64,000 nucleotides of DNA, from the NCBI GenBank assembly GCA_035543335.1, contig DASZZH010000003.1, forward strand, positions 1-64,000. Reading direction: 5' to 3'. Origin of the DNA: Burkholderiales bacterium. Lineage in GTDB: Bacteria; Pseudomonadota; Gammaproteobacteria; Burkholderiales; JAHFRG01. The translations under genes and the position numbers were made by a program. Of this stretch, positions 1 through 64,000 are shown one piece after another. Position 1 is the stretch's first letter. Each line of letters opens with the position of its first letter. The notes beneath the pieces were generated by a model, which had not been told where the DNA came from, did no database searches, and was given only the letters and a program-made list of their open reading frames with translations.

Positions 1-304
1 AGGCGCGCGACGAAGGTCGTACTCGAAGTACGACACCGAGGAGGGCCCGCGCAGCGTCCGCACCTGCGAAGCTGTGCAGTGAAGCGGGCCAGCGCTCGCC
101 TTCGCGGTCGCATGTGTCGAGGCTCCACGCTCCGGCGAGCACGACGCAGACACCGTATTTTGCCGCAACCCGGAGGGGGCAATCCGTGCGCATGACTTTG
201 TTGTTCGTCGCTGATTTGGCCTCTACCAAACGGTGCTCCTCACGCCTCGCCCTGCACCCGAATTGCGCACCGTCGCAACCGCGTGGGACTTAATCAGAGG
301 TTCC
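1..304. repeat. Dispersed 19-bp-TIR element, copy 1 (cut by window edge)
   Basis: The first 180 bases match the interior of the copy at 59384-60070 with scattered differences. The right end at 286-304 is the inverted-repeat end GGACTTAATCAGAGGTTCC, also found at the right end of the other two copies. The left end lies outside the window. A hairpin near positions 17-35 (arms GTCGTACT and AGTACGAC) is kept in altered form in the other copies. No transposase is encoded, so this is a non-autonomous element or an extragenic repeat. Confidence 0.8.
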
Positions 305-971
305 CTAACCACGGCAGCAATTCCCGGATATCGTCCAAGCAGGCAAAAGGAGAAAGCTCAATCAGGCTTTGTTTCGGGTGAGCACCATAACTCACCGCGA
401 GCGAGGCCACGCCGGCGTTTTTTGCCATCTGCAAATCATGGGTGGTGTCGCCTATCATCAGCGTTTTTTCGGCAGCCACATCCATTTCCTCAATCAATTC
501 CAGCAACATGCCGGGGTGCGGCTTGGAAAAACATTCATCTGCGCAGCGCGAAGCGTGGAAATAGCGGCCCAGACCGGTTTCCTGAAAATCACGATTCAAA
601 CCTTTGCGGCTCTTGCCGGTCGCCACCGCGAGCAGGAATCCCACTTGATGCAAAGCTTGCAAAGTTTCGTTGACCCCGGGAAAAACCGGGATCGGCGCCT
701 GTAGCGAAAGAAAATGACGACGATAGCGCTCCACCATTTGCGGGTAATCGTCGGGCGAAAAGTCGGGCAGCAAATGCGCCAGCGCCTCCCTGAAACCCAG
801 GCCGATGATGTGTTTCACCTCTAGCGGATTGGGAACGGGCAGGCCGAAATCATCGCATGCCGGCTGCATCGAAGCGACGATGAGGTCGGCGGAATCGGTG
901 AGCGTTCCGTCCCAGTCGAAAACCAGAAGATGGAAACGCTCCGGCTTCACCGCCGATTCAATCCGGTTCAA
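294..971 (-). CDS. gph: HAD-family phosphatase, phosphoglycolate phosphatase-like
   Basis: This 225-residue protein has the HAD motifs in order: the DWDGTLTDS nucleophile loop near residue 19, a threonine/serine motif (ATGKS) near 117, the lysine of SKPHPGM near 148, and GDTTHD near 173. It probably dephosphorylates a small phosphosugar such as 2-phosphoglycolate in the cytoplasm; the substrate cannot be read from sequence. It overlaps the rluC stop by 4 bases (ATGA), so the two are translationally coupled. Its last residues (GNL) and stop codon are encoded by the inverted-repeat end of the adjoining repeat element, so the native C-terminus has been replaced or trimmed. Confidence 0.85.
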   Translation of the reverse strand: MNRIESAVKPERFHLLVFDWDGTLTDSADLIVASMQPACDDFGLPVPNPLEVKHIIGLGFREALAHLLPDFSPDDYPQMVERYRRHFLSLQAPIPVFPGVNETLQALHQVGFLLAVATGKSRKGLNRDFQETGLGRYFHASRCADECFSKPHPGMLLELIEEMDVAAEKTLMIGDTTHDLQMAKNAGVASLAVSYGAHPKQSLIELSPFACLDDIRELLPWLGNL

Positions 972-1912
972 GCGCGTTCCCCCAGCTGCTGGACAAAGCG
1001 TTGCAGATCTTCTGGCAGAGGTGCTTCCAGTTCCAGCACTGCGCCGCTTTTCGGGTGTTTTAGCGCTACTCTGCAGGCATGGAGAAACATGCGCTTCAAA
1101 CCCTGCTTGGCCAATTCGCGGTTTAAAGTGAAATCCCCATATTTGTCATCGCCCGCTATGGGGAAGCCGAGATGGGCAAGATGCGCGCGAATTTGATGCG
1201 TGCGCCCAGTTTTAAGCTCGGCTTCGAGAAGACTGTAATCTCGAAAGTTTTGTCGCAGAAAAAACAACGTATGCGCGGCTTGACCGCCTTCTTTCACCGA
1301 TACGCGCCGTTCACCCGCTGCCGTGACGTATTTATTGAGAGGCAGTTTGACGCTTTGCCTGGTGTTTACCCACCGGCCCCTGACCAGTACCAGATAACGC
1401 TTTTCCACCTCGCCTTCGCGCAGCATCCGATGCACGGAAGTCAACGCGCTGCGTTTTTTGGCCAAAATCAGGATGCCGGAGGTTTCCCGGTCAAGGCGGT
1501 GCACCAGTTCGAGAAACCTCGGCTTGGGTTCGTACGCCCTTAACTGCTCAATGACGCCGAAGCTCACGCCGCTGCCGCCATGCACGGCTAATCCCGCGGG
1601 CTTGTTGATTACCAGAAGACAATCGTCTTCGTATAAGACCTGGAATACAAGCTTTGGCGGCAGCGCGGCAGATTTTGCGGCAGAACGGGCAATGCGTATT
1701 GGTGGAATACGCAGTTTGTCGCCCGCCTGCAGGCGGTAGGTCGGATCTACCCGCCGGCTGTTTACCCGCACTTCACCACTGCGCAAAATCCGGTAAATAT
1801 GGCTTCTAGGAACTCCTTTTAAAACCTTCGCCAAATAATTGTCTATACGCTGGTTTTCACCTTCTTCGCCGACCGTTCCCTGGGAAACGGAGTCTTTGCT
1901 TAAATCATGCAT
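968..1912 (-). CDS. rluC: 23S rRNA pseudouridine synthase, RluC type
   Basis: The protein has 314 residues. An N-terminal S4 RNA-binding domain (about residues 20-80, RIDNYLAKVLKGVPRSHIY) is followed by the RluA-family catalytic domain. The signature HRLDRETSG contains the catalytic aspartate. RluC makes pseudouridines 955, 2504 and 2580 (E. coli numbering) of 23S rRNA. It lies divergent to rne, as in many betaproteobacteria, and is followed by the HAD phosphatase with a 4-base overlap. RluC and RluD are close relatives; the rne neighbour favours RluC. Confidence 0.9.
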   Translation of the reverse strand: MHDLSKDSVSQGTVGEEGENQRIDNYLAKVLKGVPRSHIYRILRSGEVRVNSRRVDPTYRLQAGDKLRIPPIRIARSAAKSAALPPKLVFQVLYEDDCLLVINKPAGLAVHGGSGVSFGVIEQLRAYEPKPRFLELVHRLDRETSGILILAKKRSALTSVHRMLREGEVEKRYLVLVRGRWVNTRQSVKLPLNKYVTAAGERRVSVKEGGQAAHTLFFLRQNFRDYSLLEAELKTGRTHQIRAHLAHLGFPIAGDDKYGDFTLNRELAKQGLKRMFLHACRVALKHPKSGAVLELEAPLPEDLQRFVQQLGERA

Positions 1913-2268
1913 TTTGCTTATACTGGAAATTCATGGTTTACCCGTGCCGGAGGTATTTAAGATCCACCGGCCCAGCGGTTCGGTGCCAAGTGCCTGAATC
2001 CATTGTAAAACCTGACAAGCTGGTTAACTCCGCTCACCACCTTTAAAGATTAAAGTAGCGAAAACAATTATTGGATTACGCGCTCCTAGCAGATTTTCAA
2101 ATCCTGAAACGAATAAACAGGATTTTAATGACAAACCCGTTGAGTGAATTGTCTATATCAGTCGATCCTGAAGTCATAATGAGCACCTGACAAATACTCA
2201 AATACACACCGCTATTATAGCGGCGTTGAGGGCTTGCCCTGCCCGTGTTGAGCGCGGGAGAGCATAAA
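1913..2268 (+). other. rluC-rne intergenic region and probable long rne 5' leader
   Basis: There are 356 bases without a convincing gene between the divergent rluC and rne. A perfect hairpin (CCGCTA, loop TTA, TAGCGG) lies at 2209-2223, about 45 bases before the rne start. RNase E of enterobacteria controls its own mRNA through a long structured leader, and this position fits a similar arrangement, but that is inference. I could not choose a promoter with confidence. Confidence 0.45.
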
Positions 2269-4668
2269 ATGAAACGCATGTTGTTCAACGCGACGCAATC
2301 CGAAGAGTTGCGCGTCGCAATAGTCGATGGCCAAAAACTCATCGACCTTGATATTGAATCCGCAGGCAAAGAGCAGCGCAAAAGCAATATCTACAAGGGT
2401 GTTATCACCCGCATCGAACCCAGCCTGGAGGCCGCCTTTATGGACTACGGCGGCGAGCGCCATGGGTTCCTCCCCTTCAAGGAAGTCGCACGCGCCTGGT
2501 TCCATACCGACATTGATCCTGCCCGCGCACGCATCCAGGATGTGCTGCGCGAGGGTCAGGAGCTGATCGTCCAGGTTGATAAAGACGAGCGCGGCAATAA
2601 AGGAGCGGCGCTGACCACCTTTATCAGCCTCGCCGGCCGCTACATCGTTTTGATGCCCAACAACCCGCGCGGCGGCGGGGTGTCGCGACGCATCGAGGGC
2701 GAAGAGCGCAACGAGCTTAGGGACGTCATGGCCCGGCTCGAAGTGCCACAAGGCATGAGCATCATTGGCCGCACCGCCGGCATCGACAGGAACCTCGAAG
2801 AACTGCAGTGGGATTTGAACTATCTGCTGCAGTTGTGGGAAGCGATCGAGAACGCCGCCAAGACAGAAAAGGCACCCTCGCTGATTTACCTCGAAAGCAG
2901 CCTGGTGGTGCGGGCGATCCGCGACTACTTCCACCACGATATCGGCGAAATCCTGATCGACACCGAAGAGATTCAAGAGCAGGCGCGGCAGTTCATGAGC
3001 CACGTGATGCCGGGCAACGTCAACCGCATCAAGCTTTACAAAGACGACGTGCCGCTGTTTTCGCGCTTCCAGATCGAGCATCAGATCGAAACCGCGTTCG
3101 CCCGCCAGGTGCTGCTGCCTTCCGGCGGCGCGGTTATCATAGATCATACCGAGGCGATGGTATCGATCGACGTCAATTCGGCGCGCGCCACGCGCGGCGC
3201 CGACATCGAGCAGACCGCGCTGAACACCAATCTAGAAGCGGCAGATGAAATTGCGCGGCAACTGCGTCTGCGCGACTTGGGCGGCCTGATCGTGATTGAT
3301 TTCATCGACATGGAAATCCAACGCAATCAACGTGAAGTGGAAAACCGGCTGCGCGAAGCGTTGCGCTATGACCGCGCCCGCGTACAAATGGGCAAGATAT
3401 CGCGCTTTGGCCTGCTGGAACTATCACGCCAGCGCCTGCAGCCCAGCTTGGGCGAGACCAGCCATATGCCCTGCCCCCGCTGCCACGGCACCGGCCATAT
3501 CCGCGGCACCGAGTCCACCGCGCTCCACATCCTGAGAATCATTCAAGAAGAAGCTATGAAGGAGAACACTGCGGCGATACACGCGCAAGTGCCGGTGGAT
3601 GTCGCCACCTTTCTGTTGAATGAAAAGCGCGCCGATATTCATCGCATCGAGGCACGCTTCCGGGCCAACGTTTTGCTGATTCCCAATATTCATCTGGAAA
3701 CACCGAATTACAACGTCTCCCGCCTGCGCCACGATGAAATGGGACAGATCGAAGCTACTGCGAGCTACAGCATGGTGGAAATGCCAGTCGAAGAAGAGAA
3801 AACGCTCGTTACGCCCCAGGAAACGAAACCGGTCCGCCCGCAAGCGGCGGTGCAAGGCATTACTCCGCAGCAACCCGCCCCGGTGAGGGTAACGGCCAAG
3901 CCGACTTTAATCGCCAAGATACTGAGCTGGTTCAAACACGATGAGAAAAAGAAAGAGGAAACGCAGCCCAAGCCAAAGCCGCCCATGCGCAACCGCAGTC
4001 GCGGTCGCGGCCGGCGCGAACGTTTCGAACAGCGCACGGGCCAGCGCAACCGTCATGAAGCTGAAGCGGCGACAAGGCCTGCTCAAGCACAGCAACCGCG
4101 CACGCATGAGCGCCCCGATAATCCGCAGCAGAAAAACCGCGCGCCGCAGCCAAGACTTGAAGCCAAGGCTGATAATCGGCCTGAAAGACCCGAGCCTCAA
4201 CGCGAAGCAGGCGAACATCGCGGAAAGCGCGGCCGGCGCGGAGGCAAGCAGCGCGGCGAGCGCAGAAGCGAGGGGTATTCCCCGCAGGCGGAACCAGCGT
4301 TAAAACCGGTAAACATTATCGCTCCGGTAACGGCGCAGGAAGCTGCGGCTCAACCGAGAGAATTAGCGCAGGAAGCGCCTGCGCCGATAAATGTTCCGTC
4401 ACCCGCACCAATCGAGCATCTCGCTCGTGTGCAGGCGGAAACGCCGGTCACCAGTGAGTTATCGCCGCAAGCTAACGCAGTGCTGGATTCCTACGATATC
4501 GGCGAGCCAAACGATCTGGTGCAAATTGAAACCCAGCCGGAAAAACTGAAAGACGCGGAAAACCAGGCGGAAGAAATGGCGGCAACACAAACGCGGACTC
4601 CACGCCCCAGACCCGCTCCCGCTCCAGCCGAAGACGAACCTTTGGTGCAGGTGGAAACCCACAAATAA
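2269..4668 (+). CDS. rne: Ribonuclease E
   Basis: This 799-residue protein is the endoribonuclease that starts mRNA decay and processes rRNA and tRNA at the inner membrane. The start at 2269 ([10 protein letters not shown]) has GGGAG just upstream and matches the family; an in-frame GTG at 2245 is less likely. The S1 domain comes first (about 35-120). The catalytic DNase-I-like domain has the metal-binding aspartates in SIDVNSAR and VIDFIDM, and the Zn-link CPRCHGTG follows. The C-terminal third is rich in Arg, Pro, Gln and Glu, the usual disordered scaffold for degradosome partners and RNA. marC follows 11 bases downstream. Confidence 0.96.
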
Positions 4669-4679
4669 CGGAAGCAGTC

Positions 4680-5288
4680 ATGGATATTTCCTTCGTTTCA
4701 GCCACCATTTTGCTGCTGCTGGTGGTTGATCCGTTCGGGAACGTCCCGATTTTCGTCGCGGCGCTCGCGCGCACGGAAGCTTCGCGCAAACTCAAAATCA
4801 TCCTGAGGGAATGCGCGATTGCCTACGCCGTGCTGCTTGCCTTCATGTTCGTCGGTGCGCCTTTCATGCGTGTGCTGAATCTTTCGCAAAGCTCGCTCGG
4901 CATCGCCGGTGGCGTGATTCTGTTTTTGATCGCGCTGCGCATGATATTCCTTCACCCCGGCGGAATTTTCGGCGACAAAGTGGACCGAGAGCCTTTCATC
5001 GTTCCGCTCGCGATTCCTTCGATTGCCGGCCCTTCGGCGCTCGCGACGGTACTGCTGCTGGTTTCCAGGGAGCCCGAGCGCATCGCTGATTGGATAATCG
5101 CGCTCAGCCTCACACTCGGCATTGCAACTTCGGTGCTGGTATTCGCCGAGCGCATCAGCCGGCTCGTCGGCGATCGTGGTGTTCAGGCTTTTCAGCGCTT
5201 GATGGGTTTGATTCTGACCGCGATCGCGGTGGAAATGTTGTTGCGTGGCATCGAGCAATTCGTGCGTCAATTGCCCAAGCCCGTTTAA
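4680..5288 (+). CDS. MarC-family integral membrane protein
   Basis: The protein has 202 residues with about six hydrophobic segments and the MarC/UPF0056 opening (ATILLLLVVDPFGNVPIF). The conserved proline-rich helix IVPLAIPSIAGPSALAT lies near residue 107. MarC proteins are inner-membrane proteins once linked to multiple antibiotic resistance; their transport substrate is not established. The gene begins 11 bases after rne with GGAAG as ribosome-binding site, so it is probably co-transcribed. It converges on the phosphatase gene. Confidence 0.9.
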   Translation: MDISFVSATILLLLVVDPFGNVPIFVAALARTEASRKLKIILRECAIAYAVLLAFMFVGAPFMRVLNLSQSSLGIAGGVILFLIALRMIFLHPGGIFGDKVDREPFIVPLAIPSIAGPSALATVLLLVSREPERIADWIIALSLTLGIATSVLVFAERISRLVGDRGVQAFQRLMGLILTAIAVEMLLRGIEQFVRQLPKPV

Positions 5289-5306
5289 TCAAACCCGGCT
5301 TTCGAG

Positions 5307-5777
5307 CTACCGGCTCAAGCGCATGACCAGACCTTCCACTGCATCCTCCAGCATATCCAGCACCCGCTCGAAAGCAAGGGTGTCGCCTGAATATGGGTCG
5401 GGAATTTCCCAGCCCGGGTAATTGCTGCTGAATTGCGTGACCAATGTGAGCTTGTGCAGGCATTCCGGCGGGCACGCCCTTTTCAATATCGCCAGATTGC
5501 CTTTATCCATCGCCAGGATGAAATTAAAAGTTTCGAAATCACTCATCGTCACCTGGCGCGCGCACATTCTTTCCATGCCGTAACCCCTGTGCTCCGCCGC
5601 TGCTTGCGCCCGTGCATCGGGCGCGCTGCCGAGATTGAAATCGTGGGTCCCCGCCGAATCCGCGCTGAAGGCATGTTCTAGACCCGCTTGCTGAATGCGC
5701 CGACGGAACACCGCCTCCGCAGTGGGCGAACGGCAGATGTTGCCCGTGCATACAAACAAGATTCTGATTCTTTGCAT
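5307..5777 (-). CDS. Low-molecular-weight protein tyrosine phosphatase
   Basis: This 156-residue protein has the P-loop CTGNICRSP near residue 10 (the CX5R signature) and the general-acid motif DPYSG near 127. These are the hallmarks of LMW-PTP. Such enzymes remove phosphate from tyrosine on kinases or polysaccharide-export regulators, or act on small aryl phosphates. No exopolysaccharide genes lie nearby, so the partner is unknown. It is convergent with marC, with 18 bases between them. Confidence 0.93.
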   Translation of the reverse strand: MQRIRILFVCTGNICRSPTAEAVFRRRIQQAGLEHAFSADSAGTHDFNLGSAPDARAQAAAEHRGYGMERMCARQVTMSDFETFNFILAMDKGNLAILKRACPPECLHKLTLVTQFSSNYPGWEIPDPYSGDTLAFERVLDMLEDAVEGLVMRLSR

Positions 5778-5799
5778 ATTGATCGCAAATTAATGGTGA

Positions 5800-6342
5800 T
5801 TACACCAGCTGCTTTTGCGCTGTAGCTGGTGATTGGATCCCGGCGTCATCTTTAGGCGCAAGCTGATTTAACAGGCTGGACTCGCGTTGGTAAAAACCTT
5901 CAGTGTGAAAGCTCTCCGGCAGCTTGAGCAACTCATAATCCAGATGATGACAAAGTTCGTGCAACAATGTTCTCAGGAAGGTTCGAAACGCCACAACCTG
6001 CCGGCGTCGGACGGTGCGCATCCAGATCTCGACGTGCGCCGGCTTGCCGCCATCCCCCGGTGTATAAAGCCCGTGCAACTCGCCCCAGTGCCCGCGCGGG
6101 CGTACGGCGTGGACCGCTACTGAAACCGGCGGCACCTTAAGCGCTGCTGTCAGGTTATCCAGGATTTGCCGGCAAACGGTTTGCGCTTCCTTCAAATCGT
6201 CCTGCTTGAGGGCACGGGCCAGCGTTCCCAGCGGCAAAATCGGACGTAACTTCGGTAGCAAAGGAATAAAACGGACCTCGTCACTGCGGCGGTAAATTCG
6301 CCTTTGTTCCTCGTTCAGTCGTCGGTAATAAGCGAAAGGCAC
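5800..6342 (-). CDS. SprT-like or zincin-type metallopeptidase-like protein
   Basis: The protein has 180 residues. HELCHHLDYE near residue 129 is a HExxH zinc-binding motif of the gluzincin/zincin type, and a glutamate further on (TEGFYQRES) could be the third ligand. The N-terminal half is predicted helical and carries no other motif I recognise. No signal peptide is seen, so it is likely cytoplasmic. It resembles small conserved proteins annotated as SprT-like or hypothetical. The start at 6342 is the first methionine; no strong alternative is seen. Confidence 0.6.
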   Translation of the reverse strand: MPFAYYRRLNEEQRRIYRRSDEVRFIPLLPKLRPILPLGTLARALKQDDLKEAQTVCRQILDNLTAALKVPPVSVAVHAVRPRGHWGELHGLYTPGDGGKPAHVEIWMRTVRRRQVVAFRTFLRTLLHELCHHLDYELLKLPESFHTEGFYQRESSLLNQLAPKDDAGIQSPATAQKQLV

Positions 6343-6364
6343 GTAAAATCAACCGGCTGTTGTC

Positions 6365-7114
6365 TTAGTCTAGATACACCCACTTGAGAATCCACCGCAC
6401 CCTTCGTCCAGGAACATGGCGGCTTTCGCTTAACTCCTTAGCGGCAGCCTTGCAGGCGTTTTTCAAGTCGGCATGATCTCTGTGGATCGCAACGAGAAAA
6501 ACCACATATGATGTAAAAAATGCGTGTGTTTCCGCAGCATTTGTGTGAACCTTGAGATTAGCTAATTGCTTTTGAATGAAAGAATTCCGTGGCTCGCGCC
6601 GGAAATGTTGATAAATGATCAATGATCTTTTTTTGGCAACGCGCTCCACTTCGTCCCAGTAAAGATACTTCGATGAGTCTTTTCCTCCGTACCCAACTGA
6701 ATCAGTCTCAAGCCCATTATCGGGATCTAGAAAAATTAAGTTTACGTCTTGCTCACCGAATTTCTCCTGCATAAATTTGAAGTATTCTCCGCGTTTGGCC
6801 GCCGAATCCCCTAAAGGATAAGAAAAATAGGTCGCATTCCTCAATAAGTTGTGAATCCCGGCATCTTTGACACTTCGACCTCGTCGAGGTCGATCCGATT
6901 TTTTAAGTTTTTTGAAAAGTTCTGGATCGTAAGCGCACCAGTTATGTTTTTTATCGCTGAGGTACTTGCGGAATTCGCCATCCTTACGTGAATCGTTTGA
7001 GGTCAACATCCAACAAACACTCAGCTTCATAGCCGAGCCGGGGTTCTCAAAAAGTAAGCGAAGCAATCCGTATTTACGGTAATCATTAACGTCGCCGAAA
7101 TACTGATTTTTCAT
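6365..7114 (-). CDS. Conserved hypothetical protein, AT-rich, probably acquired
   Basis: This 249-residue protein begins MKNQYFGDVNDYRKYGLLR, an opening I recognise from scattered hypothetical proteins in unrelated bacteria. The middle has a hydrophobic strand ending in LIFLDPDNGL, then YLYWDEVE and IIYQHFRR, a layout reminiscent of a Rossmann-type methyltransferase or a nuclease; this is weak. Base composition is clearly more AT-rich than the flanking uvrB and peptidase genes, and the codon choice differs. It sits as a single insert between two core genes, which suggests lateral transfer. Function unknown. Confidence 0.7.
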   Translation of the reverse strand: MKNQYFGDVNDYRKYGLLRLLFENPGSAMKLSVCWMLTSNDSRKDGEFRKYLSDKKHNWCAYDPELFKKLKKSDRPRRGRSVKDAGIHNLLRNATYFSYPLGDSAAKRGEYFKFMQEKFGEQDVNLIFLDPDNGLETDSVGYGGKDSSKYLYWDEVERVAKKRSLIIYQHFRREPRNSFIQKQLANLKVHTNAAETHAFFTSYVVFLVAIHRDHADLKNACKAAAKELSESRHVPGRRVRWILKWVYLD

Positions 7115-7123
7115 CCCTAAGGT

Positions 7124-9148
7124 CTATGTGGTTAGGCCAATAAATAATCGCTGCTTGAGTTCCTTCAGCTGGTCACGCAATTCTGCGGCGCGCTCGAATT
7201 CGAGATTCCTGGCGCAGGTTAGCATCTCTTTCTCCAGCCGCTTGACCTCGCGGGTCAATTCCTTTTCGCTCATGACTTTGTAGGCCGCTTCTTTCTGCGC
7301 CGCCTTCAGTTCCTGCTGCGCGGTGTCGAAATCATAAATACCGTCTATCATGTCCTTGATGCGCTTGCTCACCCCTTTCGGTGTAATGCCGCGCTGCTGG
7401 TTGTGGCGCACCTGCTTTTTGCGGCGCCGCTCAGTCTCATCAATCGCGCGCCGCATCGAACCGGTTACTCTATCGGCATAAAGAATCGCCGCGCCGTTGA
7501 TATGCCGCGCGGCGCGGCCTATGGTCTGAATCAGCGAACGCTCGGAGCGCAGGAAGCCTTCCTTGTCGGCATCGAGTATCGCCACCAGCGACACCTCGGG
7601 AATGTCCAGACCTTCGCGCAGCAGGTTGATCCCGACCAGCACATCGAACACCCCAAGCCGCAGGTCGCGTATGATTTCCACCCGCTCCACAGTTTCGATG
7701 TCCGAGTGCAGGTAACGCACCTTCACGCCGTGGTCGGCGAAATATTCAGTCAGGTCCTCGGCCATGCGCTTGGTGAGCGTAGTCACCAGAACGCGTTCGC
7801 CGGCCTTTGCCCGCACATTCACTTCGGATAGCAAATCATCCACCTGGGTCGCGGCCGGCCGGACTTCGAGACGCGGATCAACCAGCCCGGTGGGCCGTAC
7901 CACCTGCTCCACCACCTGCGCCGCATGCTCCCGCTCGTATTCGGCGGGCGTGGCGGAAACAAAAATCGCCTGGCGCATCACTTTCTGGAATTCGTCGAAA
8001 CGCAATGGGCGGTTGTCCAAGGCGGAAGGCAGGCGGAAACCGTAATCCACCAGGTTTTCCTTGCGCGAGCGGTCGCCGCGGTACATCCCGCCGAGCTGCG
8101 GGATCGTGACATGGCTTTCGTCGATAATCATCAACGCCTGGGGTGGCAGGTAATCGATCAGGGTCGGCGGCGGCTCGCCCTCCTTTCTGCCCGAGAGGTG
8201 GCGCGAATAATTCTCTATGCCTTTGCAAAAACCCAGTTCGTTCAGCATTTCCAAATCAAAGCGCGTGCGCTGCTCGATCCGTTGCGCTTCGACGAGCTTG
8301 TTGTGTTTCTGAAAATATTCGATCCGTTCGCGCAGTTCCAGCTTGATGGCCTCGATGGCGTGCAAGGTCGTGTCGCGCGGCGTGACATAATGGCTCGAGG
8401 GATAAACTGTGTAGCGTCCGACACGCTGCTCGATGTGGCCGGTCAGCGGATCAAACAGCGACAGGCTTTCCACTTCGTCGTCGAAAAGCGTGATGCGCAA
8501 AGCGGTTTCCGAGTTTTCCGCCGGGAAAACGTCCACCACGTCGCCGCGCACGCGGAACACGCCGCGGCGAAACTCAAGCTCGTTGCGCTCGTACTGCATT
8601 TCGGTGAGCCGCTTGATGATATCGCGTTGCGCGGTTTTCTCCTTTTCACGCAGATGCAGGATCATGCCGTGAAAATCCACCGGATCGCCGATGCCGTAAA
8701 TCGCCGAGACGGTGGCAACGATTATGCAATCCTCGCGCTCGAGCAGCGATTTGGTGGCGGAAAGCCGCATCTGCTCGATATGCTCGTTGATGCTCGAATC
8801 TTTCTCGATATACAAATCGCGCGAAGGCACATAGGCTTCCGGCTGGTAGTAGTCGTAATAAGAGACAAAGTACTCGATGGCGTTTTCAGGGAAGAACTCG
8901 CGGAATTCGGCGTAGAGCTGGGCGGCCAGCGTCTTGTTCGGCGCCAGCACCATCGCCGAGCGGCCAAGCCGGGCGATTACGTGGGCCATGGTGTAGGTTT
9001 TTCCCGAGCCGGTGACTCCTAGCAGTGTCTGGTAAACCAGGCCCTTCTCGATGCCCTCGGTGAGCTGCGCAATCGCTTCCGGCTGATCGCCCGCCGGCTC
9101 GAACGGTTGATGCAGGCGGTAAGGGCTATTGGGAAAAGTGACAATCAC
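7124..9148 (-). CDS. uvrB: UvrABC excinuclease subunit B
   Basis: This 674-residue protein is the damage-verifying helicase-like subunit of nucleotide excision repair; it takes over DNA from UvrA2 and recruits UvrC. Visible features are Walker A ([10 protein letters not shown]), the damage-probing beta-hairpin region ([12 protein letters not shown]), motif II DESHVT, motif VI around QTIGRAARH, and the C-terminal UVR domain ([22 protein letters not shown]). I chose the GTG at 9148, which gives the family's usual length. An upstream ATG at 9208 would add 20 residues encoded by the intergenic hairpin. It is divergent from the aminotransferase gene. Confidence 0.95.
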
Positions 9149-9185
9149 GGGTAGAATAACGACCCTTGTGTAAGTAACTGCGAGG

Positions 9186-9219
9186 TTGGGGTAGAGGTCG
9201 CGCAACACCTCTACCCCAA
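9186..9219. promoter_or_regulatory. Perfect 13-bp inverted repeat between uvrB and aspC
   Basis: TTGGGGTAGAGGT at 9186-9198 and its exact complement at 9207-9219 are separated by 8 bases. No T-run follows on either side, so it is not a good intrinsic terminator. Its place in a divergent intergenic region suggests an operator or an mRNA hairpin near the uvrB leader. Confidence 0.55.
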
Positions 9220-9325
9220 ATTGTGTCCGGCTTCACATTGGATCGTAAAACCTATCAAAGTTTTAAACATTTGATTTTAGCACGCCGGCTTTGCCTGGCG
9301 CCGCATCTGCCATAGAGGAAACCCA

Positions 9326-10516
9326 TTGGAACTTTCAGCGCGAGTTCAGCTCATCAAACCCTCCCCCACCCTTGCCGTCACCGCCCGCGCGGCCAAGCTT
9401 AAAGCCGAAGGCAAAGACATCATCGGCCTCGGCGCCGGCGAGCCGGATTTCGACACGCCCCAGCACATCAAGGATGCGGCGATTGTCGCCATTAACCAGG
9501 GCTTTACCAAGTACACACCGGTCGGCGGCACGCCCGGCCTGAAAAGCGCAGTCATCGCCAAGTTCAAGCGCGACAACAGCCTGGATTACACCATCAGGCA
9601 GATTCTGGTTTCCTGTGGCGGCAAGCACAGCTTTTTCAACCTGATGCTCTCCCACATCAATCCAGGCGACGAAGTCATCATCCCCGCGCCGTACTGGGTC
9701 TCCTACCCCGATATCGTGTTGATTGCGGAAGGCAAGCCGGTCATCATCGAAGCCGGCATCGGACAAGGGTTTAAGATTACCCCCAGGCAATTGCAGGCGG
9801 CGATCACGCCCAAGACCAAAATGGTGGTCATCAACAGCCCCAGCAATCCCACTGGCGCGGTTTACGACAGGGATGAACTGAAAACGCTGGGCGAGGCGCT
9901 GCGCAAATATCCGCAGGTGCTGATAGCCACCGATGACATGTACGAGCATATTCTGCTCGACCAGGGCAAGTTTGTGAACATTCTCAACGCTTGCCCGGAT
10001 CTCTATCCGCGCACCATGGTGCTAAACGGCGTGTCCAAGGCCTATTCCATGACCGGATGGCGGATCGGCTACGCCGCCGGTCCGGAGCACATCATCACGG
10101 CGATGGAAAACGTGCAGTCGCAAAGCACCTCCAACCCGACCTCGATTTCGCAGGTGGCGGCGGAAGCTGCGTTGAACGGCGACCAGTCGTGCATACAACC
10201 GATGGTCAAGGCATTCCGCGAGCGTCATGCGTTTGTAGTAGAAAAGCTCAACGCCATGCCGGGAGTGAAATGCCTGCCAAGCGGCGGCGCGTTTTACGCC
10301 TTTCCCGACATCAGCGAAGCGGTTGCCCGGCTGCATGCAAAAGGCTTGCTCAAAAACGGCAGCGATATCGCGTTTAGTGAATATCTTCTGGAAAAAGGCG
10401 TAGCGGTAGTGCCGGGGTCTGCGTTCGGCGCGGCGGGCTATATCCGCTTGTCTTTTGCAACATCAATGGAGAATCTCAAGAAAGCGCTGGAGAGGATACA
10501 CCAGGCGCTGATTTAA
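9326..10516 (+). CDS. aspC: Class I aspartate aminotransferase (PLP)
   Basis: The protein has 396 residues and starts at TTG 9326 with AGAGG 8 bases upstream. It is a fold-type I aminotransferase of the Igamma/AspB-AatA group. The PLP lysine is in NGVSKAYSMTGWRIGY near residue 237, and the arginine that holds the substrate carboxylate is in YIRLSFATS near 376. The reaction is aspartate + 2-oxoglutarate to oxaloacetate + glutamate; in proteobacteria this group often also transaminates prephenate. It stands alone, divergent from uvrB and convergent with the AsmA-like gene. Confidence 0.9.
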   Translation: MELSARVQLIKPSPTLAVTARAAKLKAEGKDIIGLGAGEPDFDTPQHIKDAAIVAINQGFTKYTPVGGTPGLKSAVIAKFKRDNSLDYTIRQILVSCGGKHSFFNLMLSHINPGDEVIIPAPYWVSYPDIVLIAEGKPVIIEAGIGQGFKITPRQLQAAITPKTKMVVINSPSNPTGAVYDRDELKTLGEALRKYPQVLIATDDMYEHILLDQGKFVNILNACPDLYPRTMVLNGVSKAYSMTGWRIGYAAGPEHIITAMENVQSQSTSNPTSISQVAAEAALNGDQSCIQPMVKAFRERHAFVVEKLNAMPGVKCLPSGGAFYAFPDISEAVARLHAKGLLKNGSDIAFSEYLLEKGVAVVPGSAFGAAGYIRLSFATSMENLKKALERIHQALI

Positions 10517-10522
10517 TCCGGT

Positions 10523-11878
10523 CTATTTTTCCTGTTTCTCCTGTTTCTCCTGTTTATTTTCTTTTTTGCCAAACAAGTTTTGGGTAAATTCTCCGGCCTT
10601 AATTCCTAGCGAGGTCCCCAATACCGGGCCCAGCAGCACCGTGCCGGCAGCAGCGCCAGCCATGGCTCCGGCAGTCGGCCGCAGCAGCGGATCGTTGACC
10701 GTTCCCGAAACCGCCAGCGGCATGCTCACCAGGTTGATGCCGCTTTTTATTTTCACGCTCAGCGTTCCTGACAATTCCTGATTCGGTGCTATATCCACGT
10801 TGCCATCCGCGCCGAGCATGCCCGATGTTACTTTAATGTTGCGCAGCCGATAGCGCTTGTCGGCGAGCTGCAAATTGCCGGAAAGTTCGTTAAAACGCGT
10901 CTGCCCGCCGCTCGAACCTTCCATGGTGATAAGCTTCACCGCCTGCACCAGATCTACATTGTTGATCACGCCATCGGCGATGCTGAAAGCCATGTCGAGG
11001 TTCGGGTTGTCAATCAGTTGCTCGGCGCTATTGCCGTTGCCGCTAAATTGGCCGTCCGCGGTGAGCTTGCCGCTTAAAGAGGTCTTGGTAAACAGCTTCA
11101 GCAGCGGTTCGATTTCAACTTCTTTAATGTGAAGCTCCCCATTTCCCTTCCAGTCGCCGTGCCAGCTCATTTGCATTTTACCGGTTGCGCTACCGCCGTA
11201 GAGTTTGGCGCTGATTTGCTGCAGGCTGAGATCTTGTTGAGTCGCTCTGCCGTGCATGGATAACTCGTCAATCAACACCGGCTGTGGGATCGGCGGCTGC
11301 CATTTCTTGGCGGCCACATTTAACAGGTAGCTGCCCTTTTCCGGCTTCACTGTGATTTTCAGCTTCTCGTCCGGGCTTGTAATCATCGCCGTTTCGAGTT
11401 TGTTGTCAGATCCGATTTCGGCGTCAGCGTTAAACGGCCCCAGTGTTTGTTTTTTCAACTCCAGGCGCAGATTGTGCAACCGCACTTGCTTGATTCTGAC
11501 GGCTTGTCGCAACGACGAGCTTGATTCAATCCAGACAGGAATTTTATTGAGCACTTCTTGGCGCAGCGTCAAAGTATCAATATCCACGCTTTTCAGCACC
11601 CTGACCGACTCGAACACAGAAGACCAGTCCGGCTCGACGCTGATCTTGCCGATTTTGATATTCCCTGTCCTGCCGACCGTAATCCCACTCAACACGGCGT
11701 GTGGTGTGGGTACCAGCCATATATGCAGCGACTGAATCGTCACTGGTACATGCAGTCTCTCACTGACAAGCTTTTCTATTTCAGGAATATAGGTGCTGAG
11801 CGGGACAAAAAACGGTACGGCGATGAGAACGACAAGCAGCACCGCGCCCGTAATTAACAACCGCTTGAACCATCTCAT
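10523..11878 (-). CDS. AsmA-like inner-membrane-anchored protein
   Basis: The protein has 451 residues when started at ATG 11878 (MRWFKRLL); an upstream in-frame start exists but runs into the tRNA promoter. One N-terminal membrane helix (about 5-25) is followed by a periplasmic beta-rich body with the AsmA-type C-terminal region (NGNSAEQLIDNPNLDMAFSI, GNVDIAPNQELSGTLSVKI). A glycine/alanine-rich segment follows, and the end is a QEK repeat tail encoded by a 9-bp tandem repeat. AsmA-like proteins are linked to phospholipid transport to the outer membrane; the exact role here is unknown. Confidence 0.75.
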   Translation of the reverse strand: MRWFKRLLITGAVLLVVLIAVPFFVPLSTYIPEIEKLVSERLHVPVTIQSLHIWLVPTPHAVLSGITVGRTGNIKIGKISVEPDWSSVFESVRVLKSVDIDTLTLRQEVLNKIPVWIESSSSLRQAVRIKQVRLHNLRLELKKQTLGPFNADAEIGSDNKLETAMITSPDEKLKITVKPEKGSYLLNVAAKKWQPPIPQPVLIDELSMHGRATQQDLSLQQISAKLYGGSATGKMQMSWHGDWKGNGELHIKEVEIEPLLKLFTKTSLSGKLTADGQFSGNGNSAEQLIDNPNLDMAFSIADGVINNVDLVQAVKLITMEGSSGGQTRFNELSGNLQLADKRYRLRNIKVTSGMLGADGNVDIAPNQELSGTLSVKIKSGINLVSMPLAVSGTVNDPLLRPTAGAMAGAAAGTVLLGPVLGTSLGIKAGEFTQNLFGKKENKQEKQEKQEK

Positions 11879-11911
11879 GGCCGATTTACCTGTCTTTTCC
11901 GCGAGTTTTGA

Positions 11912-11940
11912 TTGACCGCCAACGCCCGAAACGCTAACAT
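11912..11940 (+). promoter_or_regulatory. Sigma-70-type promoter for tRNA-Asn
   Basis: TTGACC at 11912-11917 and TAACAT at 11935-11940 are separated by 17 bases, and the tRNA starts 28 bases after the -10. It overlaps the leader of the divergent AsmA-like gene. Confidence 0.65.
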
Positions 11941-11967
11941 AAGCGCGCTTCAAAAGCGCATCCAAAT

Positions 11968-12043
11968 TCCCCGATAGCTCAGTTGGTAGAGCGACGGACT
12001 GTTAATCCGCAGGTCGTAGGTTCGAGCCCTACTCGGGGAGCCA
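11968..12043 (+). tRNA. tRNA-Asn(GTT)
   Basis: The 76-base cloverleaf has acceptor arms TCCCCGA/TCGGGGA, discriminator G, an encoded CCA, anticodon GTT at 12001-12003, and a T-loop GGTTCGAGCC. Its 3' 45 bases form the left attachment repeat of the island that follows. Confidence 0.97.
11999..12043 (+). repeat. Left attachment repeat (att) inside tRNA-Asn
   Basis: These 45 bases from the anticodon loop to the CCA recur exactly at 30303-30347 and in decayed form at 20816-20859. An integrase remnant begins 14 bases beyond. This is the standard mark of site-specific integration into a tRNA 3' end. Confidence 0.9.
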
Positions 12044-12056
12044 AATAAATCAATCA

Positions 12057-12578
12057 CTAGCTCGAAACTAGCTTTTTCTTTTTAAGCTCACCGTGGGGAA
12101 AACGTGGAAAAATATCCACAACCTGCCCACCCCTGCCGGATTCGACACGCGAAGCAGCAACCGCTAGATGCTCAGTTCCATATTTCGCATAACGATCCAC
12201 CATGACGCGGGACTTCCAACCTCCAAGCTCTTTGAGCTCATCGGTGCTGGTGCCCCGTTGGCGATGCCAGGAAGCCCAAGTATGCCGAAGATCATGAAAG
12301 CGAAAATCCTGAAGCCCCGATTTCCTCACCGCTTCAAGCCAGCCGTTATTGCAAATACCCCGTCGGATCGGCTTTCCACGATAAGTAAAACAGTAGCTCT
12401 CATGCTTGCCGCGCTCCACTTCCAGCACCGCCACCGCATCACGGTTTAACGGAACACCTCGCGGCGTTCCATTCTTGGTACGGTCAAGCCAAGCCGTTTT
12501 ACGTTCCAAATCGACTCGGCTCCATTCCAAACCAGTAATCTCGCTCGAACGGCATCCTGTGGCAAGTGCAAAACGCAC
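12057..12578 (-). pseudogene. Tyrosine recombinase (integrase), C-terminal fragment
   Basis: The 173 readable residues are the catalytic half of a phage-type integrase: the first arginine in ATGCRSSEI, HDLRHTWASWH (HxxR), LGGW in place of the second His box, and the nucleophile tyrosine in MVDRYAKYG. The same frame continues upstream without a start to about 12660 (LISVCPPHLAAIV), so the N-terminal arm-binding and SAM-like domains are gone. It lies 14 bases from the tRNA-Asn 3' end, the usual place for the integrase of an island using that tRNA. With the N-terminus lost it is probably inactive. Confidence 0.85.
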
Positions 12579-12610
12579 AATCGCAGCTAAATGTGGCGGG
12601 CAAACCGATA

Positions 12611-12877
12611 TCAGCCGGTTAACTGGGCGACCGCTTTTATGCGATCGGTCTCGCCAAGGACATAAACGAGGAACGCTATCCCTTGCACAAGCGACAACTC
12701 ATAGACAGGCGCCCACCAGACACCGTCACCTAAAAGCTCGCGGAGTTTTTCTTTGGAGGCAGTTCGCAGTACTTCTTGCAGCTGCTTTGACTCCTGCCGA
12801 AACTCCTTCGACTTACGGATAAGGCGCTTGAACTGGTTCTCGGTGAGTTTTCCGTATTCCTTATCAACTATTGTCAT
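12611..12877 (-). CDS. Small hypothetical protein
   Basis: This 88-residue protein starts MTIVDKEYGKLTENQFK, has a charged helical first half (KSKEFRQESKQLQEVLRTASKEKLRELL) and a short hydrophobic stretch (LVQGIAFLVYVL). It overlaps the upstream remains of the integrase frame, so it lies at an old junction. Composition looks protein-like, but I do not recognise the family. It may be an intact island gene or a remnant. Confidence 0.45.
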   Translation of the reverse strand: MTIVDKEYGKLTENQFKRLIRKSKEFRQESKQLQEVLRTASKEKLRELLGDGVWWAPVYELSLVQGIAFLVYVLGETDRIKAVAQLTG

Positions 12878-12962
12878 AAACTCAGGTTACGAAATATGCT
12901 CACAAAAGTCGAGCCCTCCAACTCCTACGAAAAAGCCACTATAATCGGGTAATGTATCCGTA

Positions 12963-12989
12963 GGCCCCCGTGTTACAGTAACGGGGGCC
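12963..12989. terminator. Hairpin GGCCCCCG...CGGGGGCC
   Basis: Arms GGCCCCCG at 12963-12970 and CGGGGGCC at 12982-12989, extended inside by TTA/TAA pairing, make a strong stem. No clear T-run follows on either strand, so termination is uncertain. Confidence 0.4.
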
Positions 12990-13083
12990 GAACACCTGTT
13001 AATACCAAGTTTCTCCTGAAAAATGTCTGCCAAAACGTTTTTGGGTTCCCTCGCAGTATGCGTGGACATGAACGGGACAGTTT

Positions 13084-13873
13084 ATGAAATCACTAATTAC
13101 CACCATTGTCATAGTTGCCCTGCTCGGGCTTTTGGCCTACACGAACCCCAAGATGGCAGATTATGAGCAATTTATACACAACCGAATAATTCAAGACACT
13201 GGGAAACACGACGGCTTCACCAAAACGCTGGGATTGGTGTTGGGGAGCTTTACTAGCAGCTTGATCGCCAATGCAACAAAAATGAAGCGATTATGTATTT
13301 TTGAGTGTCTACGATACTGACCTCGGAAACGAGAGTATTAAGGCCGTCGGAGCGATAAATAACTTTTTTGTGCTGACGCAGCCGCCTTCCGATCACGCAA
13401 AAAATGATCCTCAAAAAGCGTCTGATGGTACAGCACGGCTACCAGTGCCGCCGCTCATGGCCCGGGTCACCGATCTTACTTCCACGCTTTCCTCGGACGA
13501 GCGTGCGGTGCTTGAGCAGAAGCTTGCCTCGTTTGAAAGCCGTAAGGGCGCCCAGATCGCAGTGCTCATCGTTCCCAGTACCCAGCCTGAAACTATCGAT
13601 CGGTACGCTACTCGCGTATTCAACGTTTGGAAGCTTGGCCGCAAAGGCGTCGATGACGGCGTGCTATTGCTGGTGGCGAAGAACGACCGCAGATTACGCA
13701 TCGAGGTCGGCTACGGCCTCGAAGTGGTGCTCAACAATGCCACTGCCAAGCGGATCATTGATGAAATCATCGCTCCAAAGTTTCGCAGCGGTGATTTTTC
13801 CAGCGGCGTTTCTGGCGGCGTAGACACGATCATCGCCCAGCTCGAAGGCAAAGATGTCGCATCGCCTAAATAG
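13084..13873 (+). pseudogene. DUF4359-like N-terminus fused to TPM domain, split by a frameshift
   Basis: The first frame (13084-13320) gives a membrane-anchored start (MKSLITTIVIVALLGLLAYTNPKM) typical of DUF4359 proteins and then shifts. The next frame (entered near 13278, readable to 13873) continues the same family with YVFLSVYDTDLGN. It then passes into a TPM domain (ARVTDLTSTLSSDERAVLEQ, ending GVDTIIAQLEG) of the YgcG/Psb32 type. The join means the gene is either broken or a one-base error is present. Usual TPM proteins have their own signal peptide and a C-terminal membrane helix, both missing here, so the DUF4359-TPM fusion itself looks like a deletion product. Confidence 0.7.
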
Positions 13874-14121
13874 CCGAGCGGAAGCTGCGTTCCGAAACCA
13901 CCGTTCTCGGAGGTTAGAAGTCTTAGCGTTCGGAAGGCCCATCGTCATCGCAGGTTAGAAAAACATGCCTTCGGAGACTCAATTTATCGAAGGTTGGAAA
14001 CCGATGTTAGGTAAGCCCTTGCCGACAGGGGGCTGTCCGCAAGACTTCATTTGAACTCCGTCTACAGGCAAACTATGAATTCGCCCCACACGGCCTACTC
14101 GCAATTCTGAGCGGGTCAGGA

Positions 14122-14859
14122 TTAGCTTCGTAGCATCAATTTCGTTCCCAAGGGGTGACTACATTCCTTGAGCCCGGCAAGCACGGCGACGACGATGCGA
14201 TCGCAGTGCGCACCTGCGAAAGGAAAAACGTCGTCGAAAGAGACCTCGTCAATCTCTCGCGACAGCGCCTCGCGGAGCAGCCTTTTCGCGCGAAAGAAAC
14301 GCGTGCGTACTGTCGCCTCCGGAACGTCGAGAGCGATGGCTGTTTCCTTAACGGTCATTTCCTCCACAGCGCGCAAGATAAAAACGGTGCGCAGCGCGTC
14401 GGGCAACGCGTCGATACTGGCCTCGAGCATTCGGCGCATCTGCATACGCTGCGTGGCGTGCTCGGGTTGCTCGGGTGTGGCTTTATTGAGGTTCGATTCT
14501 GCAGTTTCGCCGTGATGTTCCGCATCTCCGTCCGGGCTAATTAGGTTAGTCCTTCGGCTGCGCTTACGAGAAAGCGCGATTGCTTCATTGACGACGATGC
14601 GCACGAGCCAAGTGGAAAACCTGGCGCGGAAGCGGAAGGCGTCGATCGCACGGCAGGCGGACATGTACGCCTGCTGCATCGCGTCCTCTGCTTCGACGTC
14701 GTCCTTCAGGATGCTGCGCGCGACGCGGAAGAGCATCCGGTTGTAGCGCCGCACCAGCAGCCGGAACGCGTTGTGGTCACCGGCGATGATGCGCCGTACT
14801 AGTTCCGTGTCGCGTAACTTATTTTGGCGTGGTGCGGCAGTTGCAGGCTTGCGTCTCAT
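14122..14859 (-). CDS. ECF-type RNA polymerase sigma factor
   Basis: This 245-residue protein has sigma region 2 (about 22-90: RNRMLFRVARSILKDDVEAEDAMQQAYMSACRAI-like, with the DVEAEDA recognition helix) and region 4 (about 145-200: LPDALRTVFILRAVEEMTVKETA). The two are linked by an acidic segment. The C-terminal 45 residues after region 4 are extra and contain no known domain. Region 3 is absent, as in ECF factors. No anti-sigma gene is visible on either side. It may control the neighbouring island genes for redox proteins, but no target promoter can be shown. Confidence 0.85.
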   Translation of the reverse strand: MRRKPATAAPRQNKLRDTELVRRIIAGDHNAFRLLVRRYNRMLFRVARSILKDDVEAEDAMQQAYMSACRAIDAFRFRARFSTWLVRIVVNEAIALSRKRSRRTNLISPDGDAEHHGETAESNLNKATPEQPEHATQRMQMRRMLEASIDALPDALRTVFILRAVEEMTVKETAIALDVPEATVRTRFFRAKRLLREALSREIDEVSFDDVFPFAGAHCDRIVVAVLAGLKECSHPLGTKLMLRS

Positions 14860-14875
14860 ACTTGTTCTACGCGGA

Positions 14876-15202
14876 TCACCGATAAATGATGATCCCGATC
14901 ACGATAGCCACATCCAAGAGGATCCAGCCGATGCAGGCCAGGTAAATCGTCTTGTCTTGTTTCTGTACGCCATAGACAAACCACAGGCATGCGGAAACGA
15001 GATATGAGCCCCAGGAAAGGAGCGAAACGCCGCCAGCGTCACGACCGACCCAAATAGTGAGCACTTGTGGCACCGTCATCAGCATCGTGAGGACCGAAAG
15101 AGCCCTCAAAACTCGTTCCAGAGCGCTGACGGATGGCGAACCGTGCGGCTCGGTAACGCAGGGACCGTCAGCAGGAAGCATCGTCATCGTGTCGCTCCTC
15201 AA
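14876..15202 (-). CDS. SemiSWEET-like (PQ-loop) small membrane protein
   Basis: The 108-residue protein has three hydrophobic segments after a polar N-terminus and the PQ-loop core VPQVLTIW, followed by GGVSLLSWGSYLVSACLW. This is the layout of SemiSWEET half-transporters, which dimerise to move sugars across the inner membrane. The first 25 residues are unusually polar for the family, so translation may start at a later methionine. The stop lies 16 bases upstream of the sigma factor gene on the same strand, which suggests co-transcription. Confidence 0.7.
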   Translation of the reverse strand: MRSDTMTMLPADGPCVTEPHGSPSVSALERVLRALSVLTMLMTVPQVLTIWVGRDAGGVSLLSWGSYLVSACLWFVYGVQKQDKTIYLACIGWILLDVAIVIGIIIYR

Positions 15203-15273
15203 TATGACCCGCGCTCACGTTGCATCCAGGATCGGATTGCGCCTAGTAGGTGGGTCGCGGGCTACTCCTTCTG

Positions 15274-15513
15274 CTACGCATCTTTGGTTTGTTTGTCACT
15301 ACGAATGTTGGGATAGCTGTCTGCGGCATCGTGACGGTGTTCGTCTTCGTCGTACCAATACAGCTTGCCGGGGGCTTCCCCTTGAGTAATCTTATGCGTT
15401 CCATCGCAGAACGGCTGGGTGTTGGAGAGTCCACAGCCGCAAAGTATTGCGGTTTCACCACCGATGGTCACCGCATAGGGTCTGTTGCGAAAGCGCTTTA
15501 CGAGTCTTGGCAT
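15274..15513 (-). CDS. CDGSH-type iron-sulfur protein
   Basis: This 79-residue protein has the CDGSH 2Fe-2S binding pattern: C25, C27, C36 and H40 in CGCGLSNTQPFCDGTHK. This family holds a redox-active, acid-labile 2Fe-2S cluster and is often tied to iron or redox stress. One motif is present, as in short bacterial members. The C-terminal tail is rich in Asp and His. It sits between the SemiSWEET-like gene and a di-haem peroxidase-like gene, all on the minus strand. Confidence 0.88.
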   Translation of the reverse strand: MPRLVKRFRNRPYAVTIGGETAILCGCGLSNTQPFCDGTHKITQGEAPGKLYWYDEDEHRHDAADSYPNIRSDKQTKDA

Positions 15514-15605
15514 GGTTGCCTCTTGATCGACTGGGTGAAGTCGTTAGTAGCTTGCGTTGTACCGCCCTTGTCTACGAAGTACCCACAGACATTTCATAGC
15601 ACAAA

Positions 15606-15641
15606 GAGGCCAATGGCCCCCTCAAGGGGGCCATTGGCCTC
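15606..15641. terminator. Perfect 17-bp inverted repeat, 2-base loop
   Basis: GAGGCCAATGGCCCCCT and its exact complement flank CA. It lies 22 bases beyond the stop of the di-haem protein gene (minus strand), so it probably ends that transcript, though the following T-tract (TTTGTG) is weak. Confidence 0.6.
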
Positions 15642-15663
15642 CTATACTTCGCCGTTTCCTCTT

Positions 15664-17022
15664 CTACAGCGACTTCAAATACTCAATCAACTCGCTCTTT
15701 TCCTGATCCGTCAGCCCAAGTTTCAACAAGCCATTGTAGTGCTCAAGAACATCCTGCAACGTAGCAAAGCGGCCATCGTGGTAGAAGCCGCCCTTCTGGT
15801 GCGTCCAGAGCCCCGCGAGCGGCGCGGTACGGTACATGTGCGTCGGCGATCGGTCGGCTTGAAAAGAGTCGACACCCATCTCGCTCGGCGTGTGCAGGTT
15901 GTGCCCCGGCTCGGTGAAGAGCGGCGGGACGTGGCAGGTCGCGCACTGCGCCTTCTTGTTGAAGAGGTCTTTCCCGCGCAAGGCCGCCACCTGGTCAAAA
16001 CTGCCTGCAGGCGGCCTCGGCGCCGGGATGGCGATCTGATAGAAGTGCAGAGCGGCCAACTTCGATGTGATCAAGTCAGGCGTTCCCCGCGTATTGCCGG
16101 CGCCGCTCTTCGCCGATACCGCATACTGGTCTTTGTTATTGAGCCGCGCGTCAAAGAAAGTACCCGAGCCGTGCATCTCGGTTGCCGCGACGTAGGCATT
16201 CCAGTACGGAACTGAGCCGAAGCCCGTCCACGTATGAAGATTCACCCCTGCCAAACCGAACGCAGGTGGGATCAGCGTCCCCGCTTGTCCTCCGTCGGGC
16301 CGGAGAGCTTTGCCGTCCTTGTCGAGCTCGGCGTCGAAGCGACCGGGGCCCCAACTGGCGAGTACCTTCTTCACCGTTGCCACATCGACGCCGAGAAGAT
16401 CGGTGAAAGGCTTGAGGTTCGGCGCGAGCGAGACGATGGCGCCGACGTTCAAGTCGCGGTTGGCCCAGCCGTCCAGTCGCTTTCCGATGCCGGAGGCAAA
16501 AGAGTTGTCGACCGTCGAATGGCAGAAGGCGCACTGGATACCCATCGACCGGATCCTGCCCGCGCTGTCGAACTTGCCGGTCACCCCGACCACGGCGTTG
16601 AGCTTGAGCAAGGCGAGAGTGGTGGCCGGATCGTCTAGGTCCACCTTGCCCGCTTTGATCTGCGACACCAGCGCATCGGGCAAAGCCTCCGTGTCCACTT
16701 TGAGGCCGACCGACAGCGCCGTCTTCGGGCTCACTCCGCCTCCGACGCCACCGTTTTTTTCGCCAGCAATGGCTTTGTGCAACTGCAAGGCATCGCCCCA
16801 GAAAGCTTCGGAGCCAAAGGTGTCGAAGCGAAAGATCTGACGGCCTTCGTCCATCATGCGTTGCGCGTGCGCACTGATCTGGCGGTCGTTGTCGGAGAGC
16901 GGTTTTCGGGACGCTTGCGTCTGGGCATTTCCTTGTTCCCCGCTGCCCCATCCGAATCCGATAAGAAGGGTAAACCCAATCAGGACAGAGACTGCAACCA
17001 GCCACATCCCCTTATGTTTCAT
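15664..17022 (-). CDS. Di-haem cytochrome c peroxidase / MauG-like protein
   Basis: The 452-residue protein has an N-terminal membrane or signal segment (residues 7-25) and is exported to the periplasm. Two c-type haem motifs are present: CAFCH at 164-168 and CATCH at 360-364. The region after the second haem (MYRTAPLAGLWTHQKGGFYHDGRF) is the typical CCP/MauG C-terminal domain. Members reduce hydrogen peroxide or carry out oxidative cofactor maturation. Some relatives annotated as cytochrome c oxidoreductases have no known substrate. An insertion of about 100 residues before the first haem makes it longer than classical CCPs (about 330). Confidence 0.85.
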   Translation of the reverse strand: MKHKGMWLVAVSVLIGFTLLIGFGWGSGEQGNAQTQASRKPLSDNDRQISAHAQRMMDEGRQIFRFDTFGSEAFWGDALQLHKAIAGEKNGGVGGGVSPKTALSVGLKVDTEALPDALVSQIKAGKVDLDDPATTLALLKLNAVVGVTGKFDSAGRIRSMGIQCAFCHSTVDNSFASGIGKRLDGWANRDLNVGAIVSLAPNLKPFTDLLGVDVATVKKVLASWGPGRFDAELDKDGKALRPDGGQAGTLIPPAFGLAGVNLHTWTGFGSVPYWNAYVAATEMHGSGTFFDARLNNKDQYAVSAKSGAGNTRGTPDLITSKLAALHFYQIAIPAPRPPAGSFDQVAALRGKDLFNKKAQCATCHVPPLFTEPGHNLHTPSEMGVDSFQADRSPTHMYRTAPLAGLWTHQKGGFYHDGRFATLQDVLEHYNGLLKLGLTDQEKSELIEYLKSL

Positions 17023-17320
17023 GAGGAAACTCCTGTTTGTAAGAGATGAGATTGCTTGATACGAGATTCGTCCAAAAACATCACAAAACCAGAGATGCCT
17101 CTCAATTCAACAGCCAGACACCCCTTTCCTTGCCCCGCGACAGAGCGTAGATACATTGAACCTTTACTCATCCATGAAGGATCTTGAGGCAATTGCTATT
17201 ATATTAGATGAAGCTCAGGCGTCCAACGTTCTGGTGCGGGTAAAGCGCCAGCTGCGCTCTTCGGCGAGGATAAGCCCCATTATGGCGGGGCAGAAGGATA
17301 ACCCGCTGAATTGATGTTCG
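17023..17320. other. Intergenic, no gene seen
   Basis: About 300 bases. The first part is probably the leader of the di-haem gene (minus strand). The rest borders the IS91-type remnant. No gene or RNA is recognisable. Confidence 0.4.
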
Positions 17321-17701
17321 TTGATCGGTAGGTTGGCCCAGTGGAGTGCCTACGAAACGAAGAAGTTTACGGCCCGGACGTCCGCTCATGGCCGAGACGT
17401 GACGGTCGCTAACGACCCAAAGCAGACACTCAGGGGACGACTGAACCCTGCAGACAGAGCGGTATCAGCGCAGCTCATTCGCAAGGTGTACGAAGCCGGT
17501 CCGCTCGCATGCCCCAAGTGCAAGGGGCCGATGCTAGTGATCGCGCTGATCGACGATCCGGCAGTCATCCGACGCATCCTCGAGCACCTGGGCCTGTGGG
17601 CGCCGCGGGCAATGCAACGAAGTCCGCCACTGGGTCCCGAGGCCTGGCCGGTGCACGCCAGCCTGCCCCTCACCTACCACCCGGTTCCCGACATCGCCTG
17701 A
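17321..17701 (+). pseudogene. IS91/IS801-type transposase, C-terminal remnant
   Basis: The 126 readable residues contain ACPKCKGPMLVIALIDDP and VIRRILEHLGLW, followed by PLTYHPVPDIA. This is the C-terminal tail of Y2/HUH transposases of the IS91 family as I know it. The catalytic N-terminal part with the two tyrosines is missing. IS91-like elements move by rolling-circle transposition and often pick up adjacent DNA, so this may mark the entry point of the VWA gene pair that follows. Confidence 0.7.
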
Positions 17702-17967
17702 GCGCAGGGCGGCGCGCCCCGCGCTTGACTTGGCGCTCCCGGGGACTGCATAATTTGCCGCAACTTCCGTTGCGAAGCGCCCCGGCAGCGCGGATCGGAC
17801 GGTGGAGCACGCGCGGGCAGCCCCGATCGCGCGCCATCGGGCGCACCGAGCACCAATCCGGCATCACTGCAGCGTTGCATTGGCACAGGATGCTGGCGAC
17901 GGGCGCATTGATTTTCCTATTTCTTCGTATGACAATCGCCTATATGCGGTAGTAAAAGGGGGTCCCC
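17702..17967. other. IS91-remnant downstream region
   Basis: GC-rich, with several short inverted repeats (for example GCGCGCCATCGGGCGC near 17829). It may hold the replication end of the IS91-type element. A GGGGG ribosome-binding site at 17959-17963 belongs to the next gene. Confidence 0.35.
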
Positions 17968-19419
17968 ATGACAGGCTCGCAATTCTGGATGATCTGGCCG
18001 GATAACGCCATGTTGTCGGCGCTGATCCTGTTTCTCATCGCCATGATTTTTCTTTACGCCGCGCGCACGCCCATGCACGGCCTCATCCGCTCCATCGGCC
18101 ATGCGCTCAGCGGCCCCCTGCGCATGGGCGCGCGCTGGCTGTTTGTGGCGGCAACAGAAATGAGGGAGCGCAACAAGTCCGTCTTGATGGCGCACGGACG
18201 CCAGGAGGTGGGCCAGCGCGTGGAGCGCGAATTCGAGCGCGTGGGCGTCCTGGTCACGCGCGACCTGCAGGGCTATCCGACCCTGCAGCGCAAGCTCCTC
18301 GAGGAGATCACACGCATCGAGGAGGATTACAAGAAGTGTGGCGAGGTGCCGCCGCCGCCTCCCGACTGGGTCGAGGCCGTCGCCGCGGTCGCCAACATCA
18401 AGTCAGGCGGCACCGAAGTGGTGCAGAAGATCCTCGACGAGATCCGCCAGTCGGTCAACAAAATCCACGACAAGGCCATTGCCGAGTATCGCCGCTCCTA
18501 CGAGACGCGACACAAGATCCTGGAAGGGTTCATGCCGTTCTGGCGGTCCGTCGACAAGACCATGACGCAGGTCGACAAGAAAGTGACCGGTCTGCAGGAA
18601 AGCGCCGGGGCCGTGGACGCGCAGATGGAAAGATACAAGCAGATCAACGCCAAGACCGACAAGGCCGAACATGCCCTGACGAACTCGGCATTCACCCAGT
18701 TCGCCATCGCGGCCATCGTCATGGCCGTGGCGATAGGCGGGGCGTTCATCAACTTCAAGTTGATCGCACTGCCGATGTCGGAAATGGTCGGCGCGGGCGA
18801 CTACATCACCTCGTCGCTGCGCACCTCCGAAGTGGCCGCGCTCGTGATCATCCTCGTCGAGGCGTCGATGGGGTTGTTCCTGATGGAGTCCCTGCGGATC
18901 ACGCACCTCTTCCCGCGCATTGCCAACCTGAACGACCGCATGCGGCATCGCATGATCTGGATATCGCTTGTCCTCCTGGTAACGCTGGCGGGAATCGAGG
19001 CCGCCCTCGCGCTGATGCGCGACATACTGATCGCCGACAAGCAGGCCCTGCTGCAAACGCTTGCCGCCACGCAGCCGACCGCGGCCACAGAAGGCTGGAT
19101 TGCGCGCATTCCGACCGCCGGCCAGATGGTATTGGGATTCATCCTGCCCTTCGCGCTGGCTTTTGTCGCGGTCCCGCTCGAGTCCTTCATCCATTCGACC
19201 AGGACCGTCGCCGGCGCGCTGCTGGTCATGCTGGTCCGCGCGCTGGGGTTCGCGCTGCGCATCCTCAGCAATCTGGCGCGGCAGACGAGCCGCGTGCTGA
19301 TCCACTTCTACGATCTGCTGATCATATTGCCGCTTCTCCTCGAGCACCTAGTAAGGGCGACGCGCGGCGGCGGGGCGGGGGTGAAGGCGCGACCCCTGGA
19401 TATCGGCGGCAAACTGTAG
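17968..19419 (+). CDS. Multi-pass membrane protein with large cytoplasmic helical region, unknown
   Basis: The protein has 483 residues. One membrane helix is near 14-33, a long charged helical region lies at 60-235 (QSVNKIHDKAIAEYRRSY, VDKKVTGLQESAG), and then come at least five more hydrophobic segments (about 245-265, 290-310, 330-350, 392-415, 418-440). I do not recognise the family. The next gene, 24 bases downstream, encodes a lipoprotein with a VWA-like fold, so the two probably form one envelope complex. The ribosome-binding site AAGGGGG is strong. GC and codon use are high and uniform, unlike the degraded neighbours, which suggests a working module. Confidence 0.75.
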   Translation: MTGSQFWMIWPDNAMLSALILFLIAMIFLYAARTPMHGLIRSIGHALSGPLRMGARWLFVAATEMRERNKSVLMAHGRQEVGQRVEREFERVGVLVTRDLQGYPTLQRKLLEEITRIEEDYKKCGEVPPPPPDWVEAVAAVANIKSGGTEVVQKILDEIRQSVNKIHDKAIAEYRRSYETRHKILEGFMPFWRSVDKTMTQVDKKVTGLQESAGAVDAQMERYKQINAKTDKAEHALTNSAFTQFAIAAIVMAVAIGGAFINFKLIALPMSEMVGAGDYITSSLRTSEVAALVIILVEASMGLFLMESLRITHLFPRIANLNDRMRHRMIWISLVLLVTLAGIEAALALMRDILIADKQALLQTLAATQPTAATEGWIARIPTAGQMVLGFILPFALAFVAVPLESFIHSTRTVAGALLVMLVRALGFALRILSNLARQTSRVLIHFYDLLIILPLLLEHLVRATRGGGAGVKARPLDIGGKL

Positions 19420-19443
19420 AACTCAATTGAGCAGGGGGCGATC

Positions 19444-20109
19444 ATGATCAAGCGGGCGTTCCTGGCGTCATTGTCGATTCTCGGGCTGCTGGCGGCCCTT
19501 TCCGGCTGCGTTGACTCGCGCGGCCAGGCCCACGCGGTGTACATGCTCGTGGACACCTCCGGGACCTACGCACGCGAATCCGCAAAGGCCCAGATCATCA
19601 TCAATTACCTGCTGGGAACGCTCCAGTCCGGTGATTCGCTGGCAGTGGCGCGGGTGGAAAGCCGCAGCTTCAGCGAGAAGGACATTATCGCCAAGGCCAT
19701 GTTCGATACGCGCCCGTCCCAGGCCAATGCTCAGAAGCGCGCCTTCCGCGACAAGATCGACGCATTTCTCAAGACGGTCAAAGGCAGCGCCTATACCGAT
19801 ATAACCGGCGGGCTGATCCAGGGCGCGGAATTCCTGAACGAAACGGGGGCGGGGAAAAAGACTATCCTCATTTTCTCCGACATGCAGGAGGAACTCGATA
19901 ATGCGACGATCCGCAACTTCCCCATCAGCCTCAAGAACATCCGCGTGATCGCGGTCAATGTCACCAAGCTCAAGACGGACAATATCGATCCGAGGCGCTA
20001 CCTCGGCCGGTTGGAGGCTTGGCAGAAGCAGGTCGAGGCGGCCGGGGCGTCCGAGTGGAAGGTGATCAACGACATCGAACACCTCGATGCGATCTTTTCG
20101 AAAAGCTAG
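19444..20109 (+). CDS. VWA-like lipoprotein
   Basis: This 221-residue protein has a lipoprotein signal (LAALSGC, lipid cysteine at residue 22). A VWA-type fold follows: a hydrophobic strand into VDTSGTYA, a MIDAS-like variant of DxSxS in which the last serine is threonine. A conserved threonine region (YTDITGGLIQGAEFL) and the strand TILIFSDMQEE come next. VWA domains bind metal and mediate protein contacts. It is co-transcribed with the upstream membrane protein and may be its periplasmic partner. No secretion, chelatase or moxR-type ATPase genes lie nearby, so known VWA systems do not explain it. Confidence 0.75.
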   Translation: MIKRAFLASLSILGLLAALSGCVDSRGQAHAVYMLVDTSGTYARESAKAQIIINYLLGTLQSGDSLAVARVESRSFSEKDIIAKAMFDTRPSQANAQKRAFRDKIDAFLKTVKGSAYTDITGGLIQGAEFLNETGAGKKTILIFSDMQEELDNATIRNFPISLKNIRVIAVNVTKLKTDNIDPRRYLGRLEAWQKQVEAAGASEWKVINDIEHLDAIFSKS

Positions 20110-20112
20110 CAA

Positions 20113-20253
20113 TTAGCTCGACGAGGAGGAGTTCCTCGAGGACTTTACCGGCGGGCGTAGCGCCACGATCGCATCCAGTACGTCAGGCAATAACTTCACA
20201 GCGTGACCGTTCGCCCCGGCAACGACGATTGACAACGGGGCGCTCCGTCCGTT
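20113..20253 (-). pseudogene. IS5-family transposase fragment
   Basis: Reading the minus strand gives NGRSAPLSIVVAGANGHAV, then KLLPDVLDAIVALRPP. This matches the middle of IS5-type DDE transposases (usually GRGxPLSxVVxGANxHD). Both ends of the gene are missing and a stop follows. It is an insertion-sequence scar. Confidence 0.65.
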
Positions 20254-20269
20254 CGTCTGTACTTTGCGA

Positions 20270-20572
20270 TCAACGCTCAACTTTATCGTGGGACCCGACG
20301 TCGCGGATCGTTTCGCCCTCGATCACGCGCCCGCCCGGCCGCCGCTCGCGCATCTGTCTACGCAGTTCACGCGTTTTCCACCACAGGTAGCCCCAAACCA
20401 GCAACCCACCTGTCACCAAGATTGCGAACACCAGCAGTGAGAACATGAACGCCACGACCAGCAGCACAGCACCCGACGCAAACGTCAGCACCTTACCCAG
20501 CAAGCCTAACGCATTCGTGCTAAAGCGCGCGTCACTCCCAGTGAGTGTGGACCGCTCCTCGTCAGTTTGCAT
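20270..20572 (-). CDS. Small two-helix membrane protein, hypothetical
   Basis: The protein has 100 residues from ATG 20572, which has AGGAA just upstream; a longer frame to 20764 has no good start. A hydrophobic hairpin of about 40 residues (GKVLTFASGAVLLVVAFMFS, then LLVFAILVTGGLLVWGYLWW) is followed by a basic cytoplasmic tail (RELRRQMRERRPGG). No family is recognised with certainty. It lies at the end of the left island segment, just inside the decayed att copy. Confidence 0.6.
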   Translation of the reverse strand: MQTDEERSTLTGSDARFSTNALGLLGKVLTFASGAVLLVVAFMFSLLVFAILVTGGLLVWGYLWWKTRELRRQMRERRPGGRVIEGETIRDVGSHDKVER

Positions 20573-20815
20573 CAAATTCCTTGCTGCAGTTCCCTGCGCA
20601 AATCCGGCGTAGTGTGCATTGTAAGGTTTTGGTGGGTGCCGGGATAGTTCCGTTCGGCCGACAGCCGCAAACTCCACGTCGATCCAAACCGCAGCGAATT
20701 CGCGGGGCCCGTCGAGGTTCGCGGGGCGAACCAGCCTGCGGCTTTGCCGTAAGGGCTCTCGCAAAAGTTTCCAGGTCGGACGGGCGCTTTCCGACCCAAA
20801 GCGGTCATTCCCGCT

Positions 20816-20859
20816 GACTGTTAATCCGCAGGTCGAGGTTCGAGTCCTTGTCGGGGAGC
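20816..20859 (+). repeat. Decayed internal tRNA-Asn att copy
   Basis: These 44 bases align with the tRNA-Asn 3' part at 11997-12043 with one gap and about five mismatches (GACTGTTAATCCGCAGGTCG kept exactly). It divides the island in two, as expected if two elements integrated one after the other at the same tRNA and this older junction has drifted. Confidence 0.8.
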
Positions 20860-20881
20860 TGTTCTACGGATTAAAGGGCTG

Positions 20882-20986
20882 CAAGTGATCATCGATCAAT
20901 GCATCATGCACTATCACACCGAGCAGCCGCGTAGCAGCGTGGGCTACCGACTGCCGGCGCCGGCGGATTGGGTTGATTTTTCAATA
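20882..20986 (+). pseudogene. IS3-type transposase OrfB C-terminal remnant
   Basis: The frame reads QVIIDQCIMHYHTEQPRSSV then GYRLPAPADW, which matches the C-terminal end of IS3/IS481-type integrase-core transposases (YHTERPHSSLGYRPPAPE). No catalytic residues remain. It lies directly after the decayed att copy. Confidence 0.7.
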
Positions 20987-21618
20987 TCGCCTTGCGTTGA
21001 AGGATGTATTTGCTGATCGGGCCTTTCGTCCACTCAACAAACGAAGAGATATTATGCTCATCTCGCGCATGCGCGCATGCGCGCATGCGGGAAATCATAA
21101 ATTAATTTTGTTTCCGCACGCAAAATAATCACGTTGATTGCATTTAATTTAGATCATATCCCTGCGCAGCAAATTATTTTAGTGTTTGACGTTCCCGGTC
21201 CCGACATGTCAGTACTTTTCCAGCTTTTTTCCTCGGTCGGCCCCCGGCATAACATGGAAGCTGCTCTTCAGGCCCAGACGCATCTTGGAATGTTCGATGA
21301 CCGTGCCGCTTCCCGCGCTTAAAATTTTCTGTAGAATGTCATATCGTGACTTGTGTTTCCGTGACGCCGCAGCAGAACGGCCACCCACTGATTGCTGGTA
21401 TCGCGGGGCCAATCGCCGGGGGCGGTGAGAGTTCTTACATGCAAGAAGATGTGAAGAAAAATGAACAAAACATGAGTGTTTTATCAAGATGAGCAGATCG
21501 ATACTGAACGTGCGGCACAACCGAGGGAATCGGATCGGGGATTGCACTATGTCCGGGAGAGTTTGGGAAAAATGGACTTCATGACCCCTTTGAGGGCAGT
21601 TCCAGTGGGAAGCACGTC
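20987..21618. other. Gene-poor stretch upstream of the C1 operon
   Basis: About 630 bases without a convincing gene; short open frames on both strands look random. It contains a 26-base alternating purine-pyrimidine tract at 21064-21089 and AT-rich DNA at 21100-21180. The promoter of the operon that starts at 21619 probably lies here, but no clear -35/-10 pair was found. Confidence 0.5.
21064..21089. repeat. Alternating purine-pyrimidine tract, GCGCATGC x3
   Basis: Three exact tandem copies of GCGCATGC (21065-21088) make an unbroken alternating CG/CA/TG tract, a sequence type prone to form left-handed DNA or slip during replication. It lies about 530 bases before the C1 operon. Confidence 0.7.
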
Positions 21619-22230
21619 ATGATGACAGCGCCGACTTACGGGAAGTGGTGCAATCGCAAGTTGTGGACGGTGCACGAGGCGATCTGCCTGCTGTTGGCGA
21701 TAGAACCGGAAACCCCGTGGCTCAAGGATTCACACAGCGTTGGGGGCGCCAACCCGCTGATCGTGGCGCTCGAGCAATATGCCGAACTTGTCCGCGAAGC
21801 GATGATCGGCGGCACTCTGAAGCCGTTCAGCCGGGACGATCTGTCGCTGGCGGTGCCGGACCGTCGCGTAAACCCGCGCGAATTTCTCGAGTGGGCTCAA
21901 AGCCGGCAAATTGCTATCCCGAACGAGCTGGCCCCGGTGCTGGAGCAGGACCCGTTGCAGCGTCTGGCGGAGGGAATTGCAGGCGCCGAGTTGAGCGCCC
22001 GGCATTATTCTCGGCGTATCGTCGACCGCTTCCCGGATGCCCACGAGCAGGTCCTGGGCGCAGCCCTTGCAGTGCTCAGGAGCTTTCCCGAACGCTGTCG
22101 CGATGTCGCAGGCATACGGCGCATCATCGAGGACAATGCGTCGTTGATCTGGCCGGATACCCACAAGCTTCCGCTGCGGGCGGACGAGGTAGAGCGCCTG
22201 ATCGGCCGCTGGCTTAACCGCCTGGGCTGA
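21619..22230 (+). CDS. Hypothetical protein at the head of the C1 operon
   Basis: The protein has 203 residues. It starts MMTAPTYGKWCNRKLWTVHE and continues AICLLLAIEP, an opening seen in small helical proteins of unknown role (WTxxEAxxLLxxIxP). The C-terminus (WPDTHKLPLRADEVERLIGR) is helical. No membrane segment, metal site or known domain is visible. It is 43 bases upstream of the ferredoxin gene on the same strand, so it may belong to the operon, but the link to methanofuran chemistry is only positional. Confidence 0.6.
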   Translation: MMTAPTYGKWCNRKLWTVHEAICLLLAIEPETPWLKDSHSVGGANPLIVALEQYAELVREAMIGGTLKPFSRDDLSLAVPDRRVNPREFLEWAQSRQIAIPNELAPVLEQDPLQRLAEGIAGAELSARHYSRRIVDRFPDAHEQVLGAALAVLRSFPERCRDVAGIRRIIEDNASLIWPDTHKLPLRADEVERLIGRWLNRLG

Positions 22231-22273
22231 GAGGCTATCTCCGACCCTTCACTACAACACAATTGGAAACGTC

Positions 22274-22579
22274 ATGACCACCATTGTCACCGACAACTGC
22301 AAAGAATGCCGCTTCACCGACTGCGTCACGGTGTGCCCCGTTGCCTGTTTCCACGCTGACGACAACATGCTGTACATCGACAATCTGGTGTGCATCCAGT
22401 GCAGCGCCTGCATTCCGATATGCCCGGTGCACGCGATCTATGCCGATGACGACATCCCCGAGGACAAGCGCCAATACATCGAGATCAACGCCGAGCGCTC
22501 GCAGGCGCTCCCCGTGATAAGCGACAAGCAGGAGCCCTTGCCCGGCGCGCTCGAGCGCAAGACGGCACTCGGCTACTGA
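22274..22579 (+). CDS. fdxA: 7Fe ferredoxin (3Fe-4S plus 4Fe-4S)
   Basis: This 101-residue protein has cysteines at 9, 12, 17, 21, 25, 40, 43, 46 and 50. This is the pattern of Azotobacter ferredoxin I shifted by one residue: C9, C17 and C50 fit the 3Fe-4S cluster, and C21, C40, C43 and C46 fit the 4Fe-4S cluster. It is a low-potential, soluble one-electron carrier. Its place directly before a ferredoxin:NADP reductase and formylmethanofuran dehydrogenase subunits suggests that it takes electrons from the FmdB active site in place of the archaeal polyferredoxin subunits, none of which is encoded here. Confidence 0.93.
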   Translation: MTTIVTDNCKECRFTDCVTVCPVACFHADDNMLYIDNLVCIQCSACIPICPVHAIYADDDIPEDKRQYIEINAERSQALPVISDKQEPLPGALERKTALGY

Positions 22580-22591
22580 CACCAGCCTGCC

Positions 22592-23968
22592 ATGGACGCG
22601 CCAGGAACCGCGGGCAACCCGCTTCGCGTGGTGGTGGTGGGTGCCGGTCCAAGCGGCTTCTATGCCGCGGAGGCGCTGCTCAAGAGTGGTCAGACAGTAA
22701 GCGTCGACATGATCGAGCGGCTGCCCGCGCCCTACGGGCTGGTGCGCTATGGCGTGGCGCCGGACCATCCCAAGCTCAAGGAAGCGATCCTGGTCTACGC
22801 TGTGATCGCGCGCCTGCCCCACTTCAACCTGCTGGGTAATGTCGCGGTCGGACGCGACGTGACGGTCGAAGAGCTGCGCGCCCATTATCACGGCGTTATT
22901 TTTGCTTGCGGCGCGGAAACTGATCGCCGTCTCGGCGTCCCCGGCGAGGATCTCCCGGGCAGCCACACCGCCACCGAGTTCGTCGCCTGGTATAACGGCC
23001 ATCCGGACTATCGGGAGCGCAGCTTCGATCTATCTGCTGAAGTCGTGGCCATCGTCGGTCAGGGCAATGTCGCGGCAGACGTCTGCCGCATCCTTGCCAA
23101 GTCGGTCGATGAGCTCAAGGCCACAGACATCTCAGAGCATGCCCTGGATGCCTTGGCAGCTAGCCGCGTGCGGGAGATACATGTCATCGGGCGACGCGGC
23201 GCGGCGCAAGCCAAGTTCACCAACAAGGAATTGAAGGAACTGGGAGAGCTGGCCAGCTGCGATGATGTCGTCGATCCGCAAGACATGGAACTCAATTCCG
23301 AAAGCGTCGCTGAACTCGAAGTCAAGAGCAACTTCGTGAGTGCGAAAAACGTCGAGATCTTCCGCGCTTTCGCTGCCCGCGCCCCGACCGGCAAGCCGCG
23401 CCGCATTGTCTTTCACTTCCTGAAGAGCCCGGTTGCGCTCACCGGCGCCGCACGCATGGAGCAGGTCGTGTTGGGGCGCAATCGGCTCGAAGGCGCCCCC
23501 ATGCAGCAAGTGGCGCGGGAAACCGGTGAAACCGATCTGCTGCGGTGCGGGCTGCTGTTCCGCAGTATCGGATATTCCGGAGTGCCGATCCCGGGCGTCC
23601 CGTTCGACGCCCGCCGGGGCGTATTTCCGACCCAGGACGGGCGCATTGTAGACGGCAGCGGCGTGCCAGGGCTTTATGCGGCAGGCTGGATCAAGCGCGG
23701 ACCGACCGGGATCATCGGCACCAACCGGGCCGACAGCATAGCCACAGTCAAGTCACTGCTCGCCGACCTTCCCCGCTTGGCGCCCGCGGCGAAAGCCGGC
23801 GCCGAAGCTCTGGTGCCGCTGCTTGCATCGCGCGGCGTGCGCGTCGTAAACCTCGCTGACTGGCTCAAGATCGACGCAGCTGAAGTTGCGCGCGGCCAGC
23901 CCAAGGGCAAACCGCGCGAGAAGTTCACGCGCGTGGCCGAGATGCTTCAGTGCCTCGACGGTTCTTGA
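22592..23968 (+). CDS. Ferredoxin:NADP+ reductase, adrenodoxin-reductase type
   Basis: This 458-residue flavoprotein has an N-terminal FAD site (VVVVGAGPSGFYAAE), an NADP-binding site (VAIVGQGNVAADVCR) and the basic patch IHVIGRRG, which reads the NADP 2'-phosphate. The C-terminal AGWIKRGPTGIIGTNRADS is the signature of the FprA/adrenodoxin reductase family. It starts 12 bases after the ferredoxin gene and is surely co-expressed with it. In this operon it likely links formylmethanofuran oxidation to NADPH, or runs in reverse to supply reduced ferredoxin. Confidence 0.93.
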   Translation: MDAPGTAGNPLRVVVVGAGPSGFYAAEALLKSGQTVSVDMIERLPAPYGLVRYGVAPDHPKLKEAILVYAVIARLPHFNLLGNVAVGRDVTVEELRAHYHGVIFACGAETDRRLGVPGEDLPGSHTATEFVAWYNGHPDYRERSFDLSAEVVAIVGQGNVAADVCRILAKSVDELKATDISEHALDALAASRVREIHVIGRRGAAQAKFTNKELKELGELASCDDVVDPQDMELNSESVAELEVKSNFVSAKNVEIFRAFAARAPTGKPRRIVFHFLKSPVALTGAARMEQVVLGRNRLEGAPMQQVARETGETDLLRCGLLFRSIGYSGVPIPGVPFDARRGVFPTQDGRIVDGSGVPGLYAAGWIKRGPTGIIGTNRADSIATVKSLLADLPRLAPAAKAGAEALVPLLASRGVRVVNLADWLKIDAAEVARGQPKGKPREKFTRVAEMLQCLDGS

Positions 23969-24018
23969 CGGTGCGGGTTAGCCTATGTTCGAATGGATAG
24001 CTAAAGGAGAATACCATC

Positions 24019-24366
24019 GTGCCCGAAACCATGACACTGATCGGCGGACGCACGTCGCGGCAGGGCACTTCGCTCTGTGCCGGCAAGCTTGAAGCCGAAT
24101 ACATCGAGGTCTCTTCCACAGTGGAGATGAACGCGGAGGACATGGCGCGGCTCGGCCTCAAGGACGGCGACCCGGTACGCCTGCGTAGCGCTAGCGGTGA
24201 GGTGGACGTGCGTTGCAAGGGGCGAACGACCAAGGACCTGCCGCCCGGGCTGCTGTTCATCGCCTACGGCCCGCTTTCCAGCCGGCTGATGGCAAGCGAC
24301 ACGGCCGGCAGCGGCATGCCCATCTCCAAGCACATCGCGGTAACGGTCGAACCGGTCTCCGGGTAA
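24019..24366 (+). CDS. fmdD: Formylmethanofuran dehydrogenase subunit D (molybdopterin-binding)
   Basis: This 115-residue protein starts at GTG 24019 with AAGGAGA 9 bases upstream. It is a molybdopterin dinucleotide-binding beta-barrel of the FwdD/FmdD type: LKDGDPVRLRSASGEVDVR, then LFIAYGPLSSRLMASDT and GSGMPISKH. In archaeal Fwd/Fmd this subunit completes the cofactor pocket together with subunit B. I do not recall such a gene in the well-studied bacterial fhc operons, so its presence argues for a real molybdenum or tungsten cofactor here. It is 20 bases upstream of fmdB. Confidence 0.88.
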   Translation: MPETMTLIGGRTSRQGTSLCAGKLEAEYIEVSSTVEMNAEDMARLGLKDGDPVRLRSASGEVDVRCKGRTTKDLPPGLLFIAYGPLSSRLMASDTAGSGMPISKHIAVTVEPVSG

Positions 24367-24386
24367 GGCCAGGAGGGACGCACATC

Positions 24387-25724
24387 ATGAGCAACAACAT
24401 CCGCATCATCAATGACGCCACCTGCACCTTCTGCGGTTGCGTATGCGACGACATGCACCTTACTGTGGATCTGGACACCAACAAGATCACCAAGGCGGAG
24501 AACGCCTGTGTGCTCGGGCGCGCGTGGTTCAAGGAGCATGGTACCGAAGAAAACCGCCCTTTCGCGCTTATCGAAGGGCACGACGCGAGCACGGAGGAGG
24601 CGATCGAGGCCGCAGCACAAATTCTTGCCAATGCGCGCTTCCCCTTGATTTACGGACTGTCCGACACCACTTGTGAGGCGCAGCGCGAGGCTGTGGCGAT
24701 CGCCGACATGATCGGCGGCAACATAGATACCACCACCTCGGTCTGCCATGGCCCGTCCGGCATGGCGTTCGAGGGAGTAGGGGAAAGCACGGCGACCCTG
24801 GGCGAGATCCGTAACCGCGCCGACCTCGTGGTATTTTGGGGGGGCAATCCGGCGGAGTCCCATCCGCGCCTGTTTACGCGCTATACGGTGACATGCAAGG
24901 GGATGTACATCCCGCAGGGCAAGAAAGACCGCACCGTGGTGCTGGTGGACGTGCGCCGCAGTCCGAGCGCCGCGGTGGCGGACATTTTCGTGCAGGTGAA
25001 ACCCCAGCGCGATTTCGAGGTGCTGTGGGCGCTACGTGCGCTGGTTAAGGGGCGGCGGGTGGATCCCGCGATCGAGCAGGTGACCGGCGTCCCTCTCGCC
25101 ACACTGGAAGACCTGGCGCAGCGCATGAAGAACTGCCGCTTCGGGGCGCTGCTGTTCGGCATGGGGCTTACCATGACGCGGGGCCGGCATTTCAATTCTG
25201 GGGCGCTGCTTGCGCTCGCCACCGATCTCAACGAATTCACCCATTTCGTGGCTAAGCCGGTGCGCGGCCACGGCAACGTCACAGGTGCGGACAACGTGGT
25301 GTCATGGCAGACCGGCTTCCCGTTCGGCGTTAACCTAGGGCGCGGCTATCCGCGTTTCAACCCGGGCGAATTCACTACCGTGGACCTGCTGGGGCGGGGC
25401 GAAGCGGACGCGGCACTCATTATCGCAGCCGATCCCGCTGCCAATTTCCCGCAGGACGCCATCGAGCACCTGCGGCGCATTCCCGTGATCGTGCTGGATC
25501 CCAAACCTACCCACACCAGCAAGCTCGCACGGGTGGCGATCACGACTGCGACCTATGGCATCAGCGCGCCCGGTACGGTGTACCGCATGGACGATGTAGC
25601 CATTTCCCTGCGGCCGGCGTTGACGTCGCCCTATCCGAGCGACGAGGAAGTACTCACCCGGATCAAGGAGCGTGTGCGCGAACTGCTCGGCGGGAACCGC
25701 GTTCCCGCCATGAGCGCCGCATAA
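24387..25724 (+). CDS. fmdB: Formylmethanofuran dehydrogenase subunit B (catalytic, Mo/W)
   Basis: This 445-residue protein starts at ATG 24387 behind a strong AGGAGGG. N-terminal cysteines C13, C16, C20 and C41 (CTFCGCVC...AC) fit the 4Fe-4S cluster of FwdB. C120-H121 (SVCHGPSG) and R293 (PVRGHGN) match, in context and nearly in number, the tungsten-ligating Cys118, His119 and Arg288 that I recall from the archaeal FwdABCDFG structure. Length also matches FwdB (about 430). These residues reduce CO2 to formate reversibly. The Methylobacterium FhcB, as I recall it, lacks the cofactor site. All key residues being present suggests an active dehydrogenase. Confidence 0.92.
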   Translation: MSNNIRIINDATCTFCGCVCDDMHLTVDLDTNKITKAENACVLGRAWFKEHGTEENRPFALIEGHDASTEEAIEAAAQILANARFPLIYGLSDTTCEAQREAVAIADMIGGNIDTTTSVCHGPSGMAFEGVGESTATLGEIRNRADLVVFWGGNPAESHPRLFTRYTVTCKGMYIPQGKKDRTVVLVDVRRSPSAAVADIFVQVKPQRDFEVLWALRALVKGRRVDPAIEQVTGVPLATLEDLAQRMKNCRFGALLFGMGLTMTRGRHFNSGALLALATDLNEFTHFVAKPVRGHGNVTGADNVVSWQTGFPFGVNLGRGYPRFNPGEFTTVDLLGRGEADAALIIAADPAANFPQDAIEHLRRIPVIVLDPKPTHTSKLARVAITTATYGISAPGTVYRMDDVAISLRPALTSPYPSDEEVLTRIKERVRELLGGNRVPAMSAA

Positions 25725-25750
25725 AGGCGCCAGACAACCCCGGAGCCATC

Positions 25751-27412
25751 GTGCTGCACATCGCTAACGGTCGCGTGTATGACCCTGCGAATGGCGTCGA
25801 CGGCGAAGTTCGCGACGTCTACGTCGCCAACGGCAAGATCGTGAGCGACGTCCCGCCGGCGGCAAGGCGGATCGATGCCAAGGGGCTGGTGATCATGCCG
25901 GGCGGAGTGGACATGCATTGCCACATCGCCGGTCCCAAGGTCAACCTCGCGCGCAAGCTGCAGCCGGAGGACCACCGGTACGATGTGCACCCGCGCACGG
26001 CGTTCACCCGCTCCGGCGTCGGCGGCACTGTTCCGTCCACCTTCGCCACCGGTTACCGCTATGCCCTGCTCGGTTACACCACAGCCATGGAGGCGGCAGT
26101 GCCTCCCATCGGCGCGCGCCACACGCTGGAGGAATTCCACGACACGCCCGTCATCGACAAGGGCTTCTACATACTGATGGGCAACAACGTGCTGCTCTAC
26201 AAGCTGCTGGAACAGGGGCGGCGCGAGGAATTCCGCAACGCGCTCGCGTGGTGGCTCGCGGCAACCAAGGCGTACACCGCCAAGCTCGTCAATCCCGGGG
26301 GCGATGAGGCTTGGAAGGGCCGGCGCAATGCCAATATCACCAGCCTGGACGAGAAGATCGAGTCCTTCGAGCTGACCCCGCGACGGGTGATCGGGGCGCT
26401 CATCGAGGCGGTAGACGAGCTGGGATTACCGCACCCGGCGCACATTCACTGCAACAACCTCGGGCATTCCGGCAACTACGCCACTACCCTGGAGACCATG
26501 CGCATTGCCGAGGGGCATCGCGCTCACATCGCGCATATCCAATTCCACAGCTACGGCGAGGTGCCCGGCAAGTCCAGCCACAACCCGACTTCGCGGGCGA
26601 AGGAGATCGCGGAATACGTCAACACGCACCCGAACATCAGCGCCGACGTGGGCCAGGTGATGTTCGGCAAGGCGACGATCATGACGGCGGACGCGCCGCT
26701 CGCCTACATGCTTTCGCGCTATGCCGGTGGCAAATGGGTGAATGCCGACACCGAGCACGAATCCAGCTGCGGCATCCTTCCCTTCGCCTACCAGGACCGG
26801 GTGTATACCCATGCCCTGCAATGGGCGATCGGGCTCGAATTGTTCCTGCTCTCGAAAGATCCCTGGCGAATGGTGTTCTCCACCGACCATCCCAACGGCG
26901 GCTCGTTCATGACCTATCCGCGGCTCATCCGCCTGCTGATGGATCGGGAATTCCGTAAGGAGGAGATGCGCAAGATCAATCCGAGGGCGTTGCGGCAGAC
27001 GGCGCTCGCCGATGGCCTGGACCGCGAGTACACGCTCCAGGAGATCGCTATCATCACCCGCGCAGGCCCGGCCCGGCTGCTGGGCCTGGCGAACAAGGGG
27101 CATCTCGGGCCGGGGGCGGACGCCGACATCACGATCTACGACGAGCACGAGGACAAGGAGCGCATGTTCGGGGCGCCGCGCTACGTCATCAAGGACGGGC
27201 AGGTGGTCGTCGAGGACCACGAGTTCCGGGCGGAACACCAGGGGCGAATACTACATGTGTCTCCCGATTACGATCCGCAAATTGTGGAGGTGATCCGCCC
27301 GTTCTTCGACGATTACTATTCGATCCGCTTCAACAACTATGCGGTGGACGACAGCTACCTCGGCAAGCACGAGGTCATCCCGACCGCCGCGCAGCGCGCT
27401 CAAGCGACCTGA
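25751..27412 (+). CDS. fmdA: Formylmethanofuran dehydrogenase subunit A (metal amidohydrolase)
   Basis: The 553-residue protein begins at GTG 25751. It is an amidohydrolase-fold subunit that interconverts formate plus methanofuran and formylmethanofuran at a binuclear metal centre. Visible ligands are H56 and H58 (DMHCHIAG), K178 (AKLVNPGGDEAW) for the carboxylated lysine, H231/H233 (PAHIHCNN), further histidines in IAHIQFHSYGE, and D379 (VFSTDHPNGG). Length and K178 match archaeal FwdA closely. It is shared by dehydrogenase and Fhc complexes, so it does not by itself decide between them. The next gene starts one base after its stop. Confidence 0.95.
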   Translation: MLHIANGRVYDPANGVDGEVRDVYVANGKIVSDVPPAARRIDAKGLVIMPGGVDMHCHIAGPKVNLARKLQPEDHRYDVHPRTAFTRSGVGGTVPSTFATGYRYALLGYTTAMEAAVPPIGARHTLEEFHDTPVIDKGFYILMGNNVLLYKLLEQGRREEFRNALAWWLAATKAYTAKLVNPGGDEAWKGRRNANITSLDEKIESFELTPRRVIGALIEAVDELGLPHPAHIHCNNLGHSGNYATTLETMRIAEGHRAHIAHIQFHSYGEVPGKSSHNPTSRAKEIAEYVNTHPNISADVGQVMFGKATIMTADAPLAYMLSRYAGGKWVNADTEHESSCGILPFAYQDRVYTHALQWAIGLELFLLSKDPWRMVFSTDHPNGGSFMTYPRLIRLLMDREFRKEEMRKINPRALRQTALADGLDREYTLQEIAIITRAGPARLLGLANKGHLGPGADADITIYDEHEDKERMFGAPRYVIKDGQVVVEDHEFRAEHQGRILHVSPDYDPQIVEVIRPFFDDYYSIRFNNYAVDDSYLGKHEVIPTAAQRAQAT

Positions 27413-27413
27413 C

Positions 27414-28298
27414 ATGCTGATCGACGGCGTCACCATCGACGATACCTTCGCGGAAGCGTTCACGATGTGGGGCGCACGGGTGCTTATCACCGCCGAGAAC
27501 GAGAAATGGGCGCTCGCGGCGGCGCGCGCCATGACCGGCTTCGCGACGTCGGTGATCGGATGCAAATGCGAGGCCGGCATCGAGCGCACGGTGCCGGCCG
27601 CCGAGACTCTCGATAGGCGGCCGGGAATAGCGGTGCTTCTCTTCGCGACCAGCGCGGACGGCCTGGGCAAGCGGCTCGTCGAGCGCGTCGGGCAATGCGT
27701 CATGACGTGCCCGACCACTGCCTGCTATAACGCGCTGCGCGGCGAGAACACAGTGGTCGTCGGCGGATCGCTCCGCTATTTTGGTGACGGCTTCCAGGCA
27801 AGCAAGCTTCTGAACGGGCGCCGCTTCTGGCGCGTGCCGGTCATGGACGGGGAGTTTGTGGTCGAGGACCGCTTCGGCGTTCAACCCGCCGTGGGTGGCG
27901 GCAACCTGCTCCTTCTGGGCGAGGACGTGGCGCCGACACTCGCCGCGGCAGAGGCCGCGGTCGACGCCATGCGGCAGGTTCCCGGAGTGATCCTGCCGTT
28001 TCCCGACGGCGTCGTGCGCAGCGGCAGCAAAGTGGGCTCGCGTTACAAGTCGGTCATCGCGTCCACCAACGACGCTTACTGCCCGACGCTGCGCGCCGTC
28101 TCCGAAGGTTCCCAGATTCCCGCGGACGTCTCCTGCGTGCTCGAGATCGTGATCGACGGTCTCGACCTTGAAGCGGTCGAAGAAGCCATGCGGCGTGGGC
28201 TTGCCGCGGCGCCGCGTCCGGGGCTTCGTCGGATCTCGGCCGGCAACTATGGGGGCAACCTGGGACAGTACAAGATCGAGTTGCGCAGCTTGCTATAG
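27414..28298 (+). CDS. fhcD: Formylmethanofuran:tetrahydromethanopterin formyltransferase
   Basis: The 294 residues start at ATG 27414, one base after the fmdA stop. It is a full-length Ftr/FhcD family member: EAFTMWGARVLITAENEKWA, then GFATSVIGCKCEAGIE, CPTTACYNAL and PDGVVRSGSKVGSRYK. It moves the formyl group between methanofuran and tetrahydromethanopterin. In archaea Ftr is a separate soluble enzyme; in bacteria it is part of the Fhc complex. It shows that the host uses, or used, a tetrahydromethanopterin C1 pathway, whose other genes (fae, mtdB, mch) are not in this window. Confidence 0.95.
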   Translation: MLIDGVTIDDTFAEAFTMWGARVLITAENEKWALAAARAMTGFATSVIGCKCEAGIERTVPAAETLDRRPGIAVLLFATSADGLGKRLVERVGQCVMTCPTTACYNALRGENTVVVGGSLRYFGDGFQASKLLNGRRFWRVPVMDGEFVVEDRFGVQPAVGGGNLLLLGEDVAPTLAAAEAAVDAMRQVPGVILPFPDGVVRSGSKVGSRYKSVIASTNDAYCPTLRAVSEGSQIPADVSCVLEIVIDGLDLEAVEEAMRRGLAAAPRPGLRRISAGNYGGNLGQYKIELRSLL

Positions 28299-28346
28299 GG
28301 CGCAGATGAAATCCGTTAGCATGCGCCAGCCACGCAAGGTTATGAC

Positions 28347-29159
28347 ATGAGCCTCACGCTTACCCTGCACACCCAACCCAATGTTCCTCTCGAGGCGGAG
28401 ACGCTTATCCCGCAGCGGTTCGAAGGAATGACTGCCACGCAGGTCGCCGCTGCCAAGGTCCTTTACGGCAACCAGCAGGCCGCACTCGGGGATTTCTTCC
28501 GAATCGACGGCCGACCCGACGGCGAGTTGCGCATCGTCGGCGATGTTTTTCGGGTAAAGATGATTGGCGCCGGCATGACGCACGGCCGGATCGTTATCGA
28601 GGGCAACGCCGGTATGCATCTCGGTGCCGCCATGAGCGGCGGCGAAATATTGGTCGAGGGCAACGCCACAGATTGGGTGGGTGCGGGGATGTCGGGCGGG
28701 CGGATCGTGGTGAAGGGCAACGCCGGTCATCTGGTGGGTAGCGCCTTGCGCGGCGAAGACGTTGGCACTCGCGGTGGGGAGATCATCATCCATGGCAACG
28801 CCGGCAACGAGGTCGGCAGCGGAATGCGGCGCGGCCTCGTTGCGGTAGGTGGGAACAGTGGTGATTTCACTGGAGTCAACATGCTGGCCGGCACTGTAGT
28901 CGTCCTCGGTCGGCTCGGATGGCGGACCGGCGCCGGCATGAAGCGCGGAACGGTCGCCTCGTGCCAGCCGGCGGAACTGCTACCCACCTTCGGCTACGCC
29001 TGCACCTACCGTCCGGTGGCGTTGCGACTGGTGCTCGGTTACCTGCGCGAACGAGGGCTTGCCATCACCGACGAGCAGCTCGCCGGGCGCTACCGCCGCT
29101 GGAGCGGGGACGGGGTCGAGACAAGCCGCGGGGAAGTATTGCTTCTGGAGGAAGGCTGA
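28347..29159 (+). CDS. fmdC: Formylmethanofuran dehydrogenase subunit C
   Basis: This 270-residue protein is a right-handed beta-helix made of glycine-rich repeats (HGRIVIEGNAGMHLGAAMSG, GGRIVVKGNAGHLVGSALRG, GGEIIIHGNAGNEVGSGMRR). The fold is shared with the C-terminal domain of glutamate synthase. In Fwd/Fmd and Fhc, subunit C packs on subunit A and Ftr and scaffolds the complex. It is the last gene of the operon; the order B-A-D-C is that of bacterial fhc operons as I recall. No clear terminator was found after the stop. Confidence 0.95.
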   Translation: MSLTLTLHTQPNVPLEAETLIPQRFEGMTATQVAAAKVLYGNQQAALGDFFRIDGRPDGELRIVGDVFRVKMIGAGMTHGRIVIEGNAGMHLGAAMSGGEILVEGNATDWVGAGMSGGRIVVKGNAGHLVGSALRGEDVGTRGGEIIIHGNAGNEVGSGMRRGLVAVGGNSGDFTGVNMLAGTVVVLGRLGWRTGAGMKRGTVASCQPAELLPTFGYACTYRPVALRLVLGYLRERGLAITDEQLAGRYRRWSGDGVETSRGEVLLLEEG

Positions 29160-29314
29160 TCGGCGCGCGTTAGCGCGTCCGCTGCAATGAAATGTTAGCC
29201 AACGCGAACGGGGTTCGATGCATTCGCGCCTACGACAGTGTTCCACGGCCGCACGCGCCACCGCGTTACGAGCCCATGTTTGACATACGGATCGGCTGCG
29301 TTGTTAAACGCCGT

Positions 29315-29842
29315 TCAGTGTTTGTGCTTCTGCAAATCATCGCCTTCCTGGGGATTCATGTACTCCCAATAGCGATCCGCGTTCCATTCAAGCATTTCGT
29401 TCGACAGCCCGTACTTAGCCAATAAGGCGTCGATGAGCTTGTTTACGACGATGTCACGCTTTTTGACGGCCCACTTCAGTTCGACCAGTTCCTTTTCGAT
29501 CTCAATACGACCTTTCGGGGCGGCAAGGCGCATTACGTTCTTGGTGAGGAAGCCGTGAATTATCTCGTTTCGTTTTTCGACGCCGATGCCCAAATATTCG
29601 TCCAGCTTGGGAGGGACTTCAATCTGCTCACTGAGGCGATGGAGCAATTGACCAAGTGTTTTCTTTGAATGGAAGTCCCAAGAGGCCGATAACGCCCCTT
29701 CTTCCGGTATCTTTTCGTGCGCCATCAGGGAGAGCAAAAAGCAGAGACTGGATTCGAAGCATTGGCAGATGTAGACGGCCTTCGCAAATTCGAGGAGGAC
29801 CGGCTTGGTCAGTTCGATCACAACTGATTCGGAGGTCGCCAT
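29315..29842 (-). CDS. HEPN-like hypothetical protein
   Basis: The protein has 175 residues from ATG 29842 (MATSESVVIE); the frame stays open to another ATG at 29965. It is all-helical, with RNEIIH at 91-96 in KRNEIIHGFL, which fits the Rx4-6H motif of HEPN domains. Many HEPN proteins are RNases in toxin-antitoxin or defence systems, but non-enzymatic members are common, and no antitoxin partner is seen here. It is the last gene before the right island end and lies opposite to the C1 operon. More AT-rich than the operon. Confidence 0.55.
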   Translation of the reverse strand: MATSESVVIELTKPVLLEFAKAVYICQCFESSLCFLLSLMAHEKIPEEGALSASWDFHSKKTLGQLLHRLSEQIEVPPKLDEYLGIGVEKRNEIIHGFLTKNVMRLAAPKGRIEIEKELVELKWAVKKRDIVVNKLIDALLAKYGLSNEMLEWNADRYWEYMNPQEGDDLQKHKH

Positions 29843-30161
29843 CTGCAGAATTCGGCGTTCTAACTTCTTATTATCCAGCACCACTGCTGGATAACATCGC
29901 CGTATTGGGATAATTCTTCTCGCCTGTTCGCATAACAAAGGCGCGTGTTGGGATAACATATCCATGCAAGATAAAAAGGCATTGTCATATTTCGGTTGTT
30001 CGGTTGTGTTTAATGCCTATCTTCCACCCGTTTTTCGTAAGCTTCAAGCGTGGTTCGCCAATGTCCGCTTTTGGCCGGTTGCCGCCATCTCCGAAACCCA
30101 GGTGTGTATGAGAATACGCGGCGGGAGCGCCATCACGCGAGAGGCACGGCCAATTCCCAGA

Positions 30162-30260
30162 AGTGCCCAGTTTTGCCCTGGTTGGGGACCCAATCCAAAC
30201 GTAGCAAAAACGTAGCACGCTTGGCGAGCGTTGGCGAGTGTTGGCGAGTGTTGGCGAGTG
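30162..30260. repeat. Island right-end module: 32-bp motif plus direct repeats
   Basis: 30162-30193 is a 32-base motif (AGTGCCCAG...GGTTGGGGACCCA) with relatives at 32329, 32490 and 60257. Next come two copies of AAACGTAGCA (30197-30206 and 30208-30217, period 11), then four copies of TTGGCGAGTG or TTGGCGAGCG (30221-30260). The att repeat follows 42 bases later. The set resembles arm-type integrase binding sites beside an att core. A similar set, mirrored, lies next to the tRNA-His att fragment at 60223-60288. Confidence 0.7.
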
Positions 30261-30302
30261 AGGGCGGGCCCAACTTAGGTTAAAAATAGCTACTTATAGC
30301 GC

Positions 30303-30347
30303 CTGTTAATCCGCAGGTCGTAGGTTCGAGCCCTACTCGGGGAGCCA
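30303..30347 (+). repeat. Right attachment repeat (att) of the tRNA-Asn island
   Basis: These 45 bases are identical to 11999-12043, from the anticodon loop to the CCA of tRNA-Asn. It lacks the 5' half and cannot make a tRNA. It marks the right border of an 18.3-kb island. Confidence 0.92.
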
Positions 30348-30348
30348 T

Positions 30349-31332
30349 CTAAATGCAAAAACCGGATACCGCTGCTATTGAATAATCATTAATCGATTCA
30401 GATAGCACCCAATTAGTGATCCAAAGAACTAAAAACCTGGTGAGCTTGATCTTAAGCGCATGCACAATGCTATGTGCGACGTCGTCCTGGACTGCAAAAA
30501 TGTCCGTCAAATCGCGATCGTAGCGCTCAGCCCAGAGTGAACGCTCCGACTTCGTGTCGACAAGGTTTGCGGTTATACGGACCTGATCGCCCTGGCGGCG
30601 GACGCTGCCTTCGACGAGGTACCGCACTCTCAGCGCCGCAGCAATCTCGGCGAGTGGCTTGTTCGTTGCCTTGTAGGCAAAGCTAGAGTGGCGTGAGATG
30701 ACAAAGAGACCGGAGAGCTTCGAGAGGTCTGTAATGATGTCATCGGTAATGCCGTCCGCGAAGTATTCGTGCTTGGGATCGGCGCTTATGTTGACGAAGG
30801 GCATCACTGCGAGCGATGGTTGGTCCTCGGTTGAGCGCAAGAGCGCCGAAGCTGGACGGGCCATCTGCTCGCGGCCCTGAACTATCGTCTCCCCGGGCGC
30901 CGCTGCAGACACGCTCGCTTGTCGGAAAGCGATCTTGGGCGTATAGGATCCCTTCGGCACGTCGATCTCAATCAGGTCCTCGCACCCCTCGCTGTCATAG
31001 TACTCGTGGAGCTTTGCGCGCATGCGGCTGGCCATGACGCGGACGACGGGGTCGACGGTGGGATCAAAAGTGGCAGGCCGTTCAAAGACCTCCACGGCGA
31101 TGGTGTAACCCTTAAGGTAATTGGTACCACCGTCCAATGCCCTATCGACGATAAACTGCAGGAACCGGCACAGGCGTTTAGATTGCGCAAACTCGGGACT
31201 TGCGAGGATCCGATTAAGCTGAGTTCGGATCACCGCAGTCTGTGTCTCGGTCCAATTGACCGCCGGTTGGTCCATCTGTACCGCCTTGCCATTGCTTGCG
31301 CTGGATGCCACTCGTGCAAGCCCGTGCATCAA
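30349..31332 (-). pseudogene. Adenylate-cyclase-like/TolB-like regulator, 3' truncated at island border
   Basis: The 327 readable residues have an N-terminal domain found in proteobacterial proteins annotated as adenylate cyclase or wHTH regulators (RLCRFLQFIVDRALDGGTNY, VVRVMASRMRAKLHEYYDSE). A TolB-like nucleotide-related domain follows (PSLAVMPFVNISADPKHEYF, VEGSVRRQGDQVRITANLVD). Homologues normally carry several hundred more residues with TPR repeats. Here the family match ends near VAHSIVHALKIKLT (about 30440), and the frame runs into unrelated sequence, stopping next to the att repeat. It looks like a gene cut when an element excised or inserted. Confidence 0.7.
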
Positions 31333-31589
31333 GGGTATGGGTTATGTGCCCGAGTTGACTGGTGAAAAGCTCCATCGCTGTTTATCTAAGAGTGGAGTCC
31401 ACTTGGGTTCTGTTACTGTTACTTACTGTTAAATACTAGGACAAACCGCCCCCTTTAGCTAGACTTTCATATTTAGGTGTAAAAAAGCTTGAACGGGAAA
31501 GTCGATATGTGTCGCCCCTCGGCTGTCGCAGCCATCGGCTGACCCGAATAGCTACCCCAAAACACGTGTTATGAAAGAAGGAGACCGAA

Positions 31590-32117
31590 ATGACCAGCAA
31601 ATTTATCAAAATAGCCCTTTTCTCTGGGGCACTCATGGCCCTTGCGCCCGGGGTCGTCCTAGCAGACCCGATACCAAAGAAGGGGACCACGCCCTACGTG
31701 ACGCACTTCATTTTTCGGCCTTTGATGAGCATTGACATTCCCGGCCTCGGTACGGCCACCGCGCTGGAGGCGGTCGGAACCACCGAAAACATGAAGGGAG
31801 AGAAGATGCTCGACAAGATGTCAGCACAGTGCGCAGCGCTGAGCGTTGCGTCGGGCGACAAGAAATACATTGACGGTGCCTGCGTGTTGGTCGATAGCGA
31901 CGGTGACAAGATTTTCTCGACCTTTGATACTCGCGACGTCGACAAGTCGCAGCCGAAAAGGAATTGTGGCACCCATATCATCACGGGCGGCACCGGCAAA
32001 TACGCGGGAATCACTGGGAGTGAGCCATTTGCTTGTATCGCAATGCCTCCACTGGCTGGTCCCGGCGGCTATACTGCGATGGACATTCCGCACAACACAA
32101 CCTGGGAGATTAAGTGA
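31590..32117 (+). CDS. Secreted hypothetical protein
   Basis: The 175 residues have a clear signal peptide (KIALFSGALMALAPGVVLA, cut after ALA near 25). The mature part is small and beta-rich, with four cysteines that could form disulfides and a glycine motif TGGTGKYAGITGSEPF. That motif is like those in allene-oxide-cyclase-barrel or similar periplasmic proteins; this resemblance is weak. GAAGGAG precedes the ATG. It is a single-gene unit ending at the terminator at 32221. Confidence 0.75.
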   Translation: MTSKFIKIALFSGALMALAPGVVLADPIPKKGTTPYVTHFIFRPLMSIDIPGLGTATALEAVGTTENMKGEKMLDKMSAQCAALSVASGDKKYIDGACVLVDSDGDKIFSTFDTRDVDKSQPKRNCGTHIITGGTGKYAGITGSEPFACIAMPPLAGPGGYTAMDIPHNTTWEIK

Positions 32118-32220
32118 GCCTGTCGCTAACGCTCAGCGCTGCGCATCGTGCTGACACAAAACTAAGGAATAAGCGCTGCAGTTACTCAGCCGCTTGAAAG
32201 AAGTAATCCGGCTTTGACAA

Positions 32221-32255
32221 GGGCACCTACAAACATTGGGGTGCCCGGTTTTTTT
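32221..32255 (+). terminator. Rho-independent terminator
   Basis: Stem GGGCACC (32221-32227) with GGTGCCC (32240-32246) is followed by GG and seven T. It lies about 100 bases after the secreted-protein stop. Confidence 0.85.
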
Positions 32256-32328
32256 CCCGACCATCGCTGCAGAGGTTTTCATGAAAATCACCCCCGCACA
32301 CTATCCGTGTTTTCCATGAACCTGTTCT

Positions 32329-32521
32329 GTGGCTCCCCAACCAGGGCAAATCTGGGCACTGGCAGGAGCGGCTAAGACTTCCCTAACGTACCAGCTCAAC
32401 GGGCGTCGCTTGCACGCGGGCGCGTACGAATTTGCTCGTGCGCCCCAGTGAAGCGATTCGTTAAATTAGCTGCACCGTCAATACCCAAGAGTGCCCAGAT
32501 TTGCCCTGGTTGGGGAGCCAC
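32329..32521. mobile_element. MITE-like element with perfect 32-bp inverted ends
   Basis: The ends at 32329-32360 (GTGGCTCCCCAACCAGGGCA...) and 32490-32521 are exact complements over 32 bases, with 129 bases between. The same motif occurs singly at 30162-30193 and 60257-60288 near att fragments, always with the GTGG end facing the att core. This pair may be a short internally deleted element made of two element ends. No target duplication is visible. No protein is encoded. Confidence 0.7.
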
Positions 32522-32560
32522 AACTCTGGACTGCACTCAACGGCAACTCTCGGTAACTGG

Positions 32561-32929
32561 CTAACGACCGCTGCCTCGCCCCATCGTCCTGCGGCCCCGA
32601 TTTCTAGAAGGATTTTGTGGCCCGTTTTGCCACGACACTTGCCGCTGCCCAAGGCGCGCGCTCTTGGGGATTGAGCCTTGGCTCATGATGCCGGCCAATT
32701 TCTTCACTCTCTTGATCTCGATCATCACGGCTTCAATGTTCGCTGGATGTTGAGTGCTTGAGCCGTGTAGCTGTAATGCTTCCTTCTCACGGTCAAGGAG
32801 TTCGTGCAACTTGCGAAGCGCCGCGCTACACGCCGCCGCGAGACCGGCCTCCTTTACCATTTCCTGTCGCTGCATTTCGATGTTGGCGATGATGTCGGTC
32901 ACTTCGTCGGTTGCCATTCCCGTGCCCAT
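32561..32929 (-). CDS. Small coiled-coil hypothetical protein
   Basis: The protein has 122 residues and a very good ribosome-binding site (AAGGAGG 8 bases before ATG 32929). Residues 8-85 are predicted helical and charged (DIIANIEMQRQEMVKEAGLA, LHELLDREKEALQLHGS, IEAVMIEIKRVKKLAGIM). The tail is basic and may run past the native end. I do not recognise a family. The 3' end reaches close to the inverted-repeat element, so the tail may be altered. Confidence 0.55.
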   Translation of the reverse strand: MGTGMATDEVTDIIANIEMQRQEMVKEAGLAAACSAALRKLHELLDREKEALQLHGSSTQHPANIEAVMIEIKRVKKLAGIMSQGSIPKSARLGQRQVSWQNGPQNPSRNRGRRTMGRGSGR

Positions 32930-33515
32930 TGCTATCCCTCCTTTTGGAATATCTTAGGCCATTATACTCGCCGCATATGGGGCCGCTGTGAAGTAGACGG
33001 GATCGAGAAACACCGGAAGTAGTCCCTCATTAAACCACCTCACCTTGTAGGTTGGGGGCGAGGCAGCTGAGCCGCCCCGGTTGGAGCAACTTTTTCACCA
33101 AGCTATGACCCACTGCAATGTTTTGTAGGCTCGGCGGAAAGAAGCGTTTCAGACCACCCTATGGTGGGTCACGCAAGTTAAAAATCGCGGGTCAAAACGC
33201 CGTGAAATTAACACATCACCCCCTAACGTGATAATTTCAGCAATGGTTTCAAACGGGATATTAAGAATCTGCACACCCTCATTTTTCTATTTGACTTTCA
33301 TCACCAAGGGTGTAGCTTGTTTACGTAAGTTCATGAAATTGGGCCGAGACGGGGTATTACAATACCCGGGCCCTAGGTGATGTTGTTTTGCTCTGGGGTT
33401 CTGACCCGGATATCGATCCAGCCGACGCTTCTTCAGTGCTTCGGCCTCTTCCCTCTCCTCGTCCCTGTCTCAAGTCCAAGACAAGATTTCTCTTGTAGTA
33501 ATCTGAGGCAAGAAC
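32930..33515. other. Gene-poor stretch with a palindrome
   Basis: About 585 bases with no credible gene. GGGTATT (33352-33358) and AATACCC (33361-33367) make a tight palindrome. Nothing else recognisable. Confidence 0.5.
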
Positions 33516-33743
33516 ATGGCTGGTGCATTCAAAATCTGGTGGTTAAGGCGGGAGTTGGCGTCAGCCGTTCGCGTCTTCAATGAGCGCCTTGATTATTTCG
33601 ATTGCGATTATCAGTTAGCGGTTTATATGTGTCCCCCTCTGCCGGAAATGAAATCTCGGTGTGAGGCGATGCACGCTCAACTCCGCAAGATTGATCCCAA
33701 GTGCCCTGAAAAACTATGGCAAGACAGAAATCGGAGCAATTAA
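33516..33743 (+). CDS. Small hypothetical protein
   Basis: This 75-residue frame (MAGAFKIWWLRRELASAVRV..., ending KCPEKLWQDRNRSN) has GAGGCAAG upstream of the ATG. Composition is protein-like and cysteine-containing, but no family is recognised. It lies in an AT-richer strip of degraded sequence, so it may be a remnant. Confidence 0.35.
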   Translation: MAGAFKIWWLRRELASAVRVFNERLDYFDCDYQLAVYMCPPLPEMKSRCEAMHAQLRKIDPKCPEKLWQDRNRSN

Positions 33744-33833
33744 AGTGTTAATGCCCCGACAATTTAAGAATGAGGAACAGGGCGAACCAAGAGTCGCTAT
33801 ACTTAAGATCATTACCAGCAACCAGGCGCCCTC

Positions 33834-34055
33834 ATGTTGACCCCAAACGTTAAAACAGCACTTTACAAACTGAGCATTTCGCAAGCGCAGTATTACTGTC
33901 GAAAGCCGGAGTGCGTTCAGGTCAAAAACATGGAGGGATACGCCAAAATACTGGAGAATGCCAGCATTGAGGTTATCGAGGTCCATGCAACCTGGTTAGA
34001 GGCAAAAACGACCCAAGGCGCGGTATGGACTGCACTAAGCGGACTCAGCTGGTGA
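33834..34055 (+). CDS. Possible small hypothetical protein
   Basis: This 73-residue frame starts MLTPNVKTALYKLSISQAQY. No clear ribosome-binding site and no recognisable family. It is reported because the strip around it has no better gene; it may be spurious. Confidence 0.2.
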   Translation: MLTPNVKTALYKLSISQAQYYCRKPECVQVKNMEGYAKILENASIEVIEVHATWLEAKTTQGAVWTALSGLSW

Positions 34056-34294
34056 GACTAATTCGGAGTTTGTCAGAATATAAGGGTTATTGCTGCCCTT
34101 AGTCTAGCAAGCATCATTCGGCATTACCCTACCTCTCCTCTGTCGTAATTGCCTCTTCTAGCTTCTGAAGCATAAAATCGCAGAAGTCGAGGGGCCACCG
34201 TATCATGTGCATGTGAGCGAAGCACCGGCTCTCCTGGAAGACGGCCGCCCGCGAAATTGTCAATCGCAGAAGACCTCTGCAGAAAACTATATAC

Positions 34295-36181
34295 ATGAGT
34301 CAGCCCAACCAATTCCAACTGCTCAAACAAAAACGCTTCCTGCCATTTTTCCTAACTCAGTTCCTGGGCGCGTTTAACGATAATGTCTTCAAAAACGCCT
34401 TGGTCATCTTGGTAACGTTCCACGCAGCAAGTCTAAGTACCTTAAATGAAAACACACTCCCCAATCTGGCTCAAGGGCTTTTCATCTTGCCGTTCTTCCT
34501 GTTTTCCGCGATCGCCGGACAGCTGGCAGACAAATATGAAAAATCAAATCTCATCCGCCTGATAAAGCTCGCGGAGATTTGCATCATGATGCTGGGTGCA
34601 ATAGGTCTTTACTGGCGCAATCTCACTTTGTTAATGACCGCCCTATTTTTTTTGGGTCTTCACTCTACCGTCTTCGGACCTGTGAAGTACGCGATTATTC
34701 CCCAGCATTTAAAACAAGAGGAAATCATAGGGGGCAATGGCCTTGTGGAAATGGGAACCTTCCTCGCCATTTTGCTGGGCACGTTGCTAGGAGGCTTTCT
34801 GATTGCCCGAGAATCTACAGTAACCATATCAGCCACCATACTATCGTTAGCAGCCTTGGGTTATCTGGCAAGCCGCTGGATACCCTTTTCCCCTGCGCCC
34901 GCGCCAAAGCTGGAGATCAACTGGAATCTGCTCTCCGAAACCTGGCGGATCCTGCAATTTATGCGGGGGAACCGCACGGTATTCCTGTCGGTACTCGGCA
35001 TCTCATGGTTCTGGTTTCTCGGTGCGGTCTATCTGACTCAATTTCCCGGCTACACAAAGAACATACTGTTTGGCACTGAGGAAGTCGTGACCTTGTTACT
35101 CGCTACATTCTCCGTCGGAATAGGCGCGGGCTCGCTGCTGTGCGAGAGGCTCTCAGGACGGAGGGTTGAAATTGGATTAGTCCCGTTTGGTTCGATCGGG
35201 CTTACGCTTTTCGGAATCGATTTCTACTTCGCAAGCGCGGCCTTGCCCGCCCATGCGCCGGTGGGAGTATTGAATTTTATACGTGAACCCATGCACTGGC
35301 GCATCCTCACAGACCTAAGCCTGATTGGCATATTCGGCGGCTTCTACATCGTCCCCCTATACACGCTTATCCAAACCCGCTCGGAAGCCAGTCATCGCTC
35401 TCGCATCATCGCAGGCAACAATATTTTGAATGCGCTCTTTGTAGTGTTTGCGGCGGGGATTTCGATTGCACTGCTTAACTCTGGGCTTACCATTCCGCAA
35501 CTGCTGCTGGCTACCGCCTTCTTTAATGCAGTTGTCGGAATTTACATCTATACCCTGGTTCCTGAATTCTTGATGCGATTCCTGATCTGGCTGCTAGTAC
35601 ACACGGTTTACCGCCTGGAAAAATCAGGACTCGAACATATTCCTGAGTCGGGACCGGCAATTCTGATATGCAACCACGTAAGTTACGTAGACGCGCTAGT
35701 GATTGCCGCCGCCTGTCCACGCCCGATACGTTTTGTAATGGATTATCAGATTTTTAAAATTCCTGTGCTCGACTTTATATTCCGTACCGGCCGTGCAATC
35801 CCAATTGCGCCCGCTCGCGAGAATCCTAGCGCACTCCAGTTGGCCTATGATGAGATTGCCCATGCACTGATTGAAGGGGATCTGATTGGTATTTTTCCTG
35901 AAGGTAAGATCACCAATGACGGCCAGCTAAACCCATTCAAACTCGGGGTAACGCGCATCGTTGAACGCACTCCGGTACCCATTGTGCCGCTCGCATTACG
36001 CGGTCTCTGGGGAAGCTTCTTTTCCCGGCACGAAGGCCCGGCGATGACACGATGGGTACGCATTGCACGGCGCATATTTTCCCGTATCAGTCTGGTAGCT
36101 GCGCCGCCCGTGCTACCACATGAGGTCACCCTGGAGAGATTACACAATACTGTGCTGCAACTGCGAGGGAACTGGCTTTAG
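34295..36181 (+). CDS. Lysophospholipid transporter/acyltransferase fusion (LplT-PlsC type)
   Basis: The protein has 628 residues. Residues about 1-415 are an MFS permease of the LplT type (FLTQFLGAFNDNVFKNALVI near the start, then about 11 hydrophobic segments). Residues about 430-625 are a PlsC-type acyltransferase with NHVSYVDALV (the HX4D catalytic pair) and FPEGKIT. Such fusions flip lysophospholipids inward across the inner membrane and re-acylate them. The longer Aas-type relatives also carry an acyl-ACP synthetase domain, which is missing here. It stands alone after a gene-poor strip. Confidence 0.9.
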   Translation: MSQPNQFQLLKQKRFLPFFLTQFLGAFNDNVFKNALVILVTFHAASLSTLNENTLPNLAQGLFILPFFLFSAIAGQLADKYEKSNLIRLIKLAEICIMMLGAIGLYWRNLTLLMTALFFLGLHSTVFGPVKYAIIPQHLKQEEIIGGNGLVEMGTFLAILLGTLLGGFLIARESTVTISATILSLAALGYLASRWIPFSPAPAPKLEINWNLLSETWRILQFMRGNRTVFLSVLGISWFWFLGAVYLTQFPGYTKNILFGTEEVVTLLLATFSVGIGAGSLLCERLSGRRVEIGLVPFGSIGLTLFGIDFYFASAALPAHAPVGVLNFIREPMHWRILTDLSLIGIFGGFYIVPLYTLIQTRSEASHRSRIIAGNNILNALFVVFAAGISIALLNSGLTIPQLLLATAFFNAVVGIYIYTLVPEFLMRFLIWLLVHTVYRLEKSGLEHIPESGPAILICNHVSYVDALVIAAACPRPIRFVMDYQIFKIPVLDFIFRTGRAIPIAPARENPSALQLAYDEIAHALIEGDLIGIFPEGKITNDGQLNPFKLGVTRIVERTPVPIVPLALRGLWGSFFSRHEGPAMTRWVRIARRIFSRISLVAAPPVLPHEVTLERLHNTVLQLRGNWL

Positions 36182-36220
36182 ACTGGGTATTTTGTAAAAA
36201 AGAATTCTCACGGCGATCTC

Positions 36221-36247
36221 GGCGAGCGCTGGCGAGTGAGGGCGGGC
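36221..36247. repeat. Echo of the island-end TTGGCGAG repeat
   Basis: GGCGAGCGCTGGCGAGTGAG then GGCGGGC matches 30243-30269 at the island's right end, and a short TTAAAAA follows both at similar distance. It may be a remnant of an element end or an independent repeat; no att core is seen here. Confidence 0.45.
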
Positions 36248-36277
36248 TAAAGTTGACGTTAAAAAAACCAATTTGTA

Positions 36278-39207
36278 TCAGACGGCGCCTGCCCGACGCC
36301 GTGTTTGCAATAACCGGACAAACTCTTCCGCTGGTACCGGCTTGCTGAAATAATAACCCTGATACTCATCGCAGTGGAATTTTGACAGGAAGGCAAGTTG
36401 TTCCTTGGTTTCCACTCCTTCCGCAACCACTTCGAGCCCGAGACTTTTTGCCATGGCAATTACGGCTTTGACTATGCTGGCATCGTCGGCGTCGGAGATG
36501 AGGTCGCGCACGAACGACTGGTCGATCTTGAGTCTGTGCACCGGAAAGCGCTGGAGATAAGCCAAACTCGAGTAACCGGTGCCGAAATCGTCAACCGAAA
36601 GCTGCACGCCGAGCTGATGGAGCTGCTGCAGTATGGCAATGGCTTTGTCGGCATGATGCATAATCACGCCCTCGGTGATTTCGAGCTCCAGAAAACGGGG
36701 GGCGAGGCCGGTCTTGTCCAGCACCTCGGCTATCATTTCCACCAGGTTTTTTTGCCGCAACTGGCGTGGCGAAAGATTGACCGACATCAGCAACGGCGGG
36801 ATTCCTTGATCCTGCCACGCCTTGTTTTGGGCGCAGGCGGTTTTCAATACCCATTCGCCGATGGGAATGATCAACCCGGTTTTCTCCGCCAACGGGATAA
36901 ACCGGGCTGGCGGAACGAGACCAGCTCCTTGCTATTCCAGCGGATTAATGCTTCCGTGCCGACGATTTCTCCGCTTTTTATCTCCACTTGGGGCTGGTAA
37001 TGCAGCAGTAATTCCTGGCGGTCGATGGCATACCGCAGCAGGTTTTCCATGTCGAGACGTTCGGCGGCCTGGGCATTCATCTCATGGGCATAAAACTCGT
37101 GGGTATTGCGCCCTTCCTCTTTAGCGCGATACATGGCAATGTCGGCGGTTTGCAGTAACGCATCGATGTCTTCCGCATCGCGTGGATAGAGGGTAATTCC
37201 GATGCTGGCGGTAACGAAGATTTCCCGTCCTTGGATGACGATCGAATCGGCGAAAGCTTTTCGAATCTTTTCTGCCACCGTAGTTACCTGGTCTTCATGG
37301 GTAATGTTTTCCAGTATGATGGTAAACTCGTCGCCTCCCAGGCGGGCGATGGTATCCACGTCCCGCAGCGATTCTCTGAGAAGACCGGCGGTGGCTTGCA
37401 GTACCTCGTCCCCAATCGTATGTCCCAGCGTATCGTTTATTTCCTTGAAGCGGTCAAGATCGAGGAACATCAGCGCCAGCATTTTCCCATCGCGCTTGGC
37501 CCTCGCCATGGTGAGCGACAGCCGGTCGCGGAACAGGTTGCGGTTGGGCAGCCCGGTCAGCGAGTCGTACTGGGCGAGATAGGTCAGTTGTTCTTCGGCT
37601 TTCTTGCGCTCGGTGATGTCTTCTGAAATGCCGAGCAGGTATTGTGGATTTCCGTTTTCGTCGAGAATGGGCATTTTTTTAGTTTGCAGTATCTTTTTCG
37701 TGCCATCCTTGGTTTTTATCGGTTCTTCCACAATGAAAACATGCTTGCCGATTCGCAGGGTCTCCCGATCCTTGCCGGTAAAGAAGTCGGCCTGCTCCTT
37801 CGGAAAGAAGTCGTAGTCGCTCTTGCCCAGCAATTCTTTCTCCGAATAACCGGTCAGTTGCTCGCCGGCCTTGTTTAAACGCACAAATTTCAGATCCTTG
37901 GCATCCTTGACGAAAATCATGTTGGGAATATTGTCGACGATGGAACTGAGGAAGGTCTGAGTACTGCGGATTTCCTCTTCCGCCCGCTTGCGTCGGGTAA
38001 TGTCGCGCATCACCACCTGCGCACCGGGTTTGCCCTTATATGTGAAAGGTGAAGCAGTTACTTCGACATCCACTGCCTTGCCGTCAAGCCTGAGCATTTT
38101 TTCTTCAAGTGGCGGCACCGTGCGGTTTTCTTCCCTGATTTGGCGCATACGCTCCACGACGGTTTCCAGGTAATCCGGGTGAACGATATCGAGAACCGGC
38201 TTGCCGATGAGTTCATCAGGAGTGGCTGCGCCCAGCAGTTTCACGCACGCGCTGTTGACAAAGGTAAACCGGCCTTCGCTCTGGATTAAAATTGCGTCAG
38301 GGGAGAGTTCCACCAACTGGCGGTAGCGTTCCTCGCTTTCCCGCAGAGCGTTTTCCACCTGCATGCGTTCCTGCATTTCCTGCTGCAGCAGCGCGTTGGC
38401 GCGGGAGAGTTCGGCGCTGCGCGTTTCCAAGACAACATTCGCCCGGCGCAGTGTTTCGGCAAGCTTCGCCGAGCGGTCGGCGAGCCTGGCGTCGAACACC
38501 GAAATCAGCAGGGTCGTCGTCAAGAACATGAAAGTAAATCCTCCGATGGCGCCGGCGAGCCAGACGTTATTGATGTCCTGCGGACTCACGGTGCAGATGC
38601 TGTTCGGTGCAATGATCGCGGCTGCCATGCCGGTATAGTGCATCCCGGAGATTGCGGCGCCCATGACGAGCGCGCTGCCGGCTTTCTTCCAGAACGCCGA
38701 CAAGATCGTCTCCGAGCGCAGTTGAAAAGCGATCCACAAAGCGGCCAGTGAGGCCGCCATGGCGATCAGAATGGAGAGACTGAAGAGGAACGAGTCATAG
38801 CGTATCGGCGGCTTCATTTGCATCGCCGCCATCCCGGTATAGTGCATTGACGCGATGCCAATGCCCATGAGCAAGCCGGCGCCCAACAGCCGGCGCATGC
38901 TTAAGGTGCCATGGCTCACCGTAAACAGCGCGAATCCCGACACGATGACCGCAATCAGCAGCGACAGCAGCGTGATGGGGATGTCGTATGACATCGGTAT
39001 CGGCAAACGAAAGGCCAGCATGCCGATAAAGTGCATCGACCAGATGCCGGTTCCCATGGACAGCGCGCCCCCGGCGAGCCAATACCGCGCTGTCTTGCTT
39101 CCCGTTGATGCGGCGATGCGCGAGGCCAGGTCAAGCGCCACGTAGGATGCGATGACCGCAACCACTATCGAAAGAATTACCAGCCAGGTGTTGTAAGTTC
39201 CGGCCAT
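36278..39207 (-). pseudogene. MHYT-PAS-PAS-GGDEF-EAL c-di-GMP protein, frameshifted
   Basis: The first frame (36871-39207, 778 residues) encodes a seven-helix MHYT sensor (WSMHFIGML, SMHYTGMAAMQM, GMHYTGMAAAI), a linker coil, two PAS domains, a GGDEF domain with an intact RLGGDEFTI, and the start of EAL (TEALIRWNSKEL). The second frame (36278-36892, 204 residues) holds the rest of EAL (PIGEWVLKTACAQNKAW, FGTGYSSLAYL). One base is missing near 36922, where the paralogue at 60593 reads straight through. If real, cyclase activity could persist and phosphodiesterase activity would be lost; a read error is also possible. Confidence 0.85.
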
Positions 39208-39472
39208 GCTTCGGTTCCCCTCATATGGCCGCTCTTGACCGGCCAGCGTGGCGAGTGCTTGTTACCCTATACTGCGATTCGGGGCAGTTTTGCTTGGTTA
39301 CAGAAACACCCCCTCTCCTTTTCTGTTTATAGTAGCTCATTTTTTCAAATATTTTAGGAAAATGTTCCACGTAAATCAGTGCTATCCACAATTGCGGGAT
39401 CCGCTCGCAGACGTGAACGGGCGGCTTGGCCTTGCCCCAGGTAACCTTACCTGCGTTTACTGCCCACAAAAC

Positions 39473-39497
39473 CAACCCGCGGCAAAAGCGCGGGTTG
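39473..39497 (-). terminator. Terminator of the HNH-rtcB-cytochrome operon
   Basis: A perfect 9-bp stem (CAACCCGCG/CGCGGGTTG) with a 7-base loop, followed on the minus strand by GTTTTGT. It lies 17 bases after the cytochrome stop. Confidence 0.7.
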
Positions 39498-39514
39498 ATG
39501 ATGCTTGTTGGGGA

Positions 39515-39988
39515 TTAATTCTGGATCGGGTGAAGGTGCCCCGGTTTGATGGCCCCGTCTGAACGGCCCTTGAGATAGGCGTACAAGTTGTCAATGTTAT
39601 CGGTGACGGTTTTCGAGTCCTTGTACGGCGGCATCGCCGTTCCTGGCCTGCCGTTCAGGACCGCTTCCTTGAATTGCTCCTTGGTGAGGCGCTGGAGCGC
39701 GTCAATGAGCGAAGGACCAACCAGCCCTTGCTGTTGCGCGCCATGGCAGCGTTCGCAGGCCATCGCGCGCCAGGATTTCCAGCCTTCCAGCGTTTTGGCA
39801 TCAACTTTGTCGCCGTCCGTTACCGTATAAAGCGGTTCGTCTGTTTTGGCCGCTGCTCGCGTTGGTGCCGGTGCGGGAGCCGCCGTTTGCGTTTGAGTTT
39901 TGGGTGCGGTATCGCTTGACTGCTGGCAAGCAGCAAGACCGATGACCATTGCCGCAAGGAAAAAAACAATTTTGTTGATTCGTTTCAT
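39515..39988 (-). CDS. Lipoprotein c-type cytochrome (c5-like)
   Basis: The 157 residues from ATG 39988 begin with a lipoprotein signal (FLAAMVIGLAAC, lipid cysteine near residue 21). An Ala/Pro/Thr linker follows, then one class I cytochrome c domain with CERCH and the axial methionine in GTAMPPYKD. It is a periplasm-facing electron carrier held in the membrane. It follows rtcB by 13 bases and is probably co-transcribed, though no functional tie to RNA repair is known. A longer frame starting at 40042 would overlap rtcB and is unlikely. Confidence 0.88.
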   Translation of the reverse strand: MKRINKIVFFLAAMVIGLAACQQSSDTAPKTQTQTAAPAPAPTRAAAKTDEPLYTVTDGDKVDAKTLEGWKSWRAMACERCHGAQQQGLVGPSLIDALQRLTKEQFKEAVLNGRPGTAMPPYKDSKTVTDNIDNLYAYLKGRSDGAIKPGHLHPIQN

Positions 39989-40001
39989 CAGACTTCTCCC
40001 A

Positions 40002-41195
40002 TCATCCTTTGACGCACAAGACTTGCTTGAGAGTATGCACAACCTCGACCAGTTCGGATTGCGCGGCCATCACCGCATCAATATCCTTGTACGCGCCGGG
40101 AATTTCATCCAGCACCCCGCCGTCCTTGCGGCATTCCACGCCTTGCGTTTGCATCTCCAGATCGGCCCGCGAAAACCTGCGCTTGGCCTCGGCCCTCGAC
40201 ATGCGACGGCCGGCGCCGTGGCTGCAGGAGCAATAGGATTCCGGGTTGCCCTTGCCGCGCACGATGTAGGAGCGCGTGCCCATCGAGCCGGGAATGATGC
40301 CGAACTCGCCCGCGCGTGCCGACACCGCGCCTTTGCGCGTAATCCAGATTTTCCGGCCGTAATGCTCTTCGATACTGGCATAGTTGTGATGGCAGTTCAC
40401 CGCCATTTCGCCGGTTGCAATGCGTTCGCCGAAAAAACGCTCGAGCGCGCACAAAATCTGCCGCAGCATCAGCTCGCGGTTGAGCGCCGCGTAATCCTGC
40501 GCCCAGGTGAGCGCTTCGGCGTAATCGGCAAATTCCTTCGTGCCTTCGTCAAGCCAAGCGAGATCGCGGTCGGCAAGTTGATGGTGCATGCGCGCGGCAT
40601 ACTGCTTGGCATCGGAAATCGCTACATCCGCAAGCGTCTTGCCGATATTGCGCGAGCCCGAATGCAGCATGACCCACAGGTTTTGCTGCTCGTCGAGGCA
40701 CAACTCGATGAAATGATTGCCGCCGCCCAATGTGCCCATTTGGCACCAGATGCGTTTTTCATCGAGTCGCCTGACGCGGGACAAAATCCCAAGCCGCTCA
40801 AAGCGCCGATGAATTTCTTTTGGTCTTTGCTTGAGTAAGGCGCCCTTGCCTTCGATCTGCAGCGGCGCGCGGTGCGCATTGAAGCCGACTGGAACCGCGG
40901 CTTCAATCGCTGAGCGGATTTTTCCCAGGCTGTCTGGTAGATCGTTTGCCTGCAGACGCGTGCGTGTTGCCACCATGCCGCAGCCGATATCCACGCCGAC
41001 TGCCGCGGGAATAATCGCGCCTTTGGTGGGGATCACGCTGCCGACGGTCGCGCCTTTGCCCAAATGCACATCGGGCATCACCGCGATGTGCCCGGCGAGC
41101 ACCGGCAGCTTCGCCATGTTTTCAAGCTGGCGCAAGGCTTCCGCTTCGACAGGGACGCCATCGGTCCACATCCGGATTTGCGCCGCGTGTTGCAT
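40002..41195 (-). CDS. rtcB: RNA ligase RtcB
   Basis: The 397-residue protein is the manganese- and GTP-dependent ligase that joins 2',3'-cyclic phosphate or 3'-phosphate RNA ends to 5'-OH ends. Metal ligands are visible in DVHLGKGATVG, GVDIGCGM and GGGNHFIE, and the guanylylated histidine is in CSHGAGRRMSR. It is the short RtcB2/RtcB type found in many bacteria. No rtcA or rtcR is present; instead it lies between an HNH nuclease gene (7 bases upstream) and a cytochrome c gene. Confidence 0.95.
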   Translation of the reverse strand: MQHAAQIRMWTDGVPVEAEALRQLENMAKLPVLAGHIAVMPDVHLGKGATVGSVIPTKGAIIPAAVGVDIGCGMVATRTRLQANDLPDSLGKIRSAIEAAVPVGFNAHRAPLQIEGKGALLKQRPKEIHRRFERLGILSRVRRLDEKRIWCQMGTLGGGNHFIELCLDEQQNLWVMLHSGSRNIGKTLADVAISDAKQYAARMHHQLADRDLAWLDEGTKEFADYAEALTWAQDYAALNRELMLRQILCALERFFGERIATGEMAVNCHHNYASIEEHYGRKIWITRKGAVSARAGEFGIIPGSMGTRSYIVRGKGNPESYCSCSHGAGRRMSRAEAKRRFSRADLEMQTQGVECRKDGGVLDEIPGAYKDIDAVMAAQSELVEVVHTLKQVLCVKG

Positions 41196-41202
41196 GACGG
41201 GA

Positions 41203-41778
41203 CTACGCCCGGCCGACCCAGAGCCTGCTGTATTTTGGAACGTGGGCGAGAAGATAATCCATCTGGTCGGCGAGGATGTGGCGGTTCGCCAGAATCATGC
41301 CTTCATAGCGATTAGGCGCGTAAGGCACGTAAAACAACTTCATCCTCGCCTCTTCCGGCGTGCGATTGGACTTGACTTCGTTGCACATACGGCAGGCGGT
41401 GACCACATTGGTCCAGCGATCCGCGCCGCCGCGCGAAGTCGGTGTCACGTGGTCCTTGGTGAGTTCGTGCGCGTGGTACCGGCCGCCGCAATAGGCGCAC
41501 ATCTGCCGGTCGCGGCGGAACAACGTTTCGCGATTAAGCCACGGCTCGCATTCGAAATGTCCGGTGTGCATTTTGCCTTCGACCGCGATGATGGGACGCG
41601 GCGCGATTTCCGAACGCTTGCCGGTGAGCCGAGAAATGCCGCCGTGGTACACGCACACCGGATCGCCGATGGACCAGGTCACCAGTTCGCGCGCGTAATA
41701 CAGCACCGCCTCCTGCGTGTCGATCCAGCGACGCGGAAGGCCGGCGACATCAAGCGTCAATACCAGCGGTGTGCTCAT
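41203..41778 (-). CDS. HNH endonuclease family protein
   Basis: The 191 residues contain one HNH domain with two zinc knuckles: CAYCGGRYHAHELTKDHVTP and WTNVVTACRMCNEVKSNRTP. The histidine of KDHV and the asparagine region WTN are the catalytic core. An N-terminal region of about 90 residues precedes it. This family is common as a stand-alone chromosomal protein in proteobacteria and its target is not known. It is first in an operon with rtcB, which may hint at nucleic-acid damage and repair, but that is inference. Confidence 0.85.
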   Translation of the reverse strand: MSTPLVLTLDVAGLPRRWIDTQEAVLYYARELVTWSIGDPVCVYHGGISRLTGKRSEIAPRPIIAVEGKMHTGHFECEPWLNRETLFRRDRQMCAYCGGRYHAHELTKDHVTPTSRGGADRWTNVVTACRMCNEVKSNRTPEEARMKLFYVPYAPNRYEGMILANRHILADQMDYLLAHVPKYSRLWVGRA

Positions 41779-42057
41779 GTGTTTAATCCAGTTTAGCTCG
41801 TTGGGCAGCGCATAATGCCAAATAAACGCGCCTGCCCGCAGATTCGTCCATTGTATCTCCTGCGAAGGGTATTTTCCAATAATTTAGCGACTTAGTGATA
41901 AGACTAAATTATTAACTTAACTTATCCCGTTAGGCCAGCCAGGGAGCATGAAGAGCGATCAGCCCAGATAAGCGCAGCCGCCCCGCCTTAAGAAGGGAGA
42001 CAAACAAACGAGCCCGTCGCAGAACTCGCAATGACCCGGCAGTGATTTGGTATTGTT
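41779..42057. other. Intergenic with inverted repeat AATAATTTAG/CTAAATTATT
   Basis: About 280 bases between ftsB and the HNH gene. A 10-bp inverted repeat (41878-41887 and 41904-41913, 16 bases apart) lies about 100 bases upstream of the HNH start and could be an operator. No gene seen. Confidence 0.45.
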
Positions 42058-46218
<4,161 letters not shown>

Positions 46219-46306
46219 TCACAATGAAAGAGAAAACTCCCCACAAGCGGCAGACCCGCTAGAATAACGGCTGCCAAATCCGAAAAAGCGGAAACCCTCT
46301 TCATCC

Positions 46307-47344
46307 ATGCACGCCATATGGGAAACCCATCTGCGCAACACCGGCGCCAATCTGACCGATGACACAGCCCGTGATTTCGGCGACCTGCGCGCCGAGCTGC
46401 GCACCGCACGGGATGGCACAGTCCTATGCGACCTTTCGCAATACGGTCTGCTCCTGTTTGCGGGAGACGAGGCCCAGGCTTTTTTGCACGCCCAGCTTTC
46501 CAGCGACGTCAAAAAAATTCATCTTGCCGCCGCCCAATACAGCAGCTACTGTACGGCCAAGGGACGTATGCTGGCGAATTTTCTGCTCTGGCAATCCAAT
46601 GAAGGTTTTTTTGCCCAGCTTCATGCCGGTTTGCTCGAATCCATTCAAAATCGTCTCACCAAATTCGTGCTGCGCTCCAAAGTGAAAATCAGCAACGTCA
46701 GCGACAGCCATGTCCGTCTGGGACTCGCCGGCGTTCAGGCCGAAGCATTGGTGAAAAAACACCTCGGCAGCCTGCCCCCAGCCAGGCTGAGCGTGGTTCG
46801 CGAGAAGGCGGCGACCTTGATTCGCCTGTCTCCCAATCGTTTCGAAATAATTGTCCCGCACCAGGGAGCGGCGAAACTGTGGGATGCCCTGCGTACCGAA
46901 GCAAAGTCGGCGGGCAGCGCCTGCTGGGACTGGCTCAACGTCCGCGATGGCGTTCCGGTGATTACCGCGGCAACCCAGGAGCAATTTGTGCCGCAAATGG
47001 CGAACCTGGAACTCCTCGGCGCGGTGAGTTTTAATAAGGGTTGCTATCCGGGGCAAGAAATTGTCGCGCGCATCCAGCACCTGGGTTTGCTCAAGCGGCG
47101 CATGTATTGGGCTCACGTGGACATTGAAGCTTCGCCGCAACCGGGCGACGAGCTTCTCAGCAAGGATATCGAAGGCCAGGCGAGCGGAATGATAGTGAAC
47201 GCCGCAGCGGCGCCTGAAGGCGGTTATGATGTGCTGGCTGTCGTGCAAATCAGCAGTGCGCTAAGTGGCGAGGTACGCTGGAAATCCGTGGACGGCGCCG
47301 CTTTGAAATTGTTGCCCCTGCCCTATTTACCTAGGGACCTCTGA
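46307..47344 (+). CDS. ygfZ: YgfZ/GcvT-like folate-binding protein
   Basis: The 345-residue protein has the GcvT-like fold with the YgfZ signature KGCYPGQEIVAR, whose cysteine is needed for function. YgfZ helps in the repair or assembly of certain iron-sulfur proteins such as MiaB, using tetrahydrofolate. The last codons (PRDL) and the stop TGA come from the left end of the repeat element that begins at 47333, so the native C-terminus has been trimmed or replaced there. Confidence 0.9.
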   Translation: MHAIWETHLRNTGANLTDDTARDFGDLRAELRTARDGTVLCDLSQYGLLLFAGDEAQAFLHAQLSSDVKKIHLAAAQYSSYCTAKGRMLANFLLWQSNEGFFAQLHAGLLESIQNRLTKFVLRSKVKISNVSDSHVRLGLAGVQAEALVKKHLGSLPPARLSVVREKAATLIRLSPNRFEIIVPHQGAAKLWDALRTEAKSAGSACWDWLNVRDGVPVITAATQEQFVPQMANLELLGAVSFNKGCYPGQEIVARIQHLGLLKRRMYWAHVDIEASPQPGDELLSKDIEGQASGMIVNAAAAPEGGYDVLAVVQISSALSGEVRWKSVDGAALKLLPLPYLPRDL

Positions 47345-47737
47345 TTAGGTCCTCCGCGAATTGCGTTGCAGGTAAAATGCGGATGGATGCAAGGCGCGCG
47401 ACGAAGGTCGTAGCCGGGACTACGACACCGAGGAGCGCAACGACGCAGACACCGCATTTTACCGCAACCCGGACAGGACGGCTGCCGCGACACGGTAAGC
47501 GAAGCTGGGGGTGCGGGAGCGGCAGCATGAGCACCCCGTTTTACGGTGTTGCTTGCGGCAGCTTTGCGCCCCTGCCCGCACCACGTTGCGCGAGACCGAG
47601 TTCGGGGCGCCTTTCCGGGCGGACTGCTTTGTCGCTCGGCTTGCCAAGGGGAATGGCCATTGGCTGCGCCTCGCTTCGCGCATCCCATCCCGGAAAGCCG
47701 CCGTCGCAACCGCGTGGGACTTAATCAGAGGTTCCCT
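47333..47737. repeat. Dispersed 19-bp-TIR element, copy 2
   Basis: The left end reads AGGGACCTCTGATTAGGTCC (47333-47352) and the right end GGACTTAATCAGAGGTTCCC (47717-47736), near-perfect complements. The interior resembles copies 1 and 3 and holds the hairpin GTCGTAG-CCGGGA-CTACGAC near 47407-47426. It gives ygfZ its stop codon on the left. On the right it gives AGAGG 8 bases before the ATG of the DUF4936 gene. No transposase is encoded. Confidence 0.85.
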
Positions 47738-47739
47738 TA

Positions 47740-48021
47740 ATGCCGCTCAATTTTTACATTTATTACCGGGTGGAGCAGGCCCATGCTGCGTCGCTGGAAC
47801 TCCGTATTCACGCCATGCAAACCGCTTTGCGGAAACAGACCGGGGTTGCCGGACGTCTGCTGAAGAAACGCGACGATTCGCTGTTGTGGATGGAAATCTA
47901 CGAAGATGTCGCCGAATCCGGTCCGTTTGAAGATGCGCTGATGCAAGCTGTCGAAAAATACCACCTGAAACAATTTGTGGAAGCGGGATCACAACGGCAT
48001 ACCGAGTGCTTTGTCCTTTAA
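47740..48021 (+). CDS. DUF4936 family protein
   Basis: This 93-residue soluble alpha/beta protein (MPLNFYIYYRVEQAHAASLE..., LWMEIYEDVAESGPFEDALM) fits DUF4936, a small family of betaproteobacteria related in fold to ferredoxin-like dimeric barrels. Function unknown. The ATG is 3 bases after the repeat element, whose end supplies a plausible ribosome-binding site (AGAGG). The NRDE gene starts 3 bases after its stop. Confidence 0.8.
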   Translation: MPLNFYIYYRVEQAHAASLELRIHAMQTALRKQTGVAGRLLKKRDDSLLWMEIYEDVAESGPFEDALMQAVEKYHLKQFVEAGSQRHTECFVL

Positions 48022-48023
48022 CC

Positions 48024-48803
48024 ATGTGTCTCGTTTTGCTCGCCTATAAGCTGTCGCCGGACTGGCCTTTGCTGTTCGTCGCCAATCGCGATGAATTCTA
48101 CGAGCGCTCCACCGCGGCCGCGGCGTTTTGGGAAGATCATCCGGAGGTTCTCGGCGGCCGCGACTTGCAGAAGCACGGAACCTGGCTCGGCGTCACGCGC
48201 AGCGGGCGTTTTGCCGCCGTCACTAATTTTCGCCAGGGATTTGCCCTGAAGAAAAATGCGCCGTCCCGCGGCGCGCTGGTGAGCAATTATCTGCTGGGAA
48301 AAGAAAAACCGAGGGACTATTTACAGCGGCTGCAGCAGCATGCCGCCGAATACGACGGCTTTAACCTGATAGTCGGGGACATTAAAGAGGTTTACTACTA
48401 TTCGAATCGCGGCGGAAAAATGCAAAAACTTGCTCCCGGGTTGTATGGCTTGAGCAACCATCTGCTGGATACGCCCTGGCCCAAGGTGGAGCGCGGCAAG
48501 AAACAGCTCATCCGGTTTTTTTCGGCGCCGCCGCCGCTTTCTGTCGAGGCGCTGTTTTCCATTTTGGCCGACCGCTTTGTTCCGGAAGATATAGAGCTGC
48601 CGAACACCGGCATCGGGCTGGAATGGGAACGACGGTTGTCATCGGCTTTTACCGCTACCGCCGAGTACGGCACGCGTTCCTCCACCCTGCTCTTTATCCA
48701 TTCGAACAACCGGGTCGAACTCATCGAGCGCTCCTTTAAGCGGGCCGGCGTCGAGGGCGCTACCGTGGACCATGAGTTCTTAATCGATTCTACGCCTTTA
48801 TAA
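48024..48803 (+). CDS. NRDE/TANGO2-family protein
   Basis: The 259 residues begin MCLVLLAYK with the N-terminal-nucleophile-like cysteine at position 2 and the name-giving NRDE in FVANRDEFYERST. GGRDLQKHGTWLGVTRSGRF follows. The eukaryotic relative TANGO2 is linked to haem or lipid handling; the bacterial role is not known. It is coupled to the DUF4936 gene and overlaps the 3' end of the convergent GNAT gene by 6 bases. Confidence 0.88.
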   Translation: MCLVLLAYKLSPDWPLLFVANRDEFYERSTAAAAFWEDHPEVLGGRDLQKHGTWLGVTRSGRFAAVTNFRQGFALKKNAPSRGALVSNYLLGKEKPRDYLQRLQQHAAEYDGFNLIVGDIKEVYYYSNRGGKMQKLAPGLYGLSNHLLDTPWPKVERGKKQLIRFFSAPPPLSVEALFSILADRFVPEDIELPNTGIGLEWERRLSSAFTATAEYGTRSSTLLFIHSNNRVELIERSFKRAGVEGATVDHEFLIDSTPL

Positions 48804-49223
48804 ATGCAGAACCATTTTTACATGCGGTATGCCTGCGTCCATGAATTCCCCGCTCGCCACCTTGAAACCGCGGCGGGAATAAAATGCGACAGCGCGGGTC
48901 TGCGAATTGAGGAAGACTTTGCTGAATCCCCGGGTTCTGGCTATTTGCAAAAGAGCTTCAAGCAGCGCGCTGCCCACGCCTAGCCCCCGCCACTCTTTTA
49001 ATACCGCCATGCGGCCGATTTGGCCATCGTGGAGCAGGCGCGCCGTGCCAATGGCTACGCCGCCGCGGCTTTGCGCCAAAACATGACGCGCCTTCGGGTC
49101 CAGCCCATCCCATTCCAGCTCGACCGGAACGTTCTGCTCGACGATGAAAACCGTCTCGCGGACGCGCTTGAGTTCATGCTGCGCTTCTTGCCAGCTCACT
49201 TTGCGTATTCGGTAATCTTGCAT
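48798..49223 (-). CDS. GNAT-family N-acetyltransferase
   Basis: The 141 residues start at ATG 49223 (MQDYRIRKVSW). Acetyl-CoA binding loop RGLGVGSALLEALL (R/Q-x-x-G-x-G/A) and the preceding strand IGRMAVLKEW are clear, and the C-terminus (FKVASGEFMDAGIPHVKM) is that of the ElaA/YjcF-like subgroup. The acceptor is unknown. The start lies 62 bases from the divergent aldolase/dehydrogenase gene. Confidence 0.88.
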   Translation of the reverse strand: MQDYRIRKVSWQEAQHELKRVRETVFIVEQNVPVELEWDGLDPKARHVLAQSRGGVAIGTARLLHDGQIGRMAVLKEWRGLGVGSALLEALLQIARTRGFSKVFLNSQTRAVAFYSRRGFKVASGEFMDAGIPHVKMVLHL

Positions 49224-49285
49224 TTTTTGCGGAATCCCCATCCGGCCAACGATATAATATTGCACAAACTAGCAATCAGGTAACC

Positions 49286-51262
49286 ATGAAAAACTTGTGG
49301 AACGACAAGGAAGCCGCGCAGCATAAGGGTGATTTGGGCTTGCGCGTTTATACTTCGCGCCTGCTCGGGCGCGACAAATCGCTGGTGCTGCACGGCGGCG
49401 GTAACACTTCGGTCAAAATCAAGGAGTGCGACATTCTCGGCGCGGAAGAACAAATTCTCTACGTCAAGGGCAGCGGCTGGGACCTGGAAACTATAGAAGA
49501 AGCCGGTTTCTCCCCGGTACGCATGCCGCACTTGCTGCGGCTCGCTCGGCTTGATGCGCTGTCCGATCCGCAAATGGTGAACGAGCTGAAAACGCACCTG
49601 ACTCGCGCTTCTGCCCCCGCACCCTCCATCGAAACCATCCTGCACGCGATTCTCCCTTATAAATATGTCGATCACACCCACGCCGATGCGGTGATTACCG
49701 TGACCAATACCGATAACGGTGAGGCGCACATACGGGAAATCTACGGCGACAGCGTGGTGGTAATTCCTTATGTCATGCCCGGCTTTGACCTGGCGCGGGT
49801 CTGCGCCAGGCGGTTCGCCAGCGAGTCCACGCGCAAGACTGTAGGCATGGTGCTGCTGAATCACGGCATATTCTCCTTCGGCGAAACCGCAAAGGAATCT
49901 TATGAGCGAATGGTTGCGCTGGTCTCACGCGCGGAAAAATATCTGGCCAAAAAAGGCGCATGGAAAATCACCGCCCCACGCCTTATGAACGCTTCCACCA
50001 AGCCGCTGCGATTCGACCTGGCTGCGCTAAGAAAAGAAATCTCGAAAGCCGCCGGCTTCTCGGTGGTTCTCGCCACCTATACCGACAGCCGGACGCTGGC
50101 TTTTGCTCAACGCAAGGATGTAGCGAAAATTTCCCAGCAAGGCCCGGCCACGCCCGATCATGTGATTCGTACCAAGCGCATCCCGATGGTGGGAAGAGAC
50201 GTTGCAGCCTATTCCAAATCCTACAAGGAATACTTCCATCGGTATGTGCGCGGCGCCAGGGAAAAGAAGACCATGCTCGATCCCGCGCCGCGGGTGATTC
50301 TGGACTCCGAATTCGGCCTGGGCGCGGTGGGGCAGACGGCGAAAGATGCTGCAATCGTCGCCGAAATTTACCTGCACACGATTGAAGTCATTTTGCGCGC
50401 GACGGCTTTGGGCGGGTTTCACGCTCTTCCGGCAAAAGAATTATTTGAAGTCGAGTACTGGGACCTCGAACAGGCGAAACTGAAGAAAGGCGGCAAGCCC
50501 CCGGTGTTTGCCGGCGAAATCGCGCTAGTGACCGGTGCCGCTTCCGGCATAGGCAGGGCCTGCGCGGACTCGCTGCTGGCTCGCGGCGCCGCGGTCATCG
50601 GGCTCGATTTGAATCCGGCGATTGAATCGCTTTACCAGCGCAGCGATTTTCTGGGGTTGCGTTGCGATGTCACCAGCGAAAAAGCGGCGGCAGGAGCGCT
50701 GGAGGCCGGCGCCAGGGCATTTGGCGGGCTCGACATGCTGGTGCTCAATGCCGGAATTTTCCCTGCTAGCCGCCGCATCGAAGCCTTGAAAACTGATGAA
50801 TGGCGCAAGGTGATGAACGTCAATCTCGACGCCAACCTGATGCTGATGCGCGAATGCCATCCCCTGCTCAAGCTCGCCCCCAAGGGCGGGCGGGTGGTGG
50901 TCATCGGCTCGAAGAACGTCCCCGCGCCGGGCCCGGGGGCCGCTGCCTATTCCGCGTCCAAGGCGGCGCTCAATCAATTGGCGCGGGTGGCGGCGCTGGA
51001 ATGGGGAGCGGAGGGCATCCGCATCAATACCATACATCCCAATGCCGTTTTTGATACCGCCATCTGGAGCGATGAGGTGCTGGCTTCGCGCGCGGCCCAA
51101 TACGGCCTCACCGTAGAGCAATACAGGAAAAACAATGTGCTCAAGACAGAAGTCAGCAGCCGCGATGTGGCGGAGCTGGCGGCGGAAATGTGTGGCCCAC
51201 TGTTTGCCAAGACTACGGGCGCGCAAGTTCCCGTAGACGGCGGCAATGAGCGGGTTATTTGA
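49286..51262 (+). CDS. Bifunctional class II aldolase / short-chain dehydrogenase
   Basis: The protein has 658 residues. Residues about 1-400 are a class II aldolase/adducin domain (HGGGNTSVK phosphate loop, DHTHADAV zinc-binding region, LNHGIFSFG). Residues about 410-658 are an SDR with ALVTGAASGIGRAC and the YSASK catalytic pair. Fusions of this kind are annotated as rhamnulose-1-phosphate aldolase/lactaldehyde dehydrogenase. Here mtnA overlaps its stop by one base, so the substrate may instead be methylthioribulose- or deoxyribulose-1-phosphate, with the SDR acting on the released aldehyde. That is inference. Confidence 0.88.
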   Translation: MKNLWNDKEAAQHKGDLGLRVYTSRLLGRDKSLVLHGGGNTSVKIKECDILGAEEQILYVKGSGWDLETIEEAGFSPVRMPHLLRLARLDALSDPQMVNELKTHLTRASAPAPSIETILHAILPYKYVDHTHADAVITVTNTDNGEAHIREIYGDSVVVIPYVMPGFDLARVCARRFASESTRKTVGMVLLNHGIFSFGETAKESYERMVALVSRAEKYLAKKGAWKITAPRLMNASTKPLRFDLAALRKEISKAAGFSVVLATYTDSRTLAFAQRKDVAKISQQGPATPDHVIRTKRIPMVGRDVAAYSKSYKEYFHRYVRGAREKKTMLDPAPRVILDSEFGLGAVGQTAKDAAIVAEIYLHTIEVILRATALGGFHALPAKELFEVEYWDLEQAKLKKGGKPPVFAGEIALVTGAASGIGRACADSLLARGAAVIGLDLNPAIESLYQRSDFLGLRCDVTSEKAAAGALEAGARAFGGLDMLVLNAGIFPASRRIEALKTDEWRKVMNVNLDANLMLMRECHPLLKLAPKGGRVVVIGSKNVPAPGPGAAAYSASKAALNQLARVAALEWGAEGIRINTIHPNAVFDTAIWSDEVLASRAAQYGLTVEQYRKNNVLKTEVSSRDVAELAAEMCGPLFAKTTGAQVPVDGGNERVI

Positions 51263-52311
51263 TGCAAACCGACAAAGTCGAAACGCTGCGCTGGCGCGGT
51301 AACCGCCTGGAGATGATAGACCAGCGCATCCTGCCCGAACGCTTTGAATACTTGAGTTTCGATTCCGCCGCTGCCGTCGCCGACGGCATACGCAACATGG
51401 TGGTGAGAGGCGCGCCCGCCATCGGTTGCGCCGCCGCCTATGGTGTCGCGCTTGAAGCGCTGCGGCTGAAACATCTGCCGGCAAAAGAATTCGAAGCGGC
51501 ATTGGAACAGGGTTTCCGCCTGCTCGCGGGGAGCCGCCCTACCGCGGTGAATCTGTTTTGGGCGCTCACGCGCATGCGCGAAACCTGGAATTCGGCCAAA
51601 AGCCGGCAACCCGCGTTGATTGCGGAAAAACTGCTGGGCGAAGCGCAGGCCGTCCAGGCTGAAGACATCCGCATTAATCGCGCCATCGGCCGACACGGAG
51701 TTGAACTTATAAAAAATGAGGCCAGAATCCTTACCCATTGCAACGCCGGCGCACTGGCCACTGCCGGATACGGCACCGCGCTGGGTGTGATTCGCTCCGC
51801 CATGGAAGCAGGCAAAAAAGTTTCGGTGGTGGTGGACGAGACGCGCCCTTTCCTGCAAGGCGCAAGGCTCACTGCCTGGGAACTGGTTCAAGAGCAGATT
51901 CCCGCGACGCTGATTACCGACAATATGGCGGGACACTTGATGAGCCGCGGGGAAATCGATGTGATCATCGTCGGCGCCGACCGAGTGGCGGCCAACGGCG
52001 ATGTGGCGAACAAGATCGGCACTTACATGCTGGCGGTGCTGGCATACCGTCACCGCATTCCTTTTTATGTCGCCTGCCCGCTCTCCAGCATTGATCTCAA
52101 GGTGGCAAGCGGCAGGGACATTCCAATAGAAGAACGCGCGGCTGAAGAAGTAAGCGGTTATCGCGAAACGCGGTGGGCGGCACAAGGGGTGAATATCCGC
52201 AACCCGGTGTTTGATGTGACCCCCGCGGAACTGGTGACGGGATTGATCACCGAAAAAGGCGTGGTGCTCAATCCTGATCGAAGTAAATTAGAAGCGCTAT
52301 TTAAGAAGTAA
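51262..52311 (+). CDS. mtnA: S-methyl-5-thioribose-1-phosphate isomerase
   Basis: The 349 residues start at ATG 51262, overlapping the previous stop. It belongs to the eIF2B-like isomerases. MtnA signatures are VRGAPAIGCAAAYG, the catalytic cysteine in THCNAGALAT and the catalytic aspartate in VGADRVAANGDVANKIGT. It isomerises methylthioribose-1-phosphate (and 5-deoxyribose-1-phosphate) to the ribulose form. None of the downstream classical salvage genes (mtnB, C, D) is nearby, whereas a sugar-phosphate aldolase is directly coupled. Confidence 0.94.
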   Translation: MQTDKVETLRWRGNRLEMIDQRILPERFEYLSFDSAAAVADGIRNMVVRGAPAIGCAAAYGVALEALRLKHLPAKEFEAALEQGFRLLAGSRPTAVNLFWALTRMRETWNSAKSRQPALIAEKLLGEAQAVQAEDIRINRAIGRHGVELIKNEARILTHCNAGALATAGYGTALGVIRSAMEAGKKVSVVVDETRPFLQGARLTAWELVQEQIPATLITDNMAGHLMSRGEIDVIIVGADRVAANGDVANKIGTYMLAVLAYRHRIPFYVACPLSSIDLKVASGRDIPIEERAAEEVSGYRETRWAAQGVNIRNPVFDVTPAELVTGLITEKGVVLNPDRSKLEALFKK

Positions 52312-52442
52312 GCAAGCGGTTTTTGAAACGTCGCGAGCAACCCCAGTTACGCGACGCGAAGAAGTGAGGTGCGAGACAGTACACTGAAGTACGGCGAGCG
52401 TCGAGCGACCGAGCAACAAAGTAAATGGGGTGCGCGGCAGTT

Positions 52443-53183
52443 TCAAAGCGTCATGCCGCCGCTGACTTCGATCACCGCGCCGTTGATGTAGCTCGCCTCA
52501 TCGGAGGCGAGGAAGGCGTAGGTGTTGGCGATTTCTTCCGGACTGCCGAGACGGCCCAAAGGCACTTTTTCTTCCATCGCTTTCAGCACTCGGTCCGGCA
52601 TCGAGCTCAAAATCGGCGTGTTGATAAAACCGGGACAGATGGCATTCGCGCGTATACCATTCCTGCCCAGTTCGCGCGCCCAGGCTTTTACCATGCCGAT
52701 CACGCCGGATTTGCTTGCCGCATAATTAGTCTGGCCGAAATTGCCGTAAAGGCCGACGACTGAAGAGGCATTGAGAATGACGCCGGAATTCTGCTGCAGC
52801 ATGATGTCCACCACCGCCCGGGTGCAGTTGTAAACGCCTTTAAGATTGATTTCGATCACCTGGTCGAATTGTTCTTCAGTCATGTTTTTCAGCTGACTGT
52901 CCATGACAATGCCGGCATTGTTGACGAGACAGTCAATGCGCCCGTATTTCTCCATCACCGCCTTGACCATGTTTTCGATGCTGGTCTTGTCTCTTACATC
53001 CATTATAAAACCCACCGCCTCTCCGCCAGCGACCTGAATGGCCTGCACCGTTTCATCTATCCACTCGGGAGTCAGGTCACATACCACGACCTTGGCGCCT
53101 TCCTTGGCAAATTTGACGGCAGTTGCCCGGCCAATGCCGCGGCCAGCGCCGGTAATGATGGAAACCTTATTTTTCAGTCTCAT
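52443..53183 (-). CDS. fabG: SDR-family 3-oxoacyl-ACP/acetoacetyl-CoA reductase
   Basis: This 246-residue classical SDR has the TGAGRGIGRA cofactor loop, NNAG (LVNNAGIV) and the catalytic YAASK. The start at ATG 53183 has GGAAGG 8-13 bases upstream. NADP preference is hinted by basic residues near the loop. It most resembles FabG/PhaB, but standing alone outside a fab or pha cluster its substrate is not fixed. Confidence 0.85.
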   Translation of the reverse strand: MRLKNKVSIITGAGRGIGRATAVKFAKEGAKVVVCDLTPEWIDETVQAIQVAGGEAVGFIMDVRDKTSIENMVKAVMEKYGRIDCLVNNAGIVMDSQLKNMTEEQFDQVIEINLKGVYNCTRAVVDIMLQQNSGVILNASSVVGLYGNFGQTNYAASKSGVIGMVKAWARELGRNGIRANAICPGFINTPILSSMPDRVLKAMEEKVPLGRLGSPEEIANTYAFLASDEASYINGAVIEVSGGMTL

Positions 53184-53352
53184 ACACATTATCCTTCCCT
53201 TCAAATCAGTTCAGGTAAGCGCCTGGACAGGAAAAGTGTAGCATGGCATTGTGCAGCGCACAATATATTCTATATCAGTACATAATGTCGTATTTTTCAA
53301 AAAATAATCAAGGTTTAAGGTTTTGCGCCACAATTAAAAAAGCAGGCTAAAA

Positions 53353-53837
53353 TCAGCGGTCGCGGATCTCGACCGGCGTACCCGGGCTTACGCCGTCAAA
53401 AAGCTCGATGAGATCCGAATTACGCATGCGGATGCAGCCGATTGACCCCGGCTTGCCCATTGCCACCGTATCCGGCGAGCCGTGGATGTAGATGCAACGG
53501 CGCATGGTATCAACGTTGCCCAGCCGGTTGAATCCGATTTCGCAGCCGGAAAGCCAAAGAATGCGCGTCAGAATCCAGTCGCGGTCGGGATAGAGCCTGG
53601 CGAGTTCCGGCGTGTAAACCTCGCCGGTGGGCCGGCGTTCGACGAATACCGTGTTTACCGGTAAGTTATCGCCGATTTTGGCGCGGACGACGTGCCGCCC
53701 CCGCGGCGTGCAGTTGCTGCCATTCAATTCACCTGCGCCATTTTTTGAAGTGGAGATCGGATAGCGGCTCACTTCCCTGCCCTGCTCGTCCAACAGGGTC
53801 AGGGTTTGCTGCGGCAAACTGACGATGATTTTCGCCA

Positions 53838-53838
<1 letters not shown>
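53353..53838 (-). CDS. L,D-transpeptidase (YkuD domain)
   Basis: The 161 residues carry the YkuD catalytic motif in YIHGSPDTVAMGKPGS followed by IGCIRMRNSDL (catalytic cysteine). No signal peptide is seen at MAKIIVSLPQQTLTL, as in a group of proteobacterial YkuD proteins lacking an obvious export signal. Members cross-link peptidoglycan or attach proteins to it. Its ATG overlaps the tadA stop by one base (TGATG). Confidence 0.88.
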
Positions 53839-55924
<2,086 letters not shown>

Positions 55925-56010
55925 GGCTAAGTGAGACGTAAGGCGCGAGGCATGAGGAACAATTCCATGGGGAAATATCCGTTTTACTCCTCACCCCTCG
56001 CTCTTCACTC

Positions 56011-57549
<1,539 letters not shown>

Positions 57550-57645
57550 TCAACCCGGCGCAGAGGCCGAATGTGACATATGCACTACTCCCGGCCGGCC
57601 GATTGGCATACACTTAAGTCTGTTTGGTTGCTACCGGAGCTGAAC

Positions 57646-58140
57646 ATGCCGCGTTTATTGAGCCTGATCATCCTGTCGCTTTTGTCTGGAGTAGTTGCGT
57701 CCGCCGATGTCTATAAATGGGTTGATTCCGACGGCACCGTCCACTATTCCGATCAACCGCCTCCGGGCGCCGTCAAAGAACAAAGCCTGAGCAACAAATC
57801 CGGAACACCGCCGGGCAGTTCCGGAGCTTCTGGCGCGGGGAATGCCGCGCCTAATGCAGCCGGTCCCAAAACCTACATCGAACAGGACGCGGAATTCCGC
57901 AAGCGCCAGGTGGAGGCCGAGGAAAAACACGCAAAAGAAGAAAAAGTGCTGGCCGAAGCCAAAGGACGCCAGCAAAACTGCGAACACGCGCGCAGCAGTC
58001 TTCAGTCCCTGCAGTCGGGGCAGCGCGTCGTCAAATATAATGAAAAAGGCGAGCGCGTATACCTCGACGATAATGAACGCGGGCAGGAAATCGCAAATGC
58101 GCAAAAAAGCGTGGATTCCTGGTGCAACCCGAGAAAATAA
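57646..58140 (+). CDS. DUF4124 domain-containing periplasmic protein
   Basis: The 164 residues start at ATG 57646 (MPRLLSLIILSLLSGVVASA, a signal peptide). DUF4124 follows directly (DVYKWVDSDGTVHYSDQPPP). A Ser/Gly/Ala linker and a charged helical C-terminus (RKRQVEAEEKHAKEEKVLAE) complete it. The family is common in beta- and gammaproteobacteria, probably binds peptidoglycan or other envelope parts, and has no defined role. It is convergent with rnfH. Confidence 0.85.
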   Translation: MPRLLSLIILSLLSGVVASADVYKWVDSDGTVHYSDQPPPGAVKEQSLSNKSGTPPGSSGASGAGNAAPNAAGPKTYIEQDAEFRKRQVEAEEKHAKEEKVLAEAKGRQQNCEHARSSLQSLQSGQRVVKYNEKGERVYLDDNERGQEIANAQKSVDSWCNPRK

Positions 58141-58146
58141 CCCGGA

Positions 58147-58446
58147 TTATTTCCTGACTCTTTTATTCGCCTGCGCCCGCCGCCGGCGGGCCTCTTTCGG
58201 ATCCGTAATCAAGGGACGGTAAATTTCCACGCGATCGCCATCGCGCAATAGTGCGCCCGCATCGACGTGCCGGCCGAAAATCCCGAGACCATTCTTGGCG
58301 AGGTTAATTTCGGGGTGTTTTTGCAGAATTCCGGATTGCGTTATGGCCTGGCCTGCAGTCGCACCTTTCGCCAGCCGCAGCTCTACAACCGTCCGGTTGA
58401 GGGGCGCGGCGTAAACCACCCGGATCGCGATCTCATTACTTGGCAT
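58147..58446 (-). CDS. RnfH/RatB family ubiquitin-like protein
   Basis: The 99 residues start at ATG 58446. It is a beta-grasp protein of UPF0125 (IRVVYAAPLNRTVVELRLAK, LGIFGRHVDAGALLRDGDRV, EIYRPLITDPKEARR). The 5' end overlaps the ratA gene by 11 bases, the usual ratA-ratB pair. The function is uncertain despite the names. Confidence 0.9.
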   Translation of the reverse strand: MPSNEIAIRVVYAAPLNRTVVELRLAKGATAGQAITQSGILQKHPEINLAKNGLGIFGRHVDAGALLRDGDRVEIYRPLITDPKEARRRRAQANKRVRK

Positions 58447-58870
58447 ATATCTTTTCCGCACGCTTGATGAAGCCGTCCACAAAACTGTCGGCGATATGCT
58501 GAAACGCGCCACTCAGCAGCTTCTCCACAAGTTTGCTGGAAAATTCATATTGCAGCTGAAATTCGATTTTGCAGCCTTCCCCTCCGAGCTCAATAAAACG
58601 CCAGCCGCCCTCGAGATGGCGAAAAGGCCCCTTGACTAGTTTCATTTCAATCAGGCGCGGCATCTCCTTGGTATTTTCGGTCGCAAAGCTCAGCTTCAAG
58701 CGACGATAGTTGATATGCAGGGTTGCGGCAGTAACTTTATCATCACGGCGCGTGACCAATGTTCCTGAACACCAGGGCAGGAACTGCGGGTAGTTCTCAA
58801 TTCCGTCCACCAGCGCAAACATCTGTTGCGCGGTGTACGGAACCAGCACGATTCGCTCAACGCGGGTCAT
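58436..58870 (-). CDS. ratA: RatA/PasT-like START-domain protein
   Basis: The 144 residues start at ATG 58870 (MTRVERIVLVPYTAQQMF). This START/polyketide-cyclase-fold protein has YPQFLPWCSG and the C-terminal AFQHIADSFVDGFIKRAEKI of the RatA/Coq10 family. Roles proposed for relatives are inhibition of ribosome assembly and ubiquinone binding. It is divergent from smpB, with 52 bases between, as in E. coli. Confidence 0.9.
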   Translation of the reverse strand: MTRVERIVLVPYTAQQMFALVDGIENYPQFLPWCSGTLVTRRDDKVTAATLHINYRRLKLSFATENTKEMPRLIEMKLVKGPFRHLEGGWRFIELGGEGCKIEFQLQYEFSSKLVEKLLSGAFQHIADSFVDGFIKRAEKIYAK

Positions 58871-58922
58871 CGAATTCCAAAAGCTGATAAAATTCACAGA
58901 ATTTTAGCAAACCGCCCTCCTC

Positions 58923-60059
58923 ATGAGTGTCATTCAGAACAAAAAAGCCTTCCATGACTATTTCGTCGAAGAAAGATACGAGGCGGGCATGGTCCTCGCG
59001 GGGTGGGAAGTCAAGGCGATTCGCGCCGGCCGTTGCCAGATCAAGGAAGCCTATGTCGTGGTGCGCAAAGGCGAGATTTTCATCATCGGCTGCCATATCA
59101 GTCCGTTGGCGACCGCATCAACCCATATCACGCCCGACCCTACGCGCACCCGCAAACTGCTGCTGCACACGGAGGAAATCGGCAAGCTGATCGGTAAGGT
59201 AGAGCGCGCCGGCTACACGCTGGTGCCGCTCGACATTCATTACACGCGCGGCAAAATCAAGCTGGAAATCGGGCTCGCCAAGGGCAAAAAACAGCACGAC
59301 AAGCGCGAAACGGAAAAACAGCGCGAATGGCAGCGCGAGAAACAGCGTCTGTTGCGCGCCAAGACAAGAAAGGATGAGTTTAAGGAACCTCTGATTAAGT
59401 CCTCCGCAGATTGCGTTGCTGGCAAAATGTGGATGGATGCGAGGCGCGCGACGAAGATCGTAGCCCGAACTACGAAGCCGAGGAGGACCCTCGTAGCGTC
59501 GCACCTGCGAAGCTGTGCAGTGAAGCGGGCCAACCGCTCGCCTTCGCGGTCGCACGTGCCGAGGCTCCACGCTCCGGCGAGCACAACGCAAACACCGTAT
59601 TTTGCCGCAACCCGGAGGGACGGCTGCCACGACACAGTGAGCGAAGCTCTGGGGTGCGGGAGCAGCAGCATGAGCGCCCCGTTTAACAGTGATTCTTGCG
59701 GCAGCTTGCGCCCCTGGCCCGCACCAGGCCCGCCGACACGGCGTTGGCGGAGCCATCCGGAGCGGGAGGCGGGCCAATGGCGCTTCCCGCAAACAGCTGG
59801 CTTTGCCAGTAACGTGTCCACGCGCCCTGCGCGAGACCGAGTTCGGGGCGCTTATCCGGGTGGTCTTGCTTTGTTGCTCGGCTTGCCAAGGGGGCTGACC
59901 CTTGGCGGCGCCTCGCTTCGCGTGTACGCTCGCGGACCGTCGCGCTTCGTAAGTGCGCAGGGGAGCGAGCGCTGCGCTGCCTCCGGATCGCACGTGCCGA
60001 GGCCCCGCCTGCGGCGGCGCTATCCCGGAAAGCCGCCGCCGCAACTGCGTGGGACTTAA
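58923..60059 (+). CDS. smpB: SmpB, read through into a repeat element
   Basis: The first about 148 residues are normal SmpB ([30 protein letters not shown], then the basic tail [20 protein letters not shown]). SmpB binds tmRNA and rescues stalled ribosomes. The natural end is lost: a 5-base tandem duplication (ACAAG at 59364) shifts the frame past the TGA implied by the copy at 63251. The frame then enters the repeat element at 59384 and stays open to 60059, giving 378 residues. The extra 230 residues are repeat-derived and unlikely to be functional. Confidence 0.85.
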
Positions 60060-60070
60060 TCAGAGGTTCC
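59384..60070. repeat. Dispersed 19-bp-TIR element, copy 3 (full length)
   Basis: The 687 bases have perfect 19-bp inverted ends GGAACCTCTGATTAAGTCC. This longest copy contains most segments seen in copies 1 and 2. It lies between the smpB end and the tRNA-His fragment. A hairpin near 59458-59477 (CGTAG...CTACG) matches those in the other copies. No transposase motif is found in any frame. Confidence 0.88.
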
Positions 60071-60073
60071 ATG

Positions 60074-60119
60074 ATGGGGTGGACGATGGGATTCGAACCC
60101 ACAACAACTGGAATCACAA
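60074..60119 (-). repeat. tRNA-His 3' fragment (att of the second element)
   Basis: These 46 bases are identical to 63272-63317, the 3' half of tRNA-His plus one flanking base. The 5' half is absent. It marks the left border of an element of about 3.2 kb whose right border is the intact tRNA-His. Confidence 0.88.
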
Positions 60120-60592
60120 CTGGACCATAGGATTAGGGTATTTTATTAATCAGTGCCTTGCAATACTCGCCATTTCCAAATTAATACCAGACAGCCTTAA
60201 AAAGTTTCACAAAGCTTAAAAGTGGTTACGTGATGGTTACGTTGGTTCTAGTTCCCGTGGCTCCCCAACCAGGGCAATTCTGGGCACTGGCAAGCGTGTT
60301 AATCGCGTAAAAAGGCTATTTCATCCAGTCATATTTTCTCCCGACTTGGACTGGAAAAGACTGGTTGTCGCAAATTCAAACCGCCAACCAATGAATGAAA
60401 AGTTGAAGTTTATTCTCTAACTTTTTGATTATTGGGACACCCTCCCTAGCACAGCACCGCTAACACACGCCAATTCCCACGTTTTCCCCTTCCCTTAGGT
60501 TTAACTAAATTCTTTTGTAGAGTGTTCGTGTCACAAAAACTGGTACAGTTATATCGGTGAACGGTACACAACCTGAGAGAGGCAGGTAGTCG
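60120..60592. other. Left end of the tRNA-His element, no gene
   Basis: About 470 bases without a gene. It holds the paired TGGTTACGT repeats and the 32-bp motif, and further on AT-rich DNA that probably includes the promoter of the downstream signalling gene. No integrase reading frame remains. Confidence 0.5.
60223..60288. repeat. Element-end module: paired TGGTTACGT plus 32-bp motif
   Basis: TGGTTACGT occurs at 60223-60231 and 60234-60242 (period 11). The 32-base motif GTGGCTCCCCAACCAGGGCA... follows at 60257-60288, differing from the copy at 32329 at one base. Order and polarity relative to the att core mirror the module at 30162-30260. Confidence 0.7.
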
Positions 60593-63124
60593 ATGGGCAC
60601 CCCACTGCGCGTTTTGATCGTCGAGAACTCGGAAGACGACGCATCGCTGCTAGTACGGGAATTGCGCAGTGGCGGTTACGACCCAATATTTGAAAGGGTG
60701 GACACTGCTGCGGCGATGCAAGAGATGCTTCGTACGCAGGAATGGGATTGTGTAATTTCCGACATTTCAGTGCCGTCCCTCAGCGCGACTGCTGCTCTGG
60801 AGCGCCTGAAAACCAGCGGGATTGACCTGCCTTTTATCGTCGTCTTGGGGAGGACAGTAGGCGAACATACCGCTGTGGCAACGATGAGATCCGGAGTTCA
60901 CGATTTGTTGATCAAGCAAGATCTCACTCGGTTAATCCCTGTAGTCGAGCGTGAACTCCGCGAAGCCACCGTGCGCAGGGAGCGGGAGCGTATACAGAAA
61001 TCCCTATTAGCAAGCGAACAGCGCTACCGCATGTTGGTAGAAATGGCATCAGACGGAATTTTCATTCAGCGCGACGGCAAATTCGTCTTTGTGAATAGCG
61101 CCGGGCTAGGGATTTTAGGTGCCACCAGCGCAGAACAAGTTACTGGTAAGCCGGTGTATGACTTCATCCATCCTGAATTTCGGGAGATATTCAAGGAGCA
61201 CATCCGCCGGCTTGAGGAGGAAGGAAAGCAAGTACCGCTTGTTGAAGAAAAAATTCTCCGCCTTGACGGATCAACGGTAGAGGTGGAGGTGACGGCGGTA
61301 CCTTTTGTCTTTCAGGGCAACCCGGCAGCCCATGTGGTCATGCGCGATATCACCGAGCGCAAGTTAATGGAAAGACGCTTGGTGCATGAGCATGCGGTGA
61401 CCCGAGTTTTGGCGGAATCCCCTTCGCTTGGCCAAGCCACCTCAGAGGAAAAGCTAAACAGCATCCTGGGATCCATTGACAATGTCATCTGGTCCATTTC
61501 GACGTCGACTTATGAGACCCTCTACCTTAACCCTGCGGTAGAAAAGCTGTACGGACTCCCAGCGGCAGAATTCTACAAGAACAAGGACCTCTGGCTCGCT
61601 ATGGTGCATCCCGACGACCGTAAGATCGTTGCGGGGATGCTGCCGCAATTGATCAAAGAGGAAGTGCTGACCCTGGAGTACCGCATCATCCGTTCTGACG
61701 GTGAAGAGCGCTGGCTGGAGGATCGCGCGCATGTGGTTCTGGATACAGATGGACGCGCGGTCAGGTTTGATGGCGTGAAAAGCGACATCACCGAACGCAA
61801 AAAGCGCGAGCATCAGATTGAATATCTCGCGACCCATGATGATCTCACGGGTCTTCCCAGCCGTAACCTGCTCACTGACCGCCTCGCCCAGGAAATAACC
61901 CGTGCACGGCGCACAGGGCGCTCATTCGCCTTGCTCTTCATTGACCTTGATCACTTCAAGTTAGTGAATGACAGCTACGGCCATCCTTTGGGGGATTCAG
62001 TGCTTAAGACGGTGGCACAGGAAATCAGAAAATTGGTGCGGGAAGGCGACACGGTGGTGCGGCTCGGGGGAGACGAATTCGTTATCCTGCTCTCGTCGCT
62101 CAGAAATCCGGAAGACACGGTGTGGGTCACGCGCAAAATACTGGAACTGTTTTCGCGTCCACTCACGGTGGACAACCGCGAACTGTGCATAACGGCCAGT
62201 ATCGGCGCGAGCCTTTATCCGAGCGACGGCCAGGATCTAGACACGCTGCTCATGCATGCGGATACCGCCATGTACCGGGCAAAGAACCTGGGGCGGAACG
62301 GTGCCCAATTCTACACTCTGGAGATGAGCGCTCAAACCCAGGAACGCGTTGCGCTGCTGGGTTCACTGCGCCAGGCGTTGAAGCTGCAGCAATTCAAGCT
62401 TCATTACCAACCGCAGGTGGACATCCGGAGCAGACGGATTATCGGTATGGAAGCACTGATCCGCTGGAACCATCCCGAGTTGGGCATGGTCCCGCCGGCC
62501 AAGTTTATCCCGCTCGCCGAGGAGACCGGGCTTTTTCTTCCAATCGGCGAGTGGGTGCTGCGCACTGCGTGCGCGCAAAATAAGGCCTGGCAGGCCGCAG
62601 GTCTGCCCGCTGTCAGTGTTGCAGTCAACCTGTCCGCACGCCAGTTCAGGCAGGAAGACCTGGTTAAATCTGTAACCACAGCGTTGGCTGACACCGGGCT
62701 GGAGGCCCGATATCTGGAATTGGAATTATCAGAAAGTTTGATCATGAATAACCCGGAAGCGGACATTACCACCCTGAAGAAGTTGAAAACCCTGGGTGTG
62801 CGGCTCTCGATTGATAATTTTGGCACCGGCTATTCCAGCTTGAACCACCTCAAGCGGTTCCCGGTAGACCGACTCAAGATTGACCAGTCATTCCTGCATG
62901 ATATCAACATCGGCCCCGATGATGCGGCGATTACCCAGGCGGTGTTTACCCTGGGACACAGCATGAATTTCAACGTGATTGGGGAAGGCGTGGAAACCGA
63001 AGCACAACTCGCTTTCCTGCGTGATCGAGGCTGTGGTGACGGCGCTCAGGGGTACCTCTTCAGCCGGCCCTTACCGGCTGCAGATTTGATTACGTGGAGA
63101 ACGGCAGAAAGTTCAAACTCGTAA
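60593..63124 (+). CDS. REC-PAS-PAS-GGDEF-EAL response regulator
   Basis: The protein has 843 residues. A receiver domain (about 1-125) has the phospho-acceptor region DCVISDISVPS and lysine LLIKQD. The first PAS is near 142-260, a second PAS/PAC near 290-405. The GGDEF domain has RLGGDEFVIL (active-site motif intact) and the EAL domain has GMEALIRWN, with the FGTGYSSLNHL loop and metal ligands kept. It could both make and degrade cyclic di-GMP; which activity dominates is unknown. No partner kinase lies nearby. It is the only gene inside the tRNA-His element and a close paralogue of the frameshifted gene at 36278-39207. Confidence 0.93.
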   Translation: MGTPLRVLIVENSEDDASLLVRELRSGGYDPIFERVDTAAAMQEMLRTQEWDCVISDISVPSLSATAALERLKTSGIDLPFIVVLGRTVGEHTAVATMRSGVHDLLIKQDLTRLIPVVERELREATVRRERERIQKSLLASEQRYRMLVEMASDGIFIQRDGKFVFVNSAGLGILGATSAEQVTGKPVYDFIHPEFREIFKEHIRRLEEEGKQVPLVEEKILRLDGSTVEVEVTAVPFVFQGNPAAHVVMRDITERKLMERRLVHEHAVTRVLAESPSLGQATSEEKLNSILGSIDNVIWSISTSTYETLYLNPAVEKLYGLPAAEFYKNKDLWLAMVHPDDRKIVAGMLPQLIKEEVLTLEYRIIRSDGEERWLEDRAHVVLDTDGRAVRFDGVKSDITERKKREHQIEYLATHDDLTGLPSRNLLTDRLAQEITRARRTGRSFALLFIDLDHFKLVNDSYGHPLGDSVLKTVAQEIRKLVREGDTVVRLGGDEFVILLSSLRNPEDTVWVTRKILELFSRPLTVDNRELCITASIGASLYPSDGQDLDTLLMHADTAMYRAKNLGRNGAQFYTLEMSAQTQERVALLGSLRQALKLQQFKLHYQPQVDIRSRRIIGMEALIRWNHPELGMVPPAKFIPLAEETGLFLPIGEWVLRTACAQNKAWQAAGLPAVSVAVNLSARQFRQEDLVKSVTTALADTGLEARYLELELSESLIMNNPEADITTLKKLKTLGVRLSIDNFGTGYSSLNHLKRFPVDRLKIDQSFLHDINIGPDDAAITQAVFTLGHSMNFNVIGEGVETEAQLAFLRDRGCGDGAQGYLFSRPLPAADLITWRTAESSNS

Positions 63125-63183
63125 AAACGTAGGCGATTATCCACTGGACAAAGTCTCAAAATGCTTCACAAAGGCGAAACAAG

Positions 63184-63250
63184 CGACAAGCGCGAAACGG
63201 AAAAACAGCGCGAATGGCAGCGCGAGAAACAGCGTCTGTTGCGCGCCAAG
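63184..63250 (+). repeat. Duplicate of the smpB 3' end
   Basis: These 67 bases are identical to 59297-59363 inside smpB. After it comes AAAGGACGAG, where smpB likely once had its stop (AAAGGATGA). It is followed by 21 bases and the intact tRNA-His. Copy and tRNA fragment together show that a block of smpB end plus tRNA-His 3' end was duplicated around the element. Confidence 0.88.
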
Positions 63251-63272
63251 AAAGGACGAGTAATTAAATTTA

Positions 63273-63348
63273 TGGGGTGGACGATGGGATTCGAACCCAC
63301 AACAACTGGAATCACAATCCAGGACTCTACCTTTGAGCTACGTCCACC
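63273..63348 (-). tRNA. tRNA-His(GTG)
   Basis: The cloverleaf has the extra 5' G at 63348 paired with C, acceptor GTGGACG/CGTCCAC, anticodon GTG within GGATTGTGATTCC, an encoded CCA, and T-loop GGTTCGAATCC. Last gene of the Pro-Arg-His tRNA operon; its 3' half is the att site. Confidence 0.96.
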
Positions 63349-63385
63349 ATTGATAAAAAAGCTGGCAGCGTTTTGGCTGAATATT

Positions 63386-63462
63386 TGGCGTGCCCGGCGG
63401 GAATCGAACCCACAACCCCCAGCTTAGAAGGCTGGTGCTCTATCCGGTTGAGCTACGGGCAC
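63386..63462 (-). tRNA. tRNA-Arg(TCT)
   Basis: The 77-base cloverleaf has acceptor GTGCCCG/CGGGCAC, anticodon TCT in CCTTCTAAGC, and an encoded CCA. It decodes AGA codons. Confidence 0.95.
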
Positions 63463-63514
63463 AGTAGCATCTTCCTTCAGCCAGCTGGCTACTTTACAAA
63501 CCGGGTTTAAGATT

Positions 63515-63591
63515 TGGTCGGGGTGGAGAGATTTGAACTCCCGACATCCTGCTCCCAAAGCAGGCACGCTACCAGGCTGCGTTACACCCCG
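63515..63591 (-). tRNA. tRNA-Pro(TGG)
   Basis: The 77-base cloverleaf has acceptor CGGGGTG/CACCCCG, anticodon TGG in the loop TTTGGGA, and an encoded CCA. First gene of the tRNA operon. Confidence 0.95.
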
Positions 63592-63601
63592 GAAGCGCGT
63601 A

Positions 63602-63630
63602 AATATACTCTCGGTGCCCATAAAGGTCAA
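63602..63630 (-). promoter_or_regulatory. Promoter of the tRNA-Pro-Arg-His operon
   Basis: On the minus strand TTGACC (63630-63625) and TATATT (63607-63602) are 17 bases apart, 10 bases before the tRNA-Pro 5' end. Confidence 0.8.
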
Positions 63631-63674
63631 TGCGTTACATGGAGAAAAATCAAGGTACTGAATGGAACTTGCGG

Positions 63675-63680
63675 TATAAT
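63675..63680 (+). promoter_or_regulatory. Probable -10 box of the dksA promoter
   Basis: A perfect TATAAT lies 47 bases before the dksA start. The -35 region (AAGGTA at 63652) is poor. Confidence 0.5.
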
Positions 63681-63727
63681 CCAATTTCTGATATTAAAAC
63701 GTTTTTCTGTAACGGATGCATGAGAAA

Positions 63728-64000
63728 ATGCCTACAGAATTACACAAACAGTTCACCTCTTACGTGCCCAGAAAGGGTGAGGAATACATGAATCCGCGGC
63801 AGCTTGGGCACTTTCGCAAAATCCTGGAAGCTCTGAAACATGAGCTCAGTCAAGACATTGACCGTACTGTCCACACCATGCAGGACGAGGCGACGATTTT
63901 TGCCGACCCCAATGACCGCGCCAGCCAGGAATCCGACATGACGCTTGAACTTAGGAACCGCGATCGGGAGCGCAAGCTCATCAAGAAAATTGACGAAACC
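63728..64000 (+). CDS. dksA: DksA, RNA polymerase-binding regulator (5' part)
   Basis: The 91 readable codons continue past the window edge. The sequence (YVPRKGEEYMNPRQLGHFRK, HTMQDEATIFADPNDRASQE, LELRNRDRERKLIKKI) matches DksA, including the coiled-coil tip DPNDRASQE that reaches the polymerase secondary channel. DksA works with ppGpp in the stringent response. The zinc finger lies outside the window. Confidence 0.95.
   Translation, partial: MPTELHKQFTSYVPRKGEEYMNPRQLGHFRKILEALKHELSQDIDRTVHTMQDEATIFADPNDRASQESDMTLELRNRDRERKLIKKIDET

Follow-up and report, generated by a model that had tools for sequence, protein, structure and literature searches.

A variant tRNA-Asn 3' half inside a tRNA-Asn(GTT) island of a Burkholderiales bacterium is one of a dispersed, genus-specific set

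The stretch of DNA analysed here (64,000 nucleotides of contig DASZZH010000003.1, hereafter referred to as the window) contains an intact tRNA-Asn(GTT) gene and a matching 3' fragment of it that has the same orientation, the distance between the two lying within the 2-200 kb criterion for islands. The island thus delimited (12.04-30.35 kb) begins at the 3' end of the tRNA gene and carries an integrase gene, a left segment, a second tRNA-Asn fragment at 20.8 kb and a right segment that includes a one-carbon (C1) unit (Table 1).

Table 1. Features of the tRNA-Asn island and their positions in the window.
Feature	Positions	Strand	Basis or remark
tRNA-Asn(GTT), integration target	11968..12043	+	ARAGORN; synteny with G001 on the 5' side
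Tyrosine integrase, truncated	12057..12695	-	Pfam Phage_integrase, E 1e-29; tblastn extent
Arm-like motif CGTGGGGAAAACGTGG, left end	12092..12107	+	One of two sites in the window; 16-mer on C15
Part of a dispersed repeat (CGACCCAAAGCGGTCATTCCCGCTGAC)	20786..20818	+	Also precedes tRNA-Asn halves on C40, C35, C23 and C15
Variant tRNA-Asn 3' half	20816..20859	+	17-mer and 22-mer pattern matches; BLAST; comparison with C15
C-terminal remnant of an IS3-family transposase, fused to the half	20852..20974	+	Same fusion on C15 and on C75 of G002
C1 unit: oxidoreductase plus FhcB, FhcA, FhcD (FTR) and FhcC	21065..29172	+	Present in the three species of the genus; flanks differ
Island right end: arm-like motif (30200-30215), 10-bp direct repeats (30221-30270)	30162..30302	+	
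Displaced tRNA-Asn 3' half, right att copy of the island	30303..30347	+	Exact over 45 bp

The integrase gene at 12.2 kb, which lies inside the island and adjoins the tRNA gene, is the only one found on the contig, and there is none in the 20.9-30.3 kb segment. It lacks about 140 N-terminal residues relative to the integrases on contigs C15 and C23, as judged from the extent of the tblastn matches. The tandem motif CGTRGSRAAAACGTRG has two sites in the whole window, one beside the tRNA gene (12092) and the other to the left of the exact right copy (30200); the pattern itself was built from the two ends, and 0.41 chance matches are expected with up to two mismatches. The left-end 16-mer recurs unchanged in two sequences resembling element ends on C15. 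The right end (30.16-30.30 kb) is homologous to C15:3081-3218 and to a sequence at 24.0 kb on C2, the latter abutting a tRNA-Lys half. To the left of 20.8 kb, searches found neither the arm motif nor homology to the right end. We infer that the integrase binds the paired arm-like motifs at 12092 and 30200. In the empty-site comparison, which bears on the putative right border of the island, the tRNA-Asn gene of the sister species G001 is followed by DNA that is absent from, and unrelated to, the right flank of the window, and it is only from 41.2 kb onward that the backbone is shared with certainty. An insert reaching 39.4 kb, proposed from a cytochrome c gene lying beside the tRNA-Asn gene of G001, was dropped, because the cytochrome c gene of the window is nearer to another paralog (82% vs. 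60% amino-acid identity).

With its intact tRNA gene, adjoining tyrosine integrase, exact 3' fragment at the far end and crossover in the anticodon loop, the island resembles the anticodon-loop subsite class described by Islander (PMC4383910); it differs in its truncated integrase and in the additional, diverged tRNA fragment that it contains.

The fragment at 20.8 kb, identified in the original prediction as a partial tRNA-Asn 3' half with one gap, aligns with the tRNA gene at 41 of 45 positions by BLAST, far above chance. The 17-mer TGTTAATCCGCAGGTCG is exact at 12000, 20819 and 30304 (0.13 chance matches expected from shuffles with up to three mismatches), and a 22-mer from the T-arm and acceptor occurs at 12019 (exact), 20837 (three mismatches) and 30323 (exact), with 0.00 expected. 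Given these expectations for the two parts of the pattern, the copy is real. Over the segment compared, 8 of 45 positions depart from the tRNA-Asn sequence, against only 1 of 44 in the comparison with C15:3039-3080. The substitutions to the right of GGTTCGAG may represent either IS3 sequence or drifted tRNA sequence.

Judged by the named proteins nearest to its C1 oxidoreductase, the genome is that of an uncultivated betaproteobacterium. Searches of the whole genome (2.25 Mb, 41 contigs) identified at least 16 partial copies of tRNA-Asn in addition to the gene itself, on ten contigs: two on the contig of the window (C3; 20.8 and 30.3 kb), two each on C2, C15 and C35, three on C23 and one each on C22, C40, C11, C20 and C30, all these counts being lower bounds. 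Nearly all the halves begin in the anticodon loop (TTAATCC) and finish at or near GGGGAGCCA. Integrase genes or element ends adjoin several of them (on C11, C23, C2 and C15), and the half on C11 starts about 10 bp past the integrase stop codon. In a comparison of 60 genomes, one or two such halves were present in a few other genomes among the matches listed. The tRNA-Asn halves form a genus-specific dispersed set. They recall REP/REPIN-type repeats in being short intergenic sequences repeated across a genome, but differ in having a tRNA-Asn 3' half as their core, boundaries in the anticodon loop and, in those copies that were folded, no strong hairpin. The secondary site of SGI1 between sodB and purR (PMC2297512) is also similar, in that att-like sequences lie away from the primary target, several of them beside integrases or element ends; here, however, the halves occupy at least 16 places and are putative sites only.

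It could be argued that the halves belong to a miniature, MITE-like transposed repeat (half-spacer-half) that is mobilized by a transposase and does not function as an attachment site, the 20.8-kb copy being one such insertion. Composites of precisely this form are found on C40 and C35, related copies exist in G001 and G002, and the genome is rich in short inverted-repeat elements. Nevertheless, we consider this explanation very unlikely: the left boundaries of the copies vary right at the anticodon loop, several copies adjoin integrase genes or element ends, and the repeats and composites tested fold no better than shuffled sequences. Against Rfam, the only match of the repeats themselves was to tRNA and fell below the threshold.

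Other mobile elements were observed in the window and elsewhere in the genome. One MITE-like element of about 195 bp (32328-32522) has perfect 33-bp terminal inverted repeats (GGCTCCCCAACCAGGGCAAATCTGGGCACT...), and its ends occur at more than 10 other genome sites. The tRNA-His gene (63273-63347, minus strand) has an exact 45-bp 3' half at 60075-60119 (minus strand); the 60.1-63.3 kb interval therefore looks like a second, small tRNA-targeted insertion, and no integrase was detected within it. On C2, a tRNA-Lys island with its own integrase (13.5-24.1 kb) has two tRNA-Lys and two tRNA-Asn halves stacked at its far end. The tRNA-Arg(CCG) gene at C15:8290-8365 has an adjacent integrase, and a 98% tRNA-Arg half at C23:6469-6513 lies beside a second integrase; these loci make a better case than the window for a tandem array at a single tRNA. 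Finally, the ends of C35 overlap exactly over 141 bp, although the core genes dfp and radC are present; a circular molecule was set aside in view of these chromosomal genes, and the overlap is probably an effect of assembly.

The left flank of the 20.8-kb half belongs to another dispersed repeat, which matches C40 (88% over 74 bp, E 7e-19), with a second match of 94% over 49 bp. At an E value of 1e-5 it was found in G000 and in the sister species G002, weaker copies exist in G001, and only matches of 25-30 bp were obtained in 2 of 248 other genomes of the order searched. Directly to the right are the remains of an IS3-family transposase, consistent with the IS3-type debris originally reported there. 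The half and this tail together are common to the window and C15 (88.5% over 157 bp), and the same half-tRNA/IS3 fusion is found on C75 of G002 (84% over 153 bp), which shares both the deletion and GAGTCCTTGTCGGGGAG with the 20.8-kb copy. The IS3 tail of the window is 86% identical to that on C15 and 82% identical to that of G002; the conserved C-terminal motif of the transposase is recognizable, the G002 tail matching annotated IS3 transposases at 54.5%. The left flanks of the three fusions are unrelated, and each breaks off at the anticodon-loop core. Because C15 and G002 have both the changes and the IS3 fusion, the changes were not acquired at the 20.8-kb locus, which contradicts the proposal that the copy is an att junction decayed in place.

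The two segments on either side of the half have separate histories, as had been proposed. The three species of the genus all carry the C1 unit, at 83-92% DNA identity across shared stretches and with different flanks in each. G001 and G002 have the unit but not the left segment: searches for the 483-aa gene of that segment found no copy in either species (G002 is 85% complete), and the DNA searched around their C1 units contained no tRNA-Asn half. Conversely, two genes of the left segment (the 483-aa/221-aa pair) occur together in 11 other genomes of the order, with no C1 unit beside them. The "VWA" label originally given to the left segment was not borne out, as Pfam detected no VWA domain in the genes tested (17509-17952, 17968-19419 and 19444-20109). 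A single locus, in G025, links the acyltransferase gene at 34.3 kb with the 483-aa gene; this was taken as a coincidence. The C1 unit is the second formylmethanofuran dehydrogenase/FTR set of this genome; the other lies on C25, and the two FTR sequences are 59% identical. In dinucleotide composition, each segment is at a distance of 70-90 from the backbone, whereas the distance between the left and right segments (45.5) is within the range for chunks of backbone (mean 37, maximum 48.7), so the comparison of 12.05-20.8 kb with 20.9-30.3 kb, suggested as a check, did not separate them.

These results bear on the model from which the analysis started, in which two successive integrations at the tRNA-Asn gene placed the newer element nearest the gene and left the old 20.8-kb junction to drift. 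The position of the copy at the joint, its orientation, which is that of the outer halves, and the occurrence of the two segments apart from each other in relatives are all in keeping with this model. The search for relatives carrying a single segment, however, upheld the independence of the segments and not two integrations at this tRNA. A second integrase is absent, the 20.8-kb copy has no arm-like motif, its left flank is a dispersed repeat rather than an element end, C15 and G002 have the same changes and the same IS3 fusion, and composition is similar in the two segments. We therefore regard successive integration as highly improbable. The published rule for tandem islands assigns to every member its own integrase and its own tRNA fragment (PMC4383910). 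Each segment does end in a tRNA fragment (20.8 and 30.3 kb), but the contig has a single integrase, at 12.2 kb, and element-type ends are lacking at the inner junction; by this rule, the island is not a tandem array. Similarly, three att copies in one orientation at one locus are shared with SGI1 arrays (PMC2297512) and with the tandems of Islander, from which the island differs in having one integrase and, as its inner copy, a dispersed chimera with no element ends around it.

A different form of double insertion was also considered. The right segment (20.82-30.3 kb) might be an integrase-less element moved in trans, with an att half that was already a half/IS3 chimera; on entering the att copy at the far end of an earlier element (12.04-20.8 kb), it would have left its own half at 20.8 kb and the older, exact half at 30.3 kb. 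Such an element would account for the prior divergence of the 20.8-kb half, for the direct tRNA halves flanking the segment at both ends and for the different flanks of the C1 unit in three species, and the junction it predicts between the right end and the half-IS3 sequence is found on C15. The segment nevertheless has no integrase, the arm-like motif is absent from both inner ends, the C1 units of G001 and G002 have no tRNA-Asn half in the DNA searched, and the two parts of the C15 junction have diverged to different extents (24% for the arm part, 11.5% for the half-IS3 part). This explanation is unlikely, albeit less so than the two alternatives discussed above.

We favor, as the probable explanation, a single tRNA-Asn island from 12.04 to 30.35 kb, in which the 20.8-kb copy is an internal passenger and recombination at dispersed tRNA halves and IS debris brought the cargo together. 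The tyrosine integrase would have inserted the island by a crossover at the anticodon loop of tRNA-Asn, with the exact 45-bp half at 30.3 kb closing the far side. The 20.8-kb half would have become fused to the IS3-transposase tail and gained its changes before arriving here, and would have been joined at its anticodon-loop core to another dispersed repeat, the IS3 tail and the C1 operon entering behind it. The joint itself appears to have been made by recombination at the core, either driven by an integrase or homologous over about 17 bp. Several points count against a single island: the half sits exactly at the joint of two modules with separate histories, as a true att junction would; the right-end/half-IS3 junction on C15 is the circular joint expected of a separate right element; at the putative right border, the comparison with G001 showed other DNA after tRNA-Asn in place of an empty site; and the arm motif pattern came from the very ends that it marks. 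However, as the 20.8-kb half is one of at least 16 and had changed before its arrival, it does not by itself prove two successive island insertions.

Internal tRNA fragments are easily taken for the junctions of tandem islands, and this fragment, which had diverged beforehand, calls for caution in the calling of island boundaries. The scattered tRNA halves are of greater interest than the island, the biology of which is ordinary. It is conceivable, albeit doubtful at present, that in this betaproteobacterial genus the dispersed tRNA-Asn 3' halves serve as a network of secondary sites for attachment or recombination, at which integrases acting in trans move cargo, such as the C1 (formylmethanofuran) operon, between loci. 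If the halves do recombine, they would provide a route by which the operon for a whole one-carbon pathway could shift between loci in closely related species.

Follow-up and report, generated by a model that had tools for sequence, protein, structure and literature searches.

A perfect 33-bp inverted repeat in a Burkholderiales genome as a probable fusion of two attachment ends of a tRNA-Asn-associated serine-recombinase family

In a 64,000-nucleotide stretch of a Burkholderiales bacterium genome (the window; positions 1 to 64,000 of contig C3), a 195-nt structure at 32328-32522 consists of two arms, TGTGGCTCCCCAACCAGGGCAAATCTGGGCACT on the left (32328-32360) and its reverse complement on the right (32490-32522), that are complementary at 33 of 33 positions across a 129-bp spacer. 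We read this structure, with a probability of roughly 0.7, as two attachment ends of the same kind fused head to head by a deletion, in which the arm motif, here termed M, would be the P' half of the attP site of LSR-type serine recombinases directed at tRNA-Asn. The perfect inverted ends of the original prediction were borne out and gain one base on each side with respect to the 32 bp reported there. Such a repeat is beyond chance, and across the whole window the only other perfect inverted 20-mers up to 2 kb apart are those of a short palindrome at 21066-21089. The RNA fold of the entire 195 nt is exceptionally stable (z = -12.45, equalled by 0 of 200 shuffles), and the DNA fold of the 129-bp interior alone is unremarkable by comparison (z = -1.60, equalled by 13 of 200), so that the stability comes from the arms. 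The features of the structure and its surroundings are collected in Table 1.

Table 1. Features of the inverted repeat, of the segment that it would close and of related places (positions in the window unless a contig is given).
Feature	Position	Strand	Basis or remark
Left arm, candidate P' half-site (M), element side rightward, facing inward	32328..32360	+	nhmmer E 4.2e-14, not independent (in seed)
Right arm, identical candidate P' half-site, element side leftward	32490..32522	-	nhmmer E 3.1e-13, not independent (in seed)
Interior, 129 bp, inner arms of two P' end kinds, apparently joined	32361..32489	.	alignment of 8 chosen ends and blastn
CTAACG within left P' end	32383..32388	+	motif scan
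TTAACG within right P' end	32459..32464	-	motif scan
P end, tRNA-Asn 3' end then degenerate P half-site (CAAAAACCGGATAC)	30323..30372	+	leave-one-out E 1.3e-8
tRNA-Asn 3' half, from anticodon loop through CCA; presumed tyrosine-island attR and LSR-element target	30303..30354	+	
Cargo ORF, TolB_N domain, in 2.2-kb segment	30349..31332	-	ORF list and Pfam
Cargo ORF, 175 aa, without Pfam or PADLOC match	31590..32117	+	
P-P' pairs	C3:30323-32522; C20:21511-23397; C35:15723-19430; C41:5597-6178		profile searches
Single M copy (P' end), 110 bp ahead of tRNA-Asn 3' half	30162..30192	-	repeat search and profile
Single M copy (P' end), by repeated GTAACCA and tRNA-His 3' fragment	60258..60288	+	repeat search and profile
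tRNA-Asn(GTT), intact target gene type	11968..12043	+	tRNA search
Tyrosine integrase, partial domain, of the island in the original prediction	12057..12578	-	context only

The interior is made of two parts. On its right side, positions 32437-32507 are 82% identical to C11:38675-38745 of the same genome (blastn), and the left half is closest, judged by eye among eight chosen ends that were aligned, to C35:19399. Both halves contain TAACG, spaced as in certain other P' ends. The extended motif YTAACG lies at +23 to +29 on the inner side of M in 7 of 43 copies, as against 0.8% of random 60-mers; two of the seven positives are the arms of the structure itself and a third, on C11, is a manual addition, and among the 43 copies are L070, which is cut off after 6 bases, and the chance-like L071, with L076 left outside because it missed the regular expression. 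Because the halves resemble different P' ends, a fusion of two ends is favored over a transposing MITE, and since each element has one P and one P' end, a deletion between two opposite-facing elements would be the simplest origin.

The identity of M is indicated by LSR elements of relatives. In genome G321, an LSR of 539 aa with Resolvase, Recombinase and zinc-ribbon domains (phrog_95 integrase) belongs to an element whose far end, 4.4 kb from tRNA-Asn, carries M itself; directly after the tRNA-Asn gene, the second half of M is contained in ATTAGGTACAAATCTGGGCACTC. The element ends also enclose small ORFs and a Rep-like protein (a weak match, E 7e-4, below the Pfam cut-off). The LSR frame ends in ...TNLGTLGGVPRFVPNWLPDLGSNQGQPD, passing through GTGCCCAGATTTG (the P half-site) into tRNA-Asn. 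The same arrangement at tRNA-Asn is found in G375, whose LSR (538 aa) has the same three domains and is 70% identical to that of G321, both C-termini reading ...GVPRF[V/A]PNWLPDLGSNQGQPD and ending inside tRNA-Asn. It is from this anatomy of reading frame and tRNA that the P half-site is taken to be coding sequence as well, and M to be its mirror image P'. In G375, the copy of M whose outer flank resembles that of G321 stands at the start of another contig (L107), so its link to the G375 LSR is indirect; M at L108:391, also considered as the far end of this element, was set aside in favor of the L107 copy, the better candidate for that end. The order tRNA-Asn, partial Rep-like gene and M recurs in L069, from a Betaproteobacteria MAG, where the Rep-like part is 57% identical to the Rep-like gene of the G321 element over 115 residues.

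A putative attP can be deduced from G321: in the circular form, two inverted half-sites of 13 bp each, GTGCCCAGATTTG and CAAATCTGGGCAC, would serve as binding sites for the LSR, and the 25-bp core between them includes a copy of the 3' end of tRNA-Asn. The point of crossover was placed with the help of G017, an independent case on one contig, in which attL (GCCCTGGTCGGGGAGCCAATTTGGTGCAAAACTGGGCACTC, beside its LSR), attR (CCAGTGCCCAGATTTATCCGTTTTGGCGAGCCATACTTTTCTTGG, its degenerate M matching at E 6e-5) and an unoccupied duplicate of the target (GCCCTGGTCGGGGAGCCATACTTTTCTTGG, whose 151-bp flank is 86% identical to that of attR) all share GAGCCA; the crossover is therefore assigned to GAGCCA/TGGCTC. 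Recombination with the tRNA within TGGCTC would join P to the intact tRNA and leave P', that is M, at the far end, and the P half-site would double as codons near the LSR end (V-P-R/S-F...W), the frame continuing into the tRNA. Hybrid junctions consistent with one attP x attB crossover are seen both in the G017 trio and at a paralogous empty site of the window's own genome on C35 (about 21250-21330), where a tRNA-Asn 3' half directly precedes the flank TGGAAATACTAGAACC; at C20, C6 and C3:60k, a P' end precedes a flank similar to it. M stands at the far end of an LSR-encoding element in G321 and, in degenerate form, in G017.

At E <= 1e-80, 15 of the 399 genomes searched in the order have relatives of this LSR; the genome of the window and its two congeners are not among them. 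Among the relatives' C-termini that were inspected, 18 of 25 contain VP.F...W, and for 10 loci out of 22, ARAGORN placed a tRNA where the LSR ends (tRNA-Asn in 4, tRNA-Arg in 3, tRNA-Ser in 2 and tRNA-Glu in 1). These LSR frames running into a tRNA gene belong to the set L106, L108, L119, L139-L144, L148-L150 and L152. An M-like far end (E <= 1) was found in only 1 of 11 further LSR-relative stretches beyond G321 and G375, namely the degenerate one of G017, a scarcity that may stem from the short length of those stretches, from other tRNA targets or from P' differing between LSR branches. Conversely, no LSR match at E <= 1 was found in any of the 15 foreign stretches that carry M or M-like sequence, the LSR-holding ones of G321 and G375 excluded.

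Within the genome of the window, M is dispersed. A profile search over 337,578 bases places it at 26 sites with E < 1e-6, values that are not independent, as the 40 seed sequences include most of the copies later scored. With blastn, 32300-32550 gave 45 matches (E <= 1, a place being counted on either strand), and a 24-base arm pattern with up to 3 mismatches was found at 19 places, the reversed pattern at 0. Most copies are orphans: 4 of the 26 pair with a recognized P end and 22 do not. Outside this genome, blastn at E <= 0.001 found M in none of 59 further genomes of the order, two of which belong to the same genus (one of these only 85% complete), and a pattern search tolerating at most 3 mismatches likewise found none in the 6 of those 59 that it covered. 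The degenerate pattern CCCCNNNNNGGGCAAAWCTGGGCAC retrieved 13 stretches from the GTDB species set, in which the genome's own records may be left out, and 9 of these are titled Betaproteobacteria, Burkholderiales or Ramlibacter; allowing one mismatch, it occurs in 4 genomes out of 399 from the order, the window's own included. In IMG/VR, the pattern had no match. L071 and L076, retrieved as candidate copies, look like chance matches and do not figure in the E < 1e-6 counts. A forward motif resembling the tRNA T-arm (TTCGAG/CTCGAG) lies within 25 bases outside M in 6 of the 26 own and 10 of the 15 foreign copies, that of L073 belonging to a P arm; canonical integration does not predict such a motif at this place.

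A dispersed motif, perfect 33-bp inverted ends and a short non-coding interior are also what would be expected of a MITE-like non-autonomous element, in which the inverted copies of M act as terminal repeats and the 193-195 bp are mobilized as one piece by an enzyme supplied in trans. Further copies with the same interior, which that prediction proposed to seek, did not emerge: the window's own genome yields a single full-length match, and neither this genome nor the 59 others (E <= 0.001) has a second place where both arms enclose this interior. Phage records lack the full-length structure, plasmids gave only two chance-level matches, and the arm likewise had no meaningful match in either DNA collection. 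Outside the arms, where the next bases on the + strand are C and A, no target-site duplication was seen by eye. The differing inner arms argue against a MITE as well, and so does the fact that both arms are P', whereas an element of the LSR family has a P and a P'; they are attachment half-sites rather than the terminal repeats of DDE elements. The transposase and recombinase families covered in this genome were Phage_integrase, IntI, Y1_Tnp and Resolvase. We regard a MITE as unlikely.

Fusion of two P' ends accords with the presence in this genome of several segments that have attachment ends and no recombinase of their own. The Resolvase domain (PF00239) had 0 matches in the genome, in a search whose control was positive for 10 genomes out of 14. 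With E allowed up to 10, the LSR itself matched no better than a 30-aa stretch with E 0.1, away from 30323-32522. P ends were recognized by eye and by profile at five places, and leave-one-out profiles, whose E-values are independent of the seed and cover P ends only, re-found all of them (C3:30323, 1.3e-8; C20, 4.6e-12; C35, 7.7e-10; C15, 6.5e-7; C41, 5e-8). For four of them, a P' partner in the correct orientation lies at a distance of 0.6-3.7 kb; for the C15 end, none was seen in the 12 kb inspected. The C20 segment carries two cation-efflux proteins. Between the P and P' ends of C35, at 16105-19254 (L032 4106-7255), we observed genes for ThiF/E1-like, Prok-E2_E, HTH and aspartyl-protease-like proteins, possibly a ubiquitin-like modification or defence cassette. 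The right arm of the inverted repeat is likely the distal P' end of the 2.2-kb segment 30323-32522, which would begin at the presumed attR of the tyrosine-integrase island. The fit is imperfect: the P end of this segment is degenerate, and the M copy closest to it is the left arm, in the wrong orientation, the properly oriented partner at 32490-32522 being the next one. As for the original prediction that the structure is composed of two ends of integrative elements, the ends do correspond to P' ends of LSR elements, but they match half-sites of a separate serine-recombinase family and not the ends of the tyrosine-integrase island at tRNA-Asn, to which they had been ascribed.

Small P/P'-bounded segments with differing genes (cation efflux, ubiquitin-like E1/E2, TolB_N), together with the inverted orientation of the attachment half-sites, lend some plausibility to a boundary still in use, at which an LSR acting in trans would flip or exchange the 129 bp as in an inversion or an integron-like cassette. 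The genome, however, has no detected LSR, the interior holds no ORF of its own of at least 80 aa, and recombination of P' with P' is not known among LSR reactions; we consider this explanation quite improbable. The presence of three integron integrases in the genome and of TAACG/CGTTA inside the structure also raised the suspicion of an integron attC. The RYYYAAC and GTTRRRY boxes are not complementary, only TAAC and GTTA pairing, and a scan for attC-like sequences did not return the interior, so this candidate was dropped. The integrases themselves (TIGR02249, all above the cut-off) map to C38:54466-55407, C23:9305-10243 and C25:223002-223945, the third split over two frames, and hairpins resembling attC were noted at C38:58236-58302, C23:12732-12789 and C8:8106-8174.

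Movement of a REPIN or REP-type pair by a RAYT transposase, which would account for short dispersed repeats with one closely spaced inverted pair, is highly improbable: M matches an attachment half-site with known partners, and the absence of a Y1_Tnp gene (PF01797, 0 matches in an assembly 98.5% complete; 6 of 14 genomes positive in the control search) led us to rule it out. A conserved regulatory RNA or terminator hairpin, suggested by the very stable fold, was dismissed as equally improbable in view of the Rfam search, which at the gathering threshold found no family here and only four tRNAs in the whole window, of the ordinary stability of the interior, and of the two same-genus genomes, which have no match, where the original prediction had taken a unique structure conserved in place in distant relatives as the sign of such an RNA. 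Synteny with one of them, G001, was limited, over 13.8 kb up to the end of a contig, to the downstream MFS/acyltransferase gene, which leaves the structure without an orthologous empty site.

Under the favored reading, a fusion of two P' ends, the right P' end would close the 2.2-kb segment 30323-32522, presumably mobilized in the past, and the left one would derive from a second, opposite-facing intruder within that segment, whose own element was lost when a deletion brought the inner arms together at about 32390-32437; the structure would now be inert. The arms are identical to each other, which is not required of a fusion between diverged ends; as both equal the common form of M, this identity is weak evidence.

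Other repeats were observed around the M copy near 60 kb in the window. A block of about 190 bp with repeated GTAACCA is common to C3:60104-60292, C20:23363-23553, C6:52520-52715 and C35:21295-21459, and precedes differing tRNA-like 3' halves, that of tRNA-His in C3 and another in C6; its GTAACCA repeats are probably arm sites of a tyrosine integrase, and the same is probable for those by the copy at 60258-60288. Beside smpB lies a repeated unit of about 690 bp (59379-60070) with inverted ends GGAACCTCTGATTAAGTCC and GGACTTAATCAGAGGTTCC, which has relatives near 47333-47740 and 86-304 and looks like a separate MITE-like element. The smpB 3' end and the 3' part of tRNA-His are duplicated (59297-60119 and 63184-63317) around a PAS-GGDEF-EAL gene, possibly through another tRNA-targeted integration.

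LSR integrative elements are well known. Like them and like LSR phages, the elements described here have the same order of domains, inverted half-sites on either side of a short crossover in attP, and hybrid attL and attR; unlike them, they target the 3' end of a tRNA, and the LSR frame ends inside it. In published work, an integration site (tRNA-Met) is predicted for only one serine-recombinase phage (PMC6536676), and the att sites of both integrase types are treated in bulk (PMC12884075). CIMEs are described as elements that have lost their integration and transfer genes, have kept attL and attR and are often stacked at one site (PMC5704250). The segments reported here resemble CIMEs, the likeness being judged on ends and recombinase, in that they are recombinase-less, as is 30323-32522, have both attachment ends and a tRNA target; the integration of later elements in the att site of earlier ones likewise recalls CIME tandem accretion. 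They differ in tracing to a serine-recombinase family, in a setting where most copies of M are single ends and where the structure itself pairs two like ends as an inverted repeat. In an open-licence library, no paper was recognized as a description of this family.

With this assignment, an unexplained inverted repeat becomes readable as an attachment half-site, and CCCCNNNNNGGGCAAAWCTGGGCAC provides a sequence handle with which cargo segments that lack a recombinase can be located by their ends in uncultured Betaproteobacteria; integrase-first methods would be expected to miss them. It also points to a clade of LSRs in which the same DNA serves at once as C-terminal coding sequence, attachment half-site and tRNA target. 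More speculatively, and rather doubtfully at present, uncultured Betaproteobacteria may sustain an integron-like cassette economy based on a tRNA-targeting LSR, with P/P' cassettes of 0.6-3.7 kb moved in trans. If so, cassettes for metal efflux, ubiquitin-like E1/E2 proteins and other functions would be captured at tRNA-Asn and at tRNA-like fragments, the C-terminal codons of the LSR would double as its attachment site, and the structure at 32328-32522 would be a minimal, cargo-free derivative.
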